The position numbers and the translations under genes were made by a program. Below, piece by piece: positions 1 through 64,000 of a stretch of 64,000 nucleotides of DNA (position 1 is the first letter of the stretch; every line of letters starts with the position of its first letter). Source of the stretch: Phycisphaerae bacterium. GTDB taxonomy: Bacteria > Chloroflexota > Anaerolineae > 4572-78 > J111. Under the pieces are notes generated by a model. It made no database searches. It saw nothing but the letters and a program-made list of their open reading frames with translations, and was not told the origin of the DNA. The DNA lies in assembly GCA_028285035.1 (NCBI GenBank), contig JANQQF010000137.1, forward strand, positions 1 through 64,000, read 5' to 3'.

Positions 1-108
1 GGCTCACCATTTTTTTCTCCTACTTTACGGGATGCCCAAATTTTACTCGCCTAACTCCTTTTTCAAAAGTTATGTTTTCATCCTGTTTTTAGTTTAGAAG
101 TACAAAAG

Positions 109-579
109 ATGCCTGAACAACCATTCAAGATGTCATTTATAGAGCTAGCTAATACGTTAAATAATACCGAGACATTATGGGCCACGATTACAGATGAGGT
201 TGTATGGAACTGTGATAGCCTAGTTGATGATGAGCAAACGAAAGTTGCGTTTTCAGATCAGTCATACCAAGTTGTCATTATTGCCACGTATAGCGACCCC
301 TTAAATTGTGACGATGTACAGGAGAAAGACCTAACGGGCATCTACAGACTGGTTCGCGAAAAACGGTTAGAGGTGCTAAAGAAAAATGGCTTCGATTTTG
401 ACCATTACAATGAGACGAGTATCTATCTAGACGCTTGTATGTATTGTGGGCGAGGCAATTCGCTGGGCGCAGTGTGCATAAGCGTCATTATGATGATAGC
501 AGGCATCTATTTGTACATAATGGGGCCACGATTAACCAGAGCAGAGCTAAATTCTGGGCGGGGGTATTTTCCAGCCTAA
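109..579 (+). CDS. hypothetical protein with C-terminal membrane segment
   Basis: A 156-residue protein that I do not recognise. It is mostly polar, with a cysteine pair in the context DACMYCGRG (about residues 108-116). A hydrophobic stretch of about 18 residues follows (about 119-138), which could anchor it in the membrane. The tail after it is short and basic/polar. No strong ribosome binding site precedes the ATG, only AAAAG. It stands alone on the plus strand, facing the minus-strand genes that follow. It could be a fragment of a larger gene, because the reading frame gives no domain match by eye. The coding call rests on length and on the plausible soluble-plus-anchor composition only. 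Confidence 0.5.
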   Translation: MPEQPFKMSFIELANTLNNTETLWATITDEVVWNCDSLVDDEQTKVAFSDQSYQVVIIATYSDPLNCDDVQEKDLTGIYRLVREKRLEVLKKNGFDFDHYNETSIYLDACMYCGRGNSLGAVCISVIMMIAGIYLYIMGPRLTRAELNSGRGYFPA

Positions 580-650
580 TGGTACAGTTTTAGCCGTCTC
601 AGTCCATATCATCAGATTACCCTGCGTTTTATCTCACCACGCCACTGGCG

Positions 651-1271
651 TCATGATAAAGAAATCGTAGCAATCATCTTACCCCAGACCGCCCGTATTT
701 CAGCTGAGTCACGTTCGTCATCGATACACATTTCTACAACATATCCATCCCGATTATCCAAGAGATAAACATGAATACAGTTGATGCGATCAGAGGCATA
801 ATTCACATAATGATAGTTTCGTAAAACAGCCTCTTTATCATTAATTTCGATAATTTCTAACGAGTCAGTCTCATATGCGGTAGGTGGGCTACCTTTTAGT
901 GGATTAGTAATTCTTTGTTCACCCCAAATAATCACGTCATCAAGTGACGCCGTTTGTATATCCCGATAGGCAATTTGGATGTAAGGGTACTGATACCCAA
1001 CAATGCTTATATCTGCAATGGCTTCTGTATCAAGACCATCTCCTTGTGGTAAATCGAATGCAGCTCGGAAATTTTCAGGATATTCAATCGCGATCAGTTT
1101 AATTGTGCTTTGGAATCTCTTTAACGTTGCTTCCTGATCGAGATGCAATGGGGGAATAAAAATGTAACCGCGGCTCAAGTTACTACATAGTTGAATCACA
1201 AACATAGCTATCAAAAATAGCATCGCCAATCTTAGCGAGCTTTTGGCATTGTTCCGCAGCCAGTTTAGCAT
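651..1271 (-). CDS. hypothetical membrane-anchored protein
   Basis: A 206-residue protein of unknown function. The first 35 residues hold a positively charged start (LRNNAKSSLR) followed by one hydrophobic segment (about 15-32), typical of an uncleaved signal anchor. The rest is a soluble alpha/beta-like domain with several Tyr/Ile-rich strands, so it is probably exported and tethered. The longest frame begins with GTG at 1289. The ATG at 1271 is preferred because AGGAG lies 7 bases upstream of it. It follows the 76-residue membrane protein gene by about 20 bases on the same strand, so the two are probably co-transcribed. No catalytic motif was recognised. Confidence 0.6.
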   Translation of the reverse strand: MLNWLRNNAKSSLRLAMLFLIAMFVIQLCSNLSRGYIFIPPLHLDQEATLKRFQSTIKLIAIEYPENFRAAFDLPQGDGLDTEAIADISIVGYQYPYIQIAYRDIQTASLDDVIIWGEQRITNPLKGSPPTAYETDSLEIIEINDKEAVLRNYHYVNYASDRINCIHVYLLDNRDGYVVEMCIDDERDSAEIRAVWGKMIATISLS

Positions 1272-1292
1272 AGTGCTTCTCCTATACACTCA

Positions 1293-1523
1293 TTACCAAA
1301 AAATGATTTGCGTGATACCTTTGAAGATAAGAATCGAGAGTAAGATTAGAAATATTACGCTACCAAAAATTCTTCCAGTAGCGATGGGAGCGTAAATTAT
1401 TTTCTCAATCAAATTAGCACTGGTCTTATCTAGGTCTCGCCAGATGACGATTCCTGACCGTAAAAACAATATGGCTGGGATAACTGTTAGTATAAATGGG
1501 ATCAAAATAAAAACGTCTGACAT
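1293..1523 (-). CDS. small two-helix membrane protein, unknown
   Basis: A 76-residue protein with two clear hydrophobic segments, about residues 4-27 and 51-72, joined by a polar loop containing DLDKTSAN. An AGGAG box sits 6 bases before the ATG, which supports translation. It lies just upstream of the 206-residue anchored protein, so the two may work together at the membrane. No family is recognised. Confidence 0.6.
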   Translation of the reverse strand: MSDVFILIPFILTVIPAILFLRSGIVIWRDLDKTSANLIEKIIYAPIATGRIFGSVIFLILLSILIFKGITQIIFW

Positions 1524-1599
1524 GAATTACTCCTAACGTCTATTCAACGCCACCCCATCAGCAATCGTTCCCAAGCATCTAGACATTTTATTGGCCCAT

Positions 1600-4290
1600 C
1601 TATGGTTTCACAATTAACGGCAAATATACCGTCTCAACCGTCCCTATCCCCTGAATCGTAAACGTATACGGACTCTCATCGCTGTCGTCATTGGCAACAG
1701 CAACTTCCGCAACTCGCACCCCTTCCTCAGATGGCACAAAAGTGATGGTAAAGCTGCTACTACCGCCGCCACTAGCGACGGGGCTGCTGGGTTGCTCAGC
1801 AACACTAAACTCGCTAGCATTGGTACCATTGATGATGACCTTTGGATCACCAGTCAGGTTCAAATTGGCATTACCATTGTTGATGATAGTGAAGGTTCGG
1901 GTGAGGGTATCATTCAAGCGTATTGAGCCAAAGTCCGTGTGATTGGTCGTGGTGGGCGTGGTCGAGCCTGTCACGATTGACTGCCCATTGCCGCTCACAT
2001 CAATTTCGGGGATCAAATCTTCTGTGCCTGTACCTTGAATGGTAAAGGTGTAAGGATGTTCATTATCATCGTCATTCTCAATGCTCACTTCTGCCGTCTG
2101 CGTACCAACTGCGCTAGGATCAAATTCGATGATAAAGGTGGTATTACCACTCGTAGGAACGGTATCAGCCGGTTGGGCCGTGACCGTAAAATCTCCAGCA
2201 TCCGTTCCTGTAATCTCGACTTTGGGTGTTCCACTCAGATTAAGCGGCGCATCCCCTGTATTCGAAATTGTGAACGTCCGTTGGATGGTGCCACTACTGG
2301 CCAGTATATTGCCAAAGTCGGTGTGGTCAGTCGGGGAGGGCGTTGTGTCACCATCAGAAATGTCTTGCCCATTCCCACTCACCGCTATTTCTGGGGCAAC
2401 TCCTATCCCCTGAATAGCAAAGTTGTATGGATTCTCGTTATCATCATTATTACTGATACTCACCGCTGCCGAGCGGAGGCCAACAGCAGTCGGGGTAAAC
2501 TGAACGGTGAAGGTGGTCAGACTGTTGGCGGCTACAGTGCTGTTGGGTTGTTGAGTCACACTAAAATCACTGCTGTGGGTGCCACTAATCGCCACGGTAC
2601 TCAAGATCAATTCGGCCTCGCCCGTGTTGGAGATGGTGAAGGTGTGGGCTAATGTGCCGTTCCCTGCACGAACATTGCCAAAGTCAGTATCATCCGTTGT
2701 GACAGGAGAGGTATCGCCATCAGCAATTTCTTGTTCTTGGCCGATAATTGACATCTCTGGGGCAGGTGGCGGGGTGCCAAATCGTTGGGCATAAATCCCA
2801 TGCATACTACCATCTTGGCTGACACCAGTATATGATCCACTATCCCAAACTACGACAAAGTCACCATTCGAGGCCATCCCCAAATTAGGATGGCCTTGCC
2901 TATCTGTTGTATAGGTATTGATCTGGAATTCGCTACCTTGCGGAGTTCCACTCGCATTATAACGCTGGGCATAAATACCCTGTAGACTGCCATCTTGACC
3001 AGGGCCAGAGGATGATCCACTGAGCCAAGCAACAACAAAATTTCCGTCCGTATCCATTCCTACGCTGGGAAAAAGTTGATTATCTATAGAGGTTGTATTA
3101 ATCTGAAACTCAGTTCCTTGTGCGGCCCCATCGACATCATATCGTTGTCCAAAAACGCCATGTTCATCACCATCTGTCCCTTCACTTTGCCAGGCTATCA
3201 CAAAATTTCCGTCGGCGTCCATCCCGATACTCGCCCCCTGCTGCCAATCCAAGGTTGAGGTATTCACTTGAAATTCCCCACCCAAGGCGACCCCACTCGC
3301 ATTGTATCGCTGAGCATATACACCATACCCACTCCCATCTTGACCACTAGACCCCCAAGCGATGACAAAATCCCCATCATCATCCATTCCCACATTAGAC
3401 CAAAATTGGATACCTGTCGTTGTCGTATTAACCCGAAATTCACCCCCCAAGGCGGTCCCACTCGCATTGTATCGCTGGGCATAGATACCATACTGATCAC
3501 CATCCTGTGCATTAGATAGCCAAGTTATTACAAAATTTCCGTCGGCGTTCATTTCTATCTCAGGGAACCGTTGACCATTCATGAAGTGAGTATTGACTGG
3601 AAACTCATTTCCCAAGGCAGTCCCACTGGCATCGTATCGTCGAGCAAAGATGTCACAATGGCTACTACCGCCATCTCCACAGAGTTCCCAAGTTATTACA
3701 AAATTCCCCTCGCCATCCATCCCAACACGAGGATAATGTTGATCTCCTTGAGTATAAAGATTGACTCGAAATTCGTCTCCCTCTGCTACGCCGTTTGCGT
3801 TATATCTTTGGGCATAGATACCGTAGTCATCACCATCCTGACCGTGGGATGCCCAAGCTATCACAAACTCCCCATTGGCCCCCATGCCTACTCCAGGCCA
3901 CATTTGAGAGCTCGTTGTATAGCTGTTCACCTGAAATTCACTCCCCACAGGCTCTTGGGCAGAAACCAGCAACGGCTGACTCAGGCTACTCACCATCAGC
4001 CCTGCCGCCATCACCAAAGCCAGCCACTCGCTATAGCTCATCCGGTGGGGTGACCATTGGCTCAAGCGGGCCAGTTGCGTCAATAGCCACTGTTTCACCT
4101 CAGTGAGATTTGCTTGGCCTTGACAAAGTTGTTGAGATAAATAAGACAACAGGTCCTGCTCCGATGCAGGGAAAATCTGTTTTAACCAGCGCCATAAGTG
4201 TTGTTGTTTTTGAGTTTGTTGGGCCAGCTCAAAGGTTGAGGCAGGTTGTTTTTGTGTTGTCTTATGGTGGGAGAAATCGAAGTGAGTCAT
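1600..4290 (-). CDS. secreted seven-repeat propeller plus choice-of-anchor-D (ASH) protein
   Basis: An 896-residue extracellular protein. Residues 1-88 are a polar helical region, an unusually long stretch before export. A hydrophobic segment (about 89-111) ends in VSA-QEP, a likely signal-peptidase site. About 112-505 hold seven repeats of roughly 56 residues with the core GDFVIAW..GQDG and IYAQRYN..G, fitting one seven-bladed beta-propeller. Three ASH/choice-of-anchor-D type Ig-like domains follow, each starting near GNGQ-I-DGDTTP and DFG and ending NPY-FAIQGIG. The last residues are VYLPLIVKP, a C-terminal tail recurrent in Chloroflexota exported proteins, possibly a sorting signal. The start at 4290 has AAAGGAAG just upstream; the open frame extends 29 codons further without such support. 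The next gene upstream is a paralogue. The ligand is unknown; a role in adhesion or surface structure is inference. Confidence 0.8.
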   Translation of the reverse strand: MTHFDFSHHKTTQKQPASTFELAQQTQKQQHLWRWLKQIFPASEQDLLSYLSQQLCQGQANLTEVKQWLLTQLARLSQWSPHRMSYSEWLALVMAAGLMVSSLSQPLLVSAQEPVGSEFQVNSYTTSSQMWPGVGMGANGEFVIAWASHGQDGDDYGIYAQRYNANGVAEGDEFRVNLYTQGDQHYPRVGMDGEGNFVITWELCGDGGSSHCDIFARRYDASGTALGNEFPVNTHFMNGQRFPEIEMNADGNFVITWLSNAQDGDQYGIYAQRYNASGTALGGEFRVNTTTTGIQFWSNVGMDDDGDFVIAWGSSGQDGSGYGVYAQRYNASGVALGGEFQVNTSTLDWQQGASIGMDADGNFVIAWQSEGTDGDEHGVFGQRYDVDGAAQGTEFQINTTSIDNQLFPSVGMDTDGNFVVAWLSGSSSGPGQDGSLQGIYAQRYNASGTPQGSEFQINTYTTDRQGHPNLGMASNGDFVVVWDSGSYTGVSQDGSMHGIYAQRFGTPPPAPEMSIIGQEQEIADGDTSPVTTDDTDFGNVRAGNGTLAHTFTISNTGEAELILSTVAISGTHSSDFSVTQQPNSTVAANSLTTFTVQFTPTAVGLRSAAVSISNNDDNENPYNFAIQGIGVAPEIAVSGNGQDISDGDTTPSPTDHTDFGNILASSGTIQRTFTISNTGDAPLNLSGTPKVEITGTDAGDFTVTAQPADTVPTSGNTTFIIEFDPSAVGTQTAEVSIENDDDNEHPYTFTIQGTGTEDLIPEIDVSGNGQSIVTGSTTPTTTNHTDFGSIRLNDTLTRTFTIINNGNANLNLTGDPKVIINGTNASEFSVAEQPSSPVASGGGSSSFTITFVPSEEGVRVAEVAVANDDSDESPYTFTIQGIGTVETVYLPLIVKP

Positions 4291-4449
4291 AACGCTTCCT
4301 TTCGCAAATAAACGAATGATAAGATTATTAAATTGATTGGCCAATTCAAGGATATCGAATTTAAGGAGACAAGTCAAGACAAAAATCGCTCAGCGCAAAG
4401 GATATAGTCAGCAGACATAAAGAGGCGGCAAATTTGTTTGAATTGATTT

Positions 4450-5802
4450 TTATTGATGTTTCAAAATTAAAGGCAAGTAAACAGACTGTTGCTGACCTGT
4501 ACCTTGAAGAAGAAAGTTGTAGGGACTTTCATCGCTATCATCGTTACTTATATTAACAATTGCAATACGGGCCCCAACGTCTGTGGGGGTAAAGGTAATT
4601 TGGAAGGTGGTTTGGCTATTAACGGTAATGGCAGTGTTCGGCTGTTGAGTGACTGTAAAATCGCTCGTATGAGGTCCGGTGAGGGTCACCGCCCCCACCG
4701 TTAGGTCGGTATTACCAGTATTAGAGATAACAAAAGTTCGGCTCATACTGTCCTGATTAGCAATAACGTCACCAAAATCAGTGTAATGTTCAAACGTAGG
4801 GCTGGTATCCCCATCTTCAATTTCCTGCCCATTACCACTGACCAAGATTTCAGGGGCAACAACCCCTGACCCTGTTCCTTGAATTGAAAAATCACAAGGA
4901 TGTTCATCCTCGTCATTGTTACTAAAACTCACCGTCGCCGAACGGAGGCCTGTGGTGGTAGGGGCAAAGGTAATCTGAAAGGTGGTGCTCCCATTCGCCG
5001 TAACAGGACTGCTAGGGGGTTGAGACACGCTAAAGTCACTTGCGTGAGGGCCGCTCAAAATAATTGGCCCCACGGTTAACGTTGCAATGCCCGTATTTGA
5101 AATCGCAAAGGTTTGGGTGAGGGCCGCTCCTGATTTTACAACCCCAAAGTCTGTTGCGTCGATGACTGTCGGACTGGTATCGCCATCCACAATCTCCTGC
5201 CCACCACCACTAACCAAGATTCTAGGGCTGCCAAATCGCTGAGCATGGATACCTGCACTTCCATAGAATGCACCATCCTGACTAGTACTTTCCCAAGCGA
5301 TAACAAAATCACCATCTGCATCCATTGCCACGCTTGATCGTCCCTGATCGTAAGTTGTGTAGGTATTAATTAGAAATTCACTCCCCTCTGGAACACCATT
5401 AGCTCGATATCTTCGAGCAAAAACTCCATTACGATCCCCATCTTGACTACGACTCGCCCAGGAAATAACAAAATCCCCCTCATGATCTATTGCCACATCC
5501 GGAGATTGTTGACGATTTGTTGTATAACTATTAACCTGAAATTCAGTTCCTTGGGGAATCCCACTCGCATTGTATCGTTGACCATAAATCCCTTCTTGAT
5601 CACCATCTTGATTATAGCTCGCCCAAACAATGACAAAGTTTCCATCATCATCCATCGCCACACTTGCATCTCGTTGACGATCTGTCGTATAACTATTAAC
5701 CTGAAACTCGCTCCCGGTACGATTCCCATTGGGATCATATCTTTGGGCATAGATACCACTTATGCTTCCATCTTGACCATTATTAAATCGGAGCTTACCC
5801 AA
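4450..5802 (-). CDS. 3' part of frameshifted paralogue: propeller repeats 5-7, two ASH domains, YLPLILK tail
   Basis: This is the downstream portion of a gene whose 5' part is 5760-6701, in another frame. It begins inside propeller repeat 4 (NNGQDGS...GIYAQRYD) and has no plausible start of its own. The longest frame starts at 5802 with an in-repeat methionine and no ribosome binding site. It encodes repeats 5-7, two choice-of-anchor-D type domains and the C-terminal tail VYLPLILKHQ. Adding one base in the short A/T run near 5786-5790 joins both halves into a protein of about 750 residues. That protein has the same plan as the neighbour at 1600-4290: seven repeats, then ASH domains. The break is either a one-base sequencing or assembly error or a recent inactivation. 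The intact flanking repeats favour an error or a very young mutation. Confidence 0.7.
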   Translation of the reverse strand: MGKLRFNNGQDGSISGIYAQRYDPNGNRTGSEFQVNSYTTDRQRDASVAMDDDGNFVIVWASYNQDGDQEGIYGQRYNASGIPQGTEFQVNSYTTNRQQSPDVAIDHEGDFVISWASRSQDGDRNGVFARRYRANGVPEGSEFLINTYTTYDQGRSSVAMDADGDFVIAWESTSQDGAFYGSAGIHAQRFGSPRILVSGGGQEIVDGDTSPTVIDATDFGVVKSGAALTQTFAISNTGIATLTVGPIILSGPHASDFSVSQPPSSPVTANGSTTFQITFAPTTTGLRSATVSFSNNDEDEHPCDFSIQGTGSGVVAPEILVSGNGQEIEDGDTSPTFEHYTDFGDVIANQDSMSRTFVISNTGNTDLTVGAVTLTGPHTSDFTVTQQPNTAITVNSQTTFQITFTPTDVGARIAIVNISNDDSDESPYNFLLQGTGQQQSVYLPLILKHQ

Positions 5803-6701
5803 ACAATGACAAAATCACCATCATCATCCATTGCCACACTTGGGCTATGTTGACCACCTGCAGTATAATTATTGACCCGAAATTCACTACCCGAAGGATT
5901 GCCATTGGTATCATATCTTTGGGCAAAAACCCCATAACCTCCCCAGGCAATCACAAAATCACCATCTGCATTAATCCCTATACTAGCCCCACCTTGAGAA
6001 CCAGTGGTATATGTATTAACTCTAAATTCACTTCCCTGGGGAGTACCATTGGCGTCATACCGTCGAGCATAGATATCATAATTCGTTACATGAAACGGGG
6101 TGAATCCTGACCAGGCCACAACAAAATCACCATCCCCATCCATTACTACTGTGCCTTCAGTGTATTCAGGAATATGAGTGCCTACTCGAAATTCGCTCCC
6201 TTGTGGGGTACCACTCGCATTATACAGCCTAGCATAAACACTATAGGGACCGATGAAATCATCATCAAAAATAATCACAAAATTCCCATCATCATCCATT
6301 GCCACATCAGGTTTAATTTGTGCATTTTCCACAACATTCGTGTTGACCTGAAACTCACTCCCCACAGGCTCTTGGGCTGAAGCGAGTAAGGGCTGACTCA
6401 AACTATTGACCAGCAACCCGCTCGCCATCGCCAAGGCCAGCCACTCACTGCGACTCATTTGGAATGATGGCCAGTGAGTCAGTCGCATCATCTGGTCGAT
6501 GAGCCACCATTGCAGTTGACACAAAGTGGTTCGGCTTCGCTGGAGTTGTTGATAAAGATAGTCAAAGAGACTTTGATTTAAGCGGCGCAACGTCTGTTTG
6601 ATCAGGTGCCAAAATTCTTGTCGTTGTTGAGCCAGTTCAAAGGCTGATAGTGTCTGTTTTTTTGATTTAGTTAAACCATTTGATTGGTTGTTTTCTGCCA
6701 T
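5760..6701 (-). CDS. 5' part of frameshifted paralogue: N-terminal region, export segment, propeller repeats 1-4
   Basis: This is the N-terminal half of the second propeller/ASH protein. Its first ~90 residues parallel those of the protein at 1600-4290: FELAQQ near the start, then L-YL-QQL, then MSRSEWLALAMASGLLVNS, and a cleavage-like SAQEPVGSEFQVN. After the export segment come propeller repeats 1-4. The frame then runs into a stop at 5760 after WVSS, where the sister frame continues the repeat. The start at 6701 (ATG) has GGAG 9 bases upstream; a TTG at 6716 is possible but lies on that same box. The conserved long pre-signal region in both paralogues suggests that it matters for targeting or folding. 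See the 4450-5802 entry for the frameshift. Confidence 0.7.
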   Translation of the reverse strand: MAENNQSNGLTKSKKQTLSAFELAQQRQEFWHLIKQTLRRLNQSLFDYLYQQLQRSRTTLCQLQWWLIDQMMRLTHWPSFQMSRSEWLALAMASGLLVNSLSQPLLASAQEPVGSEFQVNTNVVENAQIKPDVAMDDDGNFVIIFDDDFIGPYSVYARLYNASGTPQGSEFRVGTHIPEYTEGTVVMDGDGDFVVAWSGFTPFHVTNYDIYARRYDANGTPQGSEFRVNTYTTGSQGGASIGINADGDFVIAWGGYGVFAQRYDTNGNPSGSEFRVNNYTAGGQHSPSVAMDDDGDFVIVWVSSDLIMVKMEA

Positions 6702-6806
6702 CTGCTTTTTCTCCAATTAACCTATAGAGCCCAATACCACCATTATAATCAAAAAAACAGGGTGAATCTGTCAGGCGGCTGAGTTTGGACTGAGATTAAT
6801 GAGAGG

Positions 6807-8012
6807 TTACCAGCTAACTGGTAACTGTTCGAGGCCACGGAACAGCACACCAGAGTGCCAACGTAATTCATCGGCAGGCACTTGCAAATGTAAGTTTGGC
6901 ATTCGGCGGAAGAGGGTGGCGAGGGCAATACGGCCTTCGAGGCGGGCGAGGGGGGCACCGATACAGTAGTGGATGCCGTGACCAAAGGCGAGGTGGCGAT
7001 TATCCTGACGCGTGAGATCAAGGGTGTTGGAGTGGGGGCAGAGGGCGGGGTCGCGGTTGGCGGAGGTGATGACCACGCGGATGACATCGCCCTGTCGAAG
7101 TTGATGACCACGAAATTCACAATCCTTCCGCACCCAACGGGTGGTCGAGGTCTCCACTGGGCCATCATAGCGGAGCAACTCCTCCACGGCCGTGTCGATG
7201 ATGTCAGGTTGGGCTTGCAGGAACGCGATTTGGTCGGGGTGTTGAAGTAGGGCCAGCACCCCATTCCCGATGAGGTTAACCGTCGTTTCGTGCCCTGTCA
7301 CCAAAAGCAGGGCCACCATGCTCGATAGCTCCTCCTCGGTCAGTTTCTCCCCTTCGGCCTCGGCCTGGACTAAAGCCGTAATCAAATCATCCTGCGGTAC
7401 TTGACGTCGTTCAGCAAACATCGCCCGGAGGTATTCGATAAAGGCCTTCACGCGTTGACGACGAGTACTAAAGTTGAGGTGATGCCGCCCAGGGGAAATG
7501 ATCGATTGGGACCAGTCGCACACCTCATCGCGGTCGGTGGCAGGAATACCAAGCAGGTCAGAAATGACAGCCACAGGTAAGGGCAAGGCAAAATCGGCGA
7601 TCAAATCCATTTCTCCAGCCGCTTCTACTCGATTCAACAGTTCACCTGTAATTACCTGAATTTGTGGGGCCATTCGCTCCACCCGGCGAGGGGTGAAAGC
7701 TAGATTGATCAATGCCCGCAACCGGGTATGATCCGGTGGATCGGAGAAAAGCATATTTTGATTGATCGCTTGATTGGCAGTGGGTGGGGGATGGGCTAAC
7801 GGCTCATCAACACCAATATTCCGTTGATCCTTAACAAAATGGTGGTTGTCTTTCAGCACCGCCAGCACATCGTCATAACGCGTGATGTACCAGACCGTGT
7901 CACCGTTCGGGGCCTGATGGGCATAAATCGGGTGGTGTTCCCGCATCTCGGCAAAGGTGGGAAAGGGATCGGCTTTAAAGTTGTGACTGAAGAGGTCGTA
8001 ATGGTTAGACAT
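6807..8012 (-). CDS. cytochrome P450
   Basis: A 401-residue soluble bacterial P450, full length for the CYP107/CYP102-independent class that takes electrons from separate ferredoxin partners. The I-helix oxygen-activation motif is TGHETT (239-244). The K-helix ExxR is E278-L-L-R281. The haem-binding loop is FGHGIHYCIG with the thiolate ligand C350. It would hydroxylate or otherwise oxidise a small hydrophobic molecule; the substrate cannot be told from sequence. No ferredoxin or ferredoxin reductase gene is adjacent. The ATG lacks a clear Shine-Dalgarno. A palindromic repeat (8024-8076) lies directly upstream, separating it from the PLP enzyme gene on the same strand, so it may have its own promoter. 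Confidence 0.95.
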   Translation of the reverse strand: MSNHYDLFSHNFKADPFPTFAEMREHHPIYAHQAPNGDTVWYITRYDDVLAVLKDNHHFVKDQRNIGVDEPLAHPPPTANQAINQNMLFSDPPDHTRLRALINLAFTPRRVERMAPQIQVITGELLNRVEAAGEMDLIADFALPLPVAVISDLLGIPATDRDEVCDWSQSIISPGRHHLNFSTRRQRVKAFIEYLRAMFAERRQVPQDDLITALVQAEAEGEKLTEEELSSMVALLLVTGHETTVNLIGNGVLALLQHPDQIAFLQAQPDIIDTAVEELLRYDGPVETSTTRWVRKDCEFRGHQLRQGDVIRVVITSANRDPALCPHSNTLDLTRQDNRHLAFGHGIHYCIGAPLARLEGRIALATLFRRMPNLHLQVPADELRWHSGVLFRGLEQLPVSW

Positions 8013-8023
8013 TTTTGTGGCAC

Positions 8024-8076
8024 GTAATGCGTGATACGTAGGATGAACAAGTCACGCATCACGTATCACGCATTAC
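8024..8076. repeat. REP-like inverted repeat, copy 1
   Basis: Perfect 16-base arms, GTAATGCGTGATACGT at 8024-8039 and its reverse complement at 8061-8076, enclose a spacer that itself repeats the CACGCATCACG theme. It lies between the P450 gene and the cystathionine enzyme gene. A related element is at 14871-14926. It is not a terminator by base content, because there is no T run. It is probably a dispersed intergenic palindrome. Confidence 0.75.
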
Positions 8077-8105
8077 AAATTAAGAAATGGTCAGGTTTAT
8101 AAACC

Positions 8106-9248
8106 CTAAACTTGGGCTAATCCCTGCTCCAAATCGGCAATAATATCCTCAGGGTCTTCAATACCCACCGAGAGGCGAACGACCGAGTCGGTCAAACCAC
8201 GAGCTTCGCGGACCTCTTTGGGCACGCCTGCGTGGGTCATCGAGGCCGGATGGGTGATCATTGTTTCAACCGCACCCAGGCTTTCGGCTAGGGCACACAA
8301 CTTGAGGCTGTTCATCAAGGTCACACCAGCTTCGTAGCCACCTTTGAGTTCAAAGGTCATCATCCCACTAAAGGCTTTCATCTGTCGTTTGGCGACTTCA
8401 TGGCCGGGGTGGCTGGGCAGGCCGGGATAGCGAATCCAGTTGATTTTGGGATGGGCTTCCAGATATTCGGCCACGGCCATCCCATTGGCTGAGTGGCGTT
8501 CCATACGTAGCGATAGGGTTTTGATCCCCAGTAATGTCAGCCAGGCGTCAAAGGGGCTGGAGACCGCACCAATGCTCTTTTGGAAGAATTTCAGCTTCTC
8601 ATTGATTTCCTCATTGTTGGTGACCACAACCCCACCAATAATTTGGTTGTGACCACTCAAATATTTGGTGGTGCTATGGACAACAATATCAATGCCATAC
8701 TCCAACGGGCGCAGCAAGTAGGGCGTAGCAAAGGTGGTGTCGACCCCGGTGAGCAAATTATGCTTCTTAGCAATTTTGGCAATGACTTCAAGATCGGTCA
8801 CTTTCAATAATGGATTTGTCGGGGTTTCCAGCCAAATCATCTTGGTGTTCGGTTGAATGGCCTCGGCCACGCGTTCGGGGTAAGAGGTATCAACATAGGT
8901 GAAGGATAAATCGTAGCGGGTCAAGATTTGATCGAACAGCCGAGAAACTCCACCATATACATCATCGCTGGAAACAACGTGGTCACCTGCAGAGAGCAAT
9001 CGCATCACTGAGTCAACCGTCGCCATTCCTGAGGCATACGACACCCCATACTTTCCCCCTTCCAAGGCGGCAATGCTGTCTTCCAAAACCGCCCGCGTTG
9101 GGTTTGAAGATCGAGTATAATCAAACCCTTTATCTTTGCCTACCTCTTCCAAAACATACGTCGCCGTTTGAAAAATCGGCGGAATAATAGCCCCTGTAGT
9201 CGGGTCTGGGGTCACCCCGGCCCGAACCGCTTTTGTATCGAATTTCAT
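8106..9248 (-). CDS. Cys/Met metabolism PLP-dependent enzyme (cystathionine gamma-synthase / lyase type)
   Basis: A 380-residue fold-type I PLP enzyme of the transsulfuration family. The PLP lysine is K195 in HSTTKYLSGH. Other family landmarks are YTRSSNPTR (44-52), the SYASGMAT phosphate/ring-stacking region (70-77), ETPTNPLLKV and GVDTTFATPY. Members make or break cystathionine, linking cysteine, homocysteine and methionine. Synthase (MetB), beta-lyase (MetC) and gamma-lyase activities cannot be separated by eye, so no symbol is given. AGGAG lies about 10 bases before the ATG. It is on the same strand as fabH upstream, but a 70-base spacer holding a double hairpin separates them. Confidence 0.93.
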   Translation of the reverse strand: MKFDTKAVRAGVTPDPTTGAIIPPIFQTATYVLEEVGKDKGFDYTRSSNPTRAVLEDSIAALEGGKYGVSYASGMATVDSVMRLLSAGDHVVSSDDVYGGVSRLFDQILTRYDLSFTYVDTSYPERVAEAIQPNTKMIWLETPTNPLLKVTDLEVIAKIAKKHNLLTGVDTTFATPYLLRPLEYGIDIVVHSTTKYLSGHNQIIGGVVVTNNEEINEKLKFFQKSIGAVSSPFDAWLTLLGIKTLSLRMERHSANGMAVAEYLEAHPKINWIRYPGLPSHPGHEVAKRQMKAFSGMMTFELKGGYEAGVTLMNSLKLCALAESLGAVETMITHPASMTHAGVPKEVREARGLTDSVVRLSVGIEDPEDIIADLEQGLAQV

Positions 9249-9273
9249 TGTTTGTTATCTCCTAAAAATGTAT

Positions 9274-9320
9274 GTAGAACAGGCTTCCTAGCCTGTTGAC
9301 AGGCAAGATGCCTGTGTTAC
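9274..9320. repeat. tandem double-hairpin intergenic repeat
   Basis: Two adjacent short hairpins. AACAGGCT/AGCCTGTT has arms at 9278-9285 and 9290-9297; ACAGGCA/TGCCTGT has arms at 9299-9305 and 9309-9315. Both share the AACAGGC core, so the element looks like a dispersed repeat rather than a terminator. It lies between fabH and the cystathionine enzyme gene. Confidence 0.6.
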
Positions 9321-9335
9321 AAAGTCGCAGACTTG

Positions 9336-10319
9336 CTAATTATTCCATTCCAGAACCGCACTGGCCCAGGTCAACCCTGAGCCAAAGCTGACCATCACTA
9401 ATTTATCGCCATTCATAATCAACCCTTCATCTAAGGCCTCAACTAATGCCAGCGGAATAGAGGCAGCGGAGGTGTTGCCATACTTGTGCAGGTTGACAAA
9501 AACTCGCTCAGGTTCAATATCGAGCGCTTTAATTGCCGACTCAATGATACGCGCATTGGCTTGGTGGGGGATGATGAGGCGGACGTCCTCTAATGGCACA
9601 TTGGCGTGATTTAAGGCAGCGGTAGTTGATTTCGATAAAATCCGGGTAGCAAACTTGAAGACCTCGCGACCGTTCATTCGTAAATAGTTTTTGCCTTCAT
9701 CAATCACCTGATAGCTCATCGGGTAGGCCGAGCCGCCTCCCTCCATAGCTAGGTGCATCCCCTTCGCCCCATCAGAACCTAGGTCGAAGCCCAGCACACC
9801 GCCAGGCTCTGTTGTTGGTTGAAGCACGACTGCACCTGCCCCATCACCAAAGAGAACACAGGTATTTCGATCATTCCAGTCAAGAAATCGGCTGATGAGT
9901 TCAACGCCCACCAACAAAACATTTTTGAACGCACCTGTGGCAATGTATTGATGGGCCGTAACCAAGCCATAAACAAAGCCAGTACAACCTGTCGCCATCG
10001 TAAAAGCAGGGCAACTGGCGTCCAATTCCGATTGGATGAGATTAGCGGCGGCAGGCACAAAATAATCGGGCGACGAGGTCGCGGCTACAATCAAATCCAG
10101 ATCATTCGCAGTTACCCCTGCCGATTCCATGGCCTTGTGGGCCGCCTTGACCGCCATCGTGACCGTCGTGTCACTCTCACCCGCAATGCGTCGCTCTTTA
10201 ATACCCGTCCGTTGGACAATCCACTCGTCGCTCGTCTCAACCATCTGCTCCAGTTCTTGATTGGTCAATATACGTTCCGGCGTATATTTTCCCCAACCAG
10301 TTATCCTGCTGTAATACAT
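9336..10319 (-). CDS. fabH: 3-oxoacyl-ACP synthase III (KAS III)
   Basis: A 327-residue enzyme that condenses an acyl-CoA with malonyl-ACP to start fatty acid chains in the cytoplasm. The Cys-His-Asn triad is visible: C112 in TGCTGFVYGL, H252 in IPHQAN, and N282 in KYGNTSAAS. The N-terminal TSDEWIVQRTGIKERRI and C-terminal SFGSGLTWA are typical of FabH. The ATG at 10319 has GGAG 7 bases upstream, better than the GTG one codon earlier. No other fab genes are nearby. Instead it follows, by about 98 bases on the same strand, an ECF sigma / DegV / membrane-protein operon, which hints at joint lipid-related control. A ketoacyl synthase III-like paralogue acting on special acyl groups is possible. 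Confidence 0.95.
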   Translation of the reverse strand: MYYSRITGWGKYTPERILTNQELEQMVETSDEWIVQRTGIKERRIAGESDTTVTMAVKAAHKAMESAGVTANDLDLIVAATSSPDYFVPAAANLIQSELDASCPAFTMATGCTGFVYGLVTAHQYIATGAFKNVLLVGVELISRFLDWNDRNTCVLFGDGAGAVVLQPTTEPGGVLGFDLGSDGAKGMHLAMEGGGSAYPMSYQVIDEGKNYLRMNGREVFKFATRILSKSTTAALNHANVPLEDVRLIIPHQANARIIESAIKALDIEPERVFVNLHKYGNTSAASIPLALVEALDEGLIMNGDKLVMVSFGSGLTWASAVLEWNN

Positions 10320-10416
10320 CACTCTTCTCCATTGAAAAATTTAGTGGATAGTTTGTTAGCAGCTAATAAGCTTACCAACACTATAAACTCTACCAACGCT
10401 ACGAACCCAATCTTAT

Positions 10417-10758
10417 TTACCGTCTAGAACGCAAAATAAATAGAATCCCTAGCGCCCCAAGGATAACACTGAATGCAGCTACCACAAAAAGTAAATCACG
10501 CTCTGGATTGGGGGGGACATATCCTTCTGCTTGTCGTAAATGCGCCGTTGTCAGTAGCTTACGTTTAAGGTCGCTTTCAAATCGGGTATCTGGGGCAATG
10601 TGGGTGAGCGTTGATTGCAGTTGTTGGGCTACATCCATCAGTGCTGCCAGCTCCTCATCCTCAGTAGAGGTTCCTTCGGACGATGACTCACTATCATCTA
10701 CCCCGGCGAGTTGATCTGCGTGTTGTGATAAAATATCTTCAAGATCCTTTTCGTTCAT
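10417..10758 (-). CDS. putative membrane anti-sigma-like protein downstream of sigma and degV
   Basis: A 113-residue protein with an acidic, Ser/Glu-rich N-terminal half and a single C-terminal transmembrane segment (about 88-109) ending in basic RSRR. Before the membrane segment comes the pattern P-x3-F-x3-L-x2-KLL (APDTRFESDLKRKLL). A similar pattern is seen in the membrane protein that follows the second sigma gene (54084-54560) and in anti-sigma factors of related bacteria. The ATG at 10758 lies 4 bases after the degV stop, with GGGAAAGG upstream, so it is translationally coupled. The longer in-frame extension into degV is unlikely. An anti-sigma role for the ECF factor two genes upstream is inferred from position and topology, not shown by a known domain. 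Confidence 0.65.
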   Translation of the reverse strand: MNEKDLEDILSQHADQLAGVDDSESSSEGTSTEDEELAALMDVAQQLQSTLTHIAPDTRFESDLKRKLLTTAHLRQAEGYVPPNPERDLLFVVAAFSVILGALGILFILRSRR

Positions 10759-10762
10759 TGTT

Positions 10763-11620
10763 TCATCCTTTCCCAATTGGCTCTGCGGGATACGTTGCAA
10801 AGCCAACTGTACCTGGGCCAAAATGAACGGCCAATGATAATGCCAAATCTGTCACAAATGTTTCTTGACAATTAAAACGGGCTTCTAGCTGTTTAAGCAA
10901 GGCTTCACCTTCGGCTGGCGCTTGGGCGTGAACAACTCCAAGGTGAATGGGATTATCTCCAGAGTCGGCCTCGGCCAGTTCCAACATCCGCTCGATACCT
11001 TTAGAATGACTACGAATCCGATCCACTGGAAATAGCTCGCCCTCATTCACACCAATAATTGGCTTGATATTGAGCATAGACGCCATAAATTCGCGCAAGC
11101 GGCCGACCCGCCCACTCATCCGGGCATAACGCAAATCTTTCAGCATGATGTAAACCTTTATTTGCGGTCGCCGTTTTTCAAGCAAAGACACAATGTCGGC
11201 CACCGACCACCCCGCTTCGACACATTGGGCTGCCTCAACCATCATCAGGCCCAAACCGGCTGAACTTATTAAACTATCAAACACGGTAATCGATAATTGG
11301 TCACGCAATTCCCGCTCACTTAAGGTTGCCGATTGCCAAGTACCACTTAATTTGCTGGTCAGATGAATAGACAGAATTTCGCTGCCATCTGCACCAAGTT
11401 CATTATAAAATTTATTAAACACACCAACAGAGGGCTGTGAGGTCGTTGGTAGGGCGTTTTCGGCCTCAATACGAGCATAGAAATCATCACGAGTAAGGGT
11501 CACTTGATCTTCATAAGTATCCAAGCCAAACTGAATATTGAGGGGAACACGTGTGATGTTGTAGCGCGTCAACCAATCTTCAGGCAAATCACAGGTAGTA
11601 TCAGTTACAAGTTTTATCAT
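10763..11620 (-). CDS. DegV family fatty-acid-binding protein
   Basis: A 285-residue DegV/FakB-family protein. Relatives bind one fatty acid between two alpha/beta domains and, in Gram-positive bacteria, hand it to the kinase FakA. Visible signatures are the N-terminal VTDTTCDLPEDW, the lipid headgroup region TTSQPSVG (59-66) and HLTSKLSGTWQSA (86-98), and GRVGRLREF. The ATG overlaps the stop of the sigma gene by four bases (ATGA). The stop is four bases from the next ATG, so all three genes form one tight operon. No fakA homologue (DAK-type kinase) is in the window. Its placement between a sigma factor and a probable anti-sigma, upstream of fabH, suggests a lipid-sensing role (inference). 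Confidence 0.9.
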   Translation of the reverse strand: MIKLVTDTTCDLPEDWLTRYNITRVPLNIQFGLDTYEDQVTLTRDDFYARIEAENALPTTSQPSVGVFNKFYNELGADGSEILSIHLTSKLSGTWQSATLSERELRDQLSITVFDSLISSAGLGLMMVEAAQCVEAGWSVADIVSLLEKRRPQIKVYIMLKDLRYARMSGRVGRLREFMASMLNIKPIIGVNEGELFPVDRIRSHSKGIERMLELAEADSGDNPIHLGVVHAQAPAEGEALLKQLEARFNCQETFVTDLALSLAVHFGPGTVGFATYPAEPIGKG

Positions 11621-12195
11621 GCGTCCTCTTCCAAATCACTGATGATATTGGCATGTTCTGCCAAAAGTTTCTTCAAAGAAATTAGGGTGCGATGATACAA
11701 CGACTTAATCGCTCCCTCGCTGCGCCCCATGAGACGTCCAATTTCAGCGTTGGATCTTTTTTCAACAAATTTTAGGGTGAGTAGTTGTTGGCGCTCTTTC
11801 GGGAGTTGCTGGATCGCAGCGAGGAGGAGTGTTTTGTCATCCGAAATTTCGGCAGCCCGGTGGGGTGTTTCACGACTATTCTGCTTTAGCGGCACATTAT
11901 CAATATCAACCATCTGACGACGCTTGTTGTCCCGATGCCAGTTTGCCACCAAATTATGGGCGATACGATAGAGCCAGGCCGCAAACGGTGCCCCACGATT
12001 GTTGTAGTGTGGAATATGATTTAAGGCCCGAAAGAATACTTTGGCCGTCAAATCTTCAGCTTCGTGATGATTACTAACCCGATAATAGATGTAGTTGTAA
12101 ATTCGATCAACATACAACTCATAAATCTGACCAAAGGCTTCTGGGTCACTTTTGGCCCGCTCTATTAATGCTGCCTCATCTATTTCATCTGTCAT
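11617..12195 (-). CDS. ECF-type RNA polymerase sigma factor
   Basis: A 192-residue sigma-70 family factor with only regions 2 and 4. Region 2 (about 10-90) contains FGQIYELYVDRIYNYIYYRV, EAEDLTAKVFFRAL and the promoter-melting WLYRIAHNL. Region 4 (about 128-182) is a helix-turn-helix with LPKERQQLLTLKF and NAEIGRLMGRSEGAIKSLYHR. GGAG lies 5 bases before the ATG. It heads the operon sigma-degV-membrane protein. ECF factors are usually held by an anti-sigma encoded downstream, here probably the 113-residue membrane protein. An inverted repeat at 12268-12312 lies in the upstream region that should contain the promoter. Confidence 0.93.
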   Translation of the reverse strand: MTDEIDEAALIERAKSDPEAFGQIYELYVDRIYNYIYYRVSNHHEAEDLTAKVFFRALNHIPHYNNRGAPFAAWLYRIAHNLVANWHRDNKRRQMVDIDNVPLKQNSRETPHRAAEISDDKTLLLAAIQQLPKERQQLLTLKFVEKRSNAEIGRLMGRSEGAIKSLYHRTLISLKKLLAEHANIISDLEEDA

Positions 12196-12267
12196 TACGA
12201 CTCCGAGGGGTAAATAAATTAATATTTATATTGGAGCTGGATAGAAACCATAATTCTAGGTAAACGA

Positions 12268-12312
12268 GTAAATAGTAATTTAAAGCCAGACCCTGTTATA
12301 ATTACTATTTAC
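12268..12312. repeat. inverted repeat upstream of the sigma operon
   Basis: Perfect 13-base arms, GTAAATAGTAATT at 12268-12280 and AATTACTATTTAC at 12300-12312, with a 19-base spacer. It sits between the end of the uracil-DNA glycosylase gene and the start of the sigma gene, both minus strand. It may be a terminator-like or regulatory hairpin, or a dispersed AT-rich repeat; similar AATAGTAA/TTATTA wording recurs near 36781-36812. Confidence 0.55.
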
Positions 12313-12379
12313 CAATTACTGTCACATCCACAATTGAGCCAAGATATCAATTTCAAACCAGGCCCAGTATAGTACAACC

Positions 12380-13018
12380 CTAAATTACCTGTAACGTTTC
12401 TTTCAATTGCTTCAAGCGGGTTAGTGCAACATCAACCTTGGCCCGATTTTCAGGCTGATTAAGCCAGCGGCTAACCCCGGAAGGATGAGGCAGGGGAACA
12501 ACAACAAATTGATCTCTTTCAAAAATTTCCCCGACAAAGGTATCCAGTGATTGTCCCTTTAATTCCGGCAAAAAATCCTCAATCGAAACGCGGCCAACGG
12601 CAATAATGATTTTGGGCTGGATCACGGCCATTTCTCGCTCGCGCCAAGGCCGACACAAGGCTCGCTCTTTTGCAGTGGGTACCCGATCCCCATTACCACT
12701 TTTACTTTTACCAGGAAAGCACTTTGTGATCGCTGACAAATAATGATTAGCTCGAAAATCTACTTCTTGCCAACCAGCCTGTTCTAACCACTCCCACAGC
12801 ATCGATCGTCGGCCACCACGCCGAGGGCCAAAAGGAATGCCCTGCTCCCCCGCTTCAACCTTAGCCGGGGCCTGGCCCACGAGGATTACCTGCGCGGAGG
12901 CTGGCCCTGAAAAAACAGCCGTACTGCCAATAAAATACCCTGCCTCAGCACATTTTCGACAGGCCCGCATCTCAGTATGCAATTCATCAAGCTGGGCTTG
13001 CGCCTCAAATTCAACCAT
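12380..13018 (-). CDS. uracil-DNA glycosylase family protein (Fe-S type, family 4/5-like)
   Basis: A 212-residue base-excision repair enzyme that removes uracil from DNA. Motif A is GQAPAKVEAGEQGIPF (48-63) and motif B is LPHPSG (176-181). Cysteines C20, C23, C100 and C122 follow the spacing expected for the 4Fe-4S cluster of thermophile-type UDGs. The ATG at 13018 follows the osmC-like stop by 4 bases. A TTG at 13042 would overlap that gene and is less likely. It is probably co-transcribed with the OsmC family gene. Family 4 versus 5 cannot be settled by eye. Confidence 0.9.
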   Translation of the reverse strand: MVEFEAQAQLDELHTEMRACRKCAEAGYFIGSTAVFSGPASAQVILVGQAPAKVEAGEQGIPFGPRRGGRRSMLWEWLEQAGWQEVDFRANHYLSAITKCFPGKSKSGNGDRVPTAKERALCRPWREREMAVIQPKIIIAVGRVSIEDFLPELKGQSLDTFVGEIFERDQFVVVPLPHPSGVSRWLNQPENRAKVDVALTRLKQLKETLQVI

Positions 13019-13022
13019 CAGC

Positions 13023-13433
13023 CTATTCGGTAGCGGTTTCAATTACAAATGAGGTTTGAATATCAACCGGGAATTGCAAGGTCTTTCCAACTGGACAATA
13101 CGTATCAACCGAAAGCTGAATGGCTCGCTCGACCGCTTTTTCGGTAACCTTACTTCCCTTCACTGTGAAGGCCAGTTCAATTACCTCCATCGGACGCGGA
13201 TGATCATCTTTAGAGTGTCCCGTAACTTTTACTTCCACATCACTCACGTCCTGTCGCTTCTTCTGAAGAATGCTCAAGACGTCCATCCCCATACACCCAG
13301 CTAAACCCATTAGCAACATATGAGTTGGAGGTACACCCTCACCCCCCATTGCCACTTCATTACCACGCCGATTAGTCGCGATAAAATCCAAATCATTTCC
13401 TGTCCAATGTGCTGAAACCGTTGTTGCTCGCAT
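13023..13433 (-). CDS. OsmC family protein
   Basis: A 136-residue OsmC/Ohr-superfamily protein. Members reduce organic hydroperoxides with a cysteine pair and act as homodimers. C47 (GLAGCMGMDV) and C113 (TYCPVGKT) are at the expected places. The central PPTHMLLMGLAGC helix and the basic HPRPMEVIELAF strand are also typical. AAGGA lies 7 bases before the ATG. The stop is 4 bases from the uracil-DNA glycosylase start, so the two genes form a short operon with a stress/repair flavour. It belongs to the general OsmC/YhfA-like group rather than clearly Ohr. Confidence 0.9.
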   Translation of the reverse strand: MRATTVSAHWTGNDLDFIATNRRGNEVAMGGEGVPPTHMLLMGLAGCMGMDVLSILQKKRQDVSDVEVKVTGHSKDDHPRPMEVIELAFTVKGSKVTEKAVERAIQLSVDTYCPVGKTLQFPVDIQTSFVIETATE

Positions 13434-13466
13434 CGTCTTTTCCTTGAAATAAGTTAAAAGCCTTTT

Positions 13467-13562
13467 AGATTGGTCCAGTCTGTCAAGGGTGATAATGACT
13501 AAACTTTAATCGAAAAAATAGTATTATCTCGAAGATTAGACTTTTCAAGACTGGACCAATCT
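13467..13562. repeat. long-spaced perfect inverted repeat
   Basis: Arms AGATTGGTCCAGTCT (13467-13481) and AGACTGGACCAATCT (13548-13562) are perfectly complementary, with a 66-base AT-rich spacer. It occupies the gap between the aminotransferase gene and the OsmC gene. The strict arm match over such a spacer suggests a small mobile or dispersed palindromic element rather than a terminator. Confidence 0.6.
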
Positions 13563-13576
13563 GACAAATCCATTAT

Positions 13577-14731
13577 TTACTTCAACTTCATCAATCGTTC
13601 TGCCGCAGCTTCAAGGGTTTCGCGACTTTTACAGAAAGCAAAACGAGCGATGGTTGCCCCGTCGGCTGGGTCGTTAAAGAAGGCGCTGGGGGGAATGGCG
13701 GTCACCCCAACCTCAGTTGTCAGATAGCGACAAAAGGCTCGATCATCCTCAAAGCCTAGATGACTGATGTCGGTCATCATAAAATATGTTCCCTGCGGCA
13801 TAATCGGGCGTAATCCAGCTTTATCTAAACCTTCAGCCAAAATATCACGGTTGGTTTGATACATCTTGCTCAACTCATCGTAATAATCCCGTGGAGCTTG
13901 CAGGGCTTGAACACAACCAGCTTGCAACGGCGCCGCACCACAGAAGGTCATAAATTGATGCGCCCGTTGGATCGATGTCACCAGTTCAGGCTGCCCAATC
14001 GCCCAGCCCACTTTCCAGCCCGTGGTGCTAAAGGTTTTGCCCGCACTCGAAATTGTCACCGTTCGGTCGGCCATCCCCGGCAATTTTGCCAGATGGAGAT
14101 GCTCACAATCATCAAAAATGATGTGTTCATAAACCTCGTCTGTAATGGCAATGACATCATGCTTCTGACACAAATCCGCAATTAATTGGAGTTCATCTTG
14201 GGAGTAAACCTTACCTGTCGGATTATGTGGCGTGTTAATCATGATCACTTTTGTTTTATCCGAAAACAGAGCAGCCAGAGCCTCGGGGTCGATATACCAA
14301 TCGGGGGGACGTAGCGTGTAGGTTCGGGGCACACCATCGGCCACGCGAACGGCTGGCAGGTAGGAGTCGTAAAATGGTTCAAAAACGATCACCTCTTCAC
14401 CGGGATTGACCAGACCAATGATCGCGGCAAACAAAGCCTCCGTCGCCCCACTTGTTACCACAAGTTCACGACTCGAATCAACCTCAAAATCATAAAATTC
14501 CTGCATTTTAGTAGCAATCGCGGCTCGAAGATTGAGTAAGCCATTGCTCGGCGCATATTGATTGATATCGTTTTGAATGGCCTGAATTGCGGCTTGTTTA
14601 ATAAATGAGGGCGCAGAAAAATCAGGAAAGCCTTGCCCTAAGTTAATTGCATCATGCTCAATCGCTAACGCGGTCATTTCAGAAAAAATCGTCGTGCCAA
14701 AACTGCTGACACGATCAGCCATATATGTCAT
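13577..14731 (-). CDS. class I/II PLP aminotransferase (kynurenine/methionine aminotransferase-like)
   Basis: A 384-residue fold-type I aminotransferase. The PLP lysine is K232 in SSAGKTFSTTGWKVGW. INLGQGFPDF near residues 29-38 and NTPHNPTG match the kynurenine-oxoglutarate / glutamine transaminase K / YbdL branch. The terminal arginine that binds the substrate carboxylate lies in ARFAFCKS. It transfers amino groups from aromatic or sulfur amino acids to 2-oxo acids. The ATG at 14731 has GAAAGG 9 bases upstream; the GTG three codons earlier sits directly on that box, so it is rejected. The gene is single, with inverted repeats on both sides. Confidence 0.92.
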   Translation of the reverse strand: MTYMADRVSSFGTTIFSEMTALAIEHDAINLGQGFPDFSAPSFIKQAAIQAIQNDINQYAPSNGLLNLRAAIATKMQEFYDFEVDSSRELVVTSGATEALFAAIIGLVNPGEEVIVFEPFYDSYLPAVRVADGVPRTYTLRPPDWYIDPEALAALFSDKTKVIMINTPHNPTGKVYSQDELQLIADLCQKHDVIAITDEVYEHIIFDDCEHLHLAKLPGMADRTVTISSAGKTFSTTGWKVGWAIGQPELVTSIQRAHQFMTFCGAAPLQAGCVQALQAPRDYYDELSKMYQTNRDILAEGLDKAGLRPIMPQGTYFMMTDISHLGFEDDRAFCRYLTTEVGVTAIPPSAFFNDPADGATIARFAFCKSRETLEAAAERLMKLK

Positions 14732-15061
14732 CGGTGACACCCTTTCTCAATGCTTGAAGCTCAATAAAACGGAGGCTATTGTACCATCATCTCTATTTAT
14801 TGCGTAATGCTGGTTTGTGGTATTTGGCAAATGCAGCCAAATTTTATCACCACATCATCTTGTCATTATTGTGATACGTAATGCGTGATGCGTAACGACA
14901 GCTTGCCCACATGTCACGCATCACGTGCCAATCTAAGTAAATCGATGGCGGAAAACAAATGACATTCACAAAAACCTACTCATTACCATTGTTGATTTTT
15001 TATCAGGCCAAACGTATAATACTCGGACATAATAATCACAAGCTTAAGGTAAAATACATTA
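14732..15061. other. 330-base intergenic region, divergent promoters
   Basis: This gap separates the minus-strand aminotransferase from the plus-strand unknown/lipA pair, so it should hold two promoters. The only structure seen is the REP-like element at 14871-14926. No convincing small open reading frame, tRNA or riboswitch was found. Confidence 0.6.
14871..14926. repeat. REP-like inverted repeat, copy 2
   Basis: It starts GTGATACGTAATGCGTGATG, sharing its core with the 8024-8076 element. Arms CGTGATGCGT (14884-14893) and ACGCATCACG (14916-14925) pair perfectly around a GC-poor spacer. The shared words GATACGTAATGCGTGAT and CACGCATCACG show that both copies belong to one family. Confidence 0.7.
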
Positions 15062-15784
15062 ATGGAAATCAAATTGATTGATGATTGGACAGCCCCAATC
15101 AAGCGGTTGGAAGAGCCGGAGAACTGGTATGCTGAACCATTCACCAAACGAACGGCCTGTAAAACCCCAGGTCAGTGTGGGGGTGATTGCGACTGTGGTT
15201 GTCCATACAACACAATGGGTGAGCTTGAACGATTGCCTTTAATCGAAGAGATTGCCGCCATATTTCCAAATGAGTGGCTAGCCTTCATCATCTCTGCCGA
15301 GGAAGATGACGACATGGACCCCACCCACGGCAAACTCATCGCCCACAGCCCGAATCCCGACGATGTCTACGACGCGGCCAACACTGTCCTCTGGAACCAA
15401 CACGTTTATATCTACTTCAATGGCGATTTTGAGGCAATGCAGGCGAGTTATGGTAACAATTGGGAGCAGCCAGCCGCGGTTGAGCAACGATCCTTCTCTG
15501 GTCCCAAACAGATTGTTGAGATTGCCCAGTCATCGCCCGAACCGCTCCCCGAGAGTTTGATCGACTTGATATACAGCGCCATTGACAAGCTATATGGGAC
15601 ACCTGATCTCAATGAAGCCATTCGTCGATTGCGTCTGTCACGGGTACGAGCGGCTGCGGCTCAGAATGAAGCGTTACTACCGATTTTAGATCAAGCCTTA
15701 GACTTAATCGAAGGACCGCTCCCCCGAGTCAATGATGTTGTTTGGTTTATTGAAGAAGCCCTAGCAGAATTGGAGTTAGTCTGA
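15062..15784 (+). CDS. conserved-looking unknown protein with Cys cluster, coupled to lipA
   Basis: A 240-residue cytoplasmic protein of unknown function. Near the N-terminus it carries a dense cysteine group, [15 protein letters not shown] (residues 33-47), well suited to bind a metal or Fe-S cluster. The middle (about 65-125: [37 protein letters not shown]) resembles small DUF5678-like domains. The C-terminal ~80 residues are helical and Leu-rich. Its stop is one base from the lipA ATG, and the lipA ribosome binding site lies inside its last codons. The two are therefore translated together, and a role in lipoate synthesis or in supplying sulfur or Fe-S to LipA is a fair guess. No known enzyme motif was found. 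Confidence 0.75.
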
Positions 15785-15785
15785 T

Positions 15786-16724
15786 ATGACAAACCTAATC
15801 AACCCTGATAGCATCGCCGTTGAAAGTGAACTGCCAAAACGAAAGCCTGAGTGGCTTCGTGTTCGTCTGCCCAGTGGTGGCGAATACAATCGGGTGAAAG
15901 CCCTGATGCGGGAGCACAACCTACACACTGTCTGTGAAGAGGCGATGTGTCCCAACATTGGGGAATGTTGGAGCCGAGGCACCTCAACCTTTTTGTTGAT
16001 GGGTGATACCTGCACCCGTTCTTGCGGTTTTTGCCATATCAAAACAGGTCGCCCGCCTCACGCACTTGATGAGAATGAACCCGTACGGGTCGCCGAGAGC
16101 GTCGAAATTTTGCAACTCAATCACTGTGTGTTGACCTCGGTCAATCGGGATGAACTACCCAATGGGGGGGCGCATATCTTCGCCAACACCATCCGCGAAG
16201 TTCGCAAGCGGGTGCCAAATTGCACGATAGAGGTTCTCATCCCCGATTTCAAAGGCAACGAACCTGCCTTGAAAGAGGTCATGGACGCCAGACCAGAAAT
16301 TCTCAACCACAACATGGAAACCGTGCCTCGTCTTTATCGCACCGTGCGGCCTCAGGCTAACTACGAACAAAGTTTACGCGTGTTGTCAGGGGCAAAGGCG
16401 CTGGATGCAGGTACAGTAACCAAAACGGGCATTATGGTCGGCTTGGGTGAGACGAAAGAAGAAGTGTTGCAAGTGATGGCTGATTTACGCGAGCACGATG
16501 TCGATGTCCTCACCATCGGACAATATCTTCGGCCAACCCAACTGCATCTCCCGATTTACCGTTACGTGCATCCCGAGGAATTCCAGGAGTTTAAGGACGC
16601 AGGCCAGGAACTCGGCTTCCGTTGGGTCGAAAGCGGGCCATTGGTGCGTAGCAGCTACCACGCTGAGGCACAAGCCAAAGCTCTGTCGCTCCAAGCACGT
16701 GAGTCAGTAACACTGTATGCCTAG
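15786..16724 (+). CDS. lipA: lipoyl synthase
   Basis: A 312-residue radical SAM enzyme that inserts two sulfurs into protein-bound octanoyl groups to make the lipoyl cofactor of 2-oxo-acid dehydrogenases and the glycine cleavage system. The auxiliary cluster cysteines are C50, C55 and C61 ([12 protein letters not shown]). The radical SAM cluster is C76, C80 and C83 (CTRSCGFC). The C-terminal RSSYHAE gives the serine that ligates the auxiliary cluster. Length and motifs are complete. It follows the Cys-rich unknown gene by one base and ends before a strong terminator. No lipB, lplA or lipoate-dependent enzyme lies in the window. Confidence 0.98.
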
Positions 16725-16749
16725 ACAAATAATAAGATAAAATACAAAA

Positions 16750-16781
16750 GGCGTTGCCCCAGATGAGCAACGCCTTTTTTT
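16750..16781 (+). terminator. rho-independent terminator after lipA
   Basis: Stem GGCGTTGC (16750-16757) and GCAACGCC (16767-16774), loop of 9 bases, followed by seven Ts. It ends the lipA transcript. The A run before the stem could also make it work for the converging aldo-keto reductase gene. Confidence 0.92.
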
Positions 16782-16809
16782 ATAGTATATAACTATTGCC
16801 AAATCCCAC

Positions 16810-17808
16810 TTATTCTATAACACCAGCTTCTTGGTAGGGGCTAATAATTCCGGCAATCTGCTGCATCATGTCTTCGGTTAAAACCCAAGTCACGCTCCCG
16901 ACATTTTGCTCAACGTGCTCAACGGTTTGTGCCCCGGAAATAATTGAGGTCACCGCCTCCTGATTGATAAGCCAATTGAGCGCAACTTGGTTTAACGGCT
17001 TACCTATTTCTTGGGCAAATGCATTTAATCTCTCGGCAATCTCAAAATATTGCCTAAATTTATCACCAACAAGATTCGGATTAGCCGAGCGAACATCTTG
17101 CTCATCAAAATTGTTGGTGGCTTGAAATTTACCTGTCAGAAGCCCTTGAAATAGAGGGCTGTAAGGGAAAAAGGCTAGGCCATGCTCACGACAATGGGGG
17201 AAAATTTCATCTTCTACCCGATAGGTCAACGGAATGTTGTGATAGCTGGTCGGATTTCTTTCTAGCATATTGTACAAGCCTTGATGGGAGACTATCGGCG
17301 CAACAGCCATTGCCTGATTGGCCAAGTCCAAGGAGAAGTTTGTCACGCCAATGTGACGAATTTTACCTGAGGTTTTCAATTTAGCCAGCGCCTCCATCGT
17401 TTCTTCAATGGGCGTCTCAGGGTCAGGCCAATGAATTTGATAAATATCGATGTAATCTGTTTGTAATCGACGCAAGCTATCTTCAATTTCGGAATTGATA
17501 CTGGCTGCAGTTAGGTTATTTGTCACATTTTTTTGGTCATCCCAAACCAAGCCACATTTGGATGCAATCAACACTTCTTGACGACGCCCCTTGAGGGCCT
17601 GTCCCAAAACTTCCTCAGCGTGCCCTAGACCATACACCGGAGCCACATCAAAAAAGTTGACCCCCAACTCAACGGCTTTTTGAACCGCCCTAATTGAATT
17701 CTCATCAGTGGTATCATTCCAAACATCTCCTCCACTGATACCCCAACAGCCAAATCCGATTGCCGAAAATTCTAAGTCTGGCAGAGCTGCCACCCTTTTT
17801 GTTTTCAT
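16810..17808 (-). CDS. aldo/keto reductase
   Basis: A 332-residue TIM-barrel NAD(P)H-dependent oxidoreductase. The catalytic tetrad is present: D54 and Y59 (FFDVAPVYG), K84 (ASKCG), H126 (QIHWPD). The C-terminal QVALNWLINQ and IISGAQTVEHVEQN regions match the cofactor phosphate site of this family. It reduces an aldehyde or ketone, probably a sugar-like one. AGGGG lies 8 bases before the ATG. The genes upstream on the same strand are an MDR oxidoreductase (39 bases away) and a LacI-family regulator, so the three may form a regulated sugar or xenobiotic reduction module. The substrate is unknown. Confidence 0.93.
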   Translation of the reverse strand: MKTKRVAALPDLEFSAIGFGCWGISGGDVWNDTTDENSIRAVQKAVELGVNFFDVAPVYGLGHAEEVLGQALKGRRQEVLIASKCGLVWDDQKNVTNNLTAASINSEIEDSLRRLQTDYIDIYQIHWPDPETPIEETMEALAKLKTSGKIRHIGVTNFSLDLANQAMAVAPIVSHQGLYNMLERNPTSYHNIPLTYRVEDEIFPHCREHGLAFFPYSPLFQGLLTGKFQATNNFDEQDVRSANPNLVGDKFRQYFEIAERLNAFAQEIGKPLNQVALNWLINQEAVTSIISGAQTVEHVEQNVGSVTWVLTEDMMQQIAGIISPYQEAGVIE

Positions 17809-17847
17809 AATGTTATCCCCTCTATATTAAAGATTACGAGTAAGTCA

Positions 17848-18822
17848 TTAAAGCGTAGCAACAATTTTACCACGGACATGTCTTTTAGATAGTTCAATGA
17901 GTGCCTTTGGTATCTGGTCCAGACTGATAATACGATTAATCATTGGGTCAAGTTTGTCATCTGTCATCAAACTTATCAATTCAGCCGCCATCCGCCCTAA
18001 ATCAGACTGAGCTGCTCTATCCCCAGAAAAATAGACACCCCCCAACATAACAGCGTGGATTGAAATAGCCTTATCAAAAGAAACTTGGGAGAAATCTGGC
18101 ATACCAGCAATACAAGCTAAACCACCGCCAAATGCAAGCAACTTGGTATCAACTGTCGCACTAGCCGAATCAACCGTGTTCAAGATAGCATCCACCCCTT
18201 GATTATCTGTTATCTCCTGAATACGGTGAGTAACATCTTCCTGACGATAATCAATAACCTGTGAAGCCCCTAAATTTTTCACATAATCAAAATTGTGACG
18301 GGAAGCGGTTGTAATGACTGTTGCCCCAGCTTGAGCAGCCAATTGTACTCCAAAACCACCCACACCACCTGCACCACCCTGAATAAAAACCGTTTGATTG
18401 GATTGGATATGAAGTTTACGAACCAAGGCCTGATATGCTGTTAAGCCAGCGCAGGGCAGAGCCGCTGCTTCAACAAAAGATATATTGGCTGGGATCCGTG
18501 CGAGAACATGGGCCACACTTATTGTATATTCAGCAAAGCCACCAGGACGCGACAAATTTCCATGATAAAATACCCGATCGCCAACCTGCCATTGATCAAC
18601 ATCTGGTCCAACAGCGTCGATGATGCCAGCCACATCTAGCCCTAGAATGAAGGGATAACGCCAAACTGGATGGCCTCCTTGCGCTATTTTATAATCAACC
18701 GGATTAAGAGCAACCGCCTCAACTTTTACCCGCACCTCCCCCTTATCCGGCTCCGGCTTAGCCACGTTAGTTAAATATAATGTATTCGGTTTGCCTGGTT
18801 TATCCAGAACTAAAGCTTTCAT
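17848..18822 (-). CDS. MDR superfamily zinc-free alcohol dehydrogenase / quinone oxidoreductase
   Basis: A 324-residue medium-chain dehydrogenase/reductase. It has the GroES-like N-terminal domain (VEAVALNPVDYKIAQGG), then a Rossmann fold with GGAGGVGGFGVQLAAQAGA at about 149-167. The ALPCAGLTAYQAL helix is typical of quinone-oxidoreductase-like members. The structural and catalytic zinc cysteines of classical alcohol dehydrogenases are absent. AGAGG lies 7 bases before the ATG. It sits between the LacI regulator and the aldo-keto reductase on the same strand. The likely reaction is NADPH-dependent reduction of quinones or enones; the exact substrate is unknown. Confidence 0.92.
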   Translation of the reverse strand: MKALVLDKPGKPNTLYLTNVAKPEPDKGEVRVKVEAVALNPVDYKIAQGGHPVWRYPFILGLDVAGIIDAVGPDVDQWQVGDRVFYHGNLSRPGGFAEYTISVAHVLARIPANISFVEAAALPCAGLTAYQALVRKLHIQSNQTVFIQGGAGGVGGFGVQLAAQAGATVITTASRHNFDYVKNLGASQVIDYRQEDVTHRIQEITDNQGVDAILNTVDSASATVDTKLLAFGGGLACIAGMPDFSQVSFDKAISIHAVMLGGVYFSGDRAAQSDLGRMAAELISLMTDDKLDPMINRIISLDQIPKALIELSKRHVRGKIVATL

Positions 18823-18891
18823 TCATATACCTCTATCATGATTTATTTCTTCCCCCGGAACAAACCTAGATTCTAGCTATGATGTCTGATA

Positions 18892-19917
18892 CTAAATATT
18901 GTTACGTGGTGCATCTACAGAATCACGTTCTACTAAAGTTACACCAACCGTCGTTGTCAGGGGAGGGCTATCCGGCAGACCAATCCGATTCAACAATAAT
19001 TGAACAGCCACTTGCCCAATTGTATTTCGATTGACTTGAATCGTTGTCAAAGGGGGTGTTGTGAGTAAAGCCATCGTCACATCATCAAAGCCAATTAAAG
19101 ATAAGTCCTCGGGGATACGATAGCCAAGCGCATTTAATTTACTGACAGCGCCCAAAGCCTGAAAATCATTTGAGCAGAGTACAGCCGTTGTTTCTGGCAC
19201 TTCGTCCAATATCTCAACAATCGTATCTCTGGCTTCTTTAGAGGTTAGCGTTGGTGAGTCAACAATGACTGGATGTAGATTGTGCGCATGCATCGTCTGT
19301 TCATAGCCACGTCGACGTTCAATAATACTGGCATGGGCGGGGCCGCCCATCAAGGTAATATGTTGATGTCCTTGATTAATCAAATGTTCAACCGCTAACT
19401 GCATTCCGTATGCATTATCGGTCATCACCGCATCCCAAGGGGAACCTGCAAAGTGATTGTCAACCAAAACAAAGGGCACTGGGGACGTTTGACTAAAGGC
19501 CTGTATCACGGGAAAAGGAATGCCCCCACCGACTAACAGTACTCCATCAACCACCCCCTCTGTGATAATGGAGGGTGTTGAAATAAGCTGATCTTCATTG
19601 AAGTCTAGGGGTTTGAATGAGAGTGTAATATCTGAGTTGTTGCATATTTCAGATGCACTATGGAGAACTTCAGAGTAGAATTGATAGGACTCAGTGGTAA
19701 TATTGGGGTCGACTGGGATGTGTAGGAAACAAAGATGCTTGACCGATACATTGGTCGCGATGCCCCGTTTATGTGAGGCGGTGTAGCCGATTTTTTTGGC
19801 AACAGCCAAGACTCGTTCTCGAGTAACATGACCAACACCCGACTTGTTATTAAGTACTCGAGAGACAGTACCGACTGATACGCCTGCCTCTTTTGCCACT
19901 TCACGAATGTTTGTCAA
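18892..19917 (-). CDS. LacI family transcriptional regulator
   Basis: A 341-residue repressor. The N-terminal helix-turn-helix is REVAKEAGVSVGTVSRVLNN (5-24), followed by the hinge helix region, and residues ~60-335 form the periplasmic-binding-protein-like sugar-binding domain. Typical landmarks are the HLINQGHQHITLMGG and CSNDFQALGAVSKLNALGYRIPEDLSLIGFDD segments. The start is TTG at 19917 with GAGG 5 bases upstream. It precedes the MDR and aldo-keto reductase genes and probably controls them. A pair of GTTTNGTAAAC half-palindromes upstream (19939-19961) is the best operator candidate, and would allow autorepression and control of the divergent HAD gene. Confidence 0.95.
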   Translation of the reverse strand: MTNIREVAKEAGVSVGTVSRVLNNKSGVGHVTRERVLAVAKKIGYTASHKRGIATNVSVKHLCFLHIPVDPNITTESYQFYSEVLHSASEICNNSDITLSFKPLDFNEDQLISTPSIITEGVVDGVLLVGGGIPFPVIQAFSQTSPVPFVLVDNHFAGSPWDAVMTDNAYGMQLAVEHLINQGHQHITLMGGPAHASIIERRRGYEQTMHAHNLHPVIVDSPTLTSKEARDTIVEILDEVPETTAVLCSNDFQALGAVSKLNALGYRIPEDLSLIGFDDVTMALLTTPPLTTIQVNRNTIGQVAVQLLLNRIGLPDSPPLTTTVGVTLVERDSVDAPRNNI

Positions 19918-19938
19918 ATCAGCCTCGCATGAATTTTT

Positions 19939-19961
19939 GTTTAGTAAACTGTTTTGTAAAC
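19939..19961. promoter_or_regulatory. candidate LacI-family operator (two GTTTNGTAAAC boxes)
   Basis: GTTTAGTAAAC (19939-19949, a perfect palindrome around G) and GTTTTGTAAAC (19951-19961) stand one base apart, 21-43 bases before the TTG of the LacI regulator and in the gap shared with the divergent HAD gene. TTTGTAAAC-type wording fits LacI-family sites. The assignment is by position and symmetry only. Confidence 0.5.
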
Positions 19962-20144
19962 ACGTTCCAAAAATAACATCGATCTAAAAATCTGTCAAAC
20001 ATTCTTCATAGGGGTTATGCGTTCATCCAGAGTTAAATAAGATACTTTTCAGCACAATGCTTGTCTTATCTTTTCAGAAATATATAATAGTATTAACTCA
20101 GCCAGTCAGACCAACACTAAATCTTTTACCAAGAGAAAAAATAA

Positions 20145-20957
20145 ATGTCACACCACAAATTAATTGTGCTTGATGTTGATGGCACTTTGGTGGGTAAAGG
20201 GGCGTATCCCACCCAACGCGTTGCCGAGGCCATTAGTGCGGCTAAGGCAAAAGGGATTCAGGTTGCCTTGTGCACGGGTCGAGCAAGTGAAGCGTGCTAT
20301 CATCTCCTGCACAGTTTGCAACTCAATGGGCTACATGTTTTTTTTGACGGGGCGGCTGTCGTTGAATGGCCCAGTAACGATCTTGTATTTCTACAGGCCC
20401 TTCCCCCCAGAGCAAGTCGTCGTCTTGTAGAGTTATCTCGTGAGCATGAAATGTTTCTAGAAATCTACGCTCATGATTTCTATTTCATTGAAACCGATAA
20501 TGCCTTGGCCCAACATCAACGAGAGAAGCTACAAATTAGCTCACTTGTTACGGATTTAATGTCCCTGGTGGATCGCATCAAAATCGTAAAGGGACAACTG
20601 TTAGCGGCTGACGCAACAAGTAAAGAAAAAGCAGAACGCATTACCGAGCAGATGGCTGATTATTGTAAGATGTCTTGGAGTCTTGATGGCAGTAATGGCA
20701 TTTATTTCATTAATGCGGTGGGCCGCTCAGTATCAAAAGGCCAAGCCATCGGTGATATGGTCGATTATCTGAACCTCAGTTTAAGTGAGGTGATGGCAGT
20801 CGGCGACTCATTCAATGATTTACCTGCCTTTCGGGTTGTTGATTTTAGCGTCGCAATGGGAAATGCCCCTGATGAGGTCAAGGAAAAGGCCGATTGGATT
20901 GCCCCCTCTGTTCAAGATGATGGCGTTGCCGTCGCTATCGAAAAATTCCTCTTGTAA
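20145..20957 (+). CDS. HAD superfamily Cof-type hydrolase
   Basis: A 270-residue HAD phosphatase with a C2-type cap. Motif I is D10-V-D12-G-T, with D10 the nucleophile. Motif II is the T in LCTGRAS, motif III the lysine in VSKGQAI, and motif IV GDSFNDLPAFRVVDFSVAMGNA. Such enzymes dephosphorylate sugar phosphates or pyridoxal phosphate. It is divergent from the LacI regulator, and the shared intergenic region may place it under the same control. AAGAGA precedes the ATG. A small hairpin (20992-21023) follows the stop. Confidence 0.93.
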   Translation: MSHHKLIVLDVDGTLVGKGAYPTQRVAEAISAAKAKGIQVALCTGRASEACYHLLHSLQLNGLHVFFDGAAVVEWPSNDLVFLQALPPRASRRLVELSREHEMFLEIYAHDFYFIETDNALAQHQREKLQISSLVTDLMSLVDRIKIVKGQLLAADATSKEKAERITEQMADYCKMSWSLDGSNGIYFINAVGRSVSKGQAIGDMVDYLNLSLSEVMAVGDSFNDLPAFRVVDFSVAMGNAPDEVKEKADWIAPSVQDDGVAVAIEKFLL

Positions 20958-20991
20958 ATTCTCAAAATCTTTGATATAGTAGCATTTCAGC

Positions 20992-21023
20992 TATCCCGGA
21001 TTTTACTTTAATCATTCGGGATA
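20992..21023. other. small hairpin downstream of the HAD gene
   Basis: Arms TATCCCG (20992-20998) and CGGGATA (21017-21023) around an 18-base AT-rich loop. There is no T run, so it is a weak terminator candidate or part of the pepF leader. Confidence 0.35.
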
Positions 21024-21061
21024 AATGTCAATATCCAAAAATTAACCATATAAATGATTTT

Positions 21062-21095
21062 CAATCGGGCAGGTCGTTACCTTCCTGCCCGATTG
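21062..21095 (+). promoter_or_regulatory. leader hairpin before the PepF-type gene
   Basis: Arms CAATCGGGCAGG and CCTGCCCGATTG pair over 12 bases around a 10-base loop, ending 8 bases before the AAGGAG box of the peptidase gene. It is stable and could affect translation start or mRNA decay. Its presence argues against the upstream ATG at 21054, because the frame would run straight through the hairpin. Confidence 0.6.
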
Positions 21096-21119
21096 AATGT
21101 AGAAGGAGTACATCTTATC

Positions 21120-22907
21120 GTGACAGATACAACCGTACAATATAAACCCACCCGCTGGAGTCTCAATTCAATTCTAGCCGCCCCTGAAGGCAATCCTGTT
21201 GAACAAGCATTAAACGAGCTAGAACAAGCAACCACTGCCATCGAAGCTTTACGCCCAGCCCTCACCTCAGACATTTCAACCGAAAGCTTTGCCGAAGCGA
21301 TGACTGCGGTTGAAACTATCTCGAAAGTTGGCAATCGTTTAGGGAGCTATGGCCCACTCTGGTTTGCCGAAAACACCCAAAATCAAGAGGCCTTAGGGTT
21401 TATGGGGAAGATGGAGCAAATTTTAACGGAGGCCCAAAATCGCACCCTCTTTTTAAGTCTGTGGTGGAAGGCCTTGGATGATGAAAATGCAGAGCGCTTA
21501 CTAGCCACAGTTAATGACGATCTGAAATATTATCTGACCCAACAACGGGCCTTTAAGGATCACACCTTATCAGAAGCCGAAGAACAGCTTATCAATCTGA
21601 AAGACGTTAACGGCATCAGTGCCATTGTCACCATCTACGATATGATCACCAGCAAATTTAGTTTTGAGTTGGAGATTGAGGGGGAGGTTCAAAAGCTAAC
21701 CCGCGATCAAGTGATGATGTATGCTCGCTCCCCTGAAGCGGAGATGCGTGCAAAAGCGTATCAAACGCTATTCGATGTGTATAAAGCTGAAGATAGTGTT
21801 CTAGCCCAAATTTACATTCACCGGGTCCGTGATTGGGCCACAGAAAATCTTAAGTTGCGCCATCACGACTCACCAATTTCGGTCCGCAACAAAATCAACG
21901 ACATCCCTGATGAAGTAACGAATACATTGCTGGATGTATGTGCAGAGCAGGCATCTGTCTTTCAGCGTTACTTCAAGCTAAAAGCAGGCTGGTTGGGTGT
22001 TGAGAAGCTCCGGCGCTATGATTTGTATGCACCTGTCAGCAGCCAATCGGAAAAAACGGTTGACTATAATGACGCGGTGAACATTGTGTTAAATAGTATG
22101 GGTGAGTTTTCGCCCGAGGTCGCTGATCATGCTCAACGCGTTTTCGCCGATGGGCACATCGATTCCGAAATTCGGGAAAACAAGCGGGGTGGAGCGTTTT
22201 GTGCCAGCATCTTGCCGGATATGACCCCGATGGTGCTCATGAATTACACCGGCGAACCTCGCCAAGTAGCAACCCTCGCCCACGAATTAGGCCACGCCAT
22301 CCACGCTATGCTGGCCTCTGATCATTCAGTTCTCACCTTCCACTCAGCCCTGCCAATGGCCGAAACCGCCTCGGTTTTCTCCGAGATGCTGCTCACGGAT
22401 CGATTGTTGGGTGAAGAAAAAGATCCGCAAGTACGACGTGACTTGCTCGTTGAGGCCATTGACGACATGTACGCCACAGTCCTCCGCCAAGCCTATTTCG
22501 TGTTGTTTGAGCGGGAAGCCCACAAAGCGATTATGGAAGGGGCCAATATGGCCGATCTTAATGCCTTATATGCGGCCAATTTACAGCAGCAATTTGGTGA
22601 CTCGATGGAAATTAGTGAGGATTTCCAGCACGAATGGATCGTCATTCCCCACATCTTCCACACCCCCTTCTACTGCTATGCTTATAGCTTCGGGCAATTG
22701 CTGGCCCTCTCATTGTACCAACAATACAAAGAGCAAGGGGAGAGCTTCGCCCCCAAACTTCTCAAAATCCTGGCCTATGGCGGTTCTGCCAGCCCGAACG
22801 ATATCCTCATCGAAGCTGGTATCAACATGGCAGACCCTGACTTTTGGCGCAGTGGCTTTAAGGTCGTTGAAGATATGATTAACGAGTTGGAGCGTCTTTC
22901 GGCGTAG
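21120..22907 (+). CDS. M3 family oligoendopeptidase (PepF-like)
   Basis: A 595-residue cytosolic zinc metallopeptidase that degrades medium-length peptides. The zinc motif is H388-E389-L-G-H392 in LAHELGHAIH. The downstream third ligand glutamate lies in MAETASVFSEM, and the C-terminal IPHIFHTPFYCYAYSFGQLLAL is typical of PepF/PepF-like clade M3 enzymes. The open frame can start at ATG 21054, but that codon has no ribosome binding site and lies before a strong hairpin. GTG at 21120 has AAGGAG 11 bases upstream and gives the usual family length. A terminator follows at 22926-22959. Confidence 0.93.
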   Translation: MTDTTVQYKPTRWSLNSILAAPEGNPVEQALNELEQATTAIEALRPALTSDISTESFAEAMTAVETISKVGNRLGSYGPLWFAENTQNQEALGFMGKMEQILTEAQNRTLFLSLWWKALDDENAERLLATVNDDLKYYLTQQRAFKDHTLSEAEEQLINLKDVNGISAIVTIYDMITSKFSFELEIEGEVQKLTRDQVMMYARSPEAEMRAKAYQTLFDVYKAEDSVLAQIYIHRVRDWATENLKLRHHDSPISVRNKINDIPDEVTNTLLDVCAEQASVFQRYFKLKAGWLGVEKLRRYDLYAPVSSQSEKTVDYNDAVNIVLNSMGEFSPEVADHAQRVFADGHIDSEIRENKRGGAFCASILPDMTPMVLMNYTGEPRQVATLAHELGHAIHAMLASDHSVLTFHSALPMAETASVFSEMLLTDRLLGEEKDPQVRRDLLVEAIDDMYATVLRQAYFVLFEREAHKAIMEGANMADLNALYAANLQQQFGDSMEISEDFQHEWIVIPHIFHTPFYCYAYSFGQLLALSLYQQYKEQGESFAPKLLKILAYGGSASPNDILIEAGINMADPDFWRSGFKVVEDMINELERLSA

Positions 22908-22925
22908 GGATAGTTTGTCAAAATA

Positions 22926-22959
22926 AAAGAGCTTGCGGCGGTTATCGCAAGCTCTTTTT
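22926..22959 (+). terminator. rho-independent terminator between convergent genes
   Basis: Stem AGAGCTTGCG (22928-22937) with CGCAAGCTCT (22946-22955), 8-base loop, T run after and A run before. It serves the peptidase gene and, in the other direction, possibly the DUF1772 gene. Confidence 0.9.
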
Positions 22960-22983
22960 GATTCATTTCAACAATGCAAGCAT

Positions 22984-23484
22984 TTACGCATGTTTGAAAG
23001 ATGCCCTGTTGACTAAGGCGGCCACACTTAACAGAAAGGCCAAACCTGATGTCCCCACCCGAAATGCATTGGCGTTGTTCCACTGCTCCCGAACCACCAT
23101 CCAATCTGTTGGCAAGTTCTGGGGATTCCAAGATTCGGTATAGTAATTGAGCGGCAAATTCACCTGGCGGGTGAAGACAATAATTCCGAAAATATACGTC
23201 AGGTTAGCCACAGCCATCAAGGCAAAGGAAACAGTTTTCCATTGCTTTCGATTAGCAATGAGGGCCAAAACAGAAAACACCCCGCCGCCGAAAAAGAAGA
23301 TGAAAAACATAAAATGTCGAACATTTTGATTAAACAGTGATTGAACCGTGGCGTAGGTGGACCCATCGACCTCCAACATCGCTAAATTAATATTGAAGGT
23401 ATAGGTCCAGAAAAAACCCGCCATAATGCCAAAGACAATGGTGGCAACTGCAACTGTTATATTTTCGACAAGTGTAAATCTCAT
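22984..23484 (-). CDS. DUF1772 (anthrone oxygenase-like) membrane protein
   Basis: A 166-residue protein with four hydrophobic segments (about 9-30, 58-78, 84-105, 140-160) and the DUF1772 landmarks: an N-terminal GIMAGFFWTYTF, the loop motif VNLPLNYYTESWNP, and a W..N..R helix (REQWNNANAFR). Some members are linked to oxygen-dependent cyclisation steps, but most bacterial ones are uncharacterised. The ATG at 23484 has AAAGGAG 7 bases upstream, so the longer frame is rejected. A Crp-like regulator gene lies upstream on the same strand, 216 bases away, and may control it. Confidence 0.85.
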   Translation of the reverse strand: MRFTLVENITVAVATIVFGIMAGFFWTYTFNINLAMLEVDGSTYATVQSLFNQNVRHFMFFIFFFGGGVFSVLALIANRKQWKTVSFALMAVANLTYIFGIIVFTRQVNLPLNYYTESWNPQNLPTDWMVVREQWNNANAFRVGTSGLAFLLSVAALVNRASFKHA

Positions 23485-23700
23485 GATTATTCTCCTTTGG
23501 TACATAACCTGTAATTGTGGTCACAGTCTAAGGCACGACAGAAGAATTTTCATTATCATATGTTAAATAAACCAGAGGAAATTTTGTAAAAATAGATTTT
23601 TGAAATAAAAAAGATTATACCTAAACATAATTACAATCCAGTTTATTTTTTTATAATTCGCCAAAACTTGTTCAATTTTCAAGCTACTTGGACTAAACTT

Positions 23701-24333
23701 TCAAATATCACTTTCGATCACTTTTTGCGAATTACTTAAACGTTTGATACGTGATAAAGAAACGTTAGTGATACCGAGGAATGAGGCTAGGTGATAATCT
23801 GGCAGGCGATGAATAAGGTGAGGGTAGGTCTCCGAAAACTTTTTTAGCCGTTCCGTAGCAGATAGCAGTAAAAAATCGTGCTCACGCTGAAATTTTTGCT
23901 CAACTAATTTTTCCGCAAACGGCAGGGCAAATTTCTCCCACTGCCCAGCCTCTTGGAGCACATCGTAAAGATCAGGAAACGGACATTCCAAGACCGTTGT
24001 GGCTTCAACTGCCGCGATATTAAACAGTACCCCTTGATTGCGATCATACGGCGCTACCGGCCAAATAGTTTGTCCTTCAGCAAAGAAGGCTTTGTTAAAT
24101 TCCCGACCTTCAATATCGAGGTAGAACAGGCGTATAAGGCCCTGATAGATGTAAAATAGCTTGTTCCATCGTTCACCTGCGCTAAGTAAGTACGATTTGC
24201 GACGGTAGGTGCGCTGATTTGTTATATTCCCCAAGGTTGTTATCGCCGCGTCGTCCAGCTCGATGTGGGGAAATATTCGGTTTTTGAATATTTCAAATTG
24301 TGTAGAGGTCGTGAGTTGATTTACCTCATTCAT
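23701..24333 (-). CDS. Crp/Fnr family transcriptional regulator
   Basis: A 210-residue regulator with an N-terminal cyclic-nucleotide-binding-like beta-roll (about 20-130: YRRKSYLLSAGERWNKLFYIYQGLIRLFY) and a C-terminal winged helix. Its recognition helix reads LASFLGITNVSLSRIKR (about 183-199). No Fnr-type cysteine cluster is visible. Several cAMP phosphate-contacting residues of true Crp are not obvious, so the ligand is unknown. It resembles the Bacteroidetes-like Crp subgroup. The ATG at 24333 has GAGG 11 bases upstream; the longer frame adds 16 residues without support. The DUF1772 gene is the nearest downstream target candidate. Confidence 0.9.
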   Translation of the reverse strand: MNEVNQLTTSTQFEIFKNRIFPHIELDDAAITTLGNITNQRTYRRKSYLLSAGERWNKLFYIYQGLIRLFYLDIEGREFNKAFFAEGQTIWPVAPYDRNQGVLFNIAAVEATTVLECPFPDLYDVLQEAGQWEKFALPFAEKLVEQKFQREHDFLLLSATERLKKFSETYPHLIHRLPDYHLASFLGITNVSLSRIKRLSNSQKVIESDI

Positions 24334-24464
24334 GCGTTTTGCACCCTCGTGTGGCTGCAAGCCTATCAAAGACCAGAGCATTATAGTAATTCAGACGTAC
24401 TTACTTGTTTCAACAAGCTCTTTTTGTTTTGTATGAATTAACATCCCAAAATTAGCCGCCGCCG

Positions 24465-24548
24465 GCCTGACTTGGGCTATCAACCAAGCCTTGCGATAAA
24501 ACCTAAGCTGATAATGATCAGCTACATTTTGTTTGTTGTTTGTGAGGC
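24465..24548 (-). repeat. degenerate attC-like site at the end of the ankyrin fragment
   Basis: On the minus strand the 84-base segment starts GCCTCAC and ends GTCAGGC, each one mismatch from integron R boxes GCCTAAC and GTTAGGC. It has a central hairpin with arms AGCTGAT and ATCAGCT flanked by A-run and T-run. It begins 7 bases after the ankyrin fragment stop, as attC sites do after cassette genes. The rest of the arms pair poorly, so this is the weaker of the two sites. Confidence 0.35.
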
Positions 24549-24554
24549 CGCTTT

Positions 24555-24689
24555 TTATGTTGCGCCATACCGGATAAGCATTTCAGCAAGTTCTGGATAC
24601 CCAAAGTGCTGTTTGGCTAATTCTAGCGGTGTTTCTCCAACATTAGTCCGACTTTCCACATTCGCACCCGCACCAATCAACGGCTTCAA
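24555..24689 (-). pseudogene. ankyrin-repeat protein fragment
   Basis: About 44 residues remain: one half and one full ankyrin repeat (LIGAGANVESR, ETPLELAKQHFGYPELAEMLIRYGA). A whole ankyrin protein would need several repeats and an N-terminal part. Upstream the frame continues only into the attC-like site at 24719-24845, where it has no ankyrin character. It is therefore either cut by recombination at that site or a very short cassette gene starting at TTG 24689. No ribosome binding site is visible. The stop is 7 bases from the second attC-like element. Confidence 0.55.
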
Positions 24690-24718
24690 TCTTAGTAGGT
24701 GATATTTGGCGACCAGCG

Positions 24719-24845
24719 GCCTAACACCGCACATACACTGCCACCAAAATGGAGTAAATGGCGACTGCCATACGATCAATTCAAGGCCCCACCTAAGCTC
24801 GGAGATTAGCTTGCTTTGGTGGTCGGTTTCAGGTGCTTGTTAGGG
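24719..24845 (-). repeat. attC-like recombination site downstream of the GrpB gene
   Basis: A 127-base imperfect palindrome. On the minus strand it opens CCCTAACAAGCAC and closes GTGCGGTGTTAGGC. The closing GTTAGGC is a full match to the attC R' consensus GTTRRRY, and the opening box differs at its first base. About 30 bases of each arm pair with a few bulges (CCACCAAA/TTTGGTGG inside), and the centre holds further small hairpins. Size and layout suit integron attC sites (57-141 bp). It lies 70 bases after the GrpB stop, on the same strand sense as expected for a cassette. Confidence 0.55.
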
Positions 24846-24915
24846 ACGAACACAAATTAACCCACGGATGCTAGGACTAAATCGCCCAAGGGAGTTGACC
24901 GCCTTTCATCCAATT

Positions 24916-25476
24916 TCAGTCGTGCCATACATCAATAGGCGGCAAGCCTAACCGCTCCCTTGCTTTGTCAACAATCCCTTGTATGAACTCCGTTTTCGCT
25001 TTTGTATATGCAAACGAGTCCTCAATATGCGCTTGGGCCAATCTATCCTTCAACTCCCCATACGCATCAACTGCCTCTGGATGATCAAGAAGATAATCTC
25101 GCATCAGCCGCTCTTTGCGTTCAGCCCACGTCCTCCGCTCTACAACATGCAAATGATACACTTGATCACTCATATCTTTTCTTCGCAAGAAGTGGCGATC
25201 CTTCATCCCTGTTTCTAAAAGACCGTAGCCGTAATCCACCAGAGAACCGAGAATGTCTTCGAGCTCTTCAAGCTCATTCACAGCGGCCATTATGTCAATA
25301 ATAGGTTTAGCGCGTTGATTGGGAATCGCCGTGCTGCCTATGTGTTCAATCTCAACGAAAACCGTCCCACATTTCGTCCACAGGACATTACACTCAGCGG
25401 CGTATATTGCAGCCCATTTTGGATCGTAGTCGACGATTTCGACCGTTTGACTAAACTGATGTTCCGCTTTGCTCAT
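24916..25476 (-). CDS. GrpB family protein (UPF0157 nucleotidyltransferase-like)
   Basis: A 186-residue GrpB-family protein with a nucleotidyltransferase-like fold. The family signature is visible: VEIVDYDPKWAAIYAAE, then IEHIGSTAIPNQRAKPIIDIMAAV, and YHLHVVERRTWAERKERLMRDYLLDHPEA. The biological role is unknown; members are common on plasmids, in integron cassettes and as fusions to CoaE. The ATG at 25476 has AAGGA 4 bases upstream; the longer frame lacks support. A GTTAGGT core lies 18 bases before the start and an attC-like palindrome 70 bases after the stop, so the whole gene looks like a cassette. Confidence 0.9.
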   Translation of the reverse strand: MSKAEHQFSQTVEIVDYDPKWAAIYAAECNVLWTKCGTVFVEIEHIGSTAIPNQRAKPIIDIMAAVNELEELEDILGSLVDYGYGLLETGMKDRHFLRRKDMSDQVYHLHVVERRTWAERKERLMRDYLLDHPEAVDAYGELKDRLAQAHIEDSFAYTKAKTEFIQGIVDKARERLGLPPIDVWHD

Positions 25477-25681
25477 ATTTTCCTTCGAATAGGACCTAAC
25501 TATTATTGTACCGACGTGTCCGTTCAAGTCCATTAATAACGGATATTTCCGTCTAAAATATTAAACCGAAAGGTCGGCCATTAATTTTTTTAAGCCAAAA
25601 CTTATCCCCAACAATAATCCGATTAAAATTCAACCCAAATTATAACATATCGCAGCCACACCCAAAATATACTGAACTTAG
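25477..25681. other. 205-base gap upstream of the GrpB gene
   Basis: AT-rich, without a gene. On the minus strand GTTAGGT (25500-25494) matches the integron crossover core GTTRRRY. A matching left arm upstream was searched for by eye and not found, so this may be an attI-like or decayed site, or chance. Confidence 0.35.
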
Positions 25682-26623
25682 CTACACCCCATGTGCCTGC
25701 TGGTACTTCAAATCGGCGTACTCACCGTAAGACATCGGCTCGTACTTGGCAGGGTGGTCGGCATCGACGAAGGGGGTGAGGCAATCGATGATGGCATCAA
25801 TGTTGGGGTTGTGGAAGAAGGGGATGGATTGGCGGCGACTGTTGCGAGTTTGGTCGGTGGGGGGATTGACGACGCGATGGATGGTGGAGAGCCAGCGGTC
25901 GTTGGTCCACCGCATAAGGGCATCACCAATGTTCATCACATAGGCCCCATCAATGGCGGGCACATCGAGCCATTCGCCGTTGCGGTGTTGGGCTTGTAGA
26001 CCACCCGCTGAGGCCTCAGAGCGCAAAATCGTTAGAAATCCATAGTCAGAGTGAGCACCGGCTCGTAGTTGACCGGGAAGGGGGGCTTGTTCCTGTTCCG
26101 GGTAATTGATCACACGAAGGGAGGAGTGGTGGTGGTCAAATTTATCTTCAAAATAATCCTCGGGTAGGCCAATGGCGAGAGCAAAGATACGTCGCATATC
26201 GTGGCACAAATCACTCATCGCTTGGTAATACTCTAGCCAAACTTCGTACAGATTTGCGGGTTCATCGGGCCAGACATCGCCATAAAAGCCAGGGCCATAA
26301 TCGAGTGTCTCTTTGAAATCACCGGGTCGTTTCTCGCCTAAGGTCGCGGCCAAACTTTCGGCCATCAAGGGGAAGTGCATCAACCCACCTAGCACTTCGC
26401 CCGTTTGCTTAACTCGCTGTTTTTTCTCGGCAGGCAAATCAAAGAAGGCGCGGGAAGTATTATACATCCGCTCGCTCAGTTCGGAGGAAACACCGTGTCC
26501 GGTGATGATGAAGAAGCCGATGTCTTCGCACGCTTGACGAATCGTATCAACAACTTGAGGTGCTTTGTCGGGGTCACCGGCTCTGAAGGGGGCAATATCG
26601 ATGATGGGTAATGATTCGGGCAT
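25682..26623 (-). CDS. isopenicillin-N-synthase-like 2OG-Fe(II) oxygenase
   Basis: A 313-residue non-haem iron dioxygenase. The N-terminal DIOX_N region (LPIIDIAPF, GFFIITGHGV) precedes the double-stranded beta-helix. The iron ligands are H191 and D193 (HSDYGFLTIL) and H249 (STIHRVVNP). The 2-oxoglutarate clamp is R264-x-S266 (RRQSIPFF). It hydroxylates or desaturates a small molecule; the substrate is unknown. GGAG lies 7 bases before the ATG. The gene is set off from the next upstream gene by a long hairpin (26641-26690), so it is probably transcribed alone. Confidence 0.93.
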   Translation of the reverse strand: MPESLPIIDIAPFRAGDPDKAPQVVDTIRQACEDIGFFIITGHGVSSELSERMYNTSRAFFDLPAEKKQRVKQTGEVLGGLMHFPLMAESLAATLGEKRPGDFKETLDYGPGFYGDVWPDEPANLYEVWLEYYQAMSDLCHDMRRIFALAIGLPEDYFEDKFDHHHSSLRVINYPEQEQAPLPGQLRAGAHSDYGFLTILRSEASAGGLQAQHRNGEWLDVPAIDGAYVMNIGDALMRWTNDRWLSTIHRVVNPPTDQTRNSRRQSIPFFHNPNIDAIIDCLTPFVDADHPAKYEPMSYGEYADLKYQQAHGV

Positions 26624-26640
26624 TGGTTATCTCCATTGAA

Positions 26641-26690
26641 ATATGTTAATTCGGAGGCCAACATGCACGTTGACCTCCGAATTAACATAT
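26641..26690. repeat. 50-base near-perfect palindrome
   Basis: Arms ATATGTTAATTCGGAGGCCAAC and its partner pair over about 21 bases with one mismatch, around loop ATGCAC. It lies between the unknown gene at 26708 and the 2OG oxygenase gene, both minus strand, starting 18 bases before the oxygenase ATG. It could terminate or attenuate transcription, though there is no T run, or be a palindromic repeat. Confidence 0.75.
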
Positions 26691-26707
26691 GAGTATTTCA
26701 TAAGTTC

Positions 26708-27319
26708 CTAATACTCTCGCACTCCAATCCAGGGTACGGCATCATTAAAGTCCAGATATTTGGTTTTGACCAAATGAATGGATTCTTCGCCAAGCAATCT
26801 TCCAGAAAGGGCGGCTGTATGGAGACGAATGGAGAAGTAGTGGTTGGGCGTGAGATCAACCGCAGTCGGGTGAGGGAGGCGTTCGGGCCAGTCTTCTTTT
26901 GAGGCTAGGTTGGAAAAAAGCACTAGATTTCCCCAGCCAATTTGGGGCCAGTAAGCGTTGTAGTAGACCAGCAAGCCAGGATTATCCCCCATATTGTCAA
27001 TGATTTCATTTTCCAAATCCATAATTGGGGTGTGATCGACATCCAATCGGGCTTGGCCAAAAAAACCGACGGCTGTTACTGAGTGGCTGTCCATCAACAA
27101 AGGCCAATTAGGCAGAACAATCCGGTGCAACGTACCGTCAGTTTCTTTGATTTCATTGTAATTATAGGTTTCTAGGGGAGTCGAGGCTATGACTAGTGGG
27201 ATATGCTGCCGTAGTTGTCGTAACATCCGATTCATGATGCTCAGATCATGTTGACTATGTTCTCTGGCAGCAAAAGGCCGATTGGGGATCATTTCATTCG
27301 CGCTAAATCGCTGAGTCAC
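26708..27319 (-). CDS. unknown protein at the end of the kinase operon
   Basis: A 203-residue soluble protein without recognised domain, signal or membrane segment. It has many aromatic residues and strand-like stretches (LLVYYNAYWPQIGWGNLVLFSN, NHYFSIRLHTAALSG) and ends WIGVREY. The start is GTG at 27319 with AGGT 6 bases upstream, 8 bases after the histidine kinase stop, so it is the third gene of that operon. Position suggests an output or accessory role for the kinase; there is no sequence evidence for this. Confidence 0.7.
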   Translation of the reverse strand: MTQRFSANEMIPNRPFAAREHSQHDLSIMNRMLRQLRQHIPLVIASTPLETYNYNEIKETDGTLHRIVLPNWPLLMDSHSVTAVGFFGQARLDVDHTPIMDLENEIIDNMGDNPGLLVYYNAYWPQIGWGNLVLFSNLASKEDWPERLPHPTAVDLTPNHYFSIRLHTAALSGRLLGEESIHLVKTKYLDFNDAVPWIGVREY

Positions 27320-27327
27320 AGGGCTAC

Positions 27328-28497
27328 CTACGCTGACTCGGTTGATAAAATCGGCAAAAGCACCGTAAAGGTGCTGCCTTGATCAACTTTACTCTCAAAC
27401 CAAATACGGCCATTGTGAGCTTCAATGATGGCTTTACTCAAATAGAGTCCTAGCCCAGCTCCGCTCACTTCAAATGTACCTTCATTATGGATGGCACGGA
27501 AAAACCGGGTAAAAATAAAGGGTTGGTCTCGCTTGGAGATACCCACGCCGGTATCTGAAACATTAATTTCAACGACATCCATATCGGGCTGGGCTTTTAG
27601 AATGACCTGGATCGTGCCCCCAGGTAAAGTGTAGTTGTATGCATTTTTGAGCAGATTGTAAATCACCCGTGTTAATCGCTGTTCATCCCCCTCAATCAAA
27701 ACCTTGCGATCTGGTAATTGTAAATCATAAATTAACTCCCGATCAAACATACTATCTACCCAGCGATTCGCCTCTTCCCGAACAATCTCAACAATATTAA
27801 TCTCCGATTGCTCAACGCCCAAAGCCCCAGCATTGATCTGGGTCATATCAAGCATTTGCTCAATCTGGTTGAGCAAATCAGTCACATTCTCGTCAACTTG
27901 ATCCAGGCTAGTTAAGAATAATGAACGATAGGTCTTATTAACGGCGGTTTCATTCATTCGCAATAAGTCATTGACGCTTTTAATCACAGCCAACGGTGTA
28001 CGAAGTTCGTGTGAGATCGTGGTAATAAAATCATCTTTGAGCTTTTTTGCTTCCATCTCTGAGGTAATATCGCGCAGGACAAAAACATTACCATTTTGAG
28101 CCCCATTATCATCGCCAATTGGAGCCGAACGGGTACTTAACACCCGCCCGCCAATTTCAATGTGTTGAGGTTCATAATGTCTCAGCCCCCCCAAATAATT
28201 GAGCAGCGAGGCTGTTCTCGCCGCAATTTGATTTTCAAGATCTTCGGTATCTTTTTTAGTTGGCGTTTCACGACTCACCATATCGATAATCATTCGAGAG
28301 CTGGGATTCATTGTCTCAATTTCACCCAAAGCATCCTGCACAATGACGCCATCTGCGATACTGTTCAAAATCGCATTCAAACGATAAGTTTCTGCCCGGT
28401 GGGCTTTGGCCAAACGCCGATTATATTCTGAGGCAACGAGGACAACGACAACAACAAAGGTGAGGACGGCAATAATCAGAATGATGGCAAAAGTCAT
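27328..28497 (-). CDS. membrane sensor histidine kinase
   Basis: A 389-residue kinase. Residues 1-23 form one membrane segment with almost no external part, so it senses inside the membrane or in the cytoplasm. A PAS domain follows (about 38-150: NAILNSIADGVIVQDALGEIETMN, VFVLRDIT). HisKA has H163 in ISHELRTPLA. HATPase_c covers ~265-385 with N-box NLLKNAYNY, G1 DTGVGISKRD, F-box FTRFFRA and G2 GAGLGLYLSKAI. The ATG overlaps the stop of the cyclophilin-like gene by four bases. No response regulator is encoded anywhere in the window, so its partner is elsewhere. Confidence 0.93.
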   Translation of the reverse strand: MTFAIILIIAVLTFVVVVVLVASEYNRRLAKAHRAETYRLNAILNSIADGVIVQDALGEIETMNPSSRMIIDMVSRETPTKKDTEDLENQIAARTASLLNYLGGLRHYEPQHIEIGGRVLSTRSAPIGDDNGAQNGNVFVLRDITSEMEAKKLKDDFITTISHELRTPLAVIKSVNDLLRMNETAVNKTYRSLFLTSLDQVDENVTDLLNQIEQMLDMTQINAGALGVEQSEINIVEIVREEANRWVDSMFDRELIYDLQLPDRKVLIEGDEQRLTRVIYNLLKNAYNYTLPGGTIQVILKAQPDMDVVEINVSDTGVGISKRDQPFIFTRFFRAIHNEGTFEVSGAGLGLYLSKAIIEAHNGRIWFESKVDQGSTFTVLLPILSTESA

Positions 28498-28871
28498 TCA
28501 ACCCTCCGTTCAACACGAACCAAGGCTCCATTGAGAACGACCTTAAGTTGGGTGGCATCATCAAGCACTCGCCCTAAAATATTAACCGGGCTATAGGCAC
28601 GGGGTTTATCATCAACGCTCACTGGGGTGGGGCCAAAGAAAATACAAAACGCATTGCCAACTGGCCAAAAGGCTAATTCACCAATCTCTACCTCAGCTCG
28701 GGCATCAGCCTCCTCGGAGGCGGAAATGGGGATGTCAAAATAAATCTCATCCCCCCACACATTCGCCCGTCCTTCTAAGGGCAGGGCCTCCCAAACCTTC
28801 AGGGCAGTTGGCCTGTCATTTAGTTCAGCTTTGAGAGAAAGTGTGTCAACAGTAATGATTATGGCTGGCAT
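28494..28871 (-). CDS. cyclophilin-like (TM1367-type) protein
   Basis: A 125-residue protein of the cyclophilin-like fold family typified by Thermotoga TM1367. It has an N-terminal IIITVDTLSLKAELNDRPTA, a central WGDEIYFDIPI strand pair, the loop LAFWPVGNAFCIFFGPTP, and the C-terminal VNILGRVLDD. The family lacks proven isomerase activity. The ATG at 28871 has GGAG 5 bases upstream; the longer frame adds 30 unlike residues. It is the first gene of the operon with the histidine kinase (ATGA overlap) and the 203-residue unknown protein. It may bind a small ligand for signalling; this is a guess. Confidence 0.8.
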   Translation of the reverse strand: MPAIIITVDTLSLKAELNDRPTALKVWEALPLEGRANVWGDEIYFDIPISASEEADARAEVEIGELAFWPVGNAFCIFFGPTPVSVDDKPRAYSPVNILGRVLDDATQLKVVLNGALVRVERRVE

Positions 28872-29026
28872 TGCATCTCCAGAGATGACCTCAGGTTTGT
28901 TGCATAACTTGGGGAAATAGCGTGATAAACACCTTTTATCAAGAGACGCTGTATTTGTCAACTCGCTGAATTACGATCATGTTATTTCTCAATTTTTTTA
29001 AGAAAAGTAGGGTTACGTATTCAGAT

Positions 29027-31033
29027 TTATTCGCCATCAGGCTCCAAAAAGAGTGATCCCCACGTCGTTGGATCATTCCACAGACGGTTTGCTGCGGTTG
29101 AAATGATACACTCTTGCGCATCGGTATCAGGCGTGTCGTTGTCGTTTATGTTGGCGGCCAGACCAAATTGATCGCCTATTTCCGCAGTTATCCCAAAGCT
29201 ACGCCACGGGAGAGCGGCCTCCAAAACGTAGTTGGCTTCGTCAAACTGAACGGCCACTGATGCTTCTTCAAAGGGCCGGACAGACAAGGAGCCAAGTTGC
29301 CATAAAACAATGATCGGTTCATCGGGATCGGGATAAAAATCAACCTGCCAATCATCAGCACTCCGTCTCGCGTCAGCAAAATCGCCCAGCAAATTCATAT
29401 CTAAGGAAAGCTGAGGTGAATCCCCCAGGAAATAGTTTTGATCATCACCACTGTACGGCACAAAGCCATCATCAATCACGTCGAAAGCGACATACAAAAA
29501 TTCCTCATCATAAGCAAACCGCACCTGTCCACTCAAATCTTCACTCCCGGCGGCGTTTGGGAAGCGAGCATTGCAACTATCATCAAAGATAACTGAGTCA
29601 ATCTCGATCCAACCAGGGGCATCTGGCCGATTTAAGCCGTTCCAATCATCAAGCGCGCCATCAATTTCCACTGGAACCGCAGAGCCGATGACTGAAATCG
29701 CAGCAAGTTGTCCTTCATTGATGTCACGGGCGGGGCTATTTTGCACAATCTCACTTTCCACAGTATCGGTTAGCGGTACAGTATCGACAACTAATCCCGT
29801 TTCTTCGACTTCCTCAACCTCGTCATCGGCCAAGACATCCACAACAACCCCGCTATCAGCCCCTTGAGCAATTACAGCCCGAGGCGGGGGTGGTGTACCA
29901 TCTGAAGATGGCGGGGTGAGGCTAAATCCAGACAGGCAAGCATCAACCATTGCCAATTTAGCGGTTTTATAACTCTGGGGAGAACGCACACTCAAGGTTT
30001 GCGCTTCACCATCCCCCGTTTCAAACAATTGACGAGCAATCTCATTTTGCGCCGGTCCCAACGTCCATAAAGCCCCGTTCCCAGGCAAATTACGATTGAT
30101 GATGCTGACATCAAAAGCCTTGGTTTGGGCATATACCGCATTAAAATCGAAATGAATAATCCCAGCCAAAACAGCCAACTCCTGCACCCCATCCCTATTG
30201 CAATCTTCCAAGGTATACGTCGGGCTACCAAATAGACCTCTTGGCTCCAGAGTCATACGCACGACCCCTTGCTCACTACTGCCAAGGTCAAAGGGCTGCC
30301 CCGCATTAGGCAAAACCGTTACATTTTCTATTTGACCCACAATGTCTGCTGATGGTAGTAACAAATCACTTAAAGATGAGGTCGGCTCTCCAGCGACAAC
30401 GTCATCCACCCATTCATCAATAGTATCAGCCTGAATTAGAACTGTCGCACTCGGCGACTGGCCTGGCGCAAGCCACCGAGCTGTTTCGCTGGGCACTGTT
30501 TGCTTATCTCCTGAGGCGGTAACCTCCAGCACATCGGAGGCTTGCCCCCGATTAAGGACCCAATCAATAGAACTAATCTCAAGGGCCACAACAAATTCAG
30601 CACCGATACTACTGATAGAAGCTGTATCCGTTTCAATCATCAAGCGATGATCGGCAGACCGTTCCGTATTAAAATTTGCGGTGAGAATACCACTCATCTG
30701 GCGCAGAGTGATGTTGGTTAGCTGTCCTTCTTCAACAAAATTCTCCACAAAAACATCACCCGCTTGTAACACCTGGGCGGTGAGCAAATCATCTCGGCGC
30801 AAGGTGGCTTGCCCCTGTTCATTGACAATGATCTGATCACCAATATTGAGCCAAGTACGCTCATCCAAGGGCAGGAGCAATCGCTGGCCATTTTGAACAA
30901 TGGTGACCGCGCCCTGATTAGCCTCAACTTCAATCACGCCAGGGGAGCTGGGGAGAGGCGTCAAACCATCATCCAAAGCACAAGCCACCAGAAAAAATGA
31001 CAATAATGCAACAACAATGATGTTCTTTATCAT
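29027..31033 (-). CDS. lipoprotein with FecR-like and CBM9-like domains
   Basis: A 668-residue outer-surface lipoprotein. The signal peptide ends in lipobox LVAC, with cysteine about residue 19. A FecR-like domain follows (about 35-190: GAVTIVQNGQRLLLPLDERTWLNIGDQI). The middle has no clear match and contains an acidic low-complexity stretch (about 400-440). The C-terminal ~200 residues look like a family-9-type carbohydrate-binding domain: IDGALDDWNG, FAYDEEFLYVAFDVIDD, GDSPQLSLD, ALPWRSFGI, AANINDND. The ATG at 31033 has AGGA 9 bases upstream. FecR domains usually relay signals to ECF sigma factors, but here the domain is extracellular and no sigma gene is adjacent. It may sense or bind glycans at the surface. 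Confidence 0.8.
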   Translation of the reverse strand: MIKNIIVVALLSFFLVACALDDGLTPLPSSPGVIEVEANQGAVTIVQNGQRLLLPLDERTWLNIGDQIIVNEQGQATLRRDDLLTAQVLQAGDVFVENFVEEGQLTNITLRQMSGILTANFNTERSADHRLMIETDTASISSIGAEFVVALEISSIDWVLNRGQASDVLEVTASGDKQTVPSETARWLAPGQSPSATVLIQADTIDEWVDDVVAGEPTSSLSDLLLPSADIVGQIENVTVLPNAGQPFDLGSSEQGVVRMTLEPRGLFGSPTYTLEDCNRDGVQELAVLAGIIHFDFNAVYAQTKAFDVSIINRNLPGNGALWTLGPAQNEIARQLFETGDGEAQTLSVRSPQSYKTAKLAMVDACLSGFSLTPPSSDGTPPPPRAVIAQGADSGVVVDVLADDEVEEVEETGLVVDTVPLTDTVESEIVQNSPARDINEGQLAAISVIGSAVPVEIDGALDDWNGLNRPDAPGWIEIDSVIFDDSCNARFPNAAGSEDLSGQVRFAYDEEFLYVAFDVIDDGFVPYSGDDQNYFLGDSPQLSLDMNLLGDFADARRSADDWQVDFYPDPDEPIIVLWQLGSLSVRPFEEASVAVQFDEANYVLEAALPWRSFGITAEIGDQFGLAANINDNDTPDTDAQECIISTAANRLWNDPTTWGSLFLEPDGE

Positions 31034-31105
31034 AATAACCATTCCTAAGAAGCAGAGAATTGTGAAGAATATTTATGATTATACAACAGGTATTAGGAAA
31101 AACAG

Positions 31106-31720
31106 ATGAGTTACCGTTATAATCGAGCGATGGAAACAATTCGCACATTTATCGCGATCAATTTAACCGAAGAAACTCGAACGGCGGTAACAAAGATGCA
31201 AAGTCAGCTAAAGTCGAAGACACCGCCATACAGTGTTCGATGGATTGCCCCCCAAACTATGCATCTCACCTTACATTTCCTTGGGGATACAGACACCACC
31301 AAAATTGATGACATCGCTGCCGTCTTAAAAGAATGTGCTTCAGGCTACCAATCCTTCCCACTGACCATCGCCGGACTAGGGTGTTTCCCCAATCTACGTC
31401 GGCCTCGCGTGATTTGGCTCGGACTCGACCACAACGCCACCCCCTTAAAACAGTTACACTCCACACTTGGTGAAATGCTGAATCAGACTATTGGCTTTGA
31501 ACCAGAAAACCGACCATACTCACCCCATCTCACAATTGGTCGGGTCAAAAAGGGAATTCCTGAGCGTCATTTACGCCAGCTGGCAGCGATGTTGACAGAG
31601 CAACAGGCACGGATCAAAATTTTAAGTGTCTTGCCCATAAAATCAATTCACTTGATGCAAAGCGAGCTAAAACCCACTGGCCCGATTTACACCTCGCTGG
31701 CAGAAGTCACAATTGAATAA
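31106..31720 (+). CDS. thpR: RNA 2',3'-cyclic phosphodiesterase
   Basis: A 204-residue 2H phosphoesterase of the LigT/ThpR type that opens 2',3'-cyclic phosphates on RNA ends. The two HxTx motifs are H53-L-T-L (TMHLTLHFLG) and H141-L-T-I (YSPHLTIGR), placed symmetrically in the two lobes. TFIAINL near the start and SELKPTGPIYTSLAEV at the end are typical. The ATG at 31106 has AGGA 7 bases upstream; an ATG eight codons later is possible. It is divergent from the FecR/CBM9 lipoprotein gene, 72 bases away. Confidence 0.93.
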   Translation: MSYRYNRAMETIRTFIAINLTEETRTAVTKMQSQLKSKTPPYSVRWIAPQTMHLTLHFLGDTDTTKIDDIAAVLKECASGYQSFPLTIAGLGCFPNLRRPRVIWLGLDHNATPLKQLHSTLGEMLNQTIGFEPENRPYSPHLTIGRVKKGIPERHLRQLAAMLTEQQARIKILSVLPIKSIHLMQSELKPTGPIYTSLAEVTIE

Positions 31721-31868
31721 TACCTCAAAGCCCAGCTTGGCAAAATCGTTCTGATAATTGTGAATGCTGTCAATTGAGTCAAGCTAAAGCCACGATCTAT
31801 TTTTGCACCCACTGAAAGGTATGCTACCATAATAAAAATCTATCTTTAGTGAAGTATGGAGGCAAACT

Positions 31869-32213
31869 CTGAGTCCAAATGAATTAGCCCATGCCGCGAT
31901 CGATATTATCGCAGGCAAAAAGGCTGGCAACATTCTAATGTTAGATATGCGTGATGTCACCCTGCTAGCCGATTATTATGTTTTATGTGACAGTACCTCA
32001 ACTCGCCAAATTAATGCAATCAGTGATGAACTTGTTCAAGAATTAAAAAGAGCTGGCACAAAAATACCGATCACTGAAGGTACACCAGAGTCTGGTTGGG
32101 TCCTCGTCGATTTAGGCGATGTCATCGTCCACATTTTCTCACCCGAACAGCGTGTCTATTACGATCTCGAAACCTTATGGGATGATGCTCCCATCGTCAT
32201 GCGAATGATCTAA
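31869..32213 (+). CDS. rsfS: ribosome silencing factor, probable CTG start
   Basis: A 114-residue RsfS (DUF143) protein that binds ribosomal protein uL14 and blocks subunit joining when nutrients are short. Family landmarks are ILMLDMRDVTLLADYYVLCDSTSTRQINAI, GWVLVDLGDVIVHIFSPEQRVYYDLETLW. The first ATG in frame (31938) would remove the conserved N-terminal helix (LAHAAIDIIAGKKAGN). In frame, GGAGG at 31858-31862 stands six bases before CTG at 31869, and no ATG, GTG or TTG is available at that distance. A CTG start is therefore the best reading. Its C-terminus lies in the first unit of an 18-bp tandem repeat. Confidence 0.88.
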   Translation: MSPNELAHAAIDIIAGKKAGNILMLDMRDVTLLADYYVLCDSTSTRQINAISDELVQELKRAGTKIPITEGTPESGWVLVDLGDVIVHIFSPEQRVYYDLETLWDDAPIVMRMI

Positions 32214-32291
32214 TTCGCCCGAATGATCTAATTCGCCCGAATGATTTAACTCAACCAAATAATTTAACTGGCCTGAATCAAGTGAATTGCC
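32202..32291. repeat. 18-bp tandem repeat, five decaying units
   Basis: Unit CGAATGATCTAATTCGCC occurs perfectly at 32202-32219 and 32220-32237, then with increasing changes at 32238-32255, 32256-32273 and 32274-32291. It spans the last codons of rsfS and, from the other strand, the last codons of modC. The gradient from perfect to diverged suggests expansion from the rsfS end. Confidence 0.85.
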
Positions 32292-33361
32292 TCACGCTTA
32301 AGCGAAATTGACCACGCCTGATCAACTTGTGGATTAAGCGTTTCGAAAACATGAAGCGGTAAGATCACTGTCAAATCGAAGGGCTGACGGGGGTGCAAGC
32401 GCGCTCCCTCCAACAGTAGCTGCAAGCTAAATCCTAAACCATCGGTCATAATCGACACAATTTTGCCTCGAGCGACATTGGCACGCTCGGGGTTTTGATT
32501 TTTAGGCCGCAACATCAGCACTTGTTCTGGGCGAATGCAGCAGGTCACTGTCTGACCTACCGTATAGGGGTACAACGGCGTATCCAGCATCAGTGAACCA
32601 ACCGCCACCTGCAATTTTTCATTGTCTACCGCGACCACCTCTCCTGAAAAACAGTTTGTATTACCTGTCAGATAGGCCACTCCTACGTGGGCTGGGCGGC
32701 GCATAACCTCGGTGGGCTGCCCCATTTGCAACAATTTTCCCTGTTGATAGATAGCCACGCGATCAGCCAAAATGTTCGCCTCTGCCAAATCGTGGGTCAC
32801 TAATAAAGTTGGCACTTTTAATTGAGTTTGCCAGGCTTTCAAATCCAACCTAAGTTGCGCTCGGGTAGGGCCATCCAACGCAGAAAATGGCTCGTCCAGC
32901 AACAAAATCGACGGGTTTGTCGCCAGTGCCCGGGCCAAAGCAACCCGTTGTTTTTGTCCTCCTGACAGTTCGGCGGGAGATCGATTACCAAAGCCGGTCA
33001 GTTGAATCAAATCCAACATGTCGCCAACAACCCGTTTTATTTCTAATTTTGGTCGCCTTCGTAACCCGTATCCAATATTTTGTCCTACTGTCAGGTGAGG
33101 AAATAGGGTGTAATCCTGCATAACATAGCCGACATGACGTCGTTGGGGCGGTAAATCAATTTTTTGCTTGTGATCAAAAACAACCTGTCCATTTAATGAG
33201 ATGCGTCCCTGTTCTGGCCGAAATAACCCGGCAATCGCTTGCAAGGTCAGGCTCTTCCCCGCGCCCGATGCCCCAAACAAGGCGACTAATTCTTGTTCAA
33301 TCTCAAATGAGAGATCAAGCGTAAATTTTTCTAAGCAATGATAAATGTCTAGGGTTAGCAT
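32264..33361 (-). CDS. modC: molybdate ABC transporter ATP-binding protein
   Basis: A 365-residue ATPase driving molybdate import at the inner face of the membrane. Walker A is GASGAGKS (30-37), the signature LSGGQKQRVALARAL, Walker B ILLLDEPFSALD, and the H-loop VTHDLAEA. The C-terminal ~110 residues hold a TOBE-type ligand domain (RANVARGKIVSIMTDGLGFSLQLLL). It is the last gene of modABC, starting 19 bases after modB. Its final codons lie in the 18-bp repeat. Sulfate or thiosulfate specificity is less likely given the ModA-type binding protein. Confidence 0.93.
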   Translation of the reverse strand: MLTLDIYHCLEKFTLDLSFEIEQELVALFGASGAGKSLTLQAIAGLFRPEQGRISLNGQVVFDHKQKIDLPPQRRHVGYVMQDYTLFPHLTVGQNIGYGLRRRPKLEIKRVVGDMLDLIQLTGFGNRSPAELSGGQKQRVALARALATNPSILLLDEPFSALDGPTRAQLRLDLKAWQTQLKVPTLLVTHDLAEANILADRVAIYQQGKLLQMGQPTEVMRRPAHVGVAYLTGNTNCFSGEVVAVDNEKLQVAVGSLMLDTPLYPYTVGQTVTCCIRPEQVLMLRPKNQNPERANVARGKIVSIMTDGLGFSLQLLLEGARLHPRQPFDLTVILPLHVFETLNPQVDQAWSISLKREAIHLIQAS

Positions 33362-33380
33362 TCGATAATCTACACCAACG

Positions 33381-34214
33381 CTATCTTGTGATCAGTCGTA
33401 ATAAAATCATCAAGCCAAAAGAGGTTCCCAATAAAATAGCGGCCAAGGCTAGGGCCACATTGACATCCGACTGTAAGGCACTGTAGATAGCGAGGGGCAT
33501 CGTTTGGGTACGGCCAGACAAGTTACCAGCAAACAAAATTGTTGCCCCAAACTCCCCCAAAGCTCTAGCCCAGCTCATAATTGCCCCGCCCAACAAACTA
33601 TTTCGGGCCAAAGGCAAGGTCACTCGCCAAAAGGTGCCCCAATTACTTTCACCCAAAGTCGCCGAGATTTGCTCAAGACGAAAATCGACCTCGGCAAAGC
33701 CCACTTTGGCCGCGCGAATGTAAAAAGGGGCGGCTACAAAGGTTTGGGCTATTACAACGGCCATCATCGTAAAAGGGATTTCCAGACCGATTAGGGCAAG
33801 CCACTGCCCCACCAAGCCATTTCGGCCAAACGCCACCAGCAGGGCGACCCCCGCCACCGCCGGGGGCAGAACCATCGGCAAATCAATCAGCACGTCCAAT
33901 AACGTTCCCCCTGGAATTTGATAACGGGCTAAAAAATAGGCGAGAGGAGTGCCAAACAAAATAGCAATGAGCGTAGTTAGGGTTGAGGTGAGCAAACTCA
34001 GGCGCAGGGCGGCAAGTATGGTCGGTGTTTGCCAAATCCCAGCCATCAAGCCGGGTACGGTTCGCCACAATAGCGCGATGATGGGAACGATTAGCAGAAA
34101 GACAACAAAAAGGGAGGCAAGACCAATGATCAGCCAGCCCGACATCGCTGTGACATTTAATTTCTGGGATTTAGTGGATCGGCGAAACGGATGCCACCAA
34201 TCAGGCGTGTTCAC
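33381..34214 (-). CDS. modB: molybdate ABC transporter permease
   Basis: A 277-residue inner-membrane protein with about six hydrophobic helices and an N-terminal cytoplasmic lead of ~25 residues. The cytoplasmic EAA-like coupling motif is ISATLGESNWGTFWRVTLPLARNSL, which contacts ModC. The signature LPPAVAGVALLVAFGRNGLVG is typical of ModB. The start is GTG at 34214 with AAGGA 8 bases upstream. It lies 11 bases after modA in the operon modABC. Confidence 0.93.
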   Translation of the reverse strand: MNTPDWWHPFRRSTKSQKLNVTAMSGWLIIGLASLFVVFLLIVPIIALLWRTVPGLMAGIWQTPTILAALRLSLLTSTLTTLIAILFGTPLAYFLARYQIPGGTLLDVLIDLPMVLPPAVAGVALLVAFGRNGLVGQWLALIGLEIPFTMMAVVIAQTFVAAPFYIRAAKVGFAEVDFRLEQISATLGESNWGTFWRVTLPLARNSLLGGAIMSWARALGEFGATILFAGNLSGRTQTMPLAIYSALQSDVNVALALAAILLGTSFGLMILLRLITR

Positions 34215-34225
34215 AAAATTGGTCC

Positions 34226-35020
34226 TTACTGATTTATGACTCCATCAAATCCGTGTGCCTGTAGAATCATCTGTCCTGTATCTGAGAGGGCAAAATCGAT
34301 AAATGATTGAGCTAAATCAGGGTTGGGGCTTTGGGATAATATGGCAATAGGGTATTGTGCCGAAACATTAAACTCAGATGGAATATCAATTTTAATCACA
34401 TTATCGATGGCAATCACATCTGAGTCATAAACAAATCCGGCATCGGCTTCCCCCAGTCGGATTTTGGCCAACACCCCTTTAACATTGTCCTCTTCGGAAA
34501 CAAGGTTATTGAGGACCTGGTCTGAAAAATCGGGGGAGAGAGACAATTGACCATCAAGATTATTCAATATTTCTCGGCTGTAGCGACCAACTGGCACATT
34601 GGGTCCAGCCAAAATCAATTTGAGATCAGGTTGGGTGAGGTCCGCCAAGGTTTCAATTGAAGCAGGATTATTTTCTGGCGCAATAAGGGTGAGGTGATTT
34701 TGGGAAAATATTTCAGGTTCATTCACCAATTTCGCAGCAACAAGCTGCTCCATATGCTCTGTATCAGCCGAGGCAAAAATATCGGCTTTGGCCCCTTGTT
34801 CCAGTTGTACGCGCAAGGCTTGTGACCCGGCAAAGTTCAAGACAACGTTTACTTCAGACTGACCTTGCTTAAACTCAGTGGTCATCGCTTCGAAGGCCTC
34901 GGTCAAGGAGGCTGCGGCAAAAATTGTCAATGTATTTTGCTGGGTTTGGGCTGAATTTGAGCAACTTAATAGAAGGGTCAACAGAGGCAAAATGATAAGT
35001 GTGGGAATTTGGCGTATCAT
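34226..35020 (-). CDS. modA: molybdate-binding lipoprotein
   Basis: A 264-residue solute-binding lipoprotein. The signal peptide ends LLTLLLSC with lipobox cysteine about residue 19. The mature part has the ModA signatures FAAASLTEAFEAM, NFAGSQALRVQLEQGAKADIFASAD, VPVGRYSREIL and GEADAGFVYDSD. It captures molybdate (or tungstate) outside the membrane and delivers it to ModB. The ATG at 35020 gives the expected signal peptide; the longer open frame adds a second unlikely hydrophobic run. A TATCAT-N7-ATGATA palindrome (35015-35033) overlaps this start and might be a regulator site, but it does not match the known ModE box. Confidence 0.92.
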   Translation of the reverse strand: MIRQIPTLIILPLLTLLLSCSNSAQTQQNTLTIFAAASLTEAFEAMTTEFKQGQSEVNVVLNFAGSQALRVQLEQGAKADIFASADTEHMEQLVAAKLVNEPEIFSQNHLTLIAPENNPASIETLADLTQPDLKLILAGPNVPVGRYSREILNNLDGQLSLSPDFSDQVLNNLVSEEDNVKGVLAKIRLGEADAGFVYDSDVIAIDNVIKIDIPSEFNVSAQYPIAILSQSPNPDLAQSFIDFALSDTGQMILQAHGFDGVINQ

Positions 35021-35139
35021 GGCGCGTATGATAATCAAAACAAATAAAAAACAAAATCGGCTGGGGCCTAAATCCATTTTGCCCTGCCCCTACTCCGTGC
35101 TATACTTGCCACGTTATCACAAAAGGTCACGAAAATTGT

Positions 35140-36720
35140 ATGTCTCTAGCATTACTAAAACGAACCGCCTGCTTTATGGGCGGTTTATTACTGTTGTTAG
35201 GCTGTGGATCAACTGAGGCACCCGAGTCGGTGAATGTTGCCTCCAGTTCATCTCAGAGTTCCACACCGAGCGCAATTCCTAAAAAAGCCGCCACGGCTGC
35301 CTCCACAGACATCCCAATAAATACGCCTACCGTCACCCCAACCTCAACAAATACACCCACTCCAACCTTGACCCCAACACCCACTACCGAACCCCTGCCT
35401 ATCCCGACTCTGGATGGGCCACCCTATGTTTATCACACGATTCGGTCAGGCGAAACCTTGGGCTATATTTCCGATTTGTACAACACGCCGATTGAAGATT
35501 TAGTGGCCATGAACGATCTTGATGGTCCCTCGGCCCTCATCTGGACAAATCAACAGTTACGGGTACCCACCCAAATTGAGACCATTGCGCCAGAGCTACA
35601 TCTGTTTCCTGATAGTGAAGTGGTCTATGGGCCAAGTTATGTTGACTTTGATATCGCTAAATTTATGGAGGGTCAGGGCGGATATCTTTTAGAATATGAA
35701 GAGTATGTTGAAGGTCAGCCTCTGACTGGTCCCGAGATTGTTACTCGGGTGGCAGAACAGTTTAGCGTTGGGCCACGATTGATGCTGGCTATTCTTGAAC
35801 ATTACGGCGAATGGGTGACCAATCCTACCCCAACGGAGGCACAACTCAAACAGCCTCTCGGGCCACGAAATCCTCGAGGAGGCTTTTATCACGCCTTAGC
35901 CTTTACAGCCAACCGGATTAATGCGGGCTACTACAGTTATAAACGGGATGGATTTTGGATTTTTCAGCTGGCCGACCGGAGTCAGGCGATCACACCCAGC
36001 GGCTTGAATGCAGGGACAGTGGGTGTGCAAAATATTCTAGCTATCCACTCAGAGCAAGAACTTTGGCAGCGAGAGCTAGGCCGACAGGGGTTACGGCGCA
36101 CCTATGAGAAGTTATTTGGTGATCCAGAGGAAAACGCCATCGAGCCTGTCGTGCCTATCAATTTGACCCAACCCCCCCTCGCCTTACCGTGGCGTTCGGG
36201 CCAAGGCTTTTATTTCACCGGTGGGCCTCACCCTGCCTATGTCGATGGCAGTGCTTGGGCAGCCATTGATTTTGGGCCACCGGATGTGCTGGGTAACTGT
36301 TTTTACTCAAATGAACCCAATACGGCTGCCGCAGATGGAGTCATTGTCGTCGCTAAGCAAGGCGAGGTTCAGCTTGATTTGGATGGGGACGGAAATATCC
36401 AAACAGGCTGGGTGCTGCTATATTTACACGTAGCTCTGGATTTGAATATCCCGGTTCAAGTTGGGCAAAAAGTCAGTGAAGGGGACATCATTGGCTATGC
36501 TTCTTGCGAGGGAGGACTTTCAAATTCAAGTCATCTGCATTTTGCCCGTCGCTACAACGGTGAGTGGATAGATGCGGGTGGGCCAGTGCCTTTAGCACTG
36601 GAAGGTTGGGTTGTACAACCTGCCCTAACTCCATATGGGGGGGCCATCACTAACGGACTTGAGCGAAGAGAGCCTTGCGAGTGTTGGGAAGCTGAGTTAA
36701 ATTTATTGGTGCGGCCTTGA
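35140..36720 (+). CDS. LysM and M23 peptidase lipoprotein
   Basis: A 526-residue envelope lipoprotein. Lipobox LLLLGC ends at about residue 22. A Thr/Pro-rich linker (about 55-90) is followed by a LysM module (about 95-145: YHTIRSGETLGYISDLYNTPIEDL). The middle ~200 residues have no clear match. The C-terminal M23/LytM metallopeptidase domain has H364 and D377 (zinc ligands in GGPHPAYVDGSAWAAIDFG) and H465-x-H467 (SSHLHFARR). It should bind and cut peptidoglycan cross-links. It precedes mltG on the same strand, so both may remodel the wall. The ribosome binding site is weak. Confidence 0.9.
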   Translation: MSLALLKRTACFMGGLLLLLGCGSTEAPESVNVASSSSQSSTPSAIPKKAATAASTDIPINTPTVTPTSTNTPTPTLTPTPTTEPLPIPTLDGPPYVYHTIRSGETLGYISDLYNTPIEDLVAMNDLDGPSALIWTNQQLRVPTQIETIAPELHLFPDSEVVYGPSYVDFDIAKFMEGQGGYLLEYEEYVEGQPLTGPEIVTRVAEQFSVGPRLMLAILEHYGEWVTNPTPTEAQLKQPLGPRNPRGGFYHALAFTANRINAGYYSYKRDGFWIFQLADRSQAITPSGLNAGTVGVQNILAIHSEQELWQRELGRQGLRRTYEKLFGDPEENAIEPVVPINLTQPPLALPWRSGQGFYFTGGPHPAYVDGSAWAAIDFGPPDVLGNCFYSNEPNTAAADGVIVVAKQGEVQLDLDGDGNIQTGWVLLYLHVALDLNIPVQVGQKVSEGDIIGYASCEGGLSNSSHLHFARRYNGEWIDAGGPVPLALEGWVVQPALTPYGGAITNGLERREPCECWEAELNLLVRP

Positions 36721-36889
36721 GTATTTTGGGCAGCAATAAAAGGGAGAAATGTGGCAGACTAGGGTAGGATTTTTTGCAAGTTGGTAATAGTAAATGGTTA
36801 TTAGTTATTGTATCAATACGATTATAATTACCACTTCAATTGCTCGCCTGAACACATTTTCATCCTCATCGGAAAGGAAGGAAAAAGAT

Positions 36890-38059
36890 ATGTTTGTTAT
36901 TCGCGCACTATTTCGCTTTTTAGTATTTGTGATTGCGATTGGGGCTATTGTAGTAATTTTGGGGGCTGGATTTTGGGCCTTCACCAACCAAAGTGATGAA
37001 ACAGCCGCCTCAATTGCCGTCGGCAGTGGCGAGTCAGTTGGGCGTAATCCACAAAATGTAGAGGAGTTTTTTCTCAACGTCTATCTGCAAACCCAATCTC
37101 AAATTATTAATACCCCTGTTTCTGATGATCCAACCCCGATCCCGTTCACCGTTGACATTGGTGAAAATGCTCGGACCATATCAGCCAAATTGGTCGAGCA
37201 AAATTTTATCACCGATGCCGATCTATTTCGCCTCTTTCTCCGTTACAATGGTCTCGATGCATCGCTTGAGGCGGGAGATTACACCTTACGTCGCAACATG
37301 ACGATGCGTGAAATTGCCGAGTCCCTGCAAAAGGCCAGTTTTGAGGAAATTTCGGTCACCATCCCAGAAGGGTGGCGGGCTGAACAAGTGGCCGAGTTGT
37401 TAACGGACGAAGGGGTGATGGACGGCAATTTATTCTTAGCCACAGTCCGTCAAGGGACAGGCATCGACCATCCAATGCTCGCCAGTTTGCCTGCCGGCTC
37501 ATCCTACGAAGGCTATCTCTTCCCTGATACTTATCGCCTCCCGCTCAACGGCACGCCAGAAGATTTAATTACCCGAATGTTGGATAATATGCAAAGTAAG
37601 CTGCCCGATAATGCCTTCCAACTGGCCAGCGGACAAGGTTATACCTTCCACGAAATTCTGATCATTGCCTCGATTGTCGAACGTGAGGCAGTTGTCCCTG
37701 ATGAACGTCCCATGATTGCAGCGGTGTATCTCAATCGGCTCAATCAAGGAATGTACCTACAAGCCGACCCCACCGTCCAGTATGCAATGGGCTATCAACC
37801 AGAGGCAGATCAGTGGTGGAAAACGCCTGTGTTGTTAGAAGAGTACTCTGCCGTTGACTCACCCTACAACACCTATCTCTACCCCAATATTCCCCCCGGC
37901 CCTATCGCTAATCCCGGCGCATCTTCAATAACTGCGGCCCTACAGCCTTCCCAAAATGACTTTGTTTTCATTATGGCCTGTGGCGGAGAAGGGCGTCATT
38001 TGTTTACTGCCAGCTATGATGAACATCAAGTGAATGTGGCAAATTGTAGTGGGCAGTAG
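36890..38059 (+). CDS. mltG: endolytic transglycosylase MltG
   Basis: A 389-residue YceG-like enzyme that cuts nascent glycan strands and so sets their length. One N-terminal membrane helix (about 5-28) anchors it. The LysM-like region is followed by the catalytic domain with E264 in IASIVEREA. Downstream are DPTVQYAMG and the signature NTYLYPNIPPGPIANPG. The ATG at 36890 has AAGGAAGG 8 bases upstream; the frame is open 32 codons further, but that stretch is unlike the family. A hairpin (38071-38103) follows the stop. Confidence 0.94.
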   Translation: MFVIRALFRFLVFVIAIGAIVVILGAGFWAFTNQSDETAASIAVGSGESVGRNPQNVEEFFLNVYLQTQSQIINTPVSDDPTPIPFTVDIGENARTISAKLVEQNFITDADLFRLFLRYNGLDASLEAGDYTLRRNMTMREIAESLQKASFEEISVTIPEGWRAEQVAELLTDEGVMDGNLFLATVRQGTGIDHPMLASLPAGSSYEGYLFPDTYRLPLNGTPEDLITRMLDNMQSKLPDNAFQLASGQGYTFHEILIIASIVEREAVVPDERPMIAAVYLNRLNQGMYLQADPTVQYAMGYQPEADQWWKTPVLLEEYSAVDSPYNTYLYPNIPPGPIANPGASSITAALQPSQNDFVFIMACGGEGRHLFTASYDEHQVNVANCSGQ

Positions 38060-38070
38060 GGTGTTAGAAG

Positions 38071-38103
38071 ATCAGAGGATTGATGTGAACTCAATTCTCT
38101 GAT
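38071..38103 (+). terminator. hairpin after mltG
   Basis: Arms ATCAGAGGATTGA and TCAATTCTCTGAT pair over 13 bases with one mismatch around a 7-base loop, 12 bases after the mltG stop. No T run follows, so termination efficiency is uncertain. Confidence 0.55.
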
Positions 38104-38203
38104 CCTCTAGCCTTCCAAAACCGATTTTGCATTCCCCCCAAGCTACATGGATAATATAAATACAATTGACCAATCCCACACCACCTCAGGGAGGTAGCTA
38201 CAA

Positions 38204-39301
38204 ATGGCAAAAAAAAGTCTTGGTTATGTCGAGTTAGAGTGGACCTGTCCTAACTGTGACAGCCGTAATCCAGGGTCACGCCGTATCTGCGCTAATTGTG
38301 GTACGCCCCAACCCGATAATCTTGAATTCACGCAAAGAGCGCAAAGCGAAATCATCAAAGATGAAGCAAAAATCGAGCAGGCCAAAGCGGGACCAGACAT
38401 TCATTGCTATTATTGTGGAACACGCAATCCAGCCACAGCTGAAACGTGTAGCCAGTGTGGCTCACCATTAAATGAGGGTACCAGGCGCTCGGCAGGAAAG
38501 GTGGTTGGCGCACATCGAACGGGACCCGTCAAACCCGTTGTTTGTGACAATTGTCAAACCGAGAATGAGCCAAATGCGCCCATGTGCGTGAGTTGCGGCA
38601 CCCCACTCAAGGCGCCTAAGCCAAAAGCAAAGCCTAAACCAACACCCCGTCCCACAGCAAAAAAATCGAGCTCAGGTGGCCGAGCTGTCTTCGGCATTTT
38701 TGGCATTTTAATGCTGTTCATCGTTGTTGGCTGTGGCATTTTCTTCTTCTTCTCCTTCCAAACCTCAGAGGTTACGGGGCAGGTCAGTAACATCAACTGG
38801 AGTCGCTCTGTGGCAGTAGAAGGGCTAGCTCCCGTGGGTTATAGTGGCTGGATTGACCAAATCCCTGGTGATGCCACAGTGGGCACGTGTCGTACACAAG
38901 TCCGAGACGTACAAGATAATCCTGCTCCCAACTCCCGTGAGATTTGTGGTACCCCATATGTTCTTGATGAAGGCAGTGGTTTTGGCCAAGTCGTCCAAGA
39001 TTGTCGCTACGAGGTTCTTGAGGAGTTCTGTGAGTATACCGTTCAAGAGTGGACCGTGGTTGATACCGTCACCCAAAGTGACAACAGCTTCAACGCCTTC
39101 TGGCCTGAACCAGCGCTCGGTTTTGATCAAAGGCTTGGCGAACGCACCGAAAATTACGAGGTCATTTTTAATACAGAACAGGGCCGAATGACTTACTCTG
39201 TCAACGGCTTTGAAGATTTCCGCCGCTATGATATCGGCACCCGCTGGATTTTGGATGTCAATTCATTTGGTGGGGTGGTCTCAGCTCGACCAGCGAATTA
39301 G
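38204..39301 (+). CDS. triple zinc-ribbon membrane protein
   Basis: A 365-residue protein with three Cys4 zinc ribbons in the first ~145 residues: WTCPNCDSRNPGSRRICANCG (RanBP2-like), CYYCGTRNPATAETCSQCG, and CDNCQTENEPNAPMCVSCG. A Lys/Pro-rich linker and one membrane helix (about 163-186) follow. The C-terminal ~175 residues contain five cysteines and are probably outside the cell, so the ribbons are cytoplasmic. GGGAGG lies 9 bases before the ATG. It stands between mltG and glnE, 45 bases before the latter. The function is unknown; the outside domain is unrecognised. Confidence 0.75.
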   Translation: MAKKSLGYVELEWTCPNCDSRNPGSRRICANCGTPQPDNLEFTQRAQSEIIKDEAKIEQAKAGPDIHCYYCGTRNPATAETCSQCGSPLNEGTRRSAGKVVGAHRTGPVKPVVCDNCQTENEPNAPMCVSCGTPLKAPKPKAKPKPTPRPTAKKSSSGGRAVFGIFGILMLFIVVGCGIFFFFSFQTSEVTGQVSNINWSRSVAVEGLAPVGYSGWIDQIPGDATVGTCRTQVRDVQDNPAPNSREICGTPYVLDEGSGFGQVVQDCRYEVLEEFCEYTVQEWTVVDTVTQSDNSFNAFWPEPALGFDQRLGERTENYEVIFNTEQGRMTYSVNGFEDFRRYDIGTRWILDVNSFGGVVSARPAN

Positions 39302-39345
39302 AGGTGTTGAAATTTAAAAGATGATAAAATATTACCTGGAGCAGG

Positions 39346-42300
39346 TTGATCATCGTGGATCAAACAAATACGCTCAATCATAAAATTTCTGACCTCACAC
39401 TAGACCATTTGCGGTCTACATTGCAACAACATCAGCTACCCGACTCCGAGTCTGAGCAATTATTAAGCACAGTTGGCTTTCAAGACCCAGCAGGGGCATA
39501 TCGCTGCCTAAAACGAATCGGACAAACCGCTGAAATGCAGGCAAAGTTGGCGGATATATTACCCCAAATCCTCCACGCGTTGGCTGAGGTCGCCGATCCT
39601 AATGATGTCCTCATCAATTTTGAACGCCTTATCCAAAATGCCGATACCCCTCTCAACTTGCTCGACAGCTTTGCCCACAATCCCCGTACCCTTGAAATTC
39701 TGACGGCGCTCTTCACCAGCAGCCAATTCCTAACCGAAATTTTATTGAGCCATCCCGACTATTTTCCCCGTCTCACAGCTTACCAAAATTTAGCCCAACA
39801 AAAAAGTGCCACCCAATTACAAAATGAAGCCCAGCAGACCTTAGATCTCCTTATTGGGGGGCAAACAAATGGTCAGCTCACCATTATTCTAGATGCCTTA
39901 CGACGATTTCAACGTTGGGAACTGCTCCGCATAGGAGCCGCCGACTTGTTGGGGGCTTATGACTTCACAACAGTAACCACCCAGCTCTCTCATGTAGCAG
40001 ATAGCCTCATTGAAGCAGCCCTTATTGCTGCGGGCCAGCAAACAAAAACGGATGTCTCTGACTTTTTTGTCATTGGGATGGGTAAGTTAGGTGGCGCAGA
40101 ATTAAATTATAGTTCAGATATTGATTTAATCTTTCTGGCCAAAGAAAATGCCTCAAGCTATCTACGAATGGGCCAGATACTTATCGATATTTTGACACGA
40201 ACAACCGGAGAAGGATTTCTTTATCGAGTAGATATGCGCTTACGACCGTGGGGCCAAAGTGGGGCCTTGGTCGCTACAATGGATGGATATGCCACCTACC
40301 TGGAAAAACATGCTGGACTATGGGAAAAACAGGCCCTGCTCAAAGCTCGGGTTGTGGCAGGTAACAAAACAATTGGCGAGGCATTTCTCCAGCAGATTCA
40401 ACCACTCATTTTTGAAATTGACTCAAAAACCGTACGACAAGAGGTCCATCGACTTAAACAAAAAATCGAAGAAAAGCTTCATAAGCGAGGCCAAGATTGG
40501 GGTGAGGTCAAACAAGGACGCGGCTCAATCCGTGATATCGAATTTACAACCCAATATCTACAACTCCAACACGGACGCACGTTAACCGATTTACGCACGC
40601 CACAAACATTAGAAGCGCTAACTCGTCTAGTGAGACAACGCATTCTCTCGCCAGAGGCCTATCGGGCCTTGGCCGATGGATACACATTTCTGCGTACAAT
40701 TGAGCACCACCTGCAATTGATGCACTATCAGCAAACCCATCAGTTACCCAATGATGCCCAAGCCCTGCGTCATCTAGCCCGGAGATTAGGCTTTCAGGGA
40801 GATAACGCTGGCAAAAATTTTATTGCCAATTATGAGCAACACAGCAAAGTTATCCGGTTGGTCTATCAAGAACATTTGGCCGATGAAGAGGATAATACAA
40901 CCGCTTCACAAACCTTGTTACCGCACCTGACTCGTCTGCACCCAACTTATGTCACAACATTTAGTGATGAGGATATCAATCATCACGCCAGTTTGGTTGA
41001 ATCTCTCGATAAGACCCACGTCATCACGGTAGAAACGGTTCCCCTTGATGAGCATCATTGGCGTGTAACTATCGTTGGCTTTGACGATTTAGGTCTGCTT
41101 TCTCTTATTTGCGGACTCTTATTTCTACACGAATTCAATATCGTTGAAGGACACATTTTTAGCTATGGCCCCCAAGTTACCGCCCCCACCCCACCATCCC
41201 CACCTCGCCGTCGAGGTAAACGACGGAGTATGACCTATCAAAAAATCGATATGTCCGGCACACAACGCAAAATCGTCGATGTGTTTACTGTCCGTTCGAC
41301 CACAAAAGTAGCAAAAGACAAGTGGCAAACATATAAAGATGAGTTAAGCCACTTTGCCACACAATTACACCAAAAGAAACAGCACGAGGTACAAGGTTTT
41401 TTAGCAAAACAAGTCGCCCTAAAGCTAAGCAAAATTAATCAACCCAATGATCCGCTGCACCCAGTTGATATCCTTATCGACAACGAAATCTCGCAACGCC
41501 ACACGGTCTTAAAGATTAACGCCCCTGACACGGTTGGGTTCTTATATGAATTTACGAACGCTCTAACCCTCAATAAAATCAACATTCGCCGGATGGATAT
41601 CAGCACCGCTGGCAATCGAGTCCAAGATACACTTTATGTTACTGACGCCACACACAAAAAGATCACCGATCCCAATAAGCAGCACGAGCTTCGGGTGGCG
41701 ACGGCCCTGATCAAACAATTCACGCATACGCTGCCTCAATCCCCCAATCCCGAGGCCGCCCTGCTTCATTTTCATGAATTTCTAGGCCAGCTTTTCACCC
41801 GGTCTGATTGGGCCAATGAGTTAACCTCATTAGAACAGCCGGAGGTCTTACACCGGCTGGCCCGGTTATTAGGGGTAAGTGATTTTTTGTGGGATGATTT
41901 CTTGCGAATGCAACACGAGAATTTGTTTCCTATGGTTCGAGATGAGGCGCTCTTAAAGACGGCTAAATCCAAGGATGAATTGCGGGCCGAGCTTGAGACC
42001 CTACTACAACAGGGTTCAAGTACAAAAAGCCCCGAAACAATTCTAAATACCTTCAAAGATCGAGAAATGTTTCGCATCGATATGCGACAGATTTTGAATT
42101 ACACCTTGGGCTTTGAACAATTTGCCGAAGAACTCACTGATTTAGCCGATATCATCGTTGAAGCGACCTATCGCCTCGCGGCTAAATCCGTCAGAGATAT
42201 CTACGGTCTACCACGTCTGGCCAATGGGCGCATCTGTCCGATTGTCGTATGTGCCCTAGGCAAATGTGGGGGACGTGAATTAGGATTTGCCTCCGATATT

Positions 42301-43095
42301 GAGTTAATTTTTATTTATGAGGATAACGGACATACCACGGGGCCCAAGGTCATCACAACGGCTGAATACTTCAACAAGTTGGTCCAAGAGGTGCCAAACA
42401 TTCTTCGTACCCGCCAGGAGGGTATCTTCGAAATCGATCTACGCCTTCGCCCTTACGGGAGCGCAGGGAGTATGGCCGTTTCGCTCAACTCATTTGAAAC
42501 CTATTTCGGGCCGGAGGGTGAGGCGTGGCCCTATGAGCGCCAAGCCCTCATCCGGCTTCGCCCCTTGGCTGGAGACAAAAAATTTGGGCAAAAGGTGAGT
42601 AAAATAAGAGATAGCTTGATTTATCGAGGTCAACCATTTGATGTAGCCGCTATGCGAGCCATGCGTGAACGACAATTACGTCAGTTGGTCACAGCCGGTA
42701 CAATCAATGCAAAATTTAGCGCGGGGGGTCTGGTGGATCTTGAATATTTGATCCAAGGCCTGCAAATCACCTATGGTCATCGCAGTCCAGAATTACGTTC
42801 GCCCAATACGCATGAAACCATAGACGGTTTATATAATAGTAGCATCATCAACAGAGACGATTACATCGCGTTACGCGAAGCGCTCATTTTTATGCGCCAT
42901 CTCATCAATGCTCTACGAATGGTACGTGGTAATGCGAAGGATTTGACGGTGCCCCCCACCGACAGTGAAGAATTTGCCTTTTTAGCGCGTCGCCTTGACT
43001 ATCCTCACGATAAAATTTCCTACCTCCGTAACGATCTACTTCAGCACACCGTCACAGTGCAAGAGGTCAATGCCAGGCTCTTGAATTCAATCTAA
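39346..43095 (+). CDS. glnE: GlnE-like glutamine synthetase adenylyltransferase with inserted ACT domains
   Basis: A 1249-residue protein; ordinary GlnE has about 950. The N-terminal half (1-540) carries a nucleotidyltransferase core GMGKLGGAELNYSSDIDLIF (about 243-262). The C-terminal half (about 800-1249) carries the second core ALGKCGGRELGFASDIELIF (about 969-988). The usual D-x-D is D-x-E there. Between them, about 540-800, lie two ACT-like modules (HHWRVTIVGFDDLGLLSLICGL, RHTVLKINAPDTVGFLYEFTNAL) like those of GlnD. GlnE adenylylates and deadenylylates glutamine synthetase according to nitrogen status; the ACT pair could sense glutamine directly. The start is TTG at 39346 (GGAG 4 bases before) or GTG at 39355. 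No glnA or glnB is nearby. Confidence 0.9.
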   Translation: MIIVDQTNTLNHKISDLTLDHLRSTLQQHQLPDSESEQLLSTVGFQDPAGAYRCLKRIGQTAEMQAKLADILPQILHALAEVADPNDVLINFERLIQNADTPLNLLDSFAHNPRTLEILTALFTSSQFLTEILLSHPDYFPRLTAYQNLAQQKSATQLQNEAQQTLDLLIGGQTNGQLTIILDALRRFQRWELLRIGAADLLGAYDFTTVTTQLSHVADSLIEAALIAAGQQTKTDVSDFFVIGMGKLGGAELNYSSDIDLIFLAKENASSYLRMGQILIDILTRTTGEGFLYRVDMRLRPWGQSGALVATMDGYATYLEKHAGLWEKQALLKARVVAGNKTIGEAFLQQIQPLIFEIDSKTVRQEVHRLKQKIEEKLHKRGQDWGEVKQGRGSIRDIEFTTQYLQLQHGRTLTDLRTPQTLEALTRLVRQRILSPEAYRALADGYTFLRTIEHHLQLMHYQQTHQLPNDAQALRHLARRLGFQGDNAGKNFIANYEQHSKVIRLVYQEHLADEEDNTTASQTLLPHLTRLHPTYVTTFSDEDINHHASLVESLDKTHVITVETVPLDEHHWRVTIVGFDDLGLLSLICGLLFLHEFNIVEGHIFSYGPQVTAPTPPSPPRRRGKRRSMTYQKIDMSGTQRKIVDVFTVRSTTKVAKDKWQTYKDELSHFATQLHQKKQHEVQGFLAKQVALKLSKINQPNDPLHPVDILIDNEISQRHTVLKINAPDTVGFLYEFTNALTLNKINIRRMDISTAGNRVQDTLYVTDATHKKITDPNKQHELRVATALIKQFTHTLPQSPNPEAALLHFHEFLGQLFTRSDWANELTSLEQPEVLHRLARLLGVSDFLWDDFLRMQHENLFPMVRDEALLKTAKSKDELRAELETLLQQGSSTKSPETILNTFKDREMFRIDMRQILNYTLGFEQFAEELTDLADIIVEATYRLAAKSVRDIYGLPRLANGRICPIVVCALGKCGGRELGFASDIELIFIYEDNGHTTGPKVITTAEYFNKLVQEVPNILRTRQEGIFEIDLRLRPYGSAGSMAVSLNSFETYFGPEGEAWPYERQALIRLRPLAGDKKFGQKVSKIRDSLIYRGQPFDVAAMRAMRERQLRQLVTAGTINAKFSAGGLVDLEYLIQGLQITYGHRSPELRSPNTHETIDGLYNSSIINRDDYIALREALIFMRHLINALRMVRGNAKDLTVPPTDSEEFAFLARRLDYPHDKISYLRNDLLQHTVTVQEVNARLLNSI

Positions 43096-43417
43096 TAATT
43101 GCTTGTTGAGTTTCTGAGTTTGTGTTATGATTGGCCTAACGGGAACAATTGTAGTAAACGGCAAGAAGTTTTAGAAAAACCAATGCATATAAAAAAGCGA
43201 TTGTTATTCAAGATGAGATCAATTTCGCCGTTTACTTCTAGATTTGGCGCGAAATTGACGACATTTGAGCTATCCTCGGTTTTTCAGCAGTCATTTATTT
43301 CTTAAAGCTTTCTGTCAAATTCTGTGGTAGATGTGATAAAAAGAATAAACAAGGTAGATGTACGCTTCAAACCCCTCATTAATATGAGACCAGGGTTTCA
43401 GGAGGGAAGGAAGAAGT
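43096..43417. other. 322-base intergenic region with alternative hairpins
   Basis: Between glnE and the URO-D family gene. Arms AGTAAACGGC (43153-43162) and GCCGTTTACT (43227-43236) can pair. TCAATTTCGCC (about 43219-43229) can instead pair with GGCGCGAAATTGA (about 43247-43259), and the two options share GCC and exclude each other. A 68-codon open frame here looks non-coding. It could be a leader RNA or attenuator; no known riboswitch consensus was recognised. Confidence 0.4.
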
Positions 43418-44425
43418 ATGGATAAGCGGGAGCGTGTATATGCTGCCCTGGAAGGCCAGCCTGTTGACCGAGTCCCAGTCACATTGTGGCGACGATTTCA
43501 TCAAGAGGAGCAGGATCCAGCCAGCTTAGCCTCTGCGACGTTAGCATTTTATCAAAAGTATAATCTTGATTTAATTCGGCTCATTCCAAATAAATTTTAC
43601 GGGGTGGCCGATTGGGGCGCGCACGTTGTCCCTGCCAAAAATGACCAAACCCCAGCCTACATAAAAAAAACTGTCATTCAAGACCCTGAAGATTGGCGTA
43701 GTTTAAATACACTCCACCCAGACGATGGCCGTTATGGTCAGGCTTTAGAGACCATCAAGCTGATTGCTAATCAATTGGGGGAAGATGATGCACCATTCTT
43801 GGTGACAGTGTTTAGTCCATTAACTTTGGCTTCACAGTTGGCTGGGGAGAAATTGCTACAGCATATTGAAGGGCAAAGCACTGATGTGCATATCGGCTTG
43901 GCGACGATTGCTGAAACAACCAGTCGGTTTGCCCAAGCCGCTTTGGATGCCGGGGCAGATGGTATCTTTTTTGTTAGCGAATTTTCTCATACAGAGGTTT
44001 TGACTCGAGAACAGTGTGAAAGTTTGGTGATTCGCTACGATTTAATTGCTCTGGATCGGGTAAAAATTCAGCCAGCCCCACTCGTCGTCCATTTGGCCGG
44101 GGGCTCACCCTATTTCAACACAATCAATCAATATCCAGTTCATGCTGTCAGTTGGCAAAGCATCGAGGCTCACCCCACGGTAGAAGAGGGATTAACTTTA
44201 ACCGACAAGACGGCATTAACGGGCTTAAGTCCGCAGCGAATTGAAGAAGAAACGCCTGAAGATATAAGGCTTTATGTTCGGGATTTAATCGAACGAACAC
44301 AAGGCGAGCGGATTATCTTGGCCCCGACCACTGAAGTTTCAAATGAATCGCCTGAAGAAAATCTTCAGGCGATTTTTGAGGCTACTCAACAAACTGGATC
44401 AAATCAGCACGGTTCAAACAGGTGA
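43418..44425 (+). CDS. uroporphyrinogen decarboxylase (URO-D) family protein
   Basis: A 335-residue TIM-barrel protein of the broad URO-D superfamily, which includes HemE and many corrinoid methyltransferases (MtaA/CmuA-like). It begins MDKRERVYAALEGQPVDRVPVTLW, typical of the methyltransferase-like branch. The conserved arginine-rich N-terminal site of true HemE (RQAGR) is absent, so it is not the haem enzyme. The C-terminal ILAPTTEVSNESPEENLQAIFEA is standard. AGGAGG lies about 11 bases before the ATG. Its 3' end overlaps the convergent GT4 gene by 22 bases, and a strong hairpin (44346-44377) lies within its last codons. The substrate is unknown. Confidence 0.85.
   Translation: MDKRERVYAALEGQPVDRVPVTLWRRFHQEEQDPASLASATLAFYQKYNLDLIRLIPNKFYGVADWGAHVVPAKNDQTPAYIKKTVIQDPEDWRSLNTLHPDDGRYGQALETIKLIANQLGEDDAPFLVTVFSPLTLASQLAGEKLLQHIEGQSTDVHIGLATIAETTSRFAQAALDAGADGIFFVSEFSHTEVLTREQCESLVIRYDLIALDRVKIQPAPLVVHLAGGSPYFNTINQYPVHAVSWQSIEAHPTVEEGLTLTDKTALTGLSPQRIEEETPEDIRLYVRDLIERTQGERIILAPTTEVSNESPEENLQAIFEATQQTGSNQHGSNR
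44346..44377. terminator. terminator-like hairpin inside the URO-D gene
   Basis: Stem AATCGCCTGAAGA (44346-44358) with TCTTCAGGCGATT (44362-44374), loop AAA, followed on the plus strand by three more Ts. It encodes part of the URO-D C-terminus, 48 bases before its stop, and lies 27 bases after the GT4 stop on the other strand. It most likely ends the GT4 transcript. Confidence 0.6.
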
Positions 44426-45690
44426 GCTGGGGTACTCTTTTGATAATTCTTAATCGTACAACTAAATATATCCAACAGCTCATCAGCGATATTGGCCCAA
44501 CTATATCGTTGAACCCACGTTTGGGCCTGTTCACCCAGTTGAGAGCGCAAGGCCGGATATTTTAGCAACAAAATAATTTTATCAGCCAAGGCTTGGGCAT
44601 CTTGACCTGGCACTAAGTAGCCATTAAAGCCATCTTCAATGCTAAAGGAAAGCCCCCCAACATCTGAGGCGATAACTGGCGTACCACACGCCATCGCTTC
44701 AATCGCTACCATCCCAAATGACTCATAGTGCGAAGGCATGACCACCATCTCGGCAGCAGCGTAATAATACACTAATGTATCCTGCTCTTTAGCCCCACGA
44801 AACGTCACCAAATTTTCAATGCCCAAATCGGTTCGTAACTTTTCCAAACGTTGAAACTCACCCAGCTCAATTTCAGAGTCGGGGTTTGGATCGCCACCGA
44901 TGATGGACACACATAAATTTTCAACAAGCTTGGCATCGCGTTGTTTGACCAACCCCAAAGCCCGCATCAATGTATCAATCCCTTTAAGCGGCTGAATTCT
45001 CCCGACAAAGAGAATCATCCGGTGATCTTGGGCCGGGAGACCAATATACTCCCGCGCCTGAGATTGGTCCATCGGCTTAAAACGGACCGGATCAACGCCG
45101 GGTGGGCTAATTGAAATCTTCTCAGGCTCGGCTCCATACAGCCAGGTCATCTGATTTTTCTCTAATGGTGTCGCCGCAACCAAACGATCCGCCCGTCGCA
45201 TCACTTCGCCTTCACAATTCAGCCGTTGATTGGGTTCAAATTGGTCGGGTGACTGTGCAACACGATTTTTCATCTCGGCCAAGGTATGAAACATCTGAGC
45301 AAATGGGATATCCCAGACGCGACGGAGTGCTGCTGAAGCCAGCCCTGATAACCAGTAATGGCTATAAATCAAATCATACTTAATATTATCTTGTTCAGCT
45401 TGGGCCAGAACTCCAGCCACAAATTCATCCAGGTAATTAAATACCCGATTTTTATTGTATGGTTTCTCCGGACCTGCCGGTACATTAATCACCCGGCCAC
45501 GGTCGGCCAAAGCCAAAACCCGAGGCAGGCTCGGGTCTTGAGAACGGGTGTAAACATCAACGTAGATTCCTCGTCGGCACAGTTCCCGACTCAGATCACG
45601 CACATAAACGTTCATACCGCCTGTTTCTTTGCCTCCCAACGTCGCGAGGGGGCTTGTATGGACACTTATCATTGCTATTCGATTAATCAT
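44404..45690 (-). CDS. GT4 family glycosyltransferase
   Basis: A 428-residue retaining glycosyltransferase with GT-B fold. The N-terminal lobe has GGKETGGMNVYVRDLSRELCRRG and YDLIYSHYWLSG. The C-terminal lobe has the donor site FVGRIQPLKGIDTLMRAL, the E-x7-E motif region PSHYESFGMVAIEAMACGTPVIASDVGGL. The GG-MNVY start resembles MshA and sucrose-phosphate-synthase-like enzymes, so the donor may be UDP-GlcNAc or UDP-glucose. Its ATG overlaps the stop of the CelD-like acetyltransferase gene by four bases, so both are made together. Position near the GT-C block suggests cell-surface glycan work. Confidence 0.93.
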   Translation of the reverse strand: MINRIAMISVHTSPLATLGGKETGGMNVYVRDLSRELCRRGIYVDVYTRSQDPSLPRVLALADRGRVINVPAGPEKPYNKNRVFNYLDEFVAGVLAQAEQDNIKYDLIYSHYWLSGLASAALRRVWDIPFAQMFHTLAEMKNRVAQSPDQFEPNQRLNCEGEVMRRADRLVAATPLEKNQMTWLYGAEPEKISISPPGVDPVRFKPMDQSQAREYIGLPAQDHRMILFVGRIQPLKGIDTLMRALGLVKQRDAKLVENLCVSIIGGDPNPDSEIELGEFQRLEKLRTDLGIENLVTFRGAKEQDTLVYYYAAAEMVVMPSHYESFGMVAIEAMACGTPVIASDVGGLSFSIEDGFNGYLVPGQDAQALADKIILLLKYPALRSQLGEQAQTWVQRYSWANIADELLDIFSCTIKNYQKSTPAHLFEPC

Positions 45691-46703
45691 TGCTCCCGCC
45701 TGATCTCCAAATCGTATACAGGTTCAGCCTCAGCGCCAAACCTAAATTTATACACTTCGTCACCTCGTAAAAAATCATATCGAACTCGGCCCAGTCGGAT
45801 TGCCTCCTGAATCGTATACGAAATCAATACGTTGCCTGGGCTAAGTTGTGAAAACTGTTCAGGATCATATCCTGAATTGTACAGCAAAAATTGATTATCA
45901 TAATCAAAACATAAAAGCGCGGCCGCCCTCTTACCATTGAGTTCTAGAAAAAATAGTTTGAGGTGGTTTTCAGCCATCATTTTTTCAGCCAAAACATTAA
46001 AAAACTGAAGATGCGCTTCATTCCAGAAATCCTGCTTTTCACGGGTTGACTTCTGATGTAACACCACAAAGTCGGCCATCGCTTGGGGTAAATCATCCAA
46101 ATTATCGATAGTGTACCAACGTGCCTCTGTTTCAGCCTCTAACTTCCGCATTTTTCGACGCACTTCGTGCCGCTGTTTCTTACCAATCGCCGCCAAATAA
46201 TCGTCCCAACTGTCAGGTAAGGTGATAACCGGACAAACCGTTTGCTCTTGCAAGTTGATGGACCACCCCGCTTGGCGAGCCAAATCGGCAAATTGGGAAT
46301 GAGTCGCTGATTTTTGCGGCAGACTACATAAAGACAAAATATCCCAGCTAAAATCATCCGTATTTGCTAGATAATCTATCAAAGCCTGATAAACCAAGGT
46401 TTGATGATCAACATCGATGAGAATATCCAAATAATCGGACAAGTCAACACAACCGATCAAGTTCAATTGCTGTAAATTTTGTTCTGTTGTTGTAGAAAAT
46501 AGGGGGGCCAACCCAACCAATTGATTATCATCGGTTCGAATGGCGATGAGTCGTAACTCGCCTGTTGGGAGATGTTCCCACCACAGGTATTGATACAAAT
46601 ATGACATAAAAATTAGATCAAGGGGAGTTCGTTGATGTAACGACTCCCATTCAGCCCGTAATATGTCAAATCCAGACAAATCACGATAGCAAACAACATT
46701 CAT
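45687..46703 (-). CDS. GNAT family acetyltransferase, CelD/BcsL-like
   Basis: A 338-residue protein of the CelD/BcsL (Acetyltransf_6) group, related to FemAB-type acyl/aminoacyl transferases. Landmarks are the N-terminal EWESLHQRTP, a central KKQRHEVRRKMRKLE basic helix, and the GNAT core HLKLFFLELNGKRAAALLCFDYDNQFLLYNSGYDPE, then SPGNVLISYTIQEAIRLGRVRYDFLRGDEVYKFRFGAE. Relatives work in extracellular polysaccharide synthesis. It is first in a two-gene operon with the GT4 gene. AGGTGG lies close before the ATG. The acyl donor and acceptor are unknown. Confidence 0.9.
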   Translation of the reverse strand: MNVVCYRDLSGFDILRAEWESLHQRTPLDLIFMSYLYQYLWWEHLPTGELRLIAIRTDDNQLVGLAPLFSTTTEQNLQQLNLIGCVDLSDYLDILIDVDHQTLVYQALIDYLANTDDFSWDILSLCSLPQKSATHSQFADLARQAGWSINLQEQTVCPVITLPDSWDDYLAAIGKKQRHEVRRKMRKLEAETEARWYTIDNLDDLPQAMADFVVLHQKSTREKQDFWNEAHLQFFNVLAEKMMAENHLKLFFLELNGKRAAALLCFDYDNQFLLYNSGYDPEQFSQLSPGNVLISYTIQEAIRLGRVRYDFLRGDEVYKFRFGAEAEPVYDLEIRREQ

Positions 46704-46941
46704 AAACCACCTTAAGTGATTGGCTAAAAGTACAATGTAGTCAAGAAATTAATCATCATCTCAACAAAGACGATTAGGTTTCAGGGAGTAAGAAATGGAT
46801 TATTTAGTGAAATCAAATAGTAACCAGCATTGTAACATTTAGCCCAAGGGAGGGCAAATTGTAAAATAATCCAATCTGTAAAATCTATCACATATCTTGC
46901 CCAAGCTGTTTAGGGCGATTAAAATAACAATCATAACAACT

Positions 46942-49900
46942 ATGAACACCTTCAACCAACGTCTTGCAATCATCATCCTAATTATTATTTTGATCATTGC
47001 CGCTGGGCTACGGTTCTATAATCTCTCCTGGGATGATAGAACATTTGCCCATCCTGATGAGCGATCGACCGTCGCTTTTTACGCCCCAACCATCAAATGG
47101 CCTAGCGAAGATGGGACGCTTCTGGACCCCCGCCAATCGACCCTCAACCCTTTTTGGGATGTTGGCAATCAAAATCGTCGTAGTTACACCTATGGACATT
47201 TTCCCTTATACACCTTAGTTTTAGCCGGAAATTTTTTACAATATTTAGTCCCCATTGCTACCTCGCTGGGATTCTCGCAAGACACCATCGACTTTCTCAG
47301 CAGCAGTCTGAGCGGTCACGGCTTTGCGATTATCGGACGTTGGCTCATGGCGTTAGCCGATTTAGGAATTGTCTTCCTACTCTTCCTCCTTGGGCGACGA
47401 CTATATGGGTTATGGGGCGGTGTCTTAGCCGCTGCCCTATCGACATTTACCGTCTTACAAATTCAGCTTGCCCACTTTTTTGCCGTTGACACTGTTTCTA
47501 CAACCTTCACCATCCTCGCCATTTATGGGTCAGTGTTACTGTACGACAAAAAATCAATTGGGGCCGCGCTCCTCACCGGTGTTGGCATAGGTCTGGCCGT
47601 TGCTTCCAAGTTTAGCGCTCTCCCTGTCGTGTCCGCCCCGGTTATTGCGGGGATATTGGTCATCTTTCACGCTAGATACAAAGGCAACCTTACTACAGCA
47701 TCGACAACTCCCAATCAGTCATCCCACGCGCAGCTCATACCTCAGATGGTGGGGCTGGTCATCTTAACTGGGTTGATCTCATTTCTAACCTTTGCCCTAA
47801 CATCACCCTTTGTTTTACTGGATTTCGAGAATTTCAGGCAGGCTGTTGTCGAGGAGCAAGGCAATATGGTCAGCGGGGCGGCTGACTTCCCTTTCACTCG
47901 TCAATATCGAGGAACTACCCCTTATCTTTACTTTATTGAGCAGCAGCTTCGTTGGGGAATGGGGTGGCCGTTAGGGCTATTAGCCTTAGCTGGCACGTTG
48001 TGGGTTATTGCTAAAACATTACGTGGCAAGGCACATCCAGGCGAACTAATTGCTTTGGCTTGGATTGTCCTCTATTTTGGTCCAACAGGCCTGTTCCTTG
48101 CCAAATTTATGCGATATATGGTGATGGTTGTCCCTCTAACCACATTGTTTGGGGCGGGATTGATTATTGCCATTTGGAATATCGGCGTCAGACAAAACTC
48201 ACAAAATATATCTGACGATCAGACAACTGAACCCAAGCCAACCTTCTTCAGCGTCGCCGCAAAACCTCTAGCCATCATTCTGAGCGTGATCACCCTCGTG
48301 GGGGCCAGCGTCTGGTCATTCGCATTTGTCAACGGGGTGTACGGGACTGAACATAGTTGGGTCACATTTAGCCGCTGGGTTTATGAGAATGTGCCTGAAG
48401 GCTCCTGCATTGCCCGCGAACATTGGGAAGAGGGTGTGCCCGTTGGAATTGAAGGACTTGAGGGGAAACACCCCAGCATTTATCGGCAACCCGAAATGCC
48501 CATGTACAACGAGGACACCAAGGAAAAGTACGACTATATTCGGACCACTTTAAAGGATTGTGACTACATTGTTCTGGCCAGCAATCGACTGTGGCGCACC
48601 ATCCCCAAATTACCTGAACGATATCCGATGAGTGTTCATTACTATGAGGCGTTATTCTCTGGTGAGCTGGGTTATGAACAGATTTATACGGTGGAAACGC
48701 CTCCTAAGATTGCGGGCTTCGTCTTCGATGATCAAGCCGCCGATGAAAGCTTCACGGTCTATGATCACCCCAAACCAATCTTGTTTAAGAAAGTCCGCCA
48801 ACTCAGCGACGCTGAATGGGATGCCTTGCTTGGCAATCTTTGGCAAGAGGCGGTACCCTACTACGTGGGTGATGATACGCTTTTGATGCGTCTACGCGGT
48901 CAAGGGCGAGATAATCACCAAGCCGTTGAAGTGGAAGAAGGCAAATCGCTCCTCTTGGACACACCGGTTGATGAGTTGACGCCTATTAACGATTTCCGTT
49001 GGAATCAAGCAGCCAATCAATCTACCTTCCTGGCTGTTATCATCTGGGGCTTGCTTATTCTCGTTGTTGGTTGGCTAGCTTTCCCCCTCACCTTCTTGCT
49101 ATTCCATAAATTGGCTGATCGAGGTTACACCCTCAGCAAGAGTCTCGGCTTACTACTGGTCGCCTATTTTATCTGGATTAATAGCAGTGTTGGTGGATTA
49201 GCGAACACTGCGACGACAGGCTTCATCGGTTTGATCATCCTGCTTTTACTTGGCCTGTGGGTAGGATTTCAGCAACGAAAAAATATCGCTCAATTTTTAC
49301 GCCAAAATGCTTTAGTCATCATTTTGGCAGAGGGTGTTTTTGTTGGAACCTATCTATTTTTCATCTATCTCCGCACCCTTAATCCTGATTTATGGCAGCC
49401 ATGGTTGGGGGGCGAAAAGATGCTGGAAATTGGCTTTTTGAATGCCATCGTCAAAAGCGCGACGATGCCCCCTTATGATCCATTTTTTGCCGGAGGAATC
49501 ATCAACTACTACTACTACGGTCTATTTCTGGCTGGCACCCTAATAAAGCTCACAGGCATCCAACCAAGTATTGGTTTCAATCTGGCGGTTTCAACCTTAG
49601 CTGCCTTGACCGCAACCAATGTGTTCAGTTTAGCTGGTAATCTTGCCTTAACTCGGTCACCCTTTCGCCATCTTCCTCCCACTGCAAATCAAGAGAAGGT
49701 TTCTCCTCGTTGGGAAACGCAATCAATCAGTGCGGGGTTACTGGGTGTTTTGTTCGTCGTGTTTATTGGCAACCTTGAGGGAGCCTTCCAATTCCTCCGA
49801 ATGTTGGGGCAATTTAGTCTCAGTGAATTCCGCAGTGCCATTCCAGGGTTAGAGGTTTTTGTTAGGGCTTTTAGCGGATTACTCCAAGTGCTTGGTGATA

Positions 49901-51606
49901 ATGCGGTGGTGGGAACCTACAACTATTGGGACCCCACGCGTGTCATCCCCCAAACCATTAACGAATTCCCTTATTTTAGCTTCCTCTTCGCCGACCTACA
50001 TCCCCACATGATCGGCATCCCGTTTACCGTTCTCTTCCTAAGTTTGGCCTACAACTGGCTCAGCCCAGACAACAGGTCATCCCAACCATCAGTTACAATG
50101 ACCACCCCAAACACGGCAGGCTTTATTTACCCCCTCCCCTCGAGTCTCGATCAAATTAAATACAGCCTCCCTGCTTTGCTGCGCTGGTTAGCCTTACCAT
50201 TTGTCTTGGGAGCAATCAGCCTAATTAATACCTGGGATCTCCCAACCTATTTAGGGTTAATGCTAGCCGCCTTTTTAATCAGTCAGTATCGAAAATTACC
50301 CGATACTTTTTCGATGGCCGATGGTATCAATCTGATCATCAGAGGCGGAATATTTGTCATCGTTCTGGTTGCAATGACTTACCTCTTGTATCTTCCTTTC
50401 TTCAATAATTATCAAGCTCCCGCAGAAACAGGCTTAGGATTTGTCAGTGATAAAACCCCGATTGATCAACATCTAAAAATTTGGGGATATTTTCTATTTC
50501 TGGTGGTCTCTTGGTTACTCATCTCTTTGAGTTACCCAAGTACTCGCAACAGTTTCCTTCGCGCCATTAGCTTGGGACTACGCCGTTGGAATGTTATCCC
50601 CCATCTTAGCCAGATCTTTGAAAAGTCAGTGACACAGCGTTCCGAATTTTCAATTTTTGTTCTGTGGGGCGCAGTCTTTATTGCCGGGATTACGCTAGCC
50701 TTACTTTTTCTGGGATACACAGTCCCAGCTTATTTATTACCGCTTGTGTCAATTGCGCTTCTCTTACTCTTCCGGAAAGACAGTCCGTCTGATTTAGTTT
50801 ATCTAGCCCTACTCGCGTTCACCAGCTTGCTCATTCTACTTGGGGTTGAATTTGTCTTTCTTCGCGATTTTCTGGGGGGCGGCGATTTCTATCGGATGAA
50901 CACCTTGTTCAAATTCTATACTCAAGTGTGGGTGATGTTTGGGATTATGAGTGCAGTCGCCTTGGCTCAGATGTGGAGCTATCGCCCTCAAGCCAATTTT
51001 TTACGACAATTGACCTGGCAATTGGCAGTCCTAATTTTGCTGTTAGGCACCCTCATCTATCCCATTCTTGGCACCCGCACCCGGGTAGATGACCGTTTTC
51101 CAGGGGATGATAATCGTCCGGCGATTGGTACCTTGGACGGGTTAGCTTATATGCAAGTCGGTGTCTTTGAGTGGCCTGCGGGTAGCCCTATCGAACTAAA
51201 ATATGATTATGATGCCATCCAATGGCTTCAAGATAATGTCATTGGCACGCCAATTATTGCTGAGGCCAAAATTGGCTACTATCGCGAAGGGGGAATGCGG
51301 GTAGCCGCCTACACTGGATTGCCCTCTGTTTTGGGTGGGTTACATCAAGGGGAGCAACGCTATGCTTCCCAAATCGGGGCCAGAGATCAGGTCGTCAATG
51401 AATTCTGGACCACACTTGACTCTGAACGAACCCGACAACTTATCCAGCAGTTGGATATCACCTACATTTATGTGGGTCAGATTGAACGTATCACCTATGG
51501 CGACCACGTCCAAGACAAATTTGATCAATTACAACAACAAGGTATGCTTGAAATTACTTATCAAAATAACAAAACAATTATTTACAAAGTCGTCCCAGCC
51601 TCATAG
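46942..51606 (+). CDS. giant membrane protein: GT39-like half fused to DUF2298 half
   Basis: A 1554-residue polytopic protein. Residues 1-~690 resemble GT-C/GT39 mannosyltransferase-like proteins: first helix, then the loop HPDERST with the D-E pair (about 43-49), several helices and an extracellular domain containing YRQPEMPMYNEDTKEKYDY. Residues ~700-1554 are a DUF2298 (Chlor_Arch_YYY) domain with YYYYGLFLAGT, FSFLFADLHPHMIGIPF and NTWDLPTYLGL, ending YIYVGQIERITYG. It probably transfers sugars from lipid carriers on the outer face. The ATG at 46942 and a TTG at 46897 both lack a Shine-Dalgarno. The second half is paralogous to 54803-57340. Confidence 0.88.
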   Translation: MNTFNQRLAIIILIIILIIAAGLRFYNLSWDDRTFAHPDERSTVAFYAPTIKWPSEDGTLLDPRQSTLNPFWDVGNQNRRSYTYGHFPLYTLVLAGNFLQYLVPIATSLGFSQDTIDFLSSSLSGHGFAIIGRWLMALADLGIVFLLFLLGRRLYGLWGGVLAAALSTFTVLQIQLAHFFAVDTVSTTFTILAIYGSVLLYDKKSIGAALLTGVGIGLAVASKFSALPVVSAPVIAGILVIFHARYKGNLTTASTTPNQSSHAQLIPQMVGLVILTGLISFLTFALTSPFVLLDFENFRQAVVEEQGNMVSGAADFPFTRQYRGTTPYLYFIEQQLRWGMGWPLGLLALAGTLWVIAKTLRGKAHPGELIALAWIVLYFGPTGLFLAKFMRYMVMVVPLTTLFGAGLIIAIWNIGVRQNSQNISDDQTTEPKPTFFSVAAKPLAIILSVITLVGASVWSFAFVNGVYGTEHSWVTFSRWVYENVPEGSCIAREHWEEGVPVGIEGLEGKHPSIYRQPEMPMYNEDTKEKYDYIRTTLKDCDYIVLASNRLWRTIPKLPERYPMSVHYYEALFSGELGYEQIYTVETPPKIAGFVFDDQAADESFTVYDHPKPILFKKVRQLSDAEWDALLGNLWQEAVPYYVGDDTLLMRLRGQGRDNHQAVEVEEGKSLLLDTPVDELTPINDFRWNQAANQSTFLAVIIWGLLILVVGWLAFPLTFLLFHKLADRGYTLSKSLGLLLVAYFIWINSSVGGLANTATTGFIGLIILLLLGLWVGFQQRKNIAQFLRQNALVIILAEGVFVGTYLFFIYLRTLNPDLWQPWLGGEKMLEIGFLNAIVKSATMPPYDPFFAGGIINYYYYGLFLAGTLIKLTGIQPSIGFNLAVSTLAALTATNVFSLAGNLALTRSPFRHLPPTANQEKVSPRWETQSISAGLLGVLFVVFIGNLEGAFQFLRMLGQFSLSEFRSAIPGLEVFVRAFSGLLQVLGDNAVVGTYNYWDPTRVIPQTINEFPYFSFLFADLHPHMIGIPFTVLFLSLAYNWLSPDNRSSQPSVTMTTPNTAGFIYPLPSSLDQIKYSLPALLRWLALPFVLGAISLINTWDLPTYLGLMLAAFLISQYRKLPDTFSMADGINLIIRGGIFVIVLVAMTYLLYLPFFNNYQAPAETGLGFVSDKTPIDQHLKIWGYFLFLVVSWLLISLSYPSTRNSFLRAISLGLRRWNVIPHLSQIFEKSVTQRSEFSIFVLWGAVFIAGITLALLFLGYTVPAYLLPLVSIALLLLFRKDSPSDLVYLALLAFTSLLILLGVEFVFLRDFLGGGDFYRMNTLFKFYTQVWVMFGIMSAVALAQMWSYRPQANFLRQLTWQLAVLILLLGTLIYPILGTRTRVDDRFPGDDNRPAIGTLDGLAYMQVGVFEWPAGSPIELKYDYDAIQWLQDNVIGTPIIAEAKIGYYREGGMRVAAYTGLPSVLGGLHQGEQRYASQIGARDQVVNEFWTTLDSERTRQLIQQLDITYIYVGQIERITYGDHVQDKFDQLQQQGMLEITYQNNKTIIYKVVPAS

Positions 51607-51662
51607 CAAAATGATGACTTTATCATGCCTTCAATTTTACTATCATTTAAGGAGAGCCACTG

Positions 51663-52688
51663 ATGTCTCTTGAACGACCCGATTTAAGCAATATCCCTGC
51701 CGATGTTGTAGGCTACATCGAAGCCCTGGAGGCTGAGGTAGAACAACTCCGAGGCAAACCAAAGCGTCCCGCAGCCACGCCAGCCACACCAATTGAACCA
51801 TCAGAACCACCAACAACTGTCAATATTATCACTGCAACCCGACAAGGCATCATCAAGCGAACCCCGCGTCACCTTTACACACGGCAACGACGCAGTGGGA
51901 TGGGCATCTTTGATTTAGAAAATTCAGAAGAGGATCCACCCGTTTTTCTTGTTGCTGCTGACATCGAAGATCGACTGATCGTGATTACGACGCAGGCGCG
52001 GGTGTTTTCAATTAATGTTAACAAGATCGAGGAAAGTCCGGTTCGCAGTCGAGGGCAATCGATCTCTAAATGGTTGCCTTTGGAAGCTAATGAGCAACCT
52101 GCCGCAATGCTGCCCTACAAAACTGAGGGAGCGATTAATGTACTCACCGACAGAGGGCATGTCCGTCGCTTTCGTTATCATTTGTTCAAGGAAACAGCCG
52201 AGCCTGGTAAAAAGCTCTTCGATATTCGCGAGATTGGCCAGCCCAAAGCGGCCTGCTGGGGCAGCGATGCAGATTTATTCATTGCCACCCAGCAGGGCCG
52301 GGCAATCCGTTTCGCCGAGGATCAAGTGACTGTCCGGGGCTGTCTTGGTATTCGCCTCGCTGAGGGCGACGAAGTTGTTGCGATTACCCCTGTCAGCCAA
52401 CGCAGTGGCGTTTTCTTATTAGGCGCCGATGGCAAGGGTATTATTCGCCAAATGTCAGGCTTTAACGCCAATAAAGCGCCTGGCTCTGGAGGCAAGAATG
52501 CCCTAAAAACTGATCATCTAATCACCGCTATGACCATCAAGCAAGGCACCGACCTTTTTATCATCTCCAGACTGAGCAAAATCATCCGCTTCCACGCCAA
52601 TGAAGTCTCGACCACAGAAGGCGTAGTCCAAGGGGTAAATTGTATGGCTCTCCGATCCGATGAAGTAATGACAGCGATACAAAGCTAG
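51663..52688 (+). CDS. stand-alone GyrA C-terminal beta-pinwheel protein
   Basis: A 341-residue protein made of a short N-terminal coiled-coil-like helix (VVGYIEALEAEVEQLR, 15-30), a Pro/Thr-rich linker, and a GyrA/ParC C-terminal-type repeat domain (about 55-338). Repeats have the look of VLTDRGHVRRFR, FIATQQGRAIRF, LLGADGKGIIRQM and IISRLSKIIRF. A degenerate GyrA box QRRSGMG (75-81; classical Q-R/K-R-G-G-K-G) is present. The breakage-rejoining part with the active tyrosine is missing. It may wrap DNA without cutting, modulating gyrase or acting as a nucleoid protein; this is inference. AAGGAG lies 8 bases before the ATG. It lies between GT-C genes. Confidence 0.85.
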   Translation: MSLERPDLSNIPADVVGYIEALEAEVEQLRGKPKRPAATPATPIEPSEPPTTVNIITATRQGIIKRTPRHLYTRQRRSGMGIFDLENSEEDPPVFLVAADIEDRLIVITTQARVFSINVNKIEESPVRSRGQSISKWLPLEANEQPAAMLPYKTEGAINVLTDRGHVRRFRYHLFKETAEPGKKLFDIREIGQPKAACWGSDADLFIATQQGRAIRFAEDQVTVRGCLGIRLAEGDEVVAITPVSQRSGVFLLGADGKGIIRQMSGFNANKAPGSGGKNALKTDHLITAMTIKQGTDLFIISRLSKIIRFHANEVSTTEGVVQGVNCMALRSDEVMTAIQS

Positions 52689-52718
52689 ATAATTGTGAAT
52701 TTTTATTCCACTGAAAAT

Positions 52719-52750
52719 GAGGAATCCGAAAGTGCACTTTCGGATTCCTC
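52719..52750. repeat. perfect 32-base palindrome
   Basis: GAGGAATCCGAAAGTG is followed directly by its exact reverse complement, with no loop. It lies 31 bases before the isochorismatase-family ATG and after the GyrA-CTD gene. A smaller hairpin (GAAGC-TA-GGCTTC) follows. Without a T run it is not a classical terminator; a cruciform-type site or REP-like repeat is more likely. Confidence 0.85.
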
Positions 52751-52780
52751 GCTAGAAGCTAGGCTTCGAAGGAAAAATAA

Positions 52781-53323
52781 ATGCTGGACACAAACAACAC
52801 AATCTTACTGGTTGTTGATATGCAAGTTCGATTGGCCCGGGTCATGGATGGGCAAGAAGCCCTTTTTGCGAATATGGAGCGGATGATCAAAGGCGCTCAG
52901 GCCCTTGAGCTACCCATTTTATGGACCGAACAAGTGCCTGAAAAATTGGGGCCAACCCTGCCTGAATTCTCAGAGGTGCTTATCGACAACAGTCAGCCCA
53001 TTGCCAAATCGAGTTTTAGCTGTTGTGGTAATGAAACATTTATGAATGCCTTACAGGCCACCCATCGCAAACAAATTCTCCTCACAGGCATCGAAGCCCA
53101 CGTCTGCGTCTATCAAACAGGCCTCGACCTACTCAACCTCGGTTATGATGTTCACCTCATCGCCGATGCTATCTCTTCTCGTACGCCCGCTAATCGAAAT
53201 TTAGCCATCGAGCGGATGCAAAAGGCTGGTGCAACGCTCTCTGGCACCGAGATGTCGCTATTCGAGCTGCTGGGCGGGGCGGAACACGAGGCGTTTAGGA
53301 CGGTTAGTAAGTTGGTGAAATGA
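52781..53323 (+). CDS. isochorismatase family hydrolase
   Basis: A 180-residue cysteine hydrolase with the triad D13 (VVDMQ), K76 (IAKSSFSC) and C109 (GIEAHVCVYQT). The cis-peptide bond region GIEAHVC is typical. Such enzymes hydrolyse amides or vinyl ethers; the close relatives (YcaC-like) have unknown substrates, so isochorismate is not implied. AAGGA lies 7 bases before the ATG. It is a single gene between a palindrome and an AT-rich gap. Confidence 0.92.
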   Translation: MLDTNNTILLVVDMQVRLARVMDGQEALFANMERMIKGAQALELPILWTEQVPEKLGPTLPEFSEVLIDNSQPIAKSSFSCCGNETFMNALQATHRKQILLTGIEAHVCVYQTGLDLLNLGYDVHLIADAISSRTPANRNLAIERMQKAGATLSGTEMSLFELLGGAEHEAFRTVSKLVK

Positions 53324-53548
53324 TGTTCCCCTACAGATGAAGTGTGATGGTTATAAAGAAGCGCGCCTCACTGTTCCCCCTCGACACGAAAACAGACCTA
53401 AAAATCAAGAAATTCATGGATTTCATTGCGAGAAATAACCGATCACGATTCAATTTGCTCGGATTTGTTACCTCAATCTTGTTAAAAATCTTATTCATAA
53501 CTTAGGGTATGTGATACTTTTAATTTAAGTTCGTATAATTGATTAGTG

Positions 53549-54091
53549 ATGAATACAAAGACAAAACAAATCGAGCTTCTAATGGGTTCATATACCCAAA
53601 CAATAGATTGGGAGTCTGTATACAACATACTCCTGCCTCGCGTTTATAACTTTTTTCGTTATCGCGTTGGTGATGATGCAGTAGCAGAAGATCTGACGTC
53701 TAAAACATTTGAAAAAGCCTGGCGACATCATCAAAAGTATCGTCATGATTTAGGTGCTTTTTCAACCTGGCTGTTTACCATCGCCCGAAACACAGCTACT
53801 GATTATTTTCGAAAGCATCGAGTGAATTTATCACTAGAGGAGATTAGTGAGTTAATTGATAACAATTCACCAGAGGATATTATCGAAAATCAAAATGAAT
53901 TACGATACTTATCTTTGTTACTGGCCGATTTACCAAATCGGGAGCAGGAACTCATTGCATTAAAGTATGGGTCAGGTCTCACCAATCGAGAAATAGCTCA
54001 AATTACTGAACTAAGCGAGTCAAATGTGGGTACTATTTTGAATCGAGTTGTAAAAAAGTTAAGAAGTAAGTGGGAACATAATTATGAATGA
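53549..54091 (+). CDS. ECF-type RNA polymerase sigma factor
   Basis: A 180-residue sigma factor with region 2 (ILLPRVYNFFRYRVG, AVAEDLTSKTFEKAWRH, WLFTIARNTATDYFRKHR) and region 4 (LPNREQELIALKYGSGLTNREIAQITELSESNVGTILNR). The ATG at 53549 is preferred over the GTG one codon before; neither has a clear ribosome binding site. The stop overlaps the next gene by eight bases. The pair and its upstream flank are clearly more AT-rich than the genes around them. Its downstream partner is a membrane protein, as for the first sigma gene in the window. Confidence 0.92.
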   Translation: MNTKTKQIELLMGSYTQTIDWESVYNILLPRVYNFFRYRVGDDAVAEDLTSKTFEKAWRHHQKYRHDLGAFSTWLFTIARNTATDYFRKHRVNLSLEEISELIDNNSPEDIIENQNELRYLSLLLADLPNREQELIALKYGSGLTNREIAQITELSESNVGTILNRVVKKLRSKWEHNYE

Positions 54092-54560
54092 TGAATTTCT
54101 TTATAAATTTCGTCGGTCACCACAACCTGATTTTAGCAAAAATTTATATAAAAAAATCTCTCGGAAAAATAAATTTTTACAGGGGCTATTTTATATTAAT
54201 GACTTGTTACTCCAGCCAAAAATTGAATTGGGTATCGCCACTATTTGCTTAGGGGTAATCCTAATGTTTATGACGGCATCAATCAACAAAAATTTCGTTT
54301 TGACTGATGCGTATTCTAATGATAAATCCATTGAACATATCCAAACAATCGATTCTAGCAACACTTACGACACTCAATTAAAAATAATTACCCGTGTGCC
54401 TGAAAGTGTTGTGTTCAAAGATGAAACTCCATCTTCAACGCCTACCGTGACAAATTCAGCGTGGCAAAATATTAATCTTCTACCAAATATATCTGTACAG
54501 GTTCAATCAAATATCGCACTACGCGACCCATTTAACTATGCTCATACAAACAACCAATGA
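54084..54560 (+). CDS. membrane protein, putative anti-sigma factor
   Basis: A 158-residue protein with a cytoplasmic N-terminal part (1-48), one membrane helix (about 49-66: GIATICLGVILMFMTAS) and a Thr/Ser-rich outside part. The N-terminal pattern SPQPDFSKNLYKKI matches the P-x3-F-x3-L-x2-K pattern of the membrane protein in the other sigma operon. It overlaps the sigma gene by eight bases, so the two are coupled. No zinc-binding anti-sigma motif is present. The anti-sigma role is inferred from position and topology. Confidence 0.7.
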   Translation: MNDEFLYKFRRSPQPDFSKNLYKKISRKNKFLQGLFYINDLLLQPKIELGIATICLGVILMFMTASINKNFVLTDAYSNDKSIEHIQTIDSSNTYDTQLKIITRVPESVVFKDETPSSTPTVTNSAWQNINLLPNISVQVQSNIALRDPFNYAHTNNQ

Positions 54561-54802
54561 AATTAGTGACGATTAAAGCCAAATTAAGCAAAATTAGGTA
54601 GATTTTACATGTCTAAATTCAATAGCAAGATTTGCAAAGCAGTACCGCACACTATAATATTCCTTGCGTTGTATTTTTATTTGATTTTGGGACAAATACC
54701 ACTAGATATAGTACTATGATTATGGTTGCACCCCAATATACAAAATTCTACAAAGTCGAACGATTAGCACACGCTTGTGTTTCTTGATAAACATCCTTAA
54801 TT

Positions 54803-57340
54803 ATGATCTCAGTTTTATTGTGGTGGTTCATCATCACCCTATTTGGGGTGGTGGGCTGGTTTTCGGCCTACAATCTATTCCGCTTCCTACCTGATCGTGG
54901 TTACGCGCTCATTCGCCCCCTCGGCCTTCTCATCGTTGGCTACATTTTGTGGCTAGGTGGGTCATTTCGCCTTTTACAAAACAATATTGGCGGAATTATC
55001 ATCGCAATAATTCTGGCCATCATTCTAGGGATAGTTTGGCAGCGGAGTTCGTCAGATGCTACCTCAAAATGGGCCTGGCTACATCAAAATATGGCGTACG
55101 TCCTCAGTGTCGAAATTCTCTTTCACGTTGCCTTTATCAGTTGGACCATCTTCAAAGCCTACAACCCGAACATTGAAACGGCGGGTGGCGAAAAATGGAT
55201 GGAAATCGCCTTCATCAACGGCACCCTTCGCAGCGATTACTTCCCCCCCAAAGATCCGTGGCTGTCTGGGTTTGGTATCAGCTACTACTACTTTGGCTAT
55301 GTGATGATGGCAATGACCACCCGACTGACGGGGATTATTTCTACCACTGCCTTCAATCTGTACATCCCTACCCTTTTCGCGATGACCCTGACCGCCGCAT
55401 TTGGCATCTTGAGTAATATGGTTACGCTGCACAAACGTCAAAAGTATGGCGATCTTGAACCGTTGGCGCAACCAGTTACCATCCTCACGGGGTTAGCTGG
55501 AGCTGTCTTTGTTGGCATTTTGAGTAACCTTCAAGGGGTGTTCGAGGTCTTTCATAAACGCGGGCTCTTTTCACCTGAATTTTGGATTTGGCTAGACATT
55601 CGTGATCTGAAGGTTCCCCCGGCTGGGCCGAGTGACAGTTGGATTCCTGATCGCTTCATTTGGTGGTGGCGAGCCTCTCGTGTATTAACCGACTACAATC
55701 TCAGCGGGGGCGAGCAGGAAGTCATCGATGAATTCCCGTTTTTCAGCTTCCTACTGGGCGATGTCCATCCCCACGTTTTGGCCTTGCCCTTCGTCCTGCT
55801 GGTCACGGCCCTGGCCCTAAATTTACTGGCCAATCCAACCAGACGAGAGCAGGGTTTACCAGCTGCTGGATTATTTGAACGACTCCAGCTAACTCTCTCT
55901 GACGGCTGGCGCGATTTGTCAGCGGCCACAGGGGGCAGATTGGCTTTGATCATCTACATCATTGCGGTCGGTGGCCTCAGTTTTCTCAACACTTGGGACT
56001 TCCCGATTTATCTTGGTGTTTTGGGCTTAACCCTCATCTTGTGGTTGACTTATCAAAAACCAAATTTAAGCGAAGCCATTCAATCTGGCTTTATTGGGAC
56101 TGTTATTCTAGCCATTTTAGGGGTTGTGTTCTACTTCCCCTTTTATGCCACCTTCCAATCCCAGGCCGGGGGGATACTGCCAAATTTGTGGAATCCGACA
56201 CGACTACCTCACTACCTTGTCTTCTTCGGCCCATTTATTGTGGCAAATCTTGGCTTACTAATTGCGTTCACCGGTCGCTTTCAGAATTGGCCAAAACAGT
56301 TGATCAACACCTTATTGATTACAATTGTTGGCCCAGTTTTTGTAATGCTGTTAGTGTTTAGTAGTATGCTCTTATCGGAAAATGGTCAGCAATTTATCAA
56401 CGGTATTCTTAATAATCCTGCGGTTCGTGAGATGATTGGGGGTGCCTCAATCAGCGCTTTGACTCAGGAAGTTTTGCAACGACGATTGAGTACACCGTTG
56501 ACATTCTTGTTAGTGGGGGGAATGTCGGGGTGGGCCTTAGCCTACCTGATCGGGGAACGACAACAGGGCACGGCAAACGAGTCAGAAAACGCTCCGCCCG
56601 CCTACCGACTCCTTACGGAAAATTTCGCGCTGGTCTTGCTTGTAGCAGGCTTGGGCCTAACTCTGGTTGTCGAATTTGCCTACCTCCGAGACAACTTTGG
56701 CACCCGAATGAACACTGTGTTCAAATTTTATTTCCAAGCCTGGGTATTGTTAGCCTTAGCTTCAGCCTACGCGGTCTACTATGTCTCAACCTTGCGGGGT
56801 ATTTTGGTAACAATCTGGCAAGGGCTAATGGCCGTCCTTGTCCTGGGAGGCCTGATTTATCCCACCTTGTCTATTCTTAACAAAACCAACAACTTTACCA
56901 ATGAACCGACTCTAAACGGCATCCATTGGGTATCCCAGCATCGGCCCAATGATTATGCAGCCATTCAATGGCTCCGCAAGAATGCTAATGATACAGACGT
57001 GGTGCTTGAAGCCCCAGGGGCTGGATATGCCGCCTATCAATATACAGGACGGGTTTCAGCCCTCACTGGATTACCAACGTTGCTCGGCTGGGGAGGGCAT
57101 CAAAGTCAATGGCGAGGTAACTATGATGAGCCAGGACGACGGGAACCCGACATTGAGACCTTGTACAACACTACCGATCTCAACCAAATGCATCGGCTTT
57201 TGGATAAATATGATGTGACATACGTCTATGTCGGGCCACTTGAACAGGAGCGTTACGCCCCATCTGGTTTAGCTAAATTCGGCATCACCCTTGACACCGT
57301 TTATGAGCACGATGGTGTTACGATTTATCAGCGAAAATAG
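54803..57340 (+). CDS. DUF2298 (YYY family) polytopic membrane protein
   Basis: An 845-residue protein with many membrane helices. The DUF2298 landmarks are clear: SYYYFGYVMMAMTTRLTG, FFSFLLGDVHPHVLALPF, FLNTWDFPIYLGV, and a C-terminal extracellular part with YAAIQWLRKN and YVYVGPLEQERYA. It aligns by eye with the second half of the 1554-residue protein, including the DxHPH and NTWDxP motifs. The family is typical of Chloroflexota and archaea and is thought to be GT-C-like; the substrate is unknown. No Shine-Dalgarno is visible before the ATG. It starts the downstream GT-C block of three genes. Confidence 0.9.
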   Translation: MISVLLWWFIITLFGVVGWFSAYNLFRFLPDRGYALIRPLGLLIVGYILWLGGSFRLLQNNIGGIIIAIILAIILGIVWQRSSSDATSKWAWLHQNMAYVLSVEILFHVAFISWTIFKAYNPNIETAGGEKWMEIAFINGTLRSDYFPPKDPWLSGFGISYYYFGYVMMAMTTRLTGIISTTAFNLYIPTLFAMTLTAAFGILSNMVTLHKRQKYGDLEPLAQPVTILTGLAGAVFVGILSNLQGVFEVFHKRGLFSPEFWIWLDIRDLKVPPAGPSDSWIPDRFIWWWRASRVLTDYNLSGGEQEVIDEFPFFSFLLGDVHPHVLALPFVLLVTALALNLLANPTRREQGLPAAGLFERLQLTLSDGWRDLSAATGGRLALIIYIIAVGGLSFLNTWDFPIYLGVLGLTLILWLTYQKPNLSEAIQSGFIGTVILAILGVVFYFPFYATFQSQAGGILPNLWNPTRLPHYLVFFGPFIVANLGLLIAFTGRFQNWPKQLINTLLITIVGPVFVMLLVFSSMLLSENGQQFINGILNNPAVREMIGGASISALTQEVLQRRLSTPLTFLLVGGMSGWALAYLIGERQQGTANESENAPPAYRLLTENFALVLLVAGLGLTLVVEFAYLRDNFGTRMNTVFKFYFQAWVLLALASAYAVYYVSTLRGILVTIWQGLMAVLVLGGLIYPTLSILNKTNNFTNEPTLNGIHWVSQHRPNDYAAIQWLRKNANDTDVVLEAPGAGYAAYQYTGRVSALTGLPTLLGWGGHQSQWRGNYDEPGRREPDIETLYNTTDLNQMHRLLDKYDVTYVYVGPLEQERYAPSGLAKFGITLDTVYEHDGVTIYQRK

Positions 57341-57483
57341 CTTCTAAGTTAAAGAAGTAGGGACCAAACGAAGAGCGATACGTTACCATTCTTCAATCCT
57401 TGAAAATAGTTGCACGATTATCCTAAATCGATTATTGTCTGTAAGTTGACGTTTATACAACTGTGTTATCAGGAGAATATTCC

Positions 57484-59454
57484 TTGGCTACGTCCGTCGA
57501 TAAAACGCCAGAGTTGACTGAAAAACCAATCGATCAACCACCTGAGTATGTTGTTACTGACCCTGACAACAAACCCTCAAACACAATCGCTATATCTTTC
57601 GACTGGCTCACTGTCGAAGTCGCTCTTTATATCGTCATTTTTGTAATAGCCATCGGGCTAAGATTGTGGCGAGCGGGTGTGTATCCCTTATCCAACATCG
57701 AGGCCACCCAAAGCTTAGTTGCTCTGGGCTTGGTCCGTGGCGAAACGCTGATCGACCCCAGTTATTTTAGTCCGCTACTGGTTACACTCAACAGCATCTC
57801 ATTTTTTCTGTTCGGCAGCAGTGATGCCATAGCCCGGTTGGCCTCTGCCTTGCTCGGCACCACCTTGGTGGTCATTCCAATGACATTACGACGACAATTA
57901 GGATCGTATACCTGTCTGATTGCCTCGGCCCTATTAGCCATTTCCCCAGCGCTTCTTTACCTTTCACGAACGGTCAACAGTGAAATCGCGGTCGTGACCG
58001 GGGCGCTCCTAATTATCACCGGATTTCTCAACTGGAGTGAAACTGGTCGTGAACGCTGGCTCATCATCGGGAGTATCGGGGTGGCCATCTTATTGGCCGC
58101 AGGCACGATGACCTTCGCGATGCTCATCATTTTTGGATTAATTGCCGTTATTGGCTGGAGCACCTTCCGCCTGCGCTGGAATAACGGGGTAAGACAGTCA
58201 GTTGTGCCAGATGCCCCCCCCGACTCCTTGATCCCTGAAACCACCTTAGACCAAAGTGAGCAGTCAAGGCTGTACACCTTTGCTAATCCATTAAAAGCAC
58301 AAACCGACTCGGAAACTGAGGACATCCCGCTAGAAAGATTGACTCTTCGTCAATTACAAAACGCAGGGCTGATTCTGGTTGTTTTACTGGTATTTTTTAC
58401 AACAACCGGCCTATTCAATTTAAGCGGATTTAGTATGATTACCGGTTCCCTCAATGATTGGGTAGGACGATTTAGCTTTGAGCCGAGAAGTGATGCTGGG
58501 TTCAATGCAATTTTCCTCCTAACCCTCTATGAACCCCTGATTATCGTCAGCGGCCTGATTGGCCTCACGTTGGTTATTATGCGGGGTCACTTTGTTGGCG
58601 CTATCTTTGCTGGTTGGTTCTTATTCGGGTTGATGCTTGATCTCCCCTTAGGTGGCCGCCCCACCAGCAGTATAGCTTTGCCGTTGGTCCCCCTAATCTT
58701 TCTGGCGGCGATTGCCTTTGCTGAATTATGGCGGGACTTGCAAGACTTTGGGCAGTGGGCCAATGAGGGTCTGTTACTCGGTGCAGGCTTAACCTTTGCC
58801 GGATTTGGCTATATTGGCCTGACGAGTTGGGTAGATCGAACTTGTGGCGTAGAAGATACGCTCTGTCAATATTTGTGGCTTCAGGCCCTGGCCGCTTTGG
58901 GCTTATTCATTGCAGTGGCTGTCTTGTTTGGGGTATTAACGGATGTCGGGGTTACTATTCGTGGGTTAGCCATAACGGGCACTGTCATTGGACTATTATT
59001 CTTGATTAATAGTGGCTGGCGACTTAACTATGGCCCTTTTATGCATCATTATTTTCAGCCCTTGGCAGGGTTCCCAGCCTCAACAGAACTCGTCGCCTTA
59101 ACGGACACCCTGACCACCCAATCTGTACGCCGTGGCACTGATCGAAATCTTTTAGATGTAACCATAACTGGGGTGGATAGTCCAGCCCTCCATTGGCGCT
59201 TACAGGATTTCCATAATCTTCAAGAAAGCAGCCAAACCATTCCTTCAACTGTTGTCATCACGCCCATCAACACTGAATTAGCCACAGAAGCCGTTTATGT
59301 GGGGCAAGATTTCGCGCTTGATACATTATGGTCGCCGGTTGGTTTGTCCACCAAGGCCTTGATAGAGTGGTTTATTTATGGCTTTATTGAAAATCCAAAT
59401 CCACCCCCACAAAGCAATCAAGCAATTTTATGGTTGCAATTGGGAGAACAGTAA
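57484..59454 (+). CDS. GT-C/GT39-like polytopic membrane protein
   Basis: A 656-residue protein. A cytoplasmic N-terminal ~40 residues precede the first helix. The first external loop reads WRAGVYPLSNIEATQSLVALGL, where GT-C enzymes usually have D-E; here it is N-x-E, so activity may be altered. About ten or more helices follow, and a C-terminal extracellular part. It resembles ArnT/PMT-like proteins that use polyprenyl-linked sugars. The start is TTG at 57484 with AGGAG 8 bases upstream, preferred to GTG 57463, which lies before that box. It sits between the DUF2298 and the Agl23-like genes. Confidence 0.82.
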   Translation: MATSVDKTPELTEKPIDQPPEYVVTDPDNKPSNTIAISFDWLTVEVALYIVIFVIAIGLRLWRAGVYPLSNIEATQSLVALGLVRGETLIDPSYFSPLLVTLNSISFFLFGSSDAIARLASALLGTTLVVIPMTLRRQLGSYTCLIASALLAISPALLYLSRTVNSEIAVVTGALLIITGFLNWSETGRERWLIIGSIGVAILLAAGTMTFAMLIIFGLIAVIGWSTFRLRWNNGVRQSVVPDAPPDSLIPETTLDQSEQSRLYTFANPLKAQTDSETEDIPLERLTLRQLQNAGLILVVLLVFFTTTGLFNLSGFSMITGSLNDWVGRFSFEPRSDAGFNAIFLLTLYEPLIIVSGLIGLTLVIMRGHFVGAIFAGWFLFGLMLDLPLGGRPTSSIALPLVPLIFLAAIAFAELWRDLQDFGQWANEGLLLGAGLTFAGFGYIGLTSWVDRTCGVEDTLCQYLWLQALAALGLFIAVAVLFGVLTDVGVTIRGLAITGTVIGLLFLINSGWRLNYGPFMHHYFQPLAGFPASTELVALTDTLTTQSVRRGTDRNLLDVTITGVDSPALHWRLQDFHNLQESSQTIPSTVVITPINTELATEAVYVGQDFALDTLWSPVGLSTKALIEWFIYGFIENPNPPPQSNQAILWLQLGEQ

Positions 59455-59527
59455 ACAAAGTTTTGTAACAAAATTTTAAGGCTTTATCGCTATCATCGAC
59501 ATTGTAGATTTTAGACGAGGTTTAGGT

Positions 59528-62500
59528 ATGGCAGTTCAAAGCGATTCATTAAAACATCAAAACACACTCAGCAAACCTGTGTTGAGTCTCTTCAACTTCA
59601 ATTGGGAACTTGCGCTGTATGCACTCCTTTTAATCATTGCAATTGTGACTCGATTTTACGATCTCGGCTCTCGAGTCATGAGCCACGATGAAAGTCTTCA
59701 TACAGTCTATTCTTGGAATCTGTACGCCGGCAAAGGGTATGTTCACGATCCTCTAATGCACGGCCCATTCTTGTTTCATATCAACGCTCTCATTTACTTC
59801 CTGTTTGGGGACAATGACTTCACCGCTCGGATTTCAACGGCCCTATTTGGGGCCGTCTTAGTGGTTTTACCCTACTGGTTCCGCCCGTGGCTGGGTCGTC
59901 TCGGCGCGCTATCCACCTCATTTATGATTTTGATTTCACCTGGCCTGCTCTATTACAGCCGCTACATTCGGCATGATATTTTCATCAGCGTTTGGACGGT
60001 CCTGATGTTCTTGGCCTTTTTCCAATATATGCGTTATCGACGGAATACGTGGCTCTACATCGGAGCGGCAGCGATTGCTTTGATGCTGTCGACAAAGGAG
60101 GTGGCCTTCATCCACGGCTTTATCGGGGCGACCTTTATCGCGCTTATCTTTCTTTGGGAGAATGTCTCCCGTCAGCGAAGATTAACGCTAACGTTGTTCC
60201 TATTGGTCGCTGCCCTCTTTACAGGGATATTAGCTGGGGTTGGCTTTTATTTGATAGAAGCTGAAAGTGAACCCAATTTCTTAACTGAAGAAGCACACCT
60301 ACTGGTGATGATTGTTTGCTTAATCCTCAGTTTCATTTTGACCCAAATCGGGACTGATTATGAAAATCGTCCGGTCACGACCACAATCCAGAGTCTAGCC
60401 CATAATATCCCAGATTTGGTCAAAGCCATTTTAGTCGCCGTTGTCATTTTCACCCTGCTCTACACAACCTTCTTCTCAAATATCGCCGGTTTATACAGCG
60501 GCACCATCGGGGCGGTGGTCTATTGGATTGGCCAACAAGATGTACATCGGGGGGGGCAGCCGTGGTACTACTATTTATTCCTGACCCCGATGTATGAATT
60601 CCTACCCGTTACAGTTGGTGTCATCGGTGGGCTCCTTTATTTATTTGGTCGCGAAATTCTGCGTTTGATCAAAATCATCACCCGACCAATTGCGCCACTG
60701 GCAAACATTTTACCGGATATATCACCGGGTCCGTTGAAACTACCCGATCATACAACGACCTATGTTGAAGATGATGACTCCCTTGTCGCCCCAACACCTG
60801 GTGAGAATGAGGTTGAAGAGCGAACAATCTGGCCCTCTGACGGCGGCATGTTTGCCTCTCTCATTATTTATTGGTCGTTGGTCTCAATTATCATCTATAC
60901 CTGGGCTGGTGAAAAAATGCCTTGGTTGACGGTTCATATGACATTACCCTTGATTTTTGTCAGTGGACACGTCATCCAAACTGTATTCAATCGCTTCCAA
61001 TGGGGTGAGGCAAAACGCTCCGGCGGTATAACCTTAGGCTTAGGGGTCCTCCTACTTATACCCGCCGTGATTGCCTTGCTCACTGCTCAGCCATTCCAAG
61101 GACAATCTTTTTCTGAGATTGAAGGGACCATTCAATTTGTCGTCGGCTTGATTCTGATCGCTGCTGCTGGGGCCACAATTTGGTATTTTTGGCAACGCAT
61201 GGGAGGCAGATTGGCCGCCCGTACCATTTTCGTCGCACTCCTCATCCCGTTCATTCTACTCACTGTTCGGTTCACCTGGCTCCTCTCTTATATCAACTAT
61301 GACTACGTGAGCGAAATGTTGGTCTACGCCCACGCCTCACCTGACGTGAAACTGGCGTTGTCCCAGATTGAAGAGATTTCCCAACGTACAGTCGGGGATA
61401 AGATGATCAAAGTTGCCTACGACAATGACTCAACGTGGCCGCTGGAATGGTATCTACGCGAATATCCTAACCGAGCCTACTATGGTGAAAATCCAAGCCG
61501 TGATGCCCTTGATGCGCCCATCGTCATCGTTGGCTCAGCCAATGAAAGCAAGGTCAAGCCCTACTTGGGCAACGATTACATTCAATATCCCTATCGCCTT
61601 GTATGGTGGCCGATTGAAGATTACAAAGGCCAAACCTTTGAAAATCTGTGGCAGCTCTATGTAACCGGCCCGCCCGCCGCCGACCCAGCGCTCGACACCG
61701 CTGAAGCCCAACAAGCTCGACGGGCAATCGTGGCTGACAACTGGCGAAAATTACTTAAAATTGTCTTCTATCGGGATTATGAAGATTATTCTCTGGATGA
61801 GTGGCCCTTTGTTCACCGCTTCAATCTATATGTTCGGCGTGATGTTGCTGCCGAAGTCTGGCCTTATGACAGCGGTCCGATTGACCAATTAATCCTGCAA
61901 CAAGAACAATTCACTGATCCATATGATGGCAAACGCACGGAACTTGACTCTTCCAATCGCTGGGGCAGCAACGGCAATGCCGACGGTCAATTTGTGACCC
62001 CGCGTAACATCGCAGTGGGACCAGATGGCTCGGTTTATGTGGCTGACAGTGGCAATCACCGCATTCAGGTTTTCGATACAGCCGGCAACCACTTACTTGA
62101 ATTTGGCAATAACACAGAAGATCCACCAGGGGCCAAACCGGGTGAGGTTAACGAACCTTGGGGCTTAGCTGTGGGGTCAGATGGGACCGTTTATGTTGCC
62201 GATACTTGGAATCATCGCATTCAGGCCTTCAGTGCCAACGGTGAATTCCTATGGCAAACAGGTACCTTCGCCAATGCGCAAGGTGACGCCACAATCGAGC
62301 CAGGCAATTTCTGGGGGCCTCGTGATATCACAATTGATGGTCAAGGCAATCTCTACGTGACAGACACAGGCAACAAGCGCATTCAGAAATTTAGTCCAGA
62401 TGGCCAATTTATCGATATGTGGGGCGGCGGGGGCATTGTCCCCGGCACCTTTGAAGAGCCGGTTGGGATCGAGGTTGACAGCCAAGGCAACATCTATGTG

Positions 62501-62854
62501 GCTGATACCTGGAACCGGCGCATTCAAAAATTCGATGCAGAGTTCAACCAAATTGGTGAGTGGGACGTGGTTGGCTGGGAAAGCGATAGTGTCGTTAACA
62601 AACCTTACTTGGCAATTGATGCCCAAGACCGCATCTACATCAGCGATCCCGAAAGTTATCGGATTATCGTTTATGATAATGAAGGTGAGGTGCTGGTTAC
62701 CTGGGGTCAATATGGACAGGATATCGCTTCATTTGCCTTGCCTGTTGGTCTTGATATTGACCAAAACGGTACGCTCTTTGTTGCCGATGCTGACAACAAT
62801 CGTATTTTAACCTTTGATGTTCCAGAGGTCGCTTTCCAGTCATCTGGCGGCTAG
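59528..62854 (+). CDS. Agl23-like (TIGR03663 family) GT-C protein with NHL repeats
   Basis: A 1108-residue protein. The first ~780 residues are the membrane part plus an external domain of the flippase-activity-associated Agl23 family: MSHDESLHTVYSWNLYAGKGY with the D54-E55 pair, KEVAFIHGF, and VHRGGQPWYYYLFLTPMYEFLPV. From about residue 810 six or so NHL-type repeats follow (GSVYVADSGNHRIQVF, GTVYVADTWNHRIQAF, GNLYVTDTGNKRIQKF), which would form a beta-propeller outside. In archaea Agl23 relatives sit with N-glycosylation genes. GAGG and AGGT precede the ATG. A hairpin terminator follows. Confidence 0.9.
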   Translation: MAVQSDSLKHQNTLSKPVLSLFNFNWELALYALLLIIAIVTRFYDLGSRVMSHDESLHTVYSWNLYAGKGYVHDPLMHGPFLFHINALIYFLFGDNDFTARISTALFGAVLVVLPYWFRPWLGRLGALSTSFMILISPGLLYYSRYIRHDIFISVWTVLMFLAFFQYMRYRRNTWLYIGAAAIALMLSTKEVAFIHGFIGATFIALIFLWENVSRQRRLTLTLFLLVAALFTGILAGVGFYLIEAESEPNFLTEEAHLLVMIVCLILSFILTQIGTDYENRPVTTTIQSLAHNIPDLVKAILVAVVIFTLLYTTFFSNIAGLYSGTIGAVVYWIGQQDVHRGGQPWYYYLFLTPMYEFLPVTVGVIGGLLYLFGREILRLIKIITRPIAPLANILPDISPGPLKLPDHTTTYVEDDDSLVAPTPGENEVEERTIWPSDGGMFASLIIYWSLVSIIIYTWAGEKMPWLTVHMTLPLIFVSGHVIQTVFNRFQWGEAKRSGGITLGLGVLLLIPAVIALLTAQPFQGQSFSEIEGTIQFVVGLILIAAAGATIWYFWQRMGGRLAARTIFVALLIPFILLTVRFTWLLSYINYDYVSEMLVYAHASPDVKLALSQIEEISQRTVGDKMIKVAYDNDSTWPLEWYLREYPNRAYYGENPSRDALDAPIVIVGSANESKVKPYLGNDYIQYPYRLVWWPIEDYKGQTFENLWQLYVTGPPAADPALDTAEAQQARRAIVADNWRKLLKIVFYRDYEDYSLDEWPFVHRFNLYVRRDVAAEVWPYDSGPIDQLILQQEQFTDPYDGKRTELDSSNRWGSNGNADGQFVTPRNIAVGPDGSVYVADSGNHRIQVFDTAGNHLLEFGNNTEDPPGAKPGEVNEPWGLAVGSDGTVYVADTWNHRIQAFSANGEFLWQTGTFANAQGDATIEPGNFWGPRDITIDGQGNLYVTDTGNKRIQKFSPDGQFIDMWGGGGIVPGTFEEPVGIEVDSQGNIYVADTWNRRIQKFDAEFNQIGEWDVVGWESDSVVNKPYLAIDAQDRIYISDPESYRIIVYDNEGEVLVTWGQYGQDIASFALPVGLDIDQNGTLFVADADNNRILTFDVPEVAFQSSGG

Positions 62855-62890
62855 AAATCTACGAGCCATCCTTAAAAATTCGAATTTTTT

Positions 62891-62917
62891 AAGAGTCCAA
62901 CTTGAGGTTGGACTCTT
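62891..62917 (+). terminator. hairpin terminator after the Agl23-like gene
   Basis: Stem AAGAGTCCAAC (62891-62901) with GTTGGACTCTT (62907-62917), 5-base loop, followed by CTTAT. Directly upstream is an AT palindrome TTAAAAATTCGAATTTTTTAA (one base from perfect). The T tract is short, but position and stability support termination. Confidence 0.75.
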
Positions 62918-62967
62918 CTTATATTAAAATAGCCGGAAAATTTACAACAAAGATGTGAGGTTTTCTT

Positions 62968-64000
62968 ATGAACATCGCTCACTGGCTCGAACGTCACGCG
63001 GACTTTTCACCCAACAAAGTAGCCCTTCGTTTTGAAGGCAAGGAATATACGTATGATGATTTGGCCCAACAAGTTGAAGCCACAGCCCGTATGCTCAAGT
63101 GGAAGTTGGGGGTGGGTCGCGGCGACCGGATTGCTCATCTGGGCTACAACAGTCCAGAGTTTTTGCTCTTGATGTTTGGCTGCGCTCGTTTAGGGGCGAT
63201 GATGGTTCCACTTAACTGGCGCTTGGCCCAACCCGAACATTTGTATATTCTCAAAGACGCCTCCATTAAAGCTTTCTTTATTGAAGAAGAGTTCGCAGAT
63301 CGAATCGCACCAACCCAAGAGGCCTTACCTCATTGCCAGATGGTTGGATTAGATTTCACGCCAGATAATGGAGCATTGTTTGAAACGCTCCTTCAGCACA
63401 CTAAGGGCGACAGTCACAATCCGCATATCTCACTTGACAGCCCATTACTGATCGTCTACACCTCTGGCACAACGGGCCGGCCAAAGGGGGCTGTTCTCAC
63501 CCAAAATGCCATCCAGTGGAATGCCATCAACAGCATCCATATGCACGATATGACGAGCGAGGACCACATTTTAACGGTCCTCCCTATGTTCCACGTCGGT
63601 GGTTTGAACAATCAGACGACCCCTGCCTTACATTGCGGGGCGACAATCACCCTTCATCGGCGATTTCATCCAGATCATACCTTACAAGCAATCAATGACG
63701 ACTCCCCTACTGCAACATGTCTTGTCCCTGCTACGTTACAAGCCTGCCTAAAATCATCACGATGGGCCGAAACCGACCTCTCTAAATTGCGCATTATTGT
63801 CACCGGCTCGACGACCGTTCCTAATTCTCTCAGTCAACCCTTCCGAGAGCGTGGCGTCCACGTCCTGGAGATGTATGGGGCAACCGAAACCGGTCCCATT
63901 GCCATCTACCAGCGCCCCAACTCCGACTTTAGCAAAGCTGGCTCAACCGGCTTACCTGCCCTTCATTGCCAAGTACGCGTTGTGGACAATGCTGGAAACA
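62968..64000 (+). CDS. AMP-dependent acyl-CoA synthetase/ligase, 3' end cut by window
   Basis: 344 residues are visible of an ANL-superfamily enzyme that activates a carboxylic acid with ATP and passes it to CoA. Motif A3 is YTSGTTGRPKG (from Y164), and A5 is EMYGATETGP near the end of the visible part. The N-terminal WLERHADFSPNKVALRFEGKEYTYDDL is typical of fatty-acid or aryl-CoA ligases (FadD13/MenE-like). GAGG lies 7 bases before the ATG. The reading frame is open to the window edge, so the C-terminal lid domain is not seen. Substrate class is not certain. Confidence 0.93.
   Translation, partial: MNIAHWLERHADFSPNKVALRFEGKEYTYDDLAQQVEATARMLKWKLGVGRGDRIAHLGYNSPEFLLLMFGCARLGAMMVPLNWRLAQPEHLYILKDASIKAFFIEEEFADRIAPTQEALPHCQMVGLDFTPDNGALFETLLQHTKGDSHNPHISLDSPLLIVYTSGTTGRPKGAVLTQNAIQWNAINSIHMHDMTSEDHILTVLPMFHVGGLNNQTTPALHCGATITLHRRFHPDHTLQAINDDSPTATCLVPATLQACLKSSRWAETDLSKLRIIVTGSTTVPNSLSQPFRERGVHVLEMYGATETGPIAIYQRPNSDFSKAGSTGLPALHCQVRVVDNAGN

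Follow-up and report, generated by a model that had tools for sequence, protein, structure and literature searches.

The locus lies within a 64-kb stretch of DNA, the whole of which was analysed and is here called the window. Read along the minus strand, it consists of a 2OG-oxygenase gene (25682-26623), an AT-rich gap, a GTTAGGT core (25500-25494), an intact GrpB (UPF0157) gene, a 127-bp imperfect palindrome (24845-24719), an ankyrin-like fragment and a CRP-like gene (24381-23701). The original prediction had read this order as the relic of an integron cassette array, and its main landmarks are present in the sequence as claimed: the core, the intact GrpB gene, the palindrome with CCCTAAC and GTTAGGC at its ends and the ankyrin-like fragment behind it. 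An Rfam search over the window returned nothing at gathering score, and a SNORD15 match (E 6) in 24400-25600 was set aside as chance level. Four proteins were compared with anti-phage defence families and matched none.

Several observations concern other parts of the window. Matches to NCBIfam Chlor_Arch_YYY and TIGR03663 lie at 54-63 kb and point to a likely origin in Chloroflexota. The neighbouring large ORFs at 1600-6716 have related, repeat-rich and seemingly extracellular sequence and N-termini that look alike by eye, and are perhaps tandem paralogues. The M3-family peptidase encoded at 21054-22907 had a sole match in the genome-contig search, 63% identical and from a MAG titled Nitrospinota, a possible case of gene transfer. 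The contig with that match (L001) was considered as a relative and rejected, its neighbouring ORFs being flagellar-looking and none of them shared by eye; in the genome that contains it (G001) no kin were found. Another locus of the same genome (L003:1501-1791) encodes an IntI-like C-terminal fragment, which covers TIGR02249 positions 218-314 at 106 bits, under the family cut-off; it counts as no evidence for the window.

The palindrome has the parts of an attC site. Its R'' box lies at 24845-24839 and its R' box at 24725-24719 on the minus strand; CCTAAC pairs with GTTAGG at six of six positions, the outermost C/C is unpaired and the AAC/GTT core is present. The consensus of attC R'' boxes is RYYYAAC, from which the initial C of this R'' departs. 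Inside the boxes, 9 of the 12 L-stem pairs formed by the L'' and L' arms are standard in the register of 19 and 32 reference sites, and the arms carry two extrahelical positions, with an unpaired spacer and 76 nt between the modelled arms. Overall, 15 of the 18 pairs are standard and 3 are broken. When the window was scanned for R''/R' boxes with complementary arms, the palindrome was the top element on either strand, and none of 20 Markov-resampled windows reached its score.

We compared the palindrome with reference attC sites using three home-made covariance models (R1, R2 and R3), built from sites in IMG/VR contigs and distinct from the model of IntegronFinder. IMG/VR was scanned with a degenerate attC pattern, which gave 24 and 18 stretches with one locus in common, 41 loci in total, most of which carry clear attC sites by eye. 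The same pattern matched once in the window and in none of 100 shuffles; its register was taken from the aadA1 attC and from the window's own site, so the window fits it by design. From the pattern hits a set of 37 sequences (A1) was formed, leaving out near-duplicates and five hits judged false by eye (L011, L024, L025, L027, L038). R1 was trained on 19 sites of 76-128 bp (A2), aligned with hand-set pairs and leaving out short sites, L036:8157, L039, L040 and L046. Paired cells made up 94.9% of this training set compared to 76.9% after shuffling, the covariation score was 0.411 compared to 0.088, and none of 500 shuffles reached either value. The covariation collapsed on a one-column slide, and the real register beat all slid registers. 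By two cruder measures of the five, double-change pairs and pair types, shuffles matched the training set in 188 and 51 of 500 cases, respectively.

Run against the 41 loci, R1 gave 143 hits at E up to 1. Counted in this set (A3) are the training sites themselves, three echoes from the opposite strand (two of them in L023 and the third in L048), and L011 and L025 from among the sites judged false. Two or more hits fell in 31 of 41 locus/strand groups, one of which (L023, plus strand) consists of opposite-strand echoes; the reference contigs thus hold cassette arrays. As a side observation, the IMG/VR contigs concerned (L008-L048) are labelled viral, and the many that carry integron cassette arrays are likely bacterial sequence in a viral set. 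R2 was built from all 143 hits. R3 was built from 32 sites (A5) that lack a match to the full selection pattern, some of which match its 5' half; they were hand-picked at 98-130 bp and at least 32 bits, with weaker or shorter hits and an L018 duplicate left out. Here paired cells reached 89.6% compared to 70.9% in shuffles and the covariation score 0.446 compared to 0.109, again with neither value reached in 500 shuffles or in any slid register, and the other two measures were matched by 39 and 44 of 500. R3 is the least biased of the models, with an independence that is partial, since its 32 sites were themselves found with R1.

All three models ranked the palindrome first in the window, which bears out the original prediction of an attC-like site at the 3' end of GrpB. 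With default filters and E up to 10, R1 returned the palindrome as its single match in the 64-kb window (33.6 bits, E 7e-6). With filters off, R2 scored it at 30.3 bits (E 5.5e-6; next match 9.9 bits) and R3 at 22.7 bits (E 0.0016; next match 11.2 bits), E-values from these models being rough. The window holds one model match at this level in 64 kb. R3 gave no match at E up to 1 either in the five pattern hits rejected by eye or in seven loci where no array is known (L001-L005, L049, L050). Under R1, 108 of the 143 reference hits score above the palindrome, which makes it a low-end member of the family.

Predicted folding was asymmetric between the strands. The free energy of the minus strand is unremarkable (z -1.24, with 26 of 200 shuffles folding as well), while that of the plus strand, expected to serve as the recombinogenic bottom strand for an attC site in this orientation, is mildly low (z -2.41, 2 of 200 shuffles as good). 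The 18 expected pairs have a mean pair probability of 0.76 on the bottom strand compared to 0.61 on the top strand. When the interior was shuffled 200 times between fixed R boxes, the best value was 0.48 and none reached 0.76; among the 143 reference hits, 64 have a lower bottom-strand pair probability than the palindrome. Together, the model scores and the predicted fold make it very probable that 24719-24845 (minus strand) is an attC site, referred to below as attC 1. The palindrome had no match in plasmid DNA at E up to 1.

The GrpB gene and attC 1 are arranged as in a gene cassette. Ahead of the gene, the 5' core at 25494-25500 is an R'-type box that can be written G|TTAGGT on the minus strand, with the expected cut between 25500 and 25499. 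The two cores would delimit a cassette (cassette A, 24725-25499, minus strand) of GrpB plus attC 1, with 775 bp between the expected cut points; 100 adjacent pairs of reference sites are 201-1930 bp apart, with a median of 373 bp. The distance from the core to the ATG is 23 nt compared to a median of 22 (quartiles 14.5-54) in 91 ORF-bearing reference cassettes, and the GrpB stop lies 70 nt from R'', the 10-90% range of the reference being -92 to 158. These reference values come from cassettes and pairs that were not deduplicated. The GrpB unit has one ORF, a 3' attC site and a G|TT core before the start, the features by which a cassette is recognised. Its GC content is 0.475 and that of the window 0.469, so composition shows no sign of transfer.

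The GTTAGGY motif occurs 12 times in the window on both strands, or 0.094 per kb per strand, so we estimate a chance of ~0.6% that one would fall within 60 nt upstream of the ATG. Another GTTAGGC, at 24952 inside GrpB, has no attC match of note and cautions against over-reading single cores. Upstream of 25500 on the minus strand, R2 and R3 gave no attC match of note. A third, decayed attC that had been seen by eye upstream of GrpB (~25494-25596) was rejected, since no model scored it appreciably on the minus strand and it folds in an ordinary way.

The GrpB gene (24916-25476, minus strand; ATG at 25476, stop ending at 24916) encodes 186 aa and would be the cargo of this cassette. PF04229 matched the 205-aa ORF enclosing it with an E-value of 2.5e-43, and among the best 120 of 1762 homologues listed, full-length identity reached 64%. 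An alignment with 27 homologues has 33 invariant columns. The original prediction had described GrpB as known cassette cargo, and here our searches were unsupportive. In the literature searched, no paper joined GrpB with gene cassette and integron, or attC with gene cassette and UPF0157; PMC11137137 names GrpB once, beside integron. Ten other GrpB loci, two in viral contigs and eight in plasmid regions, were without attC at E up to 1. In the viral contigs, a single-protein query found no GrpB and an alignment query found two distant loci (25% and 28% identity), in neither of which the attC models found an attC site. The eight plasmid regions with GrpB, picked from 40 listed of 1162 records, likewise showed no attC; one region, L057, ends at the record start. 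When 40 of the 120 GrpB proteins and the ankyrin peptide were compared with 48 loci, there was no match at E up to 0.01.

The window was also searched for an integrase. Two tblastn queries, the tyrosine recombinase of L004 and the IntI-like end from L003, gave a best E-value of 3.1, and the H.LRH motif was found in no window frame of 60 or more residues. As a control, the same two queries find IntI-like genes in the array loci L023 and L033. This limited search, which agrees with the claim that the window lacks an integrase, covered 64 kb of a contig that is 82,911 bp long. The further claim of a CALIN-type array fared less well: PMC12444791 gives two attC sites as the default threshold for a CALIN, and the locus has one secure attC site and a candidate second at 6.6-6.9 bits.

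That second site had been drawn at 24548-24465, with boxes GCCTCAC and GTCAGGC. No model reports this register, even at E up to 10 without filters; what the covariance models do give in this region is a shifted and weak candidate at 24436-24541 (R' GTTAATT, 24442-24436). In searches of 1.2-1.3 kb, its matches (24436-24537/24540) scored 6.9, 6.7 and 6.6 bits, with E-values of 0.23, 0.38 and 0.22, and it was absent from the whole-window matches of all three models at E up to 10. In a sequence-free pair count all 9 L pairs and 5 of the 7 R pairs could form, a result found at two places in the window. Markov resampling leads us to expect 2.6 such places per 64-kb strand under criteria that were set after seeing the site, so with 2 observed the window is below chance. 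The free fold of the candidate is dominated by another hairpin. We regard 24436-24541 as a possible dead attC and not as a second secure site; a cassette closed by it (cassette B) would measure 283 bp (24724-24442).

Between attC 1 and this candidate lies the ankyrin-repeat fragment, a 59-aa frame (24555-24734, minus strand) of about one and a half repeats, which PF00023 scored at 21.0 bits against a cut-off of 21.1. This frame starts within the L' arm of attC 1, 10 nt ahead of the cassette cut. Among the 60 rows shown, ankyrin-repeat similarity starts at residues 4-20 past the R' core, and for most of the best ones at residue 8-9. Homologue searches, which reached one and two candidates, found none but the fragment itself, and a search of plasmids gave no match. 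Papers returned for ankyrin with attC, integron and gene cassette looked irrelevant and were set aside. The point at which the similarity begins suggests that an ankyrin gene may have been truncated at the cassette junction.

Taken together, these results make it highly likely, in our judgement, that GrpB, as an ORF with its own attC, makes up an integron gene cassette at a place where no integrase was found. The cassette reading is well supported by the attC models, the predicted fold and the cassette geometry. As PMC11641012 and PMC11023631 describe it, the substrate to which IntI binds is the bottom strand of attC in its folded form, and cleavage falls at the 5'-AAC-3' of the R box. In the simplest history, the GrpB cassette would have entered the locus through an IntI acting in trans or an IntI since lost.

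How the cassette came to stand where it does admits two accounts. The locus may be a true CALIN, the relic of two cassettes: the GrpB cassette and, after it, the 283-bp ankyrin cassette with the decayed attC at 24436-24541 as its end, all else of the array having been lost along with the integrase. For this account speak the weak match given by all three models at the expected place and the nine intact L-stem pairs, with extrahelical positions in register, at one of two such places in the window. Against this, 2.6 such matches are expected per strand under criteria chosen post hoc, the free fold of the candidate favours the other hairpin, and the ankyrin frame starts 10 nt ahead of the cassette cut, as a normal cassette gene would not. 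We give this account somewhat less than an even chance.

Alternatively, an integrase acting in trans may have inserted a single GrpB cassette off-target, in the manner of attG insertion, at a G|TT and so disrupted a small ankyrin gene. This would fit the lack of an attC match of note upstream of 25500 and the beginning of ankyrin similarity close to the 3' core. In addition, the frame that begins with ATG at 25533 and runs into the 5' core is there, by eye, in phase with the ankyrin frame at its exit from the 3' core; phase agreement alone, however, has by our estimate about one chance in three. The 12 residues upstream are not recognisably ankyrin by eye, and the ankyrin fragment's only match is itself, both of which weigh against a split gene. 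We hold this second account to be possible, a little short of evenly balanced. A chance palindrome, or a host-specific dispersed repeat that resembles attC, would accommodate the degeneracy of the site and its broken pairs, but we consider it very improbable in view of the top rank in all three models, well clear of the next match, the failure of every interior shuffle to fold as well, the single model match at that level in 64 kb and the cassette geometry on both sides.

If the GrpB cassette is accepted, a near-intact attC and an intact gene with no integrase found make the locus a usable case for asking how frequent single cassettes are outside integrons in environmental phyla. Should site 2 be dead, CALIN calling that requires two sites would skip the locus. 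A bolder and rather unlikely proposition is that in this probable member of the Chloroflexota a foreign cassette was inserted off-target at a single chromosomal G|TT, with no integron nearby, and thereby interrupted a small ankyrin gene. If true, it would be a natural fossil of attG insertion in an environmental phylum, with GrpB as cargo that was unreported as a cassette gene in the literature searched. Off-target insertion of cassettes at attG sites was reportedly described by Loot et al. in 2024. Such insertion is cited in PMC12901181 and PMC12444791, and off-target insertion and intI loss are among the CALIN origins proposed in PMC8618304.

The GrpB cassette is a small, good example of a known process. 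Since integrons have already been reported in Chloroflexota (PMC8618304 and PMC9668308), finding a cassette there is nothing new. PMC12772301 describes attC sites close to ISCR28/sul4 modules, with a Chloroflexota MAG among the hosts; they stand there in a resistance-gene context, and nothing of the sort was seen in the window. The locus resembles a CALIN, as PMC8618304 and PMC12444791 present it, in that it has a cassette carrying attC and the search of the window yielded no integrase, but differs in its single secure attC. As in attG insertion, the cassette stands at a G|TT core and its 5' side has no recognised attC. The closest counterparts of attC 1 are the long-type attC sites of arrays (122-128 bp; IMG/VR L032, L034, L035, L037 and L044), with which it shares the R''/R' boxes, the L''/L' arms, the extrahelical positions, the spacer and a long terminal loop; it departs from them in its three broken pairs, the C at the first R'' position and the lack of a clear array. 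By free energy, the bottom strand folds better than the top strand in 106 of the 143 reference hits, and attC 1 does the same.
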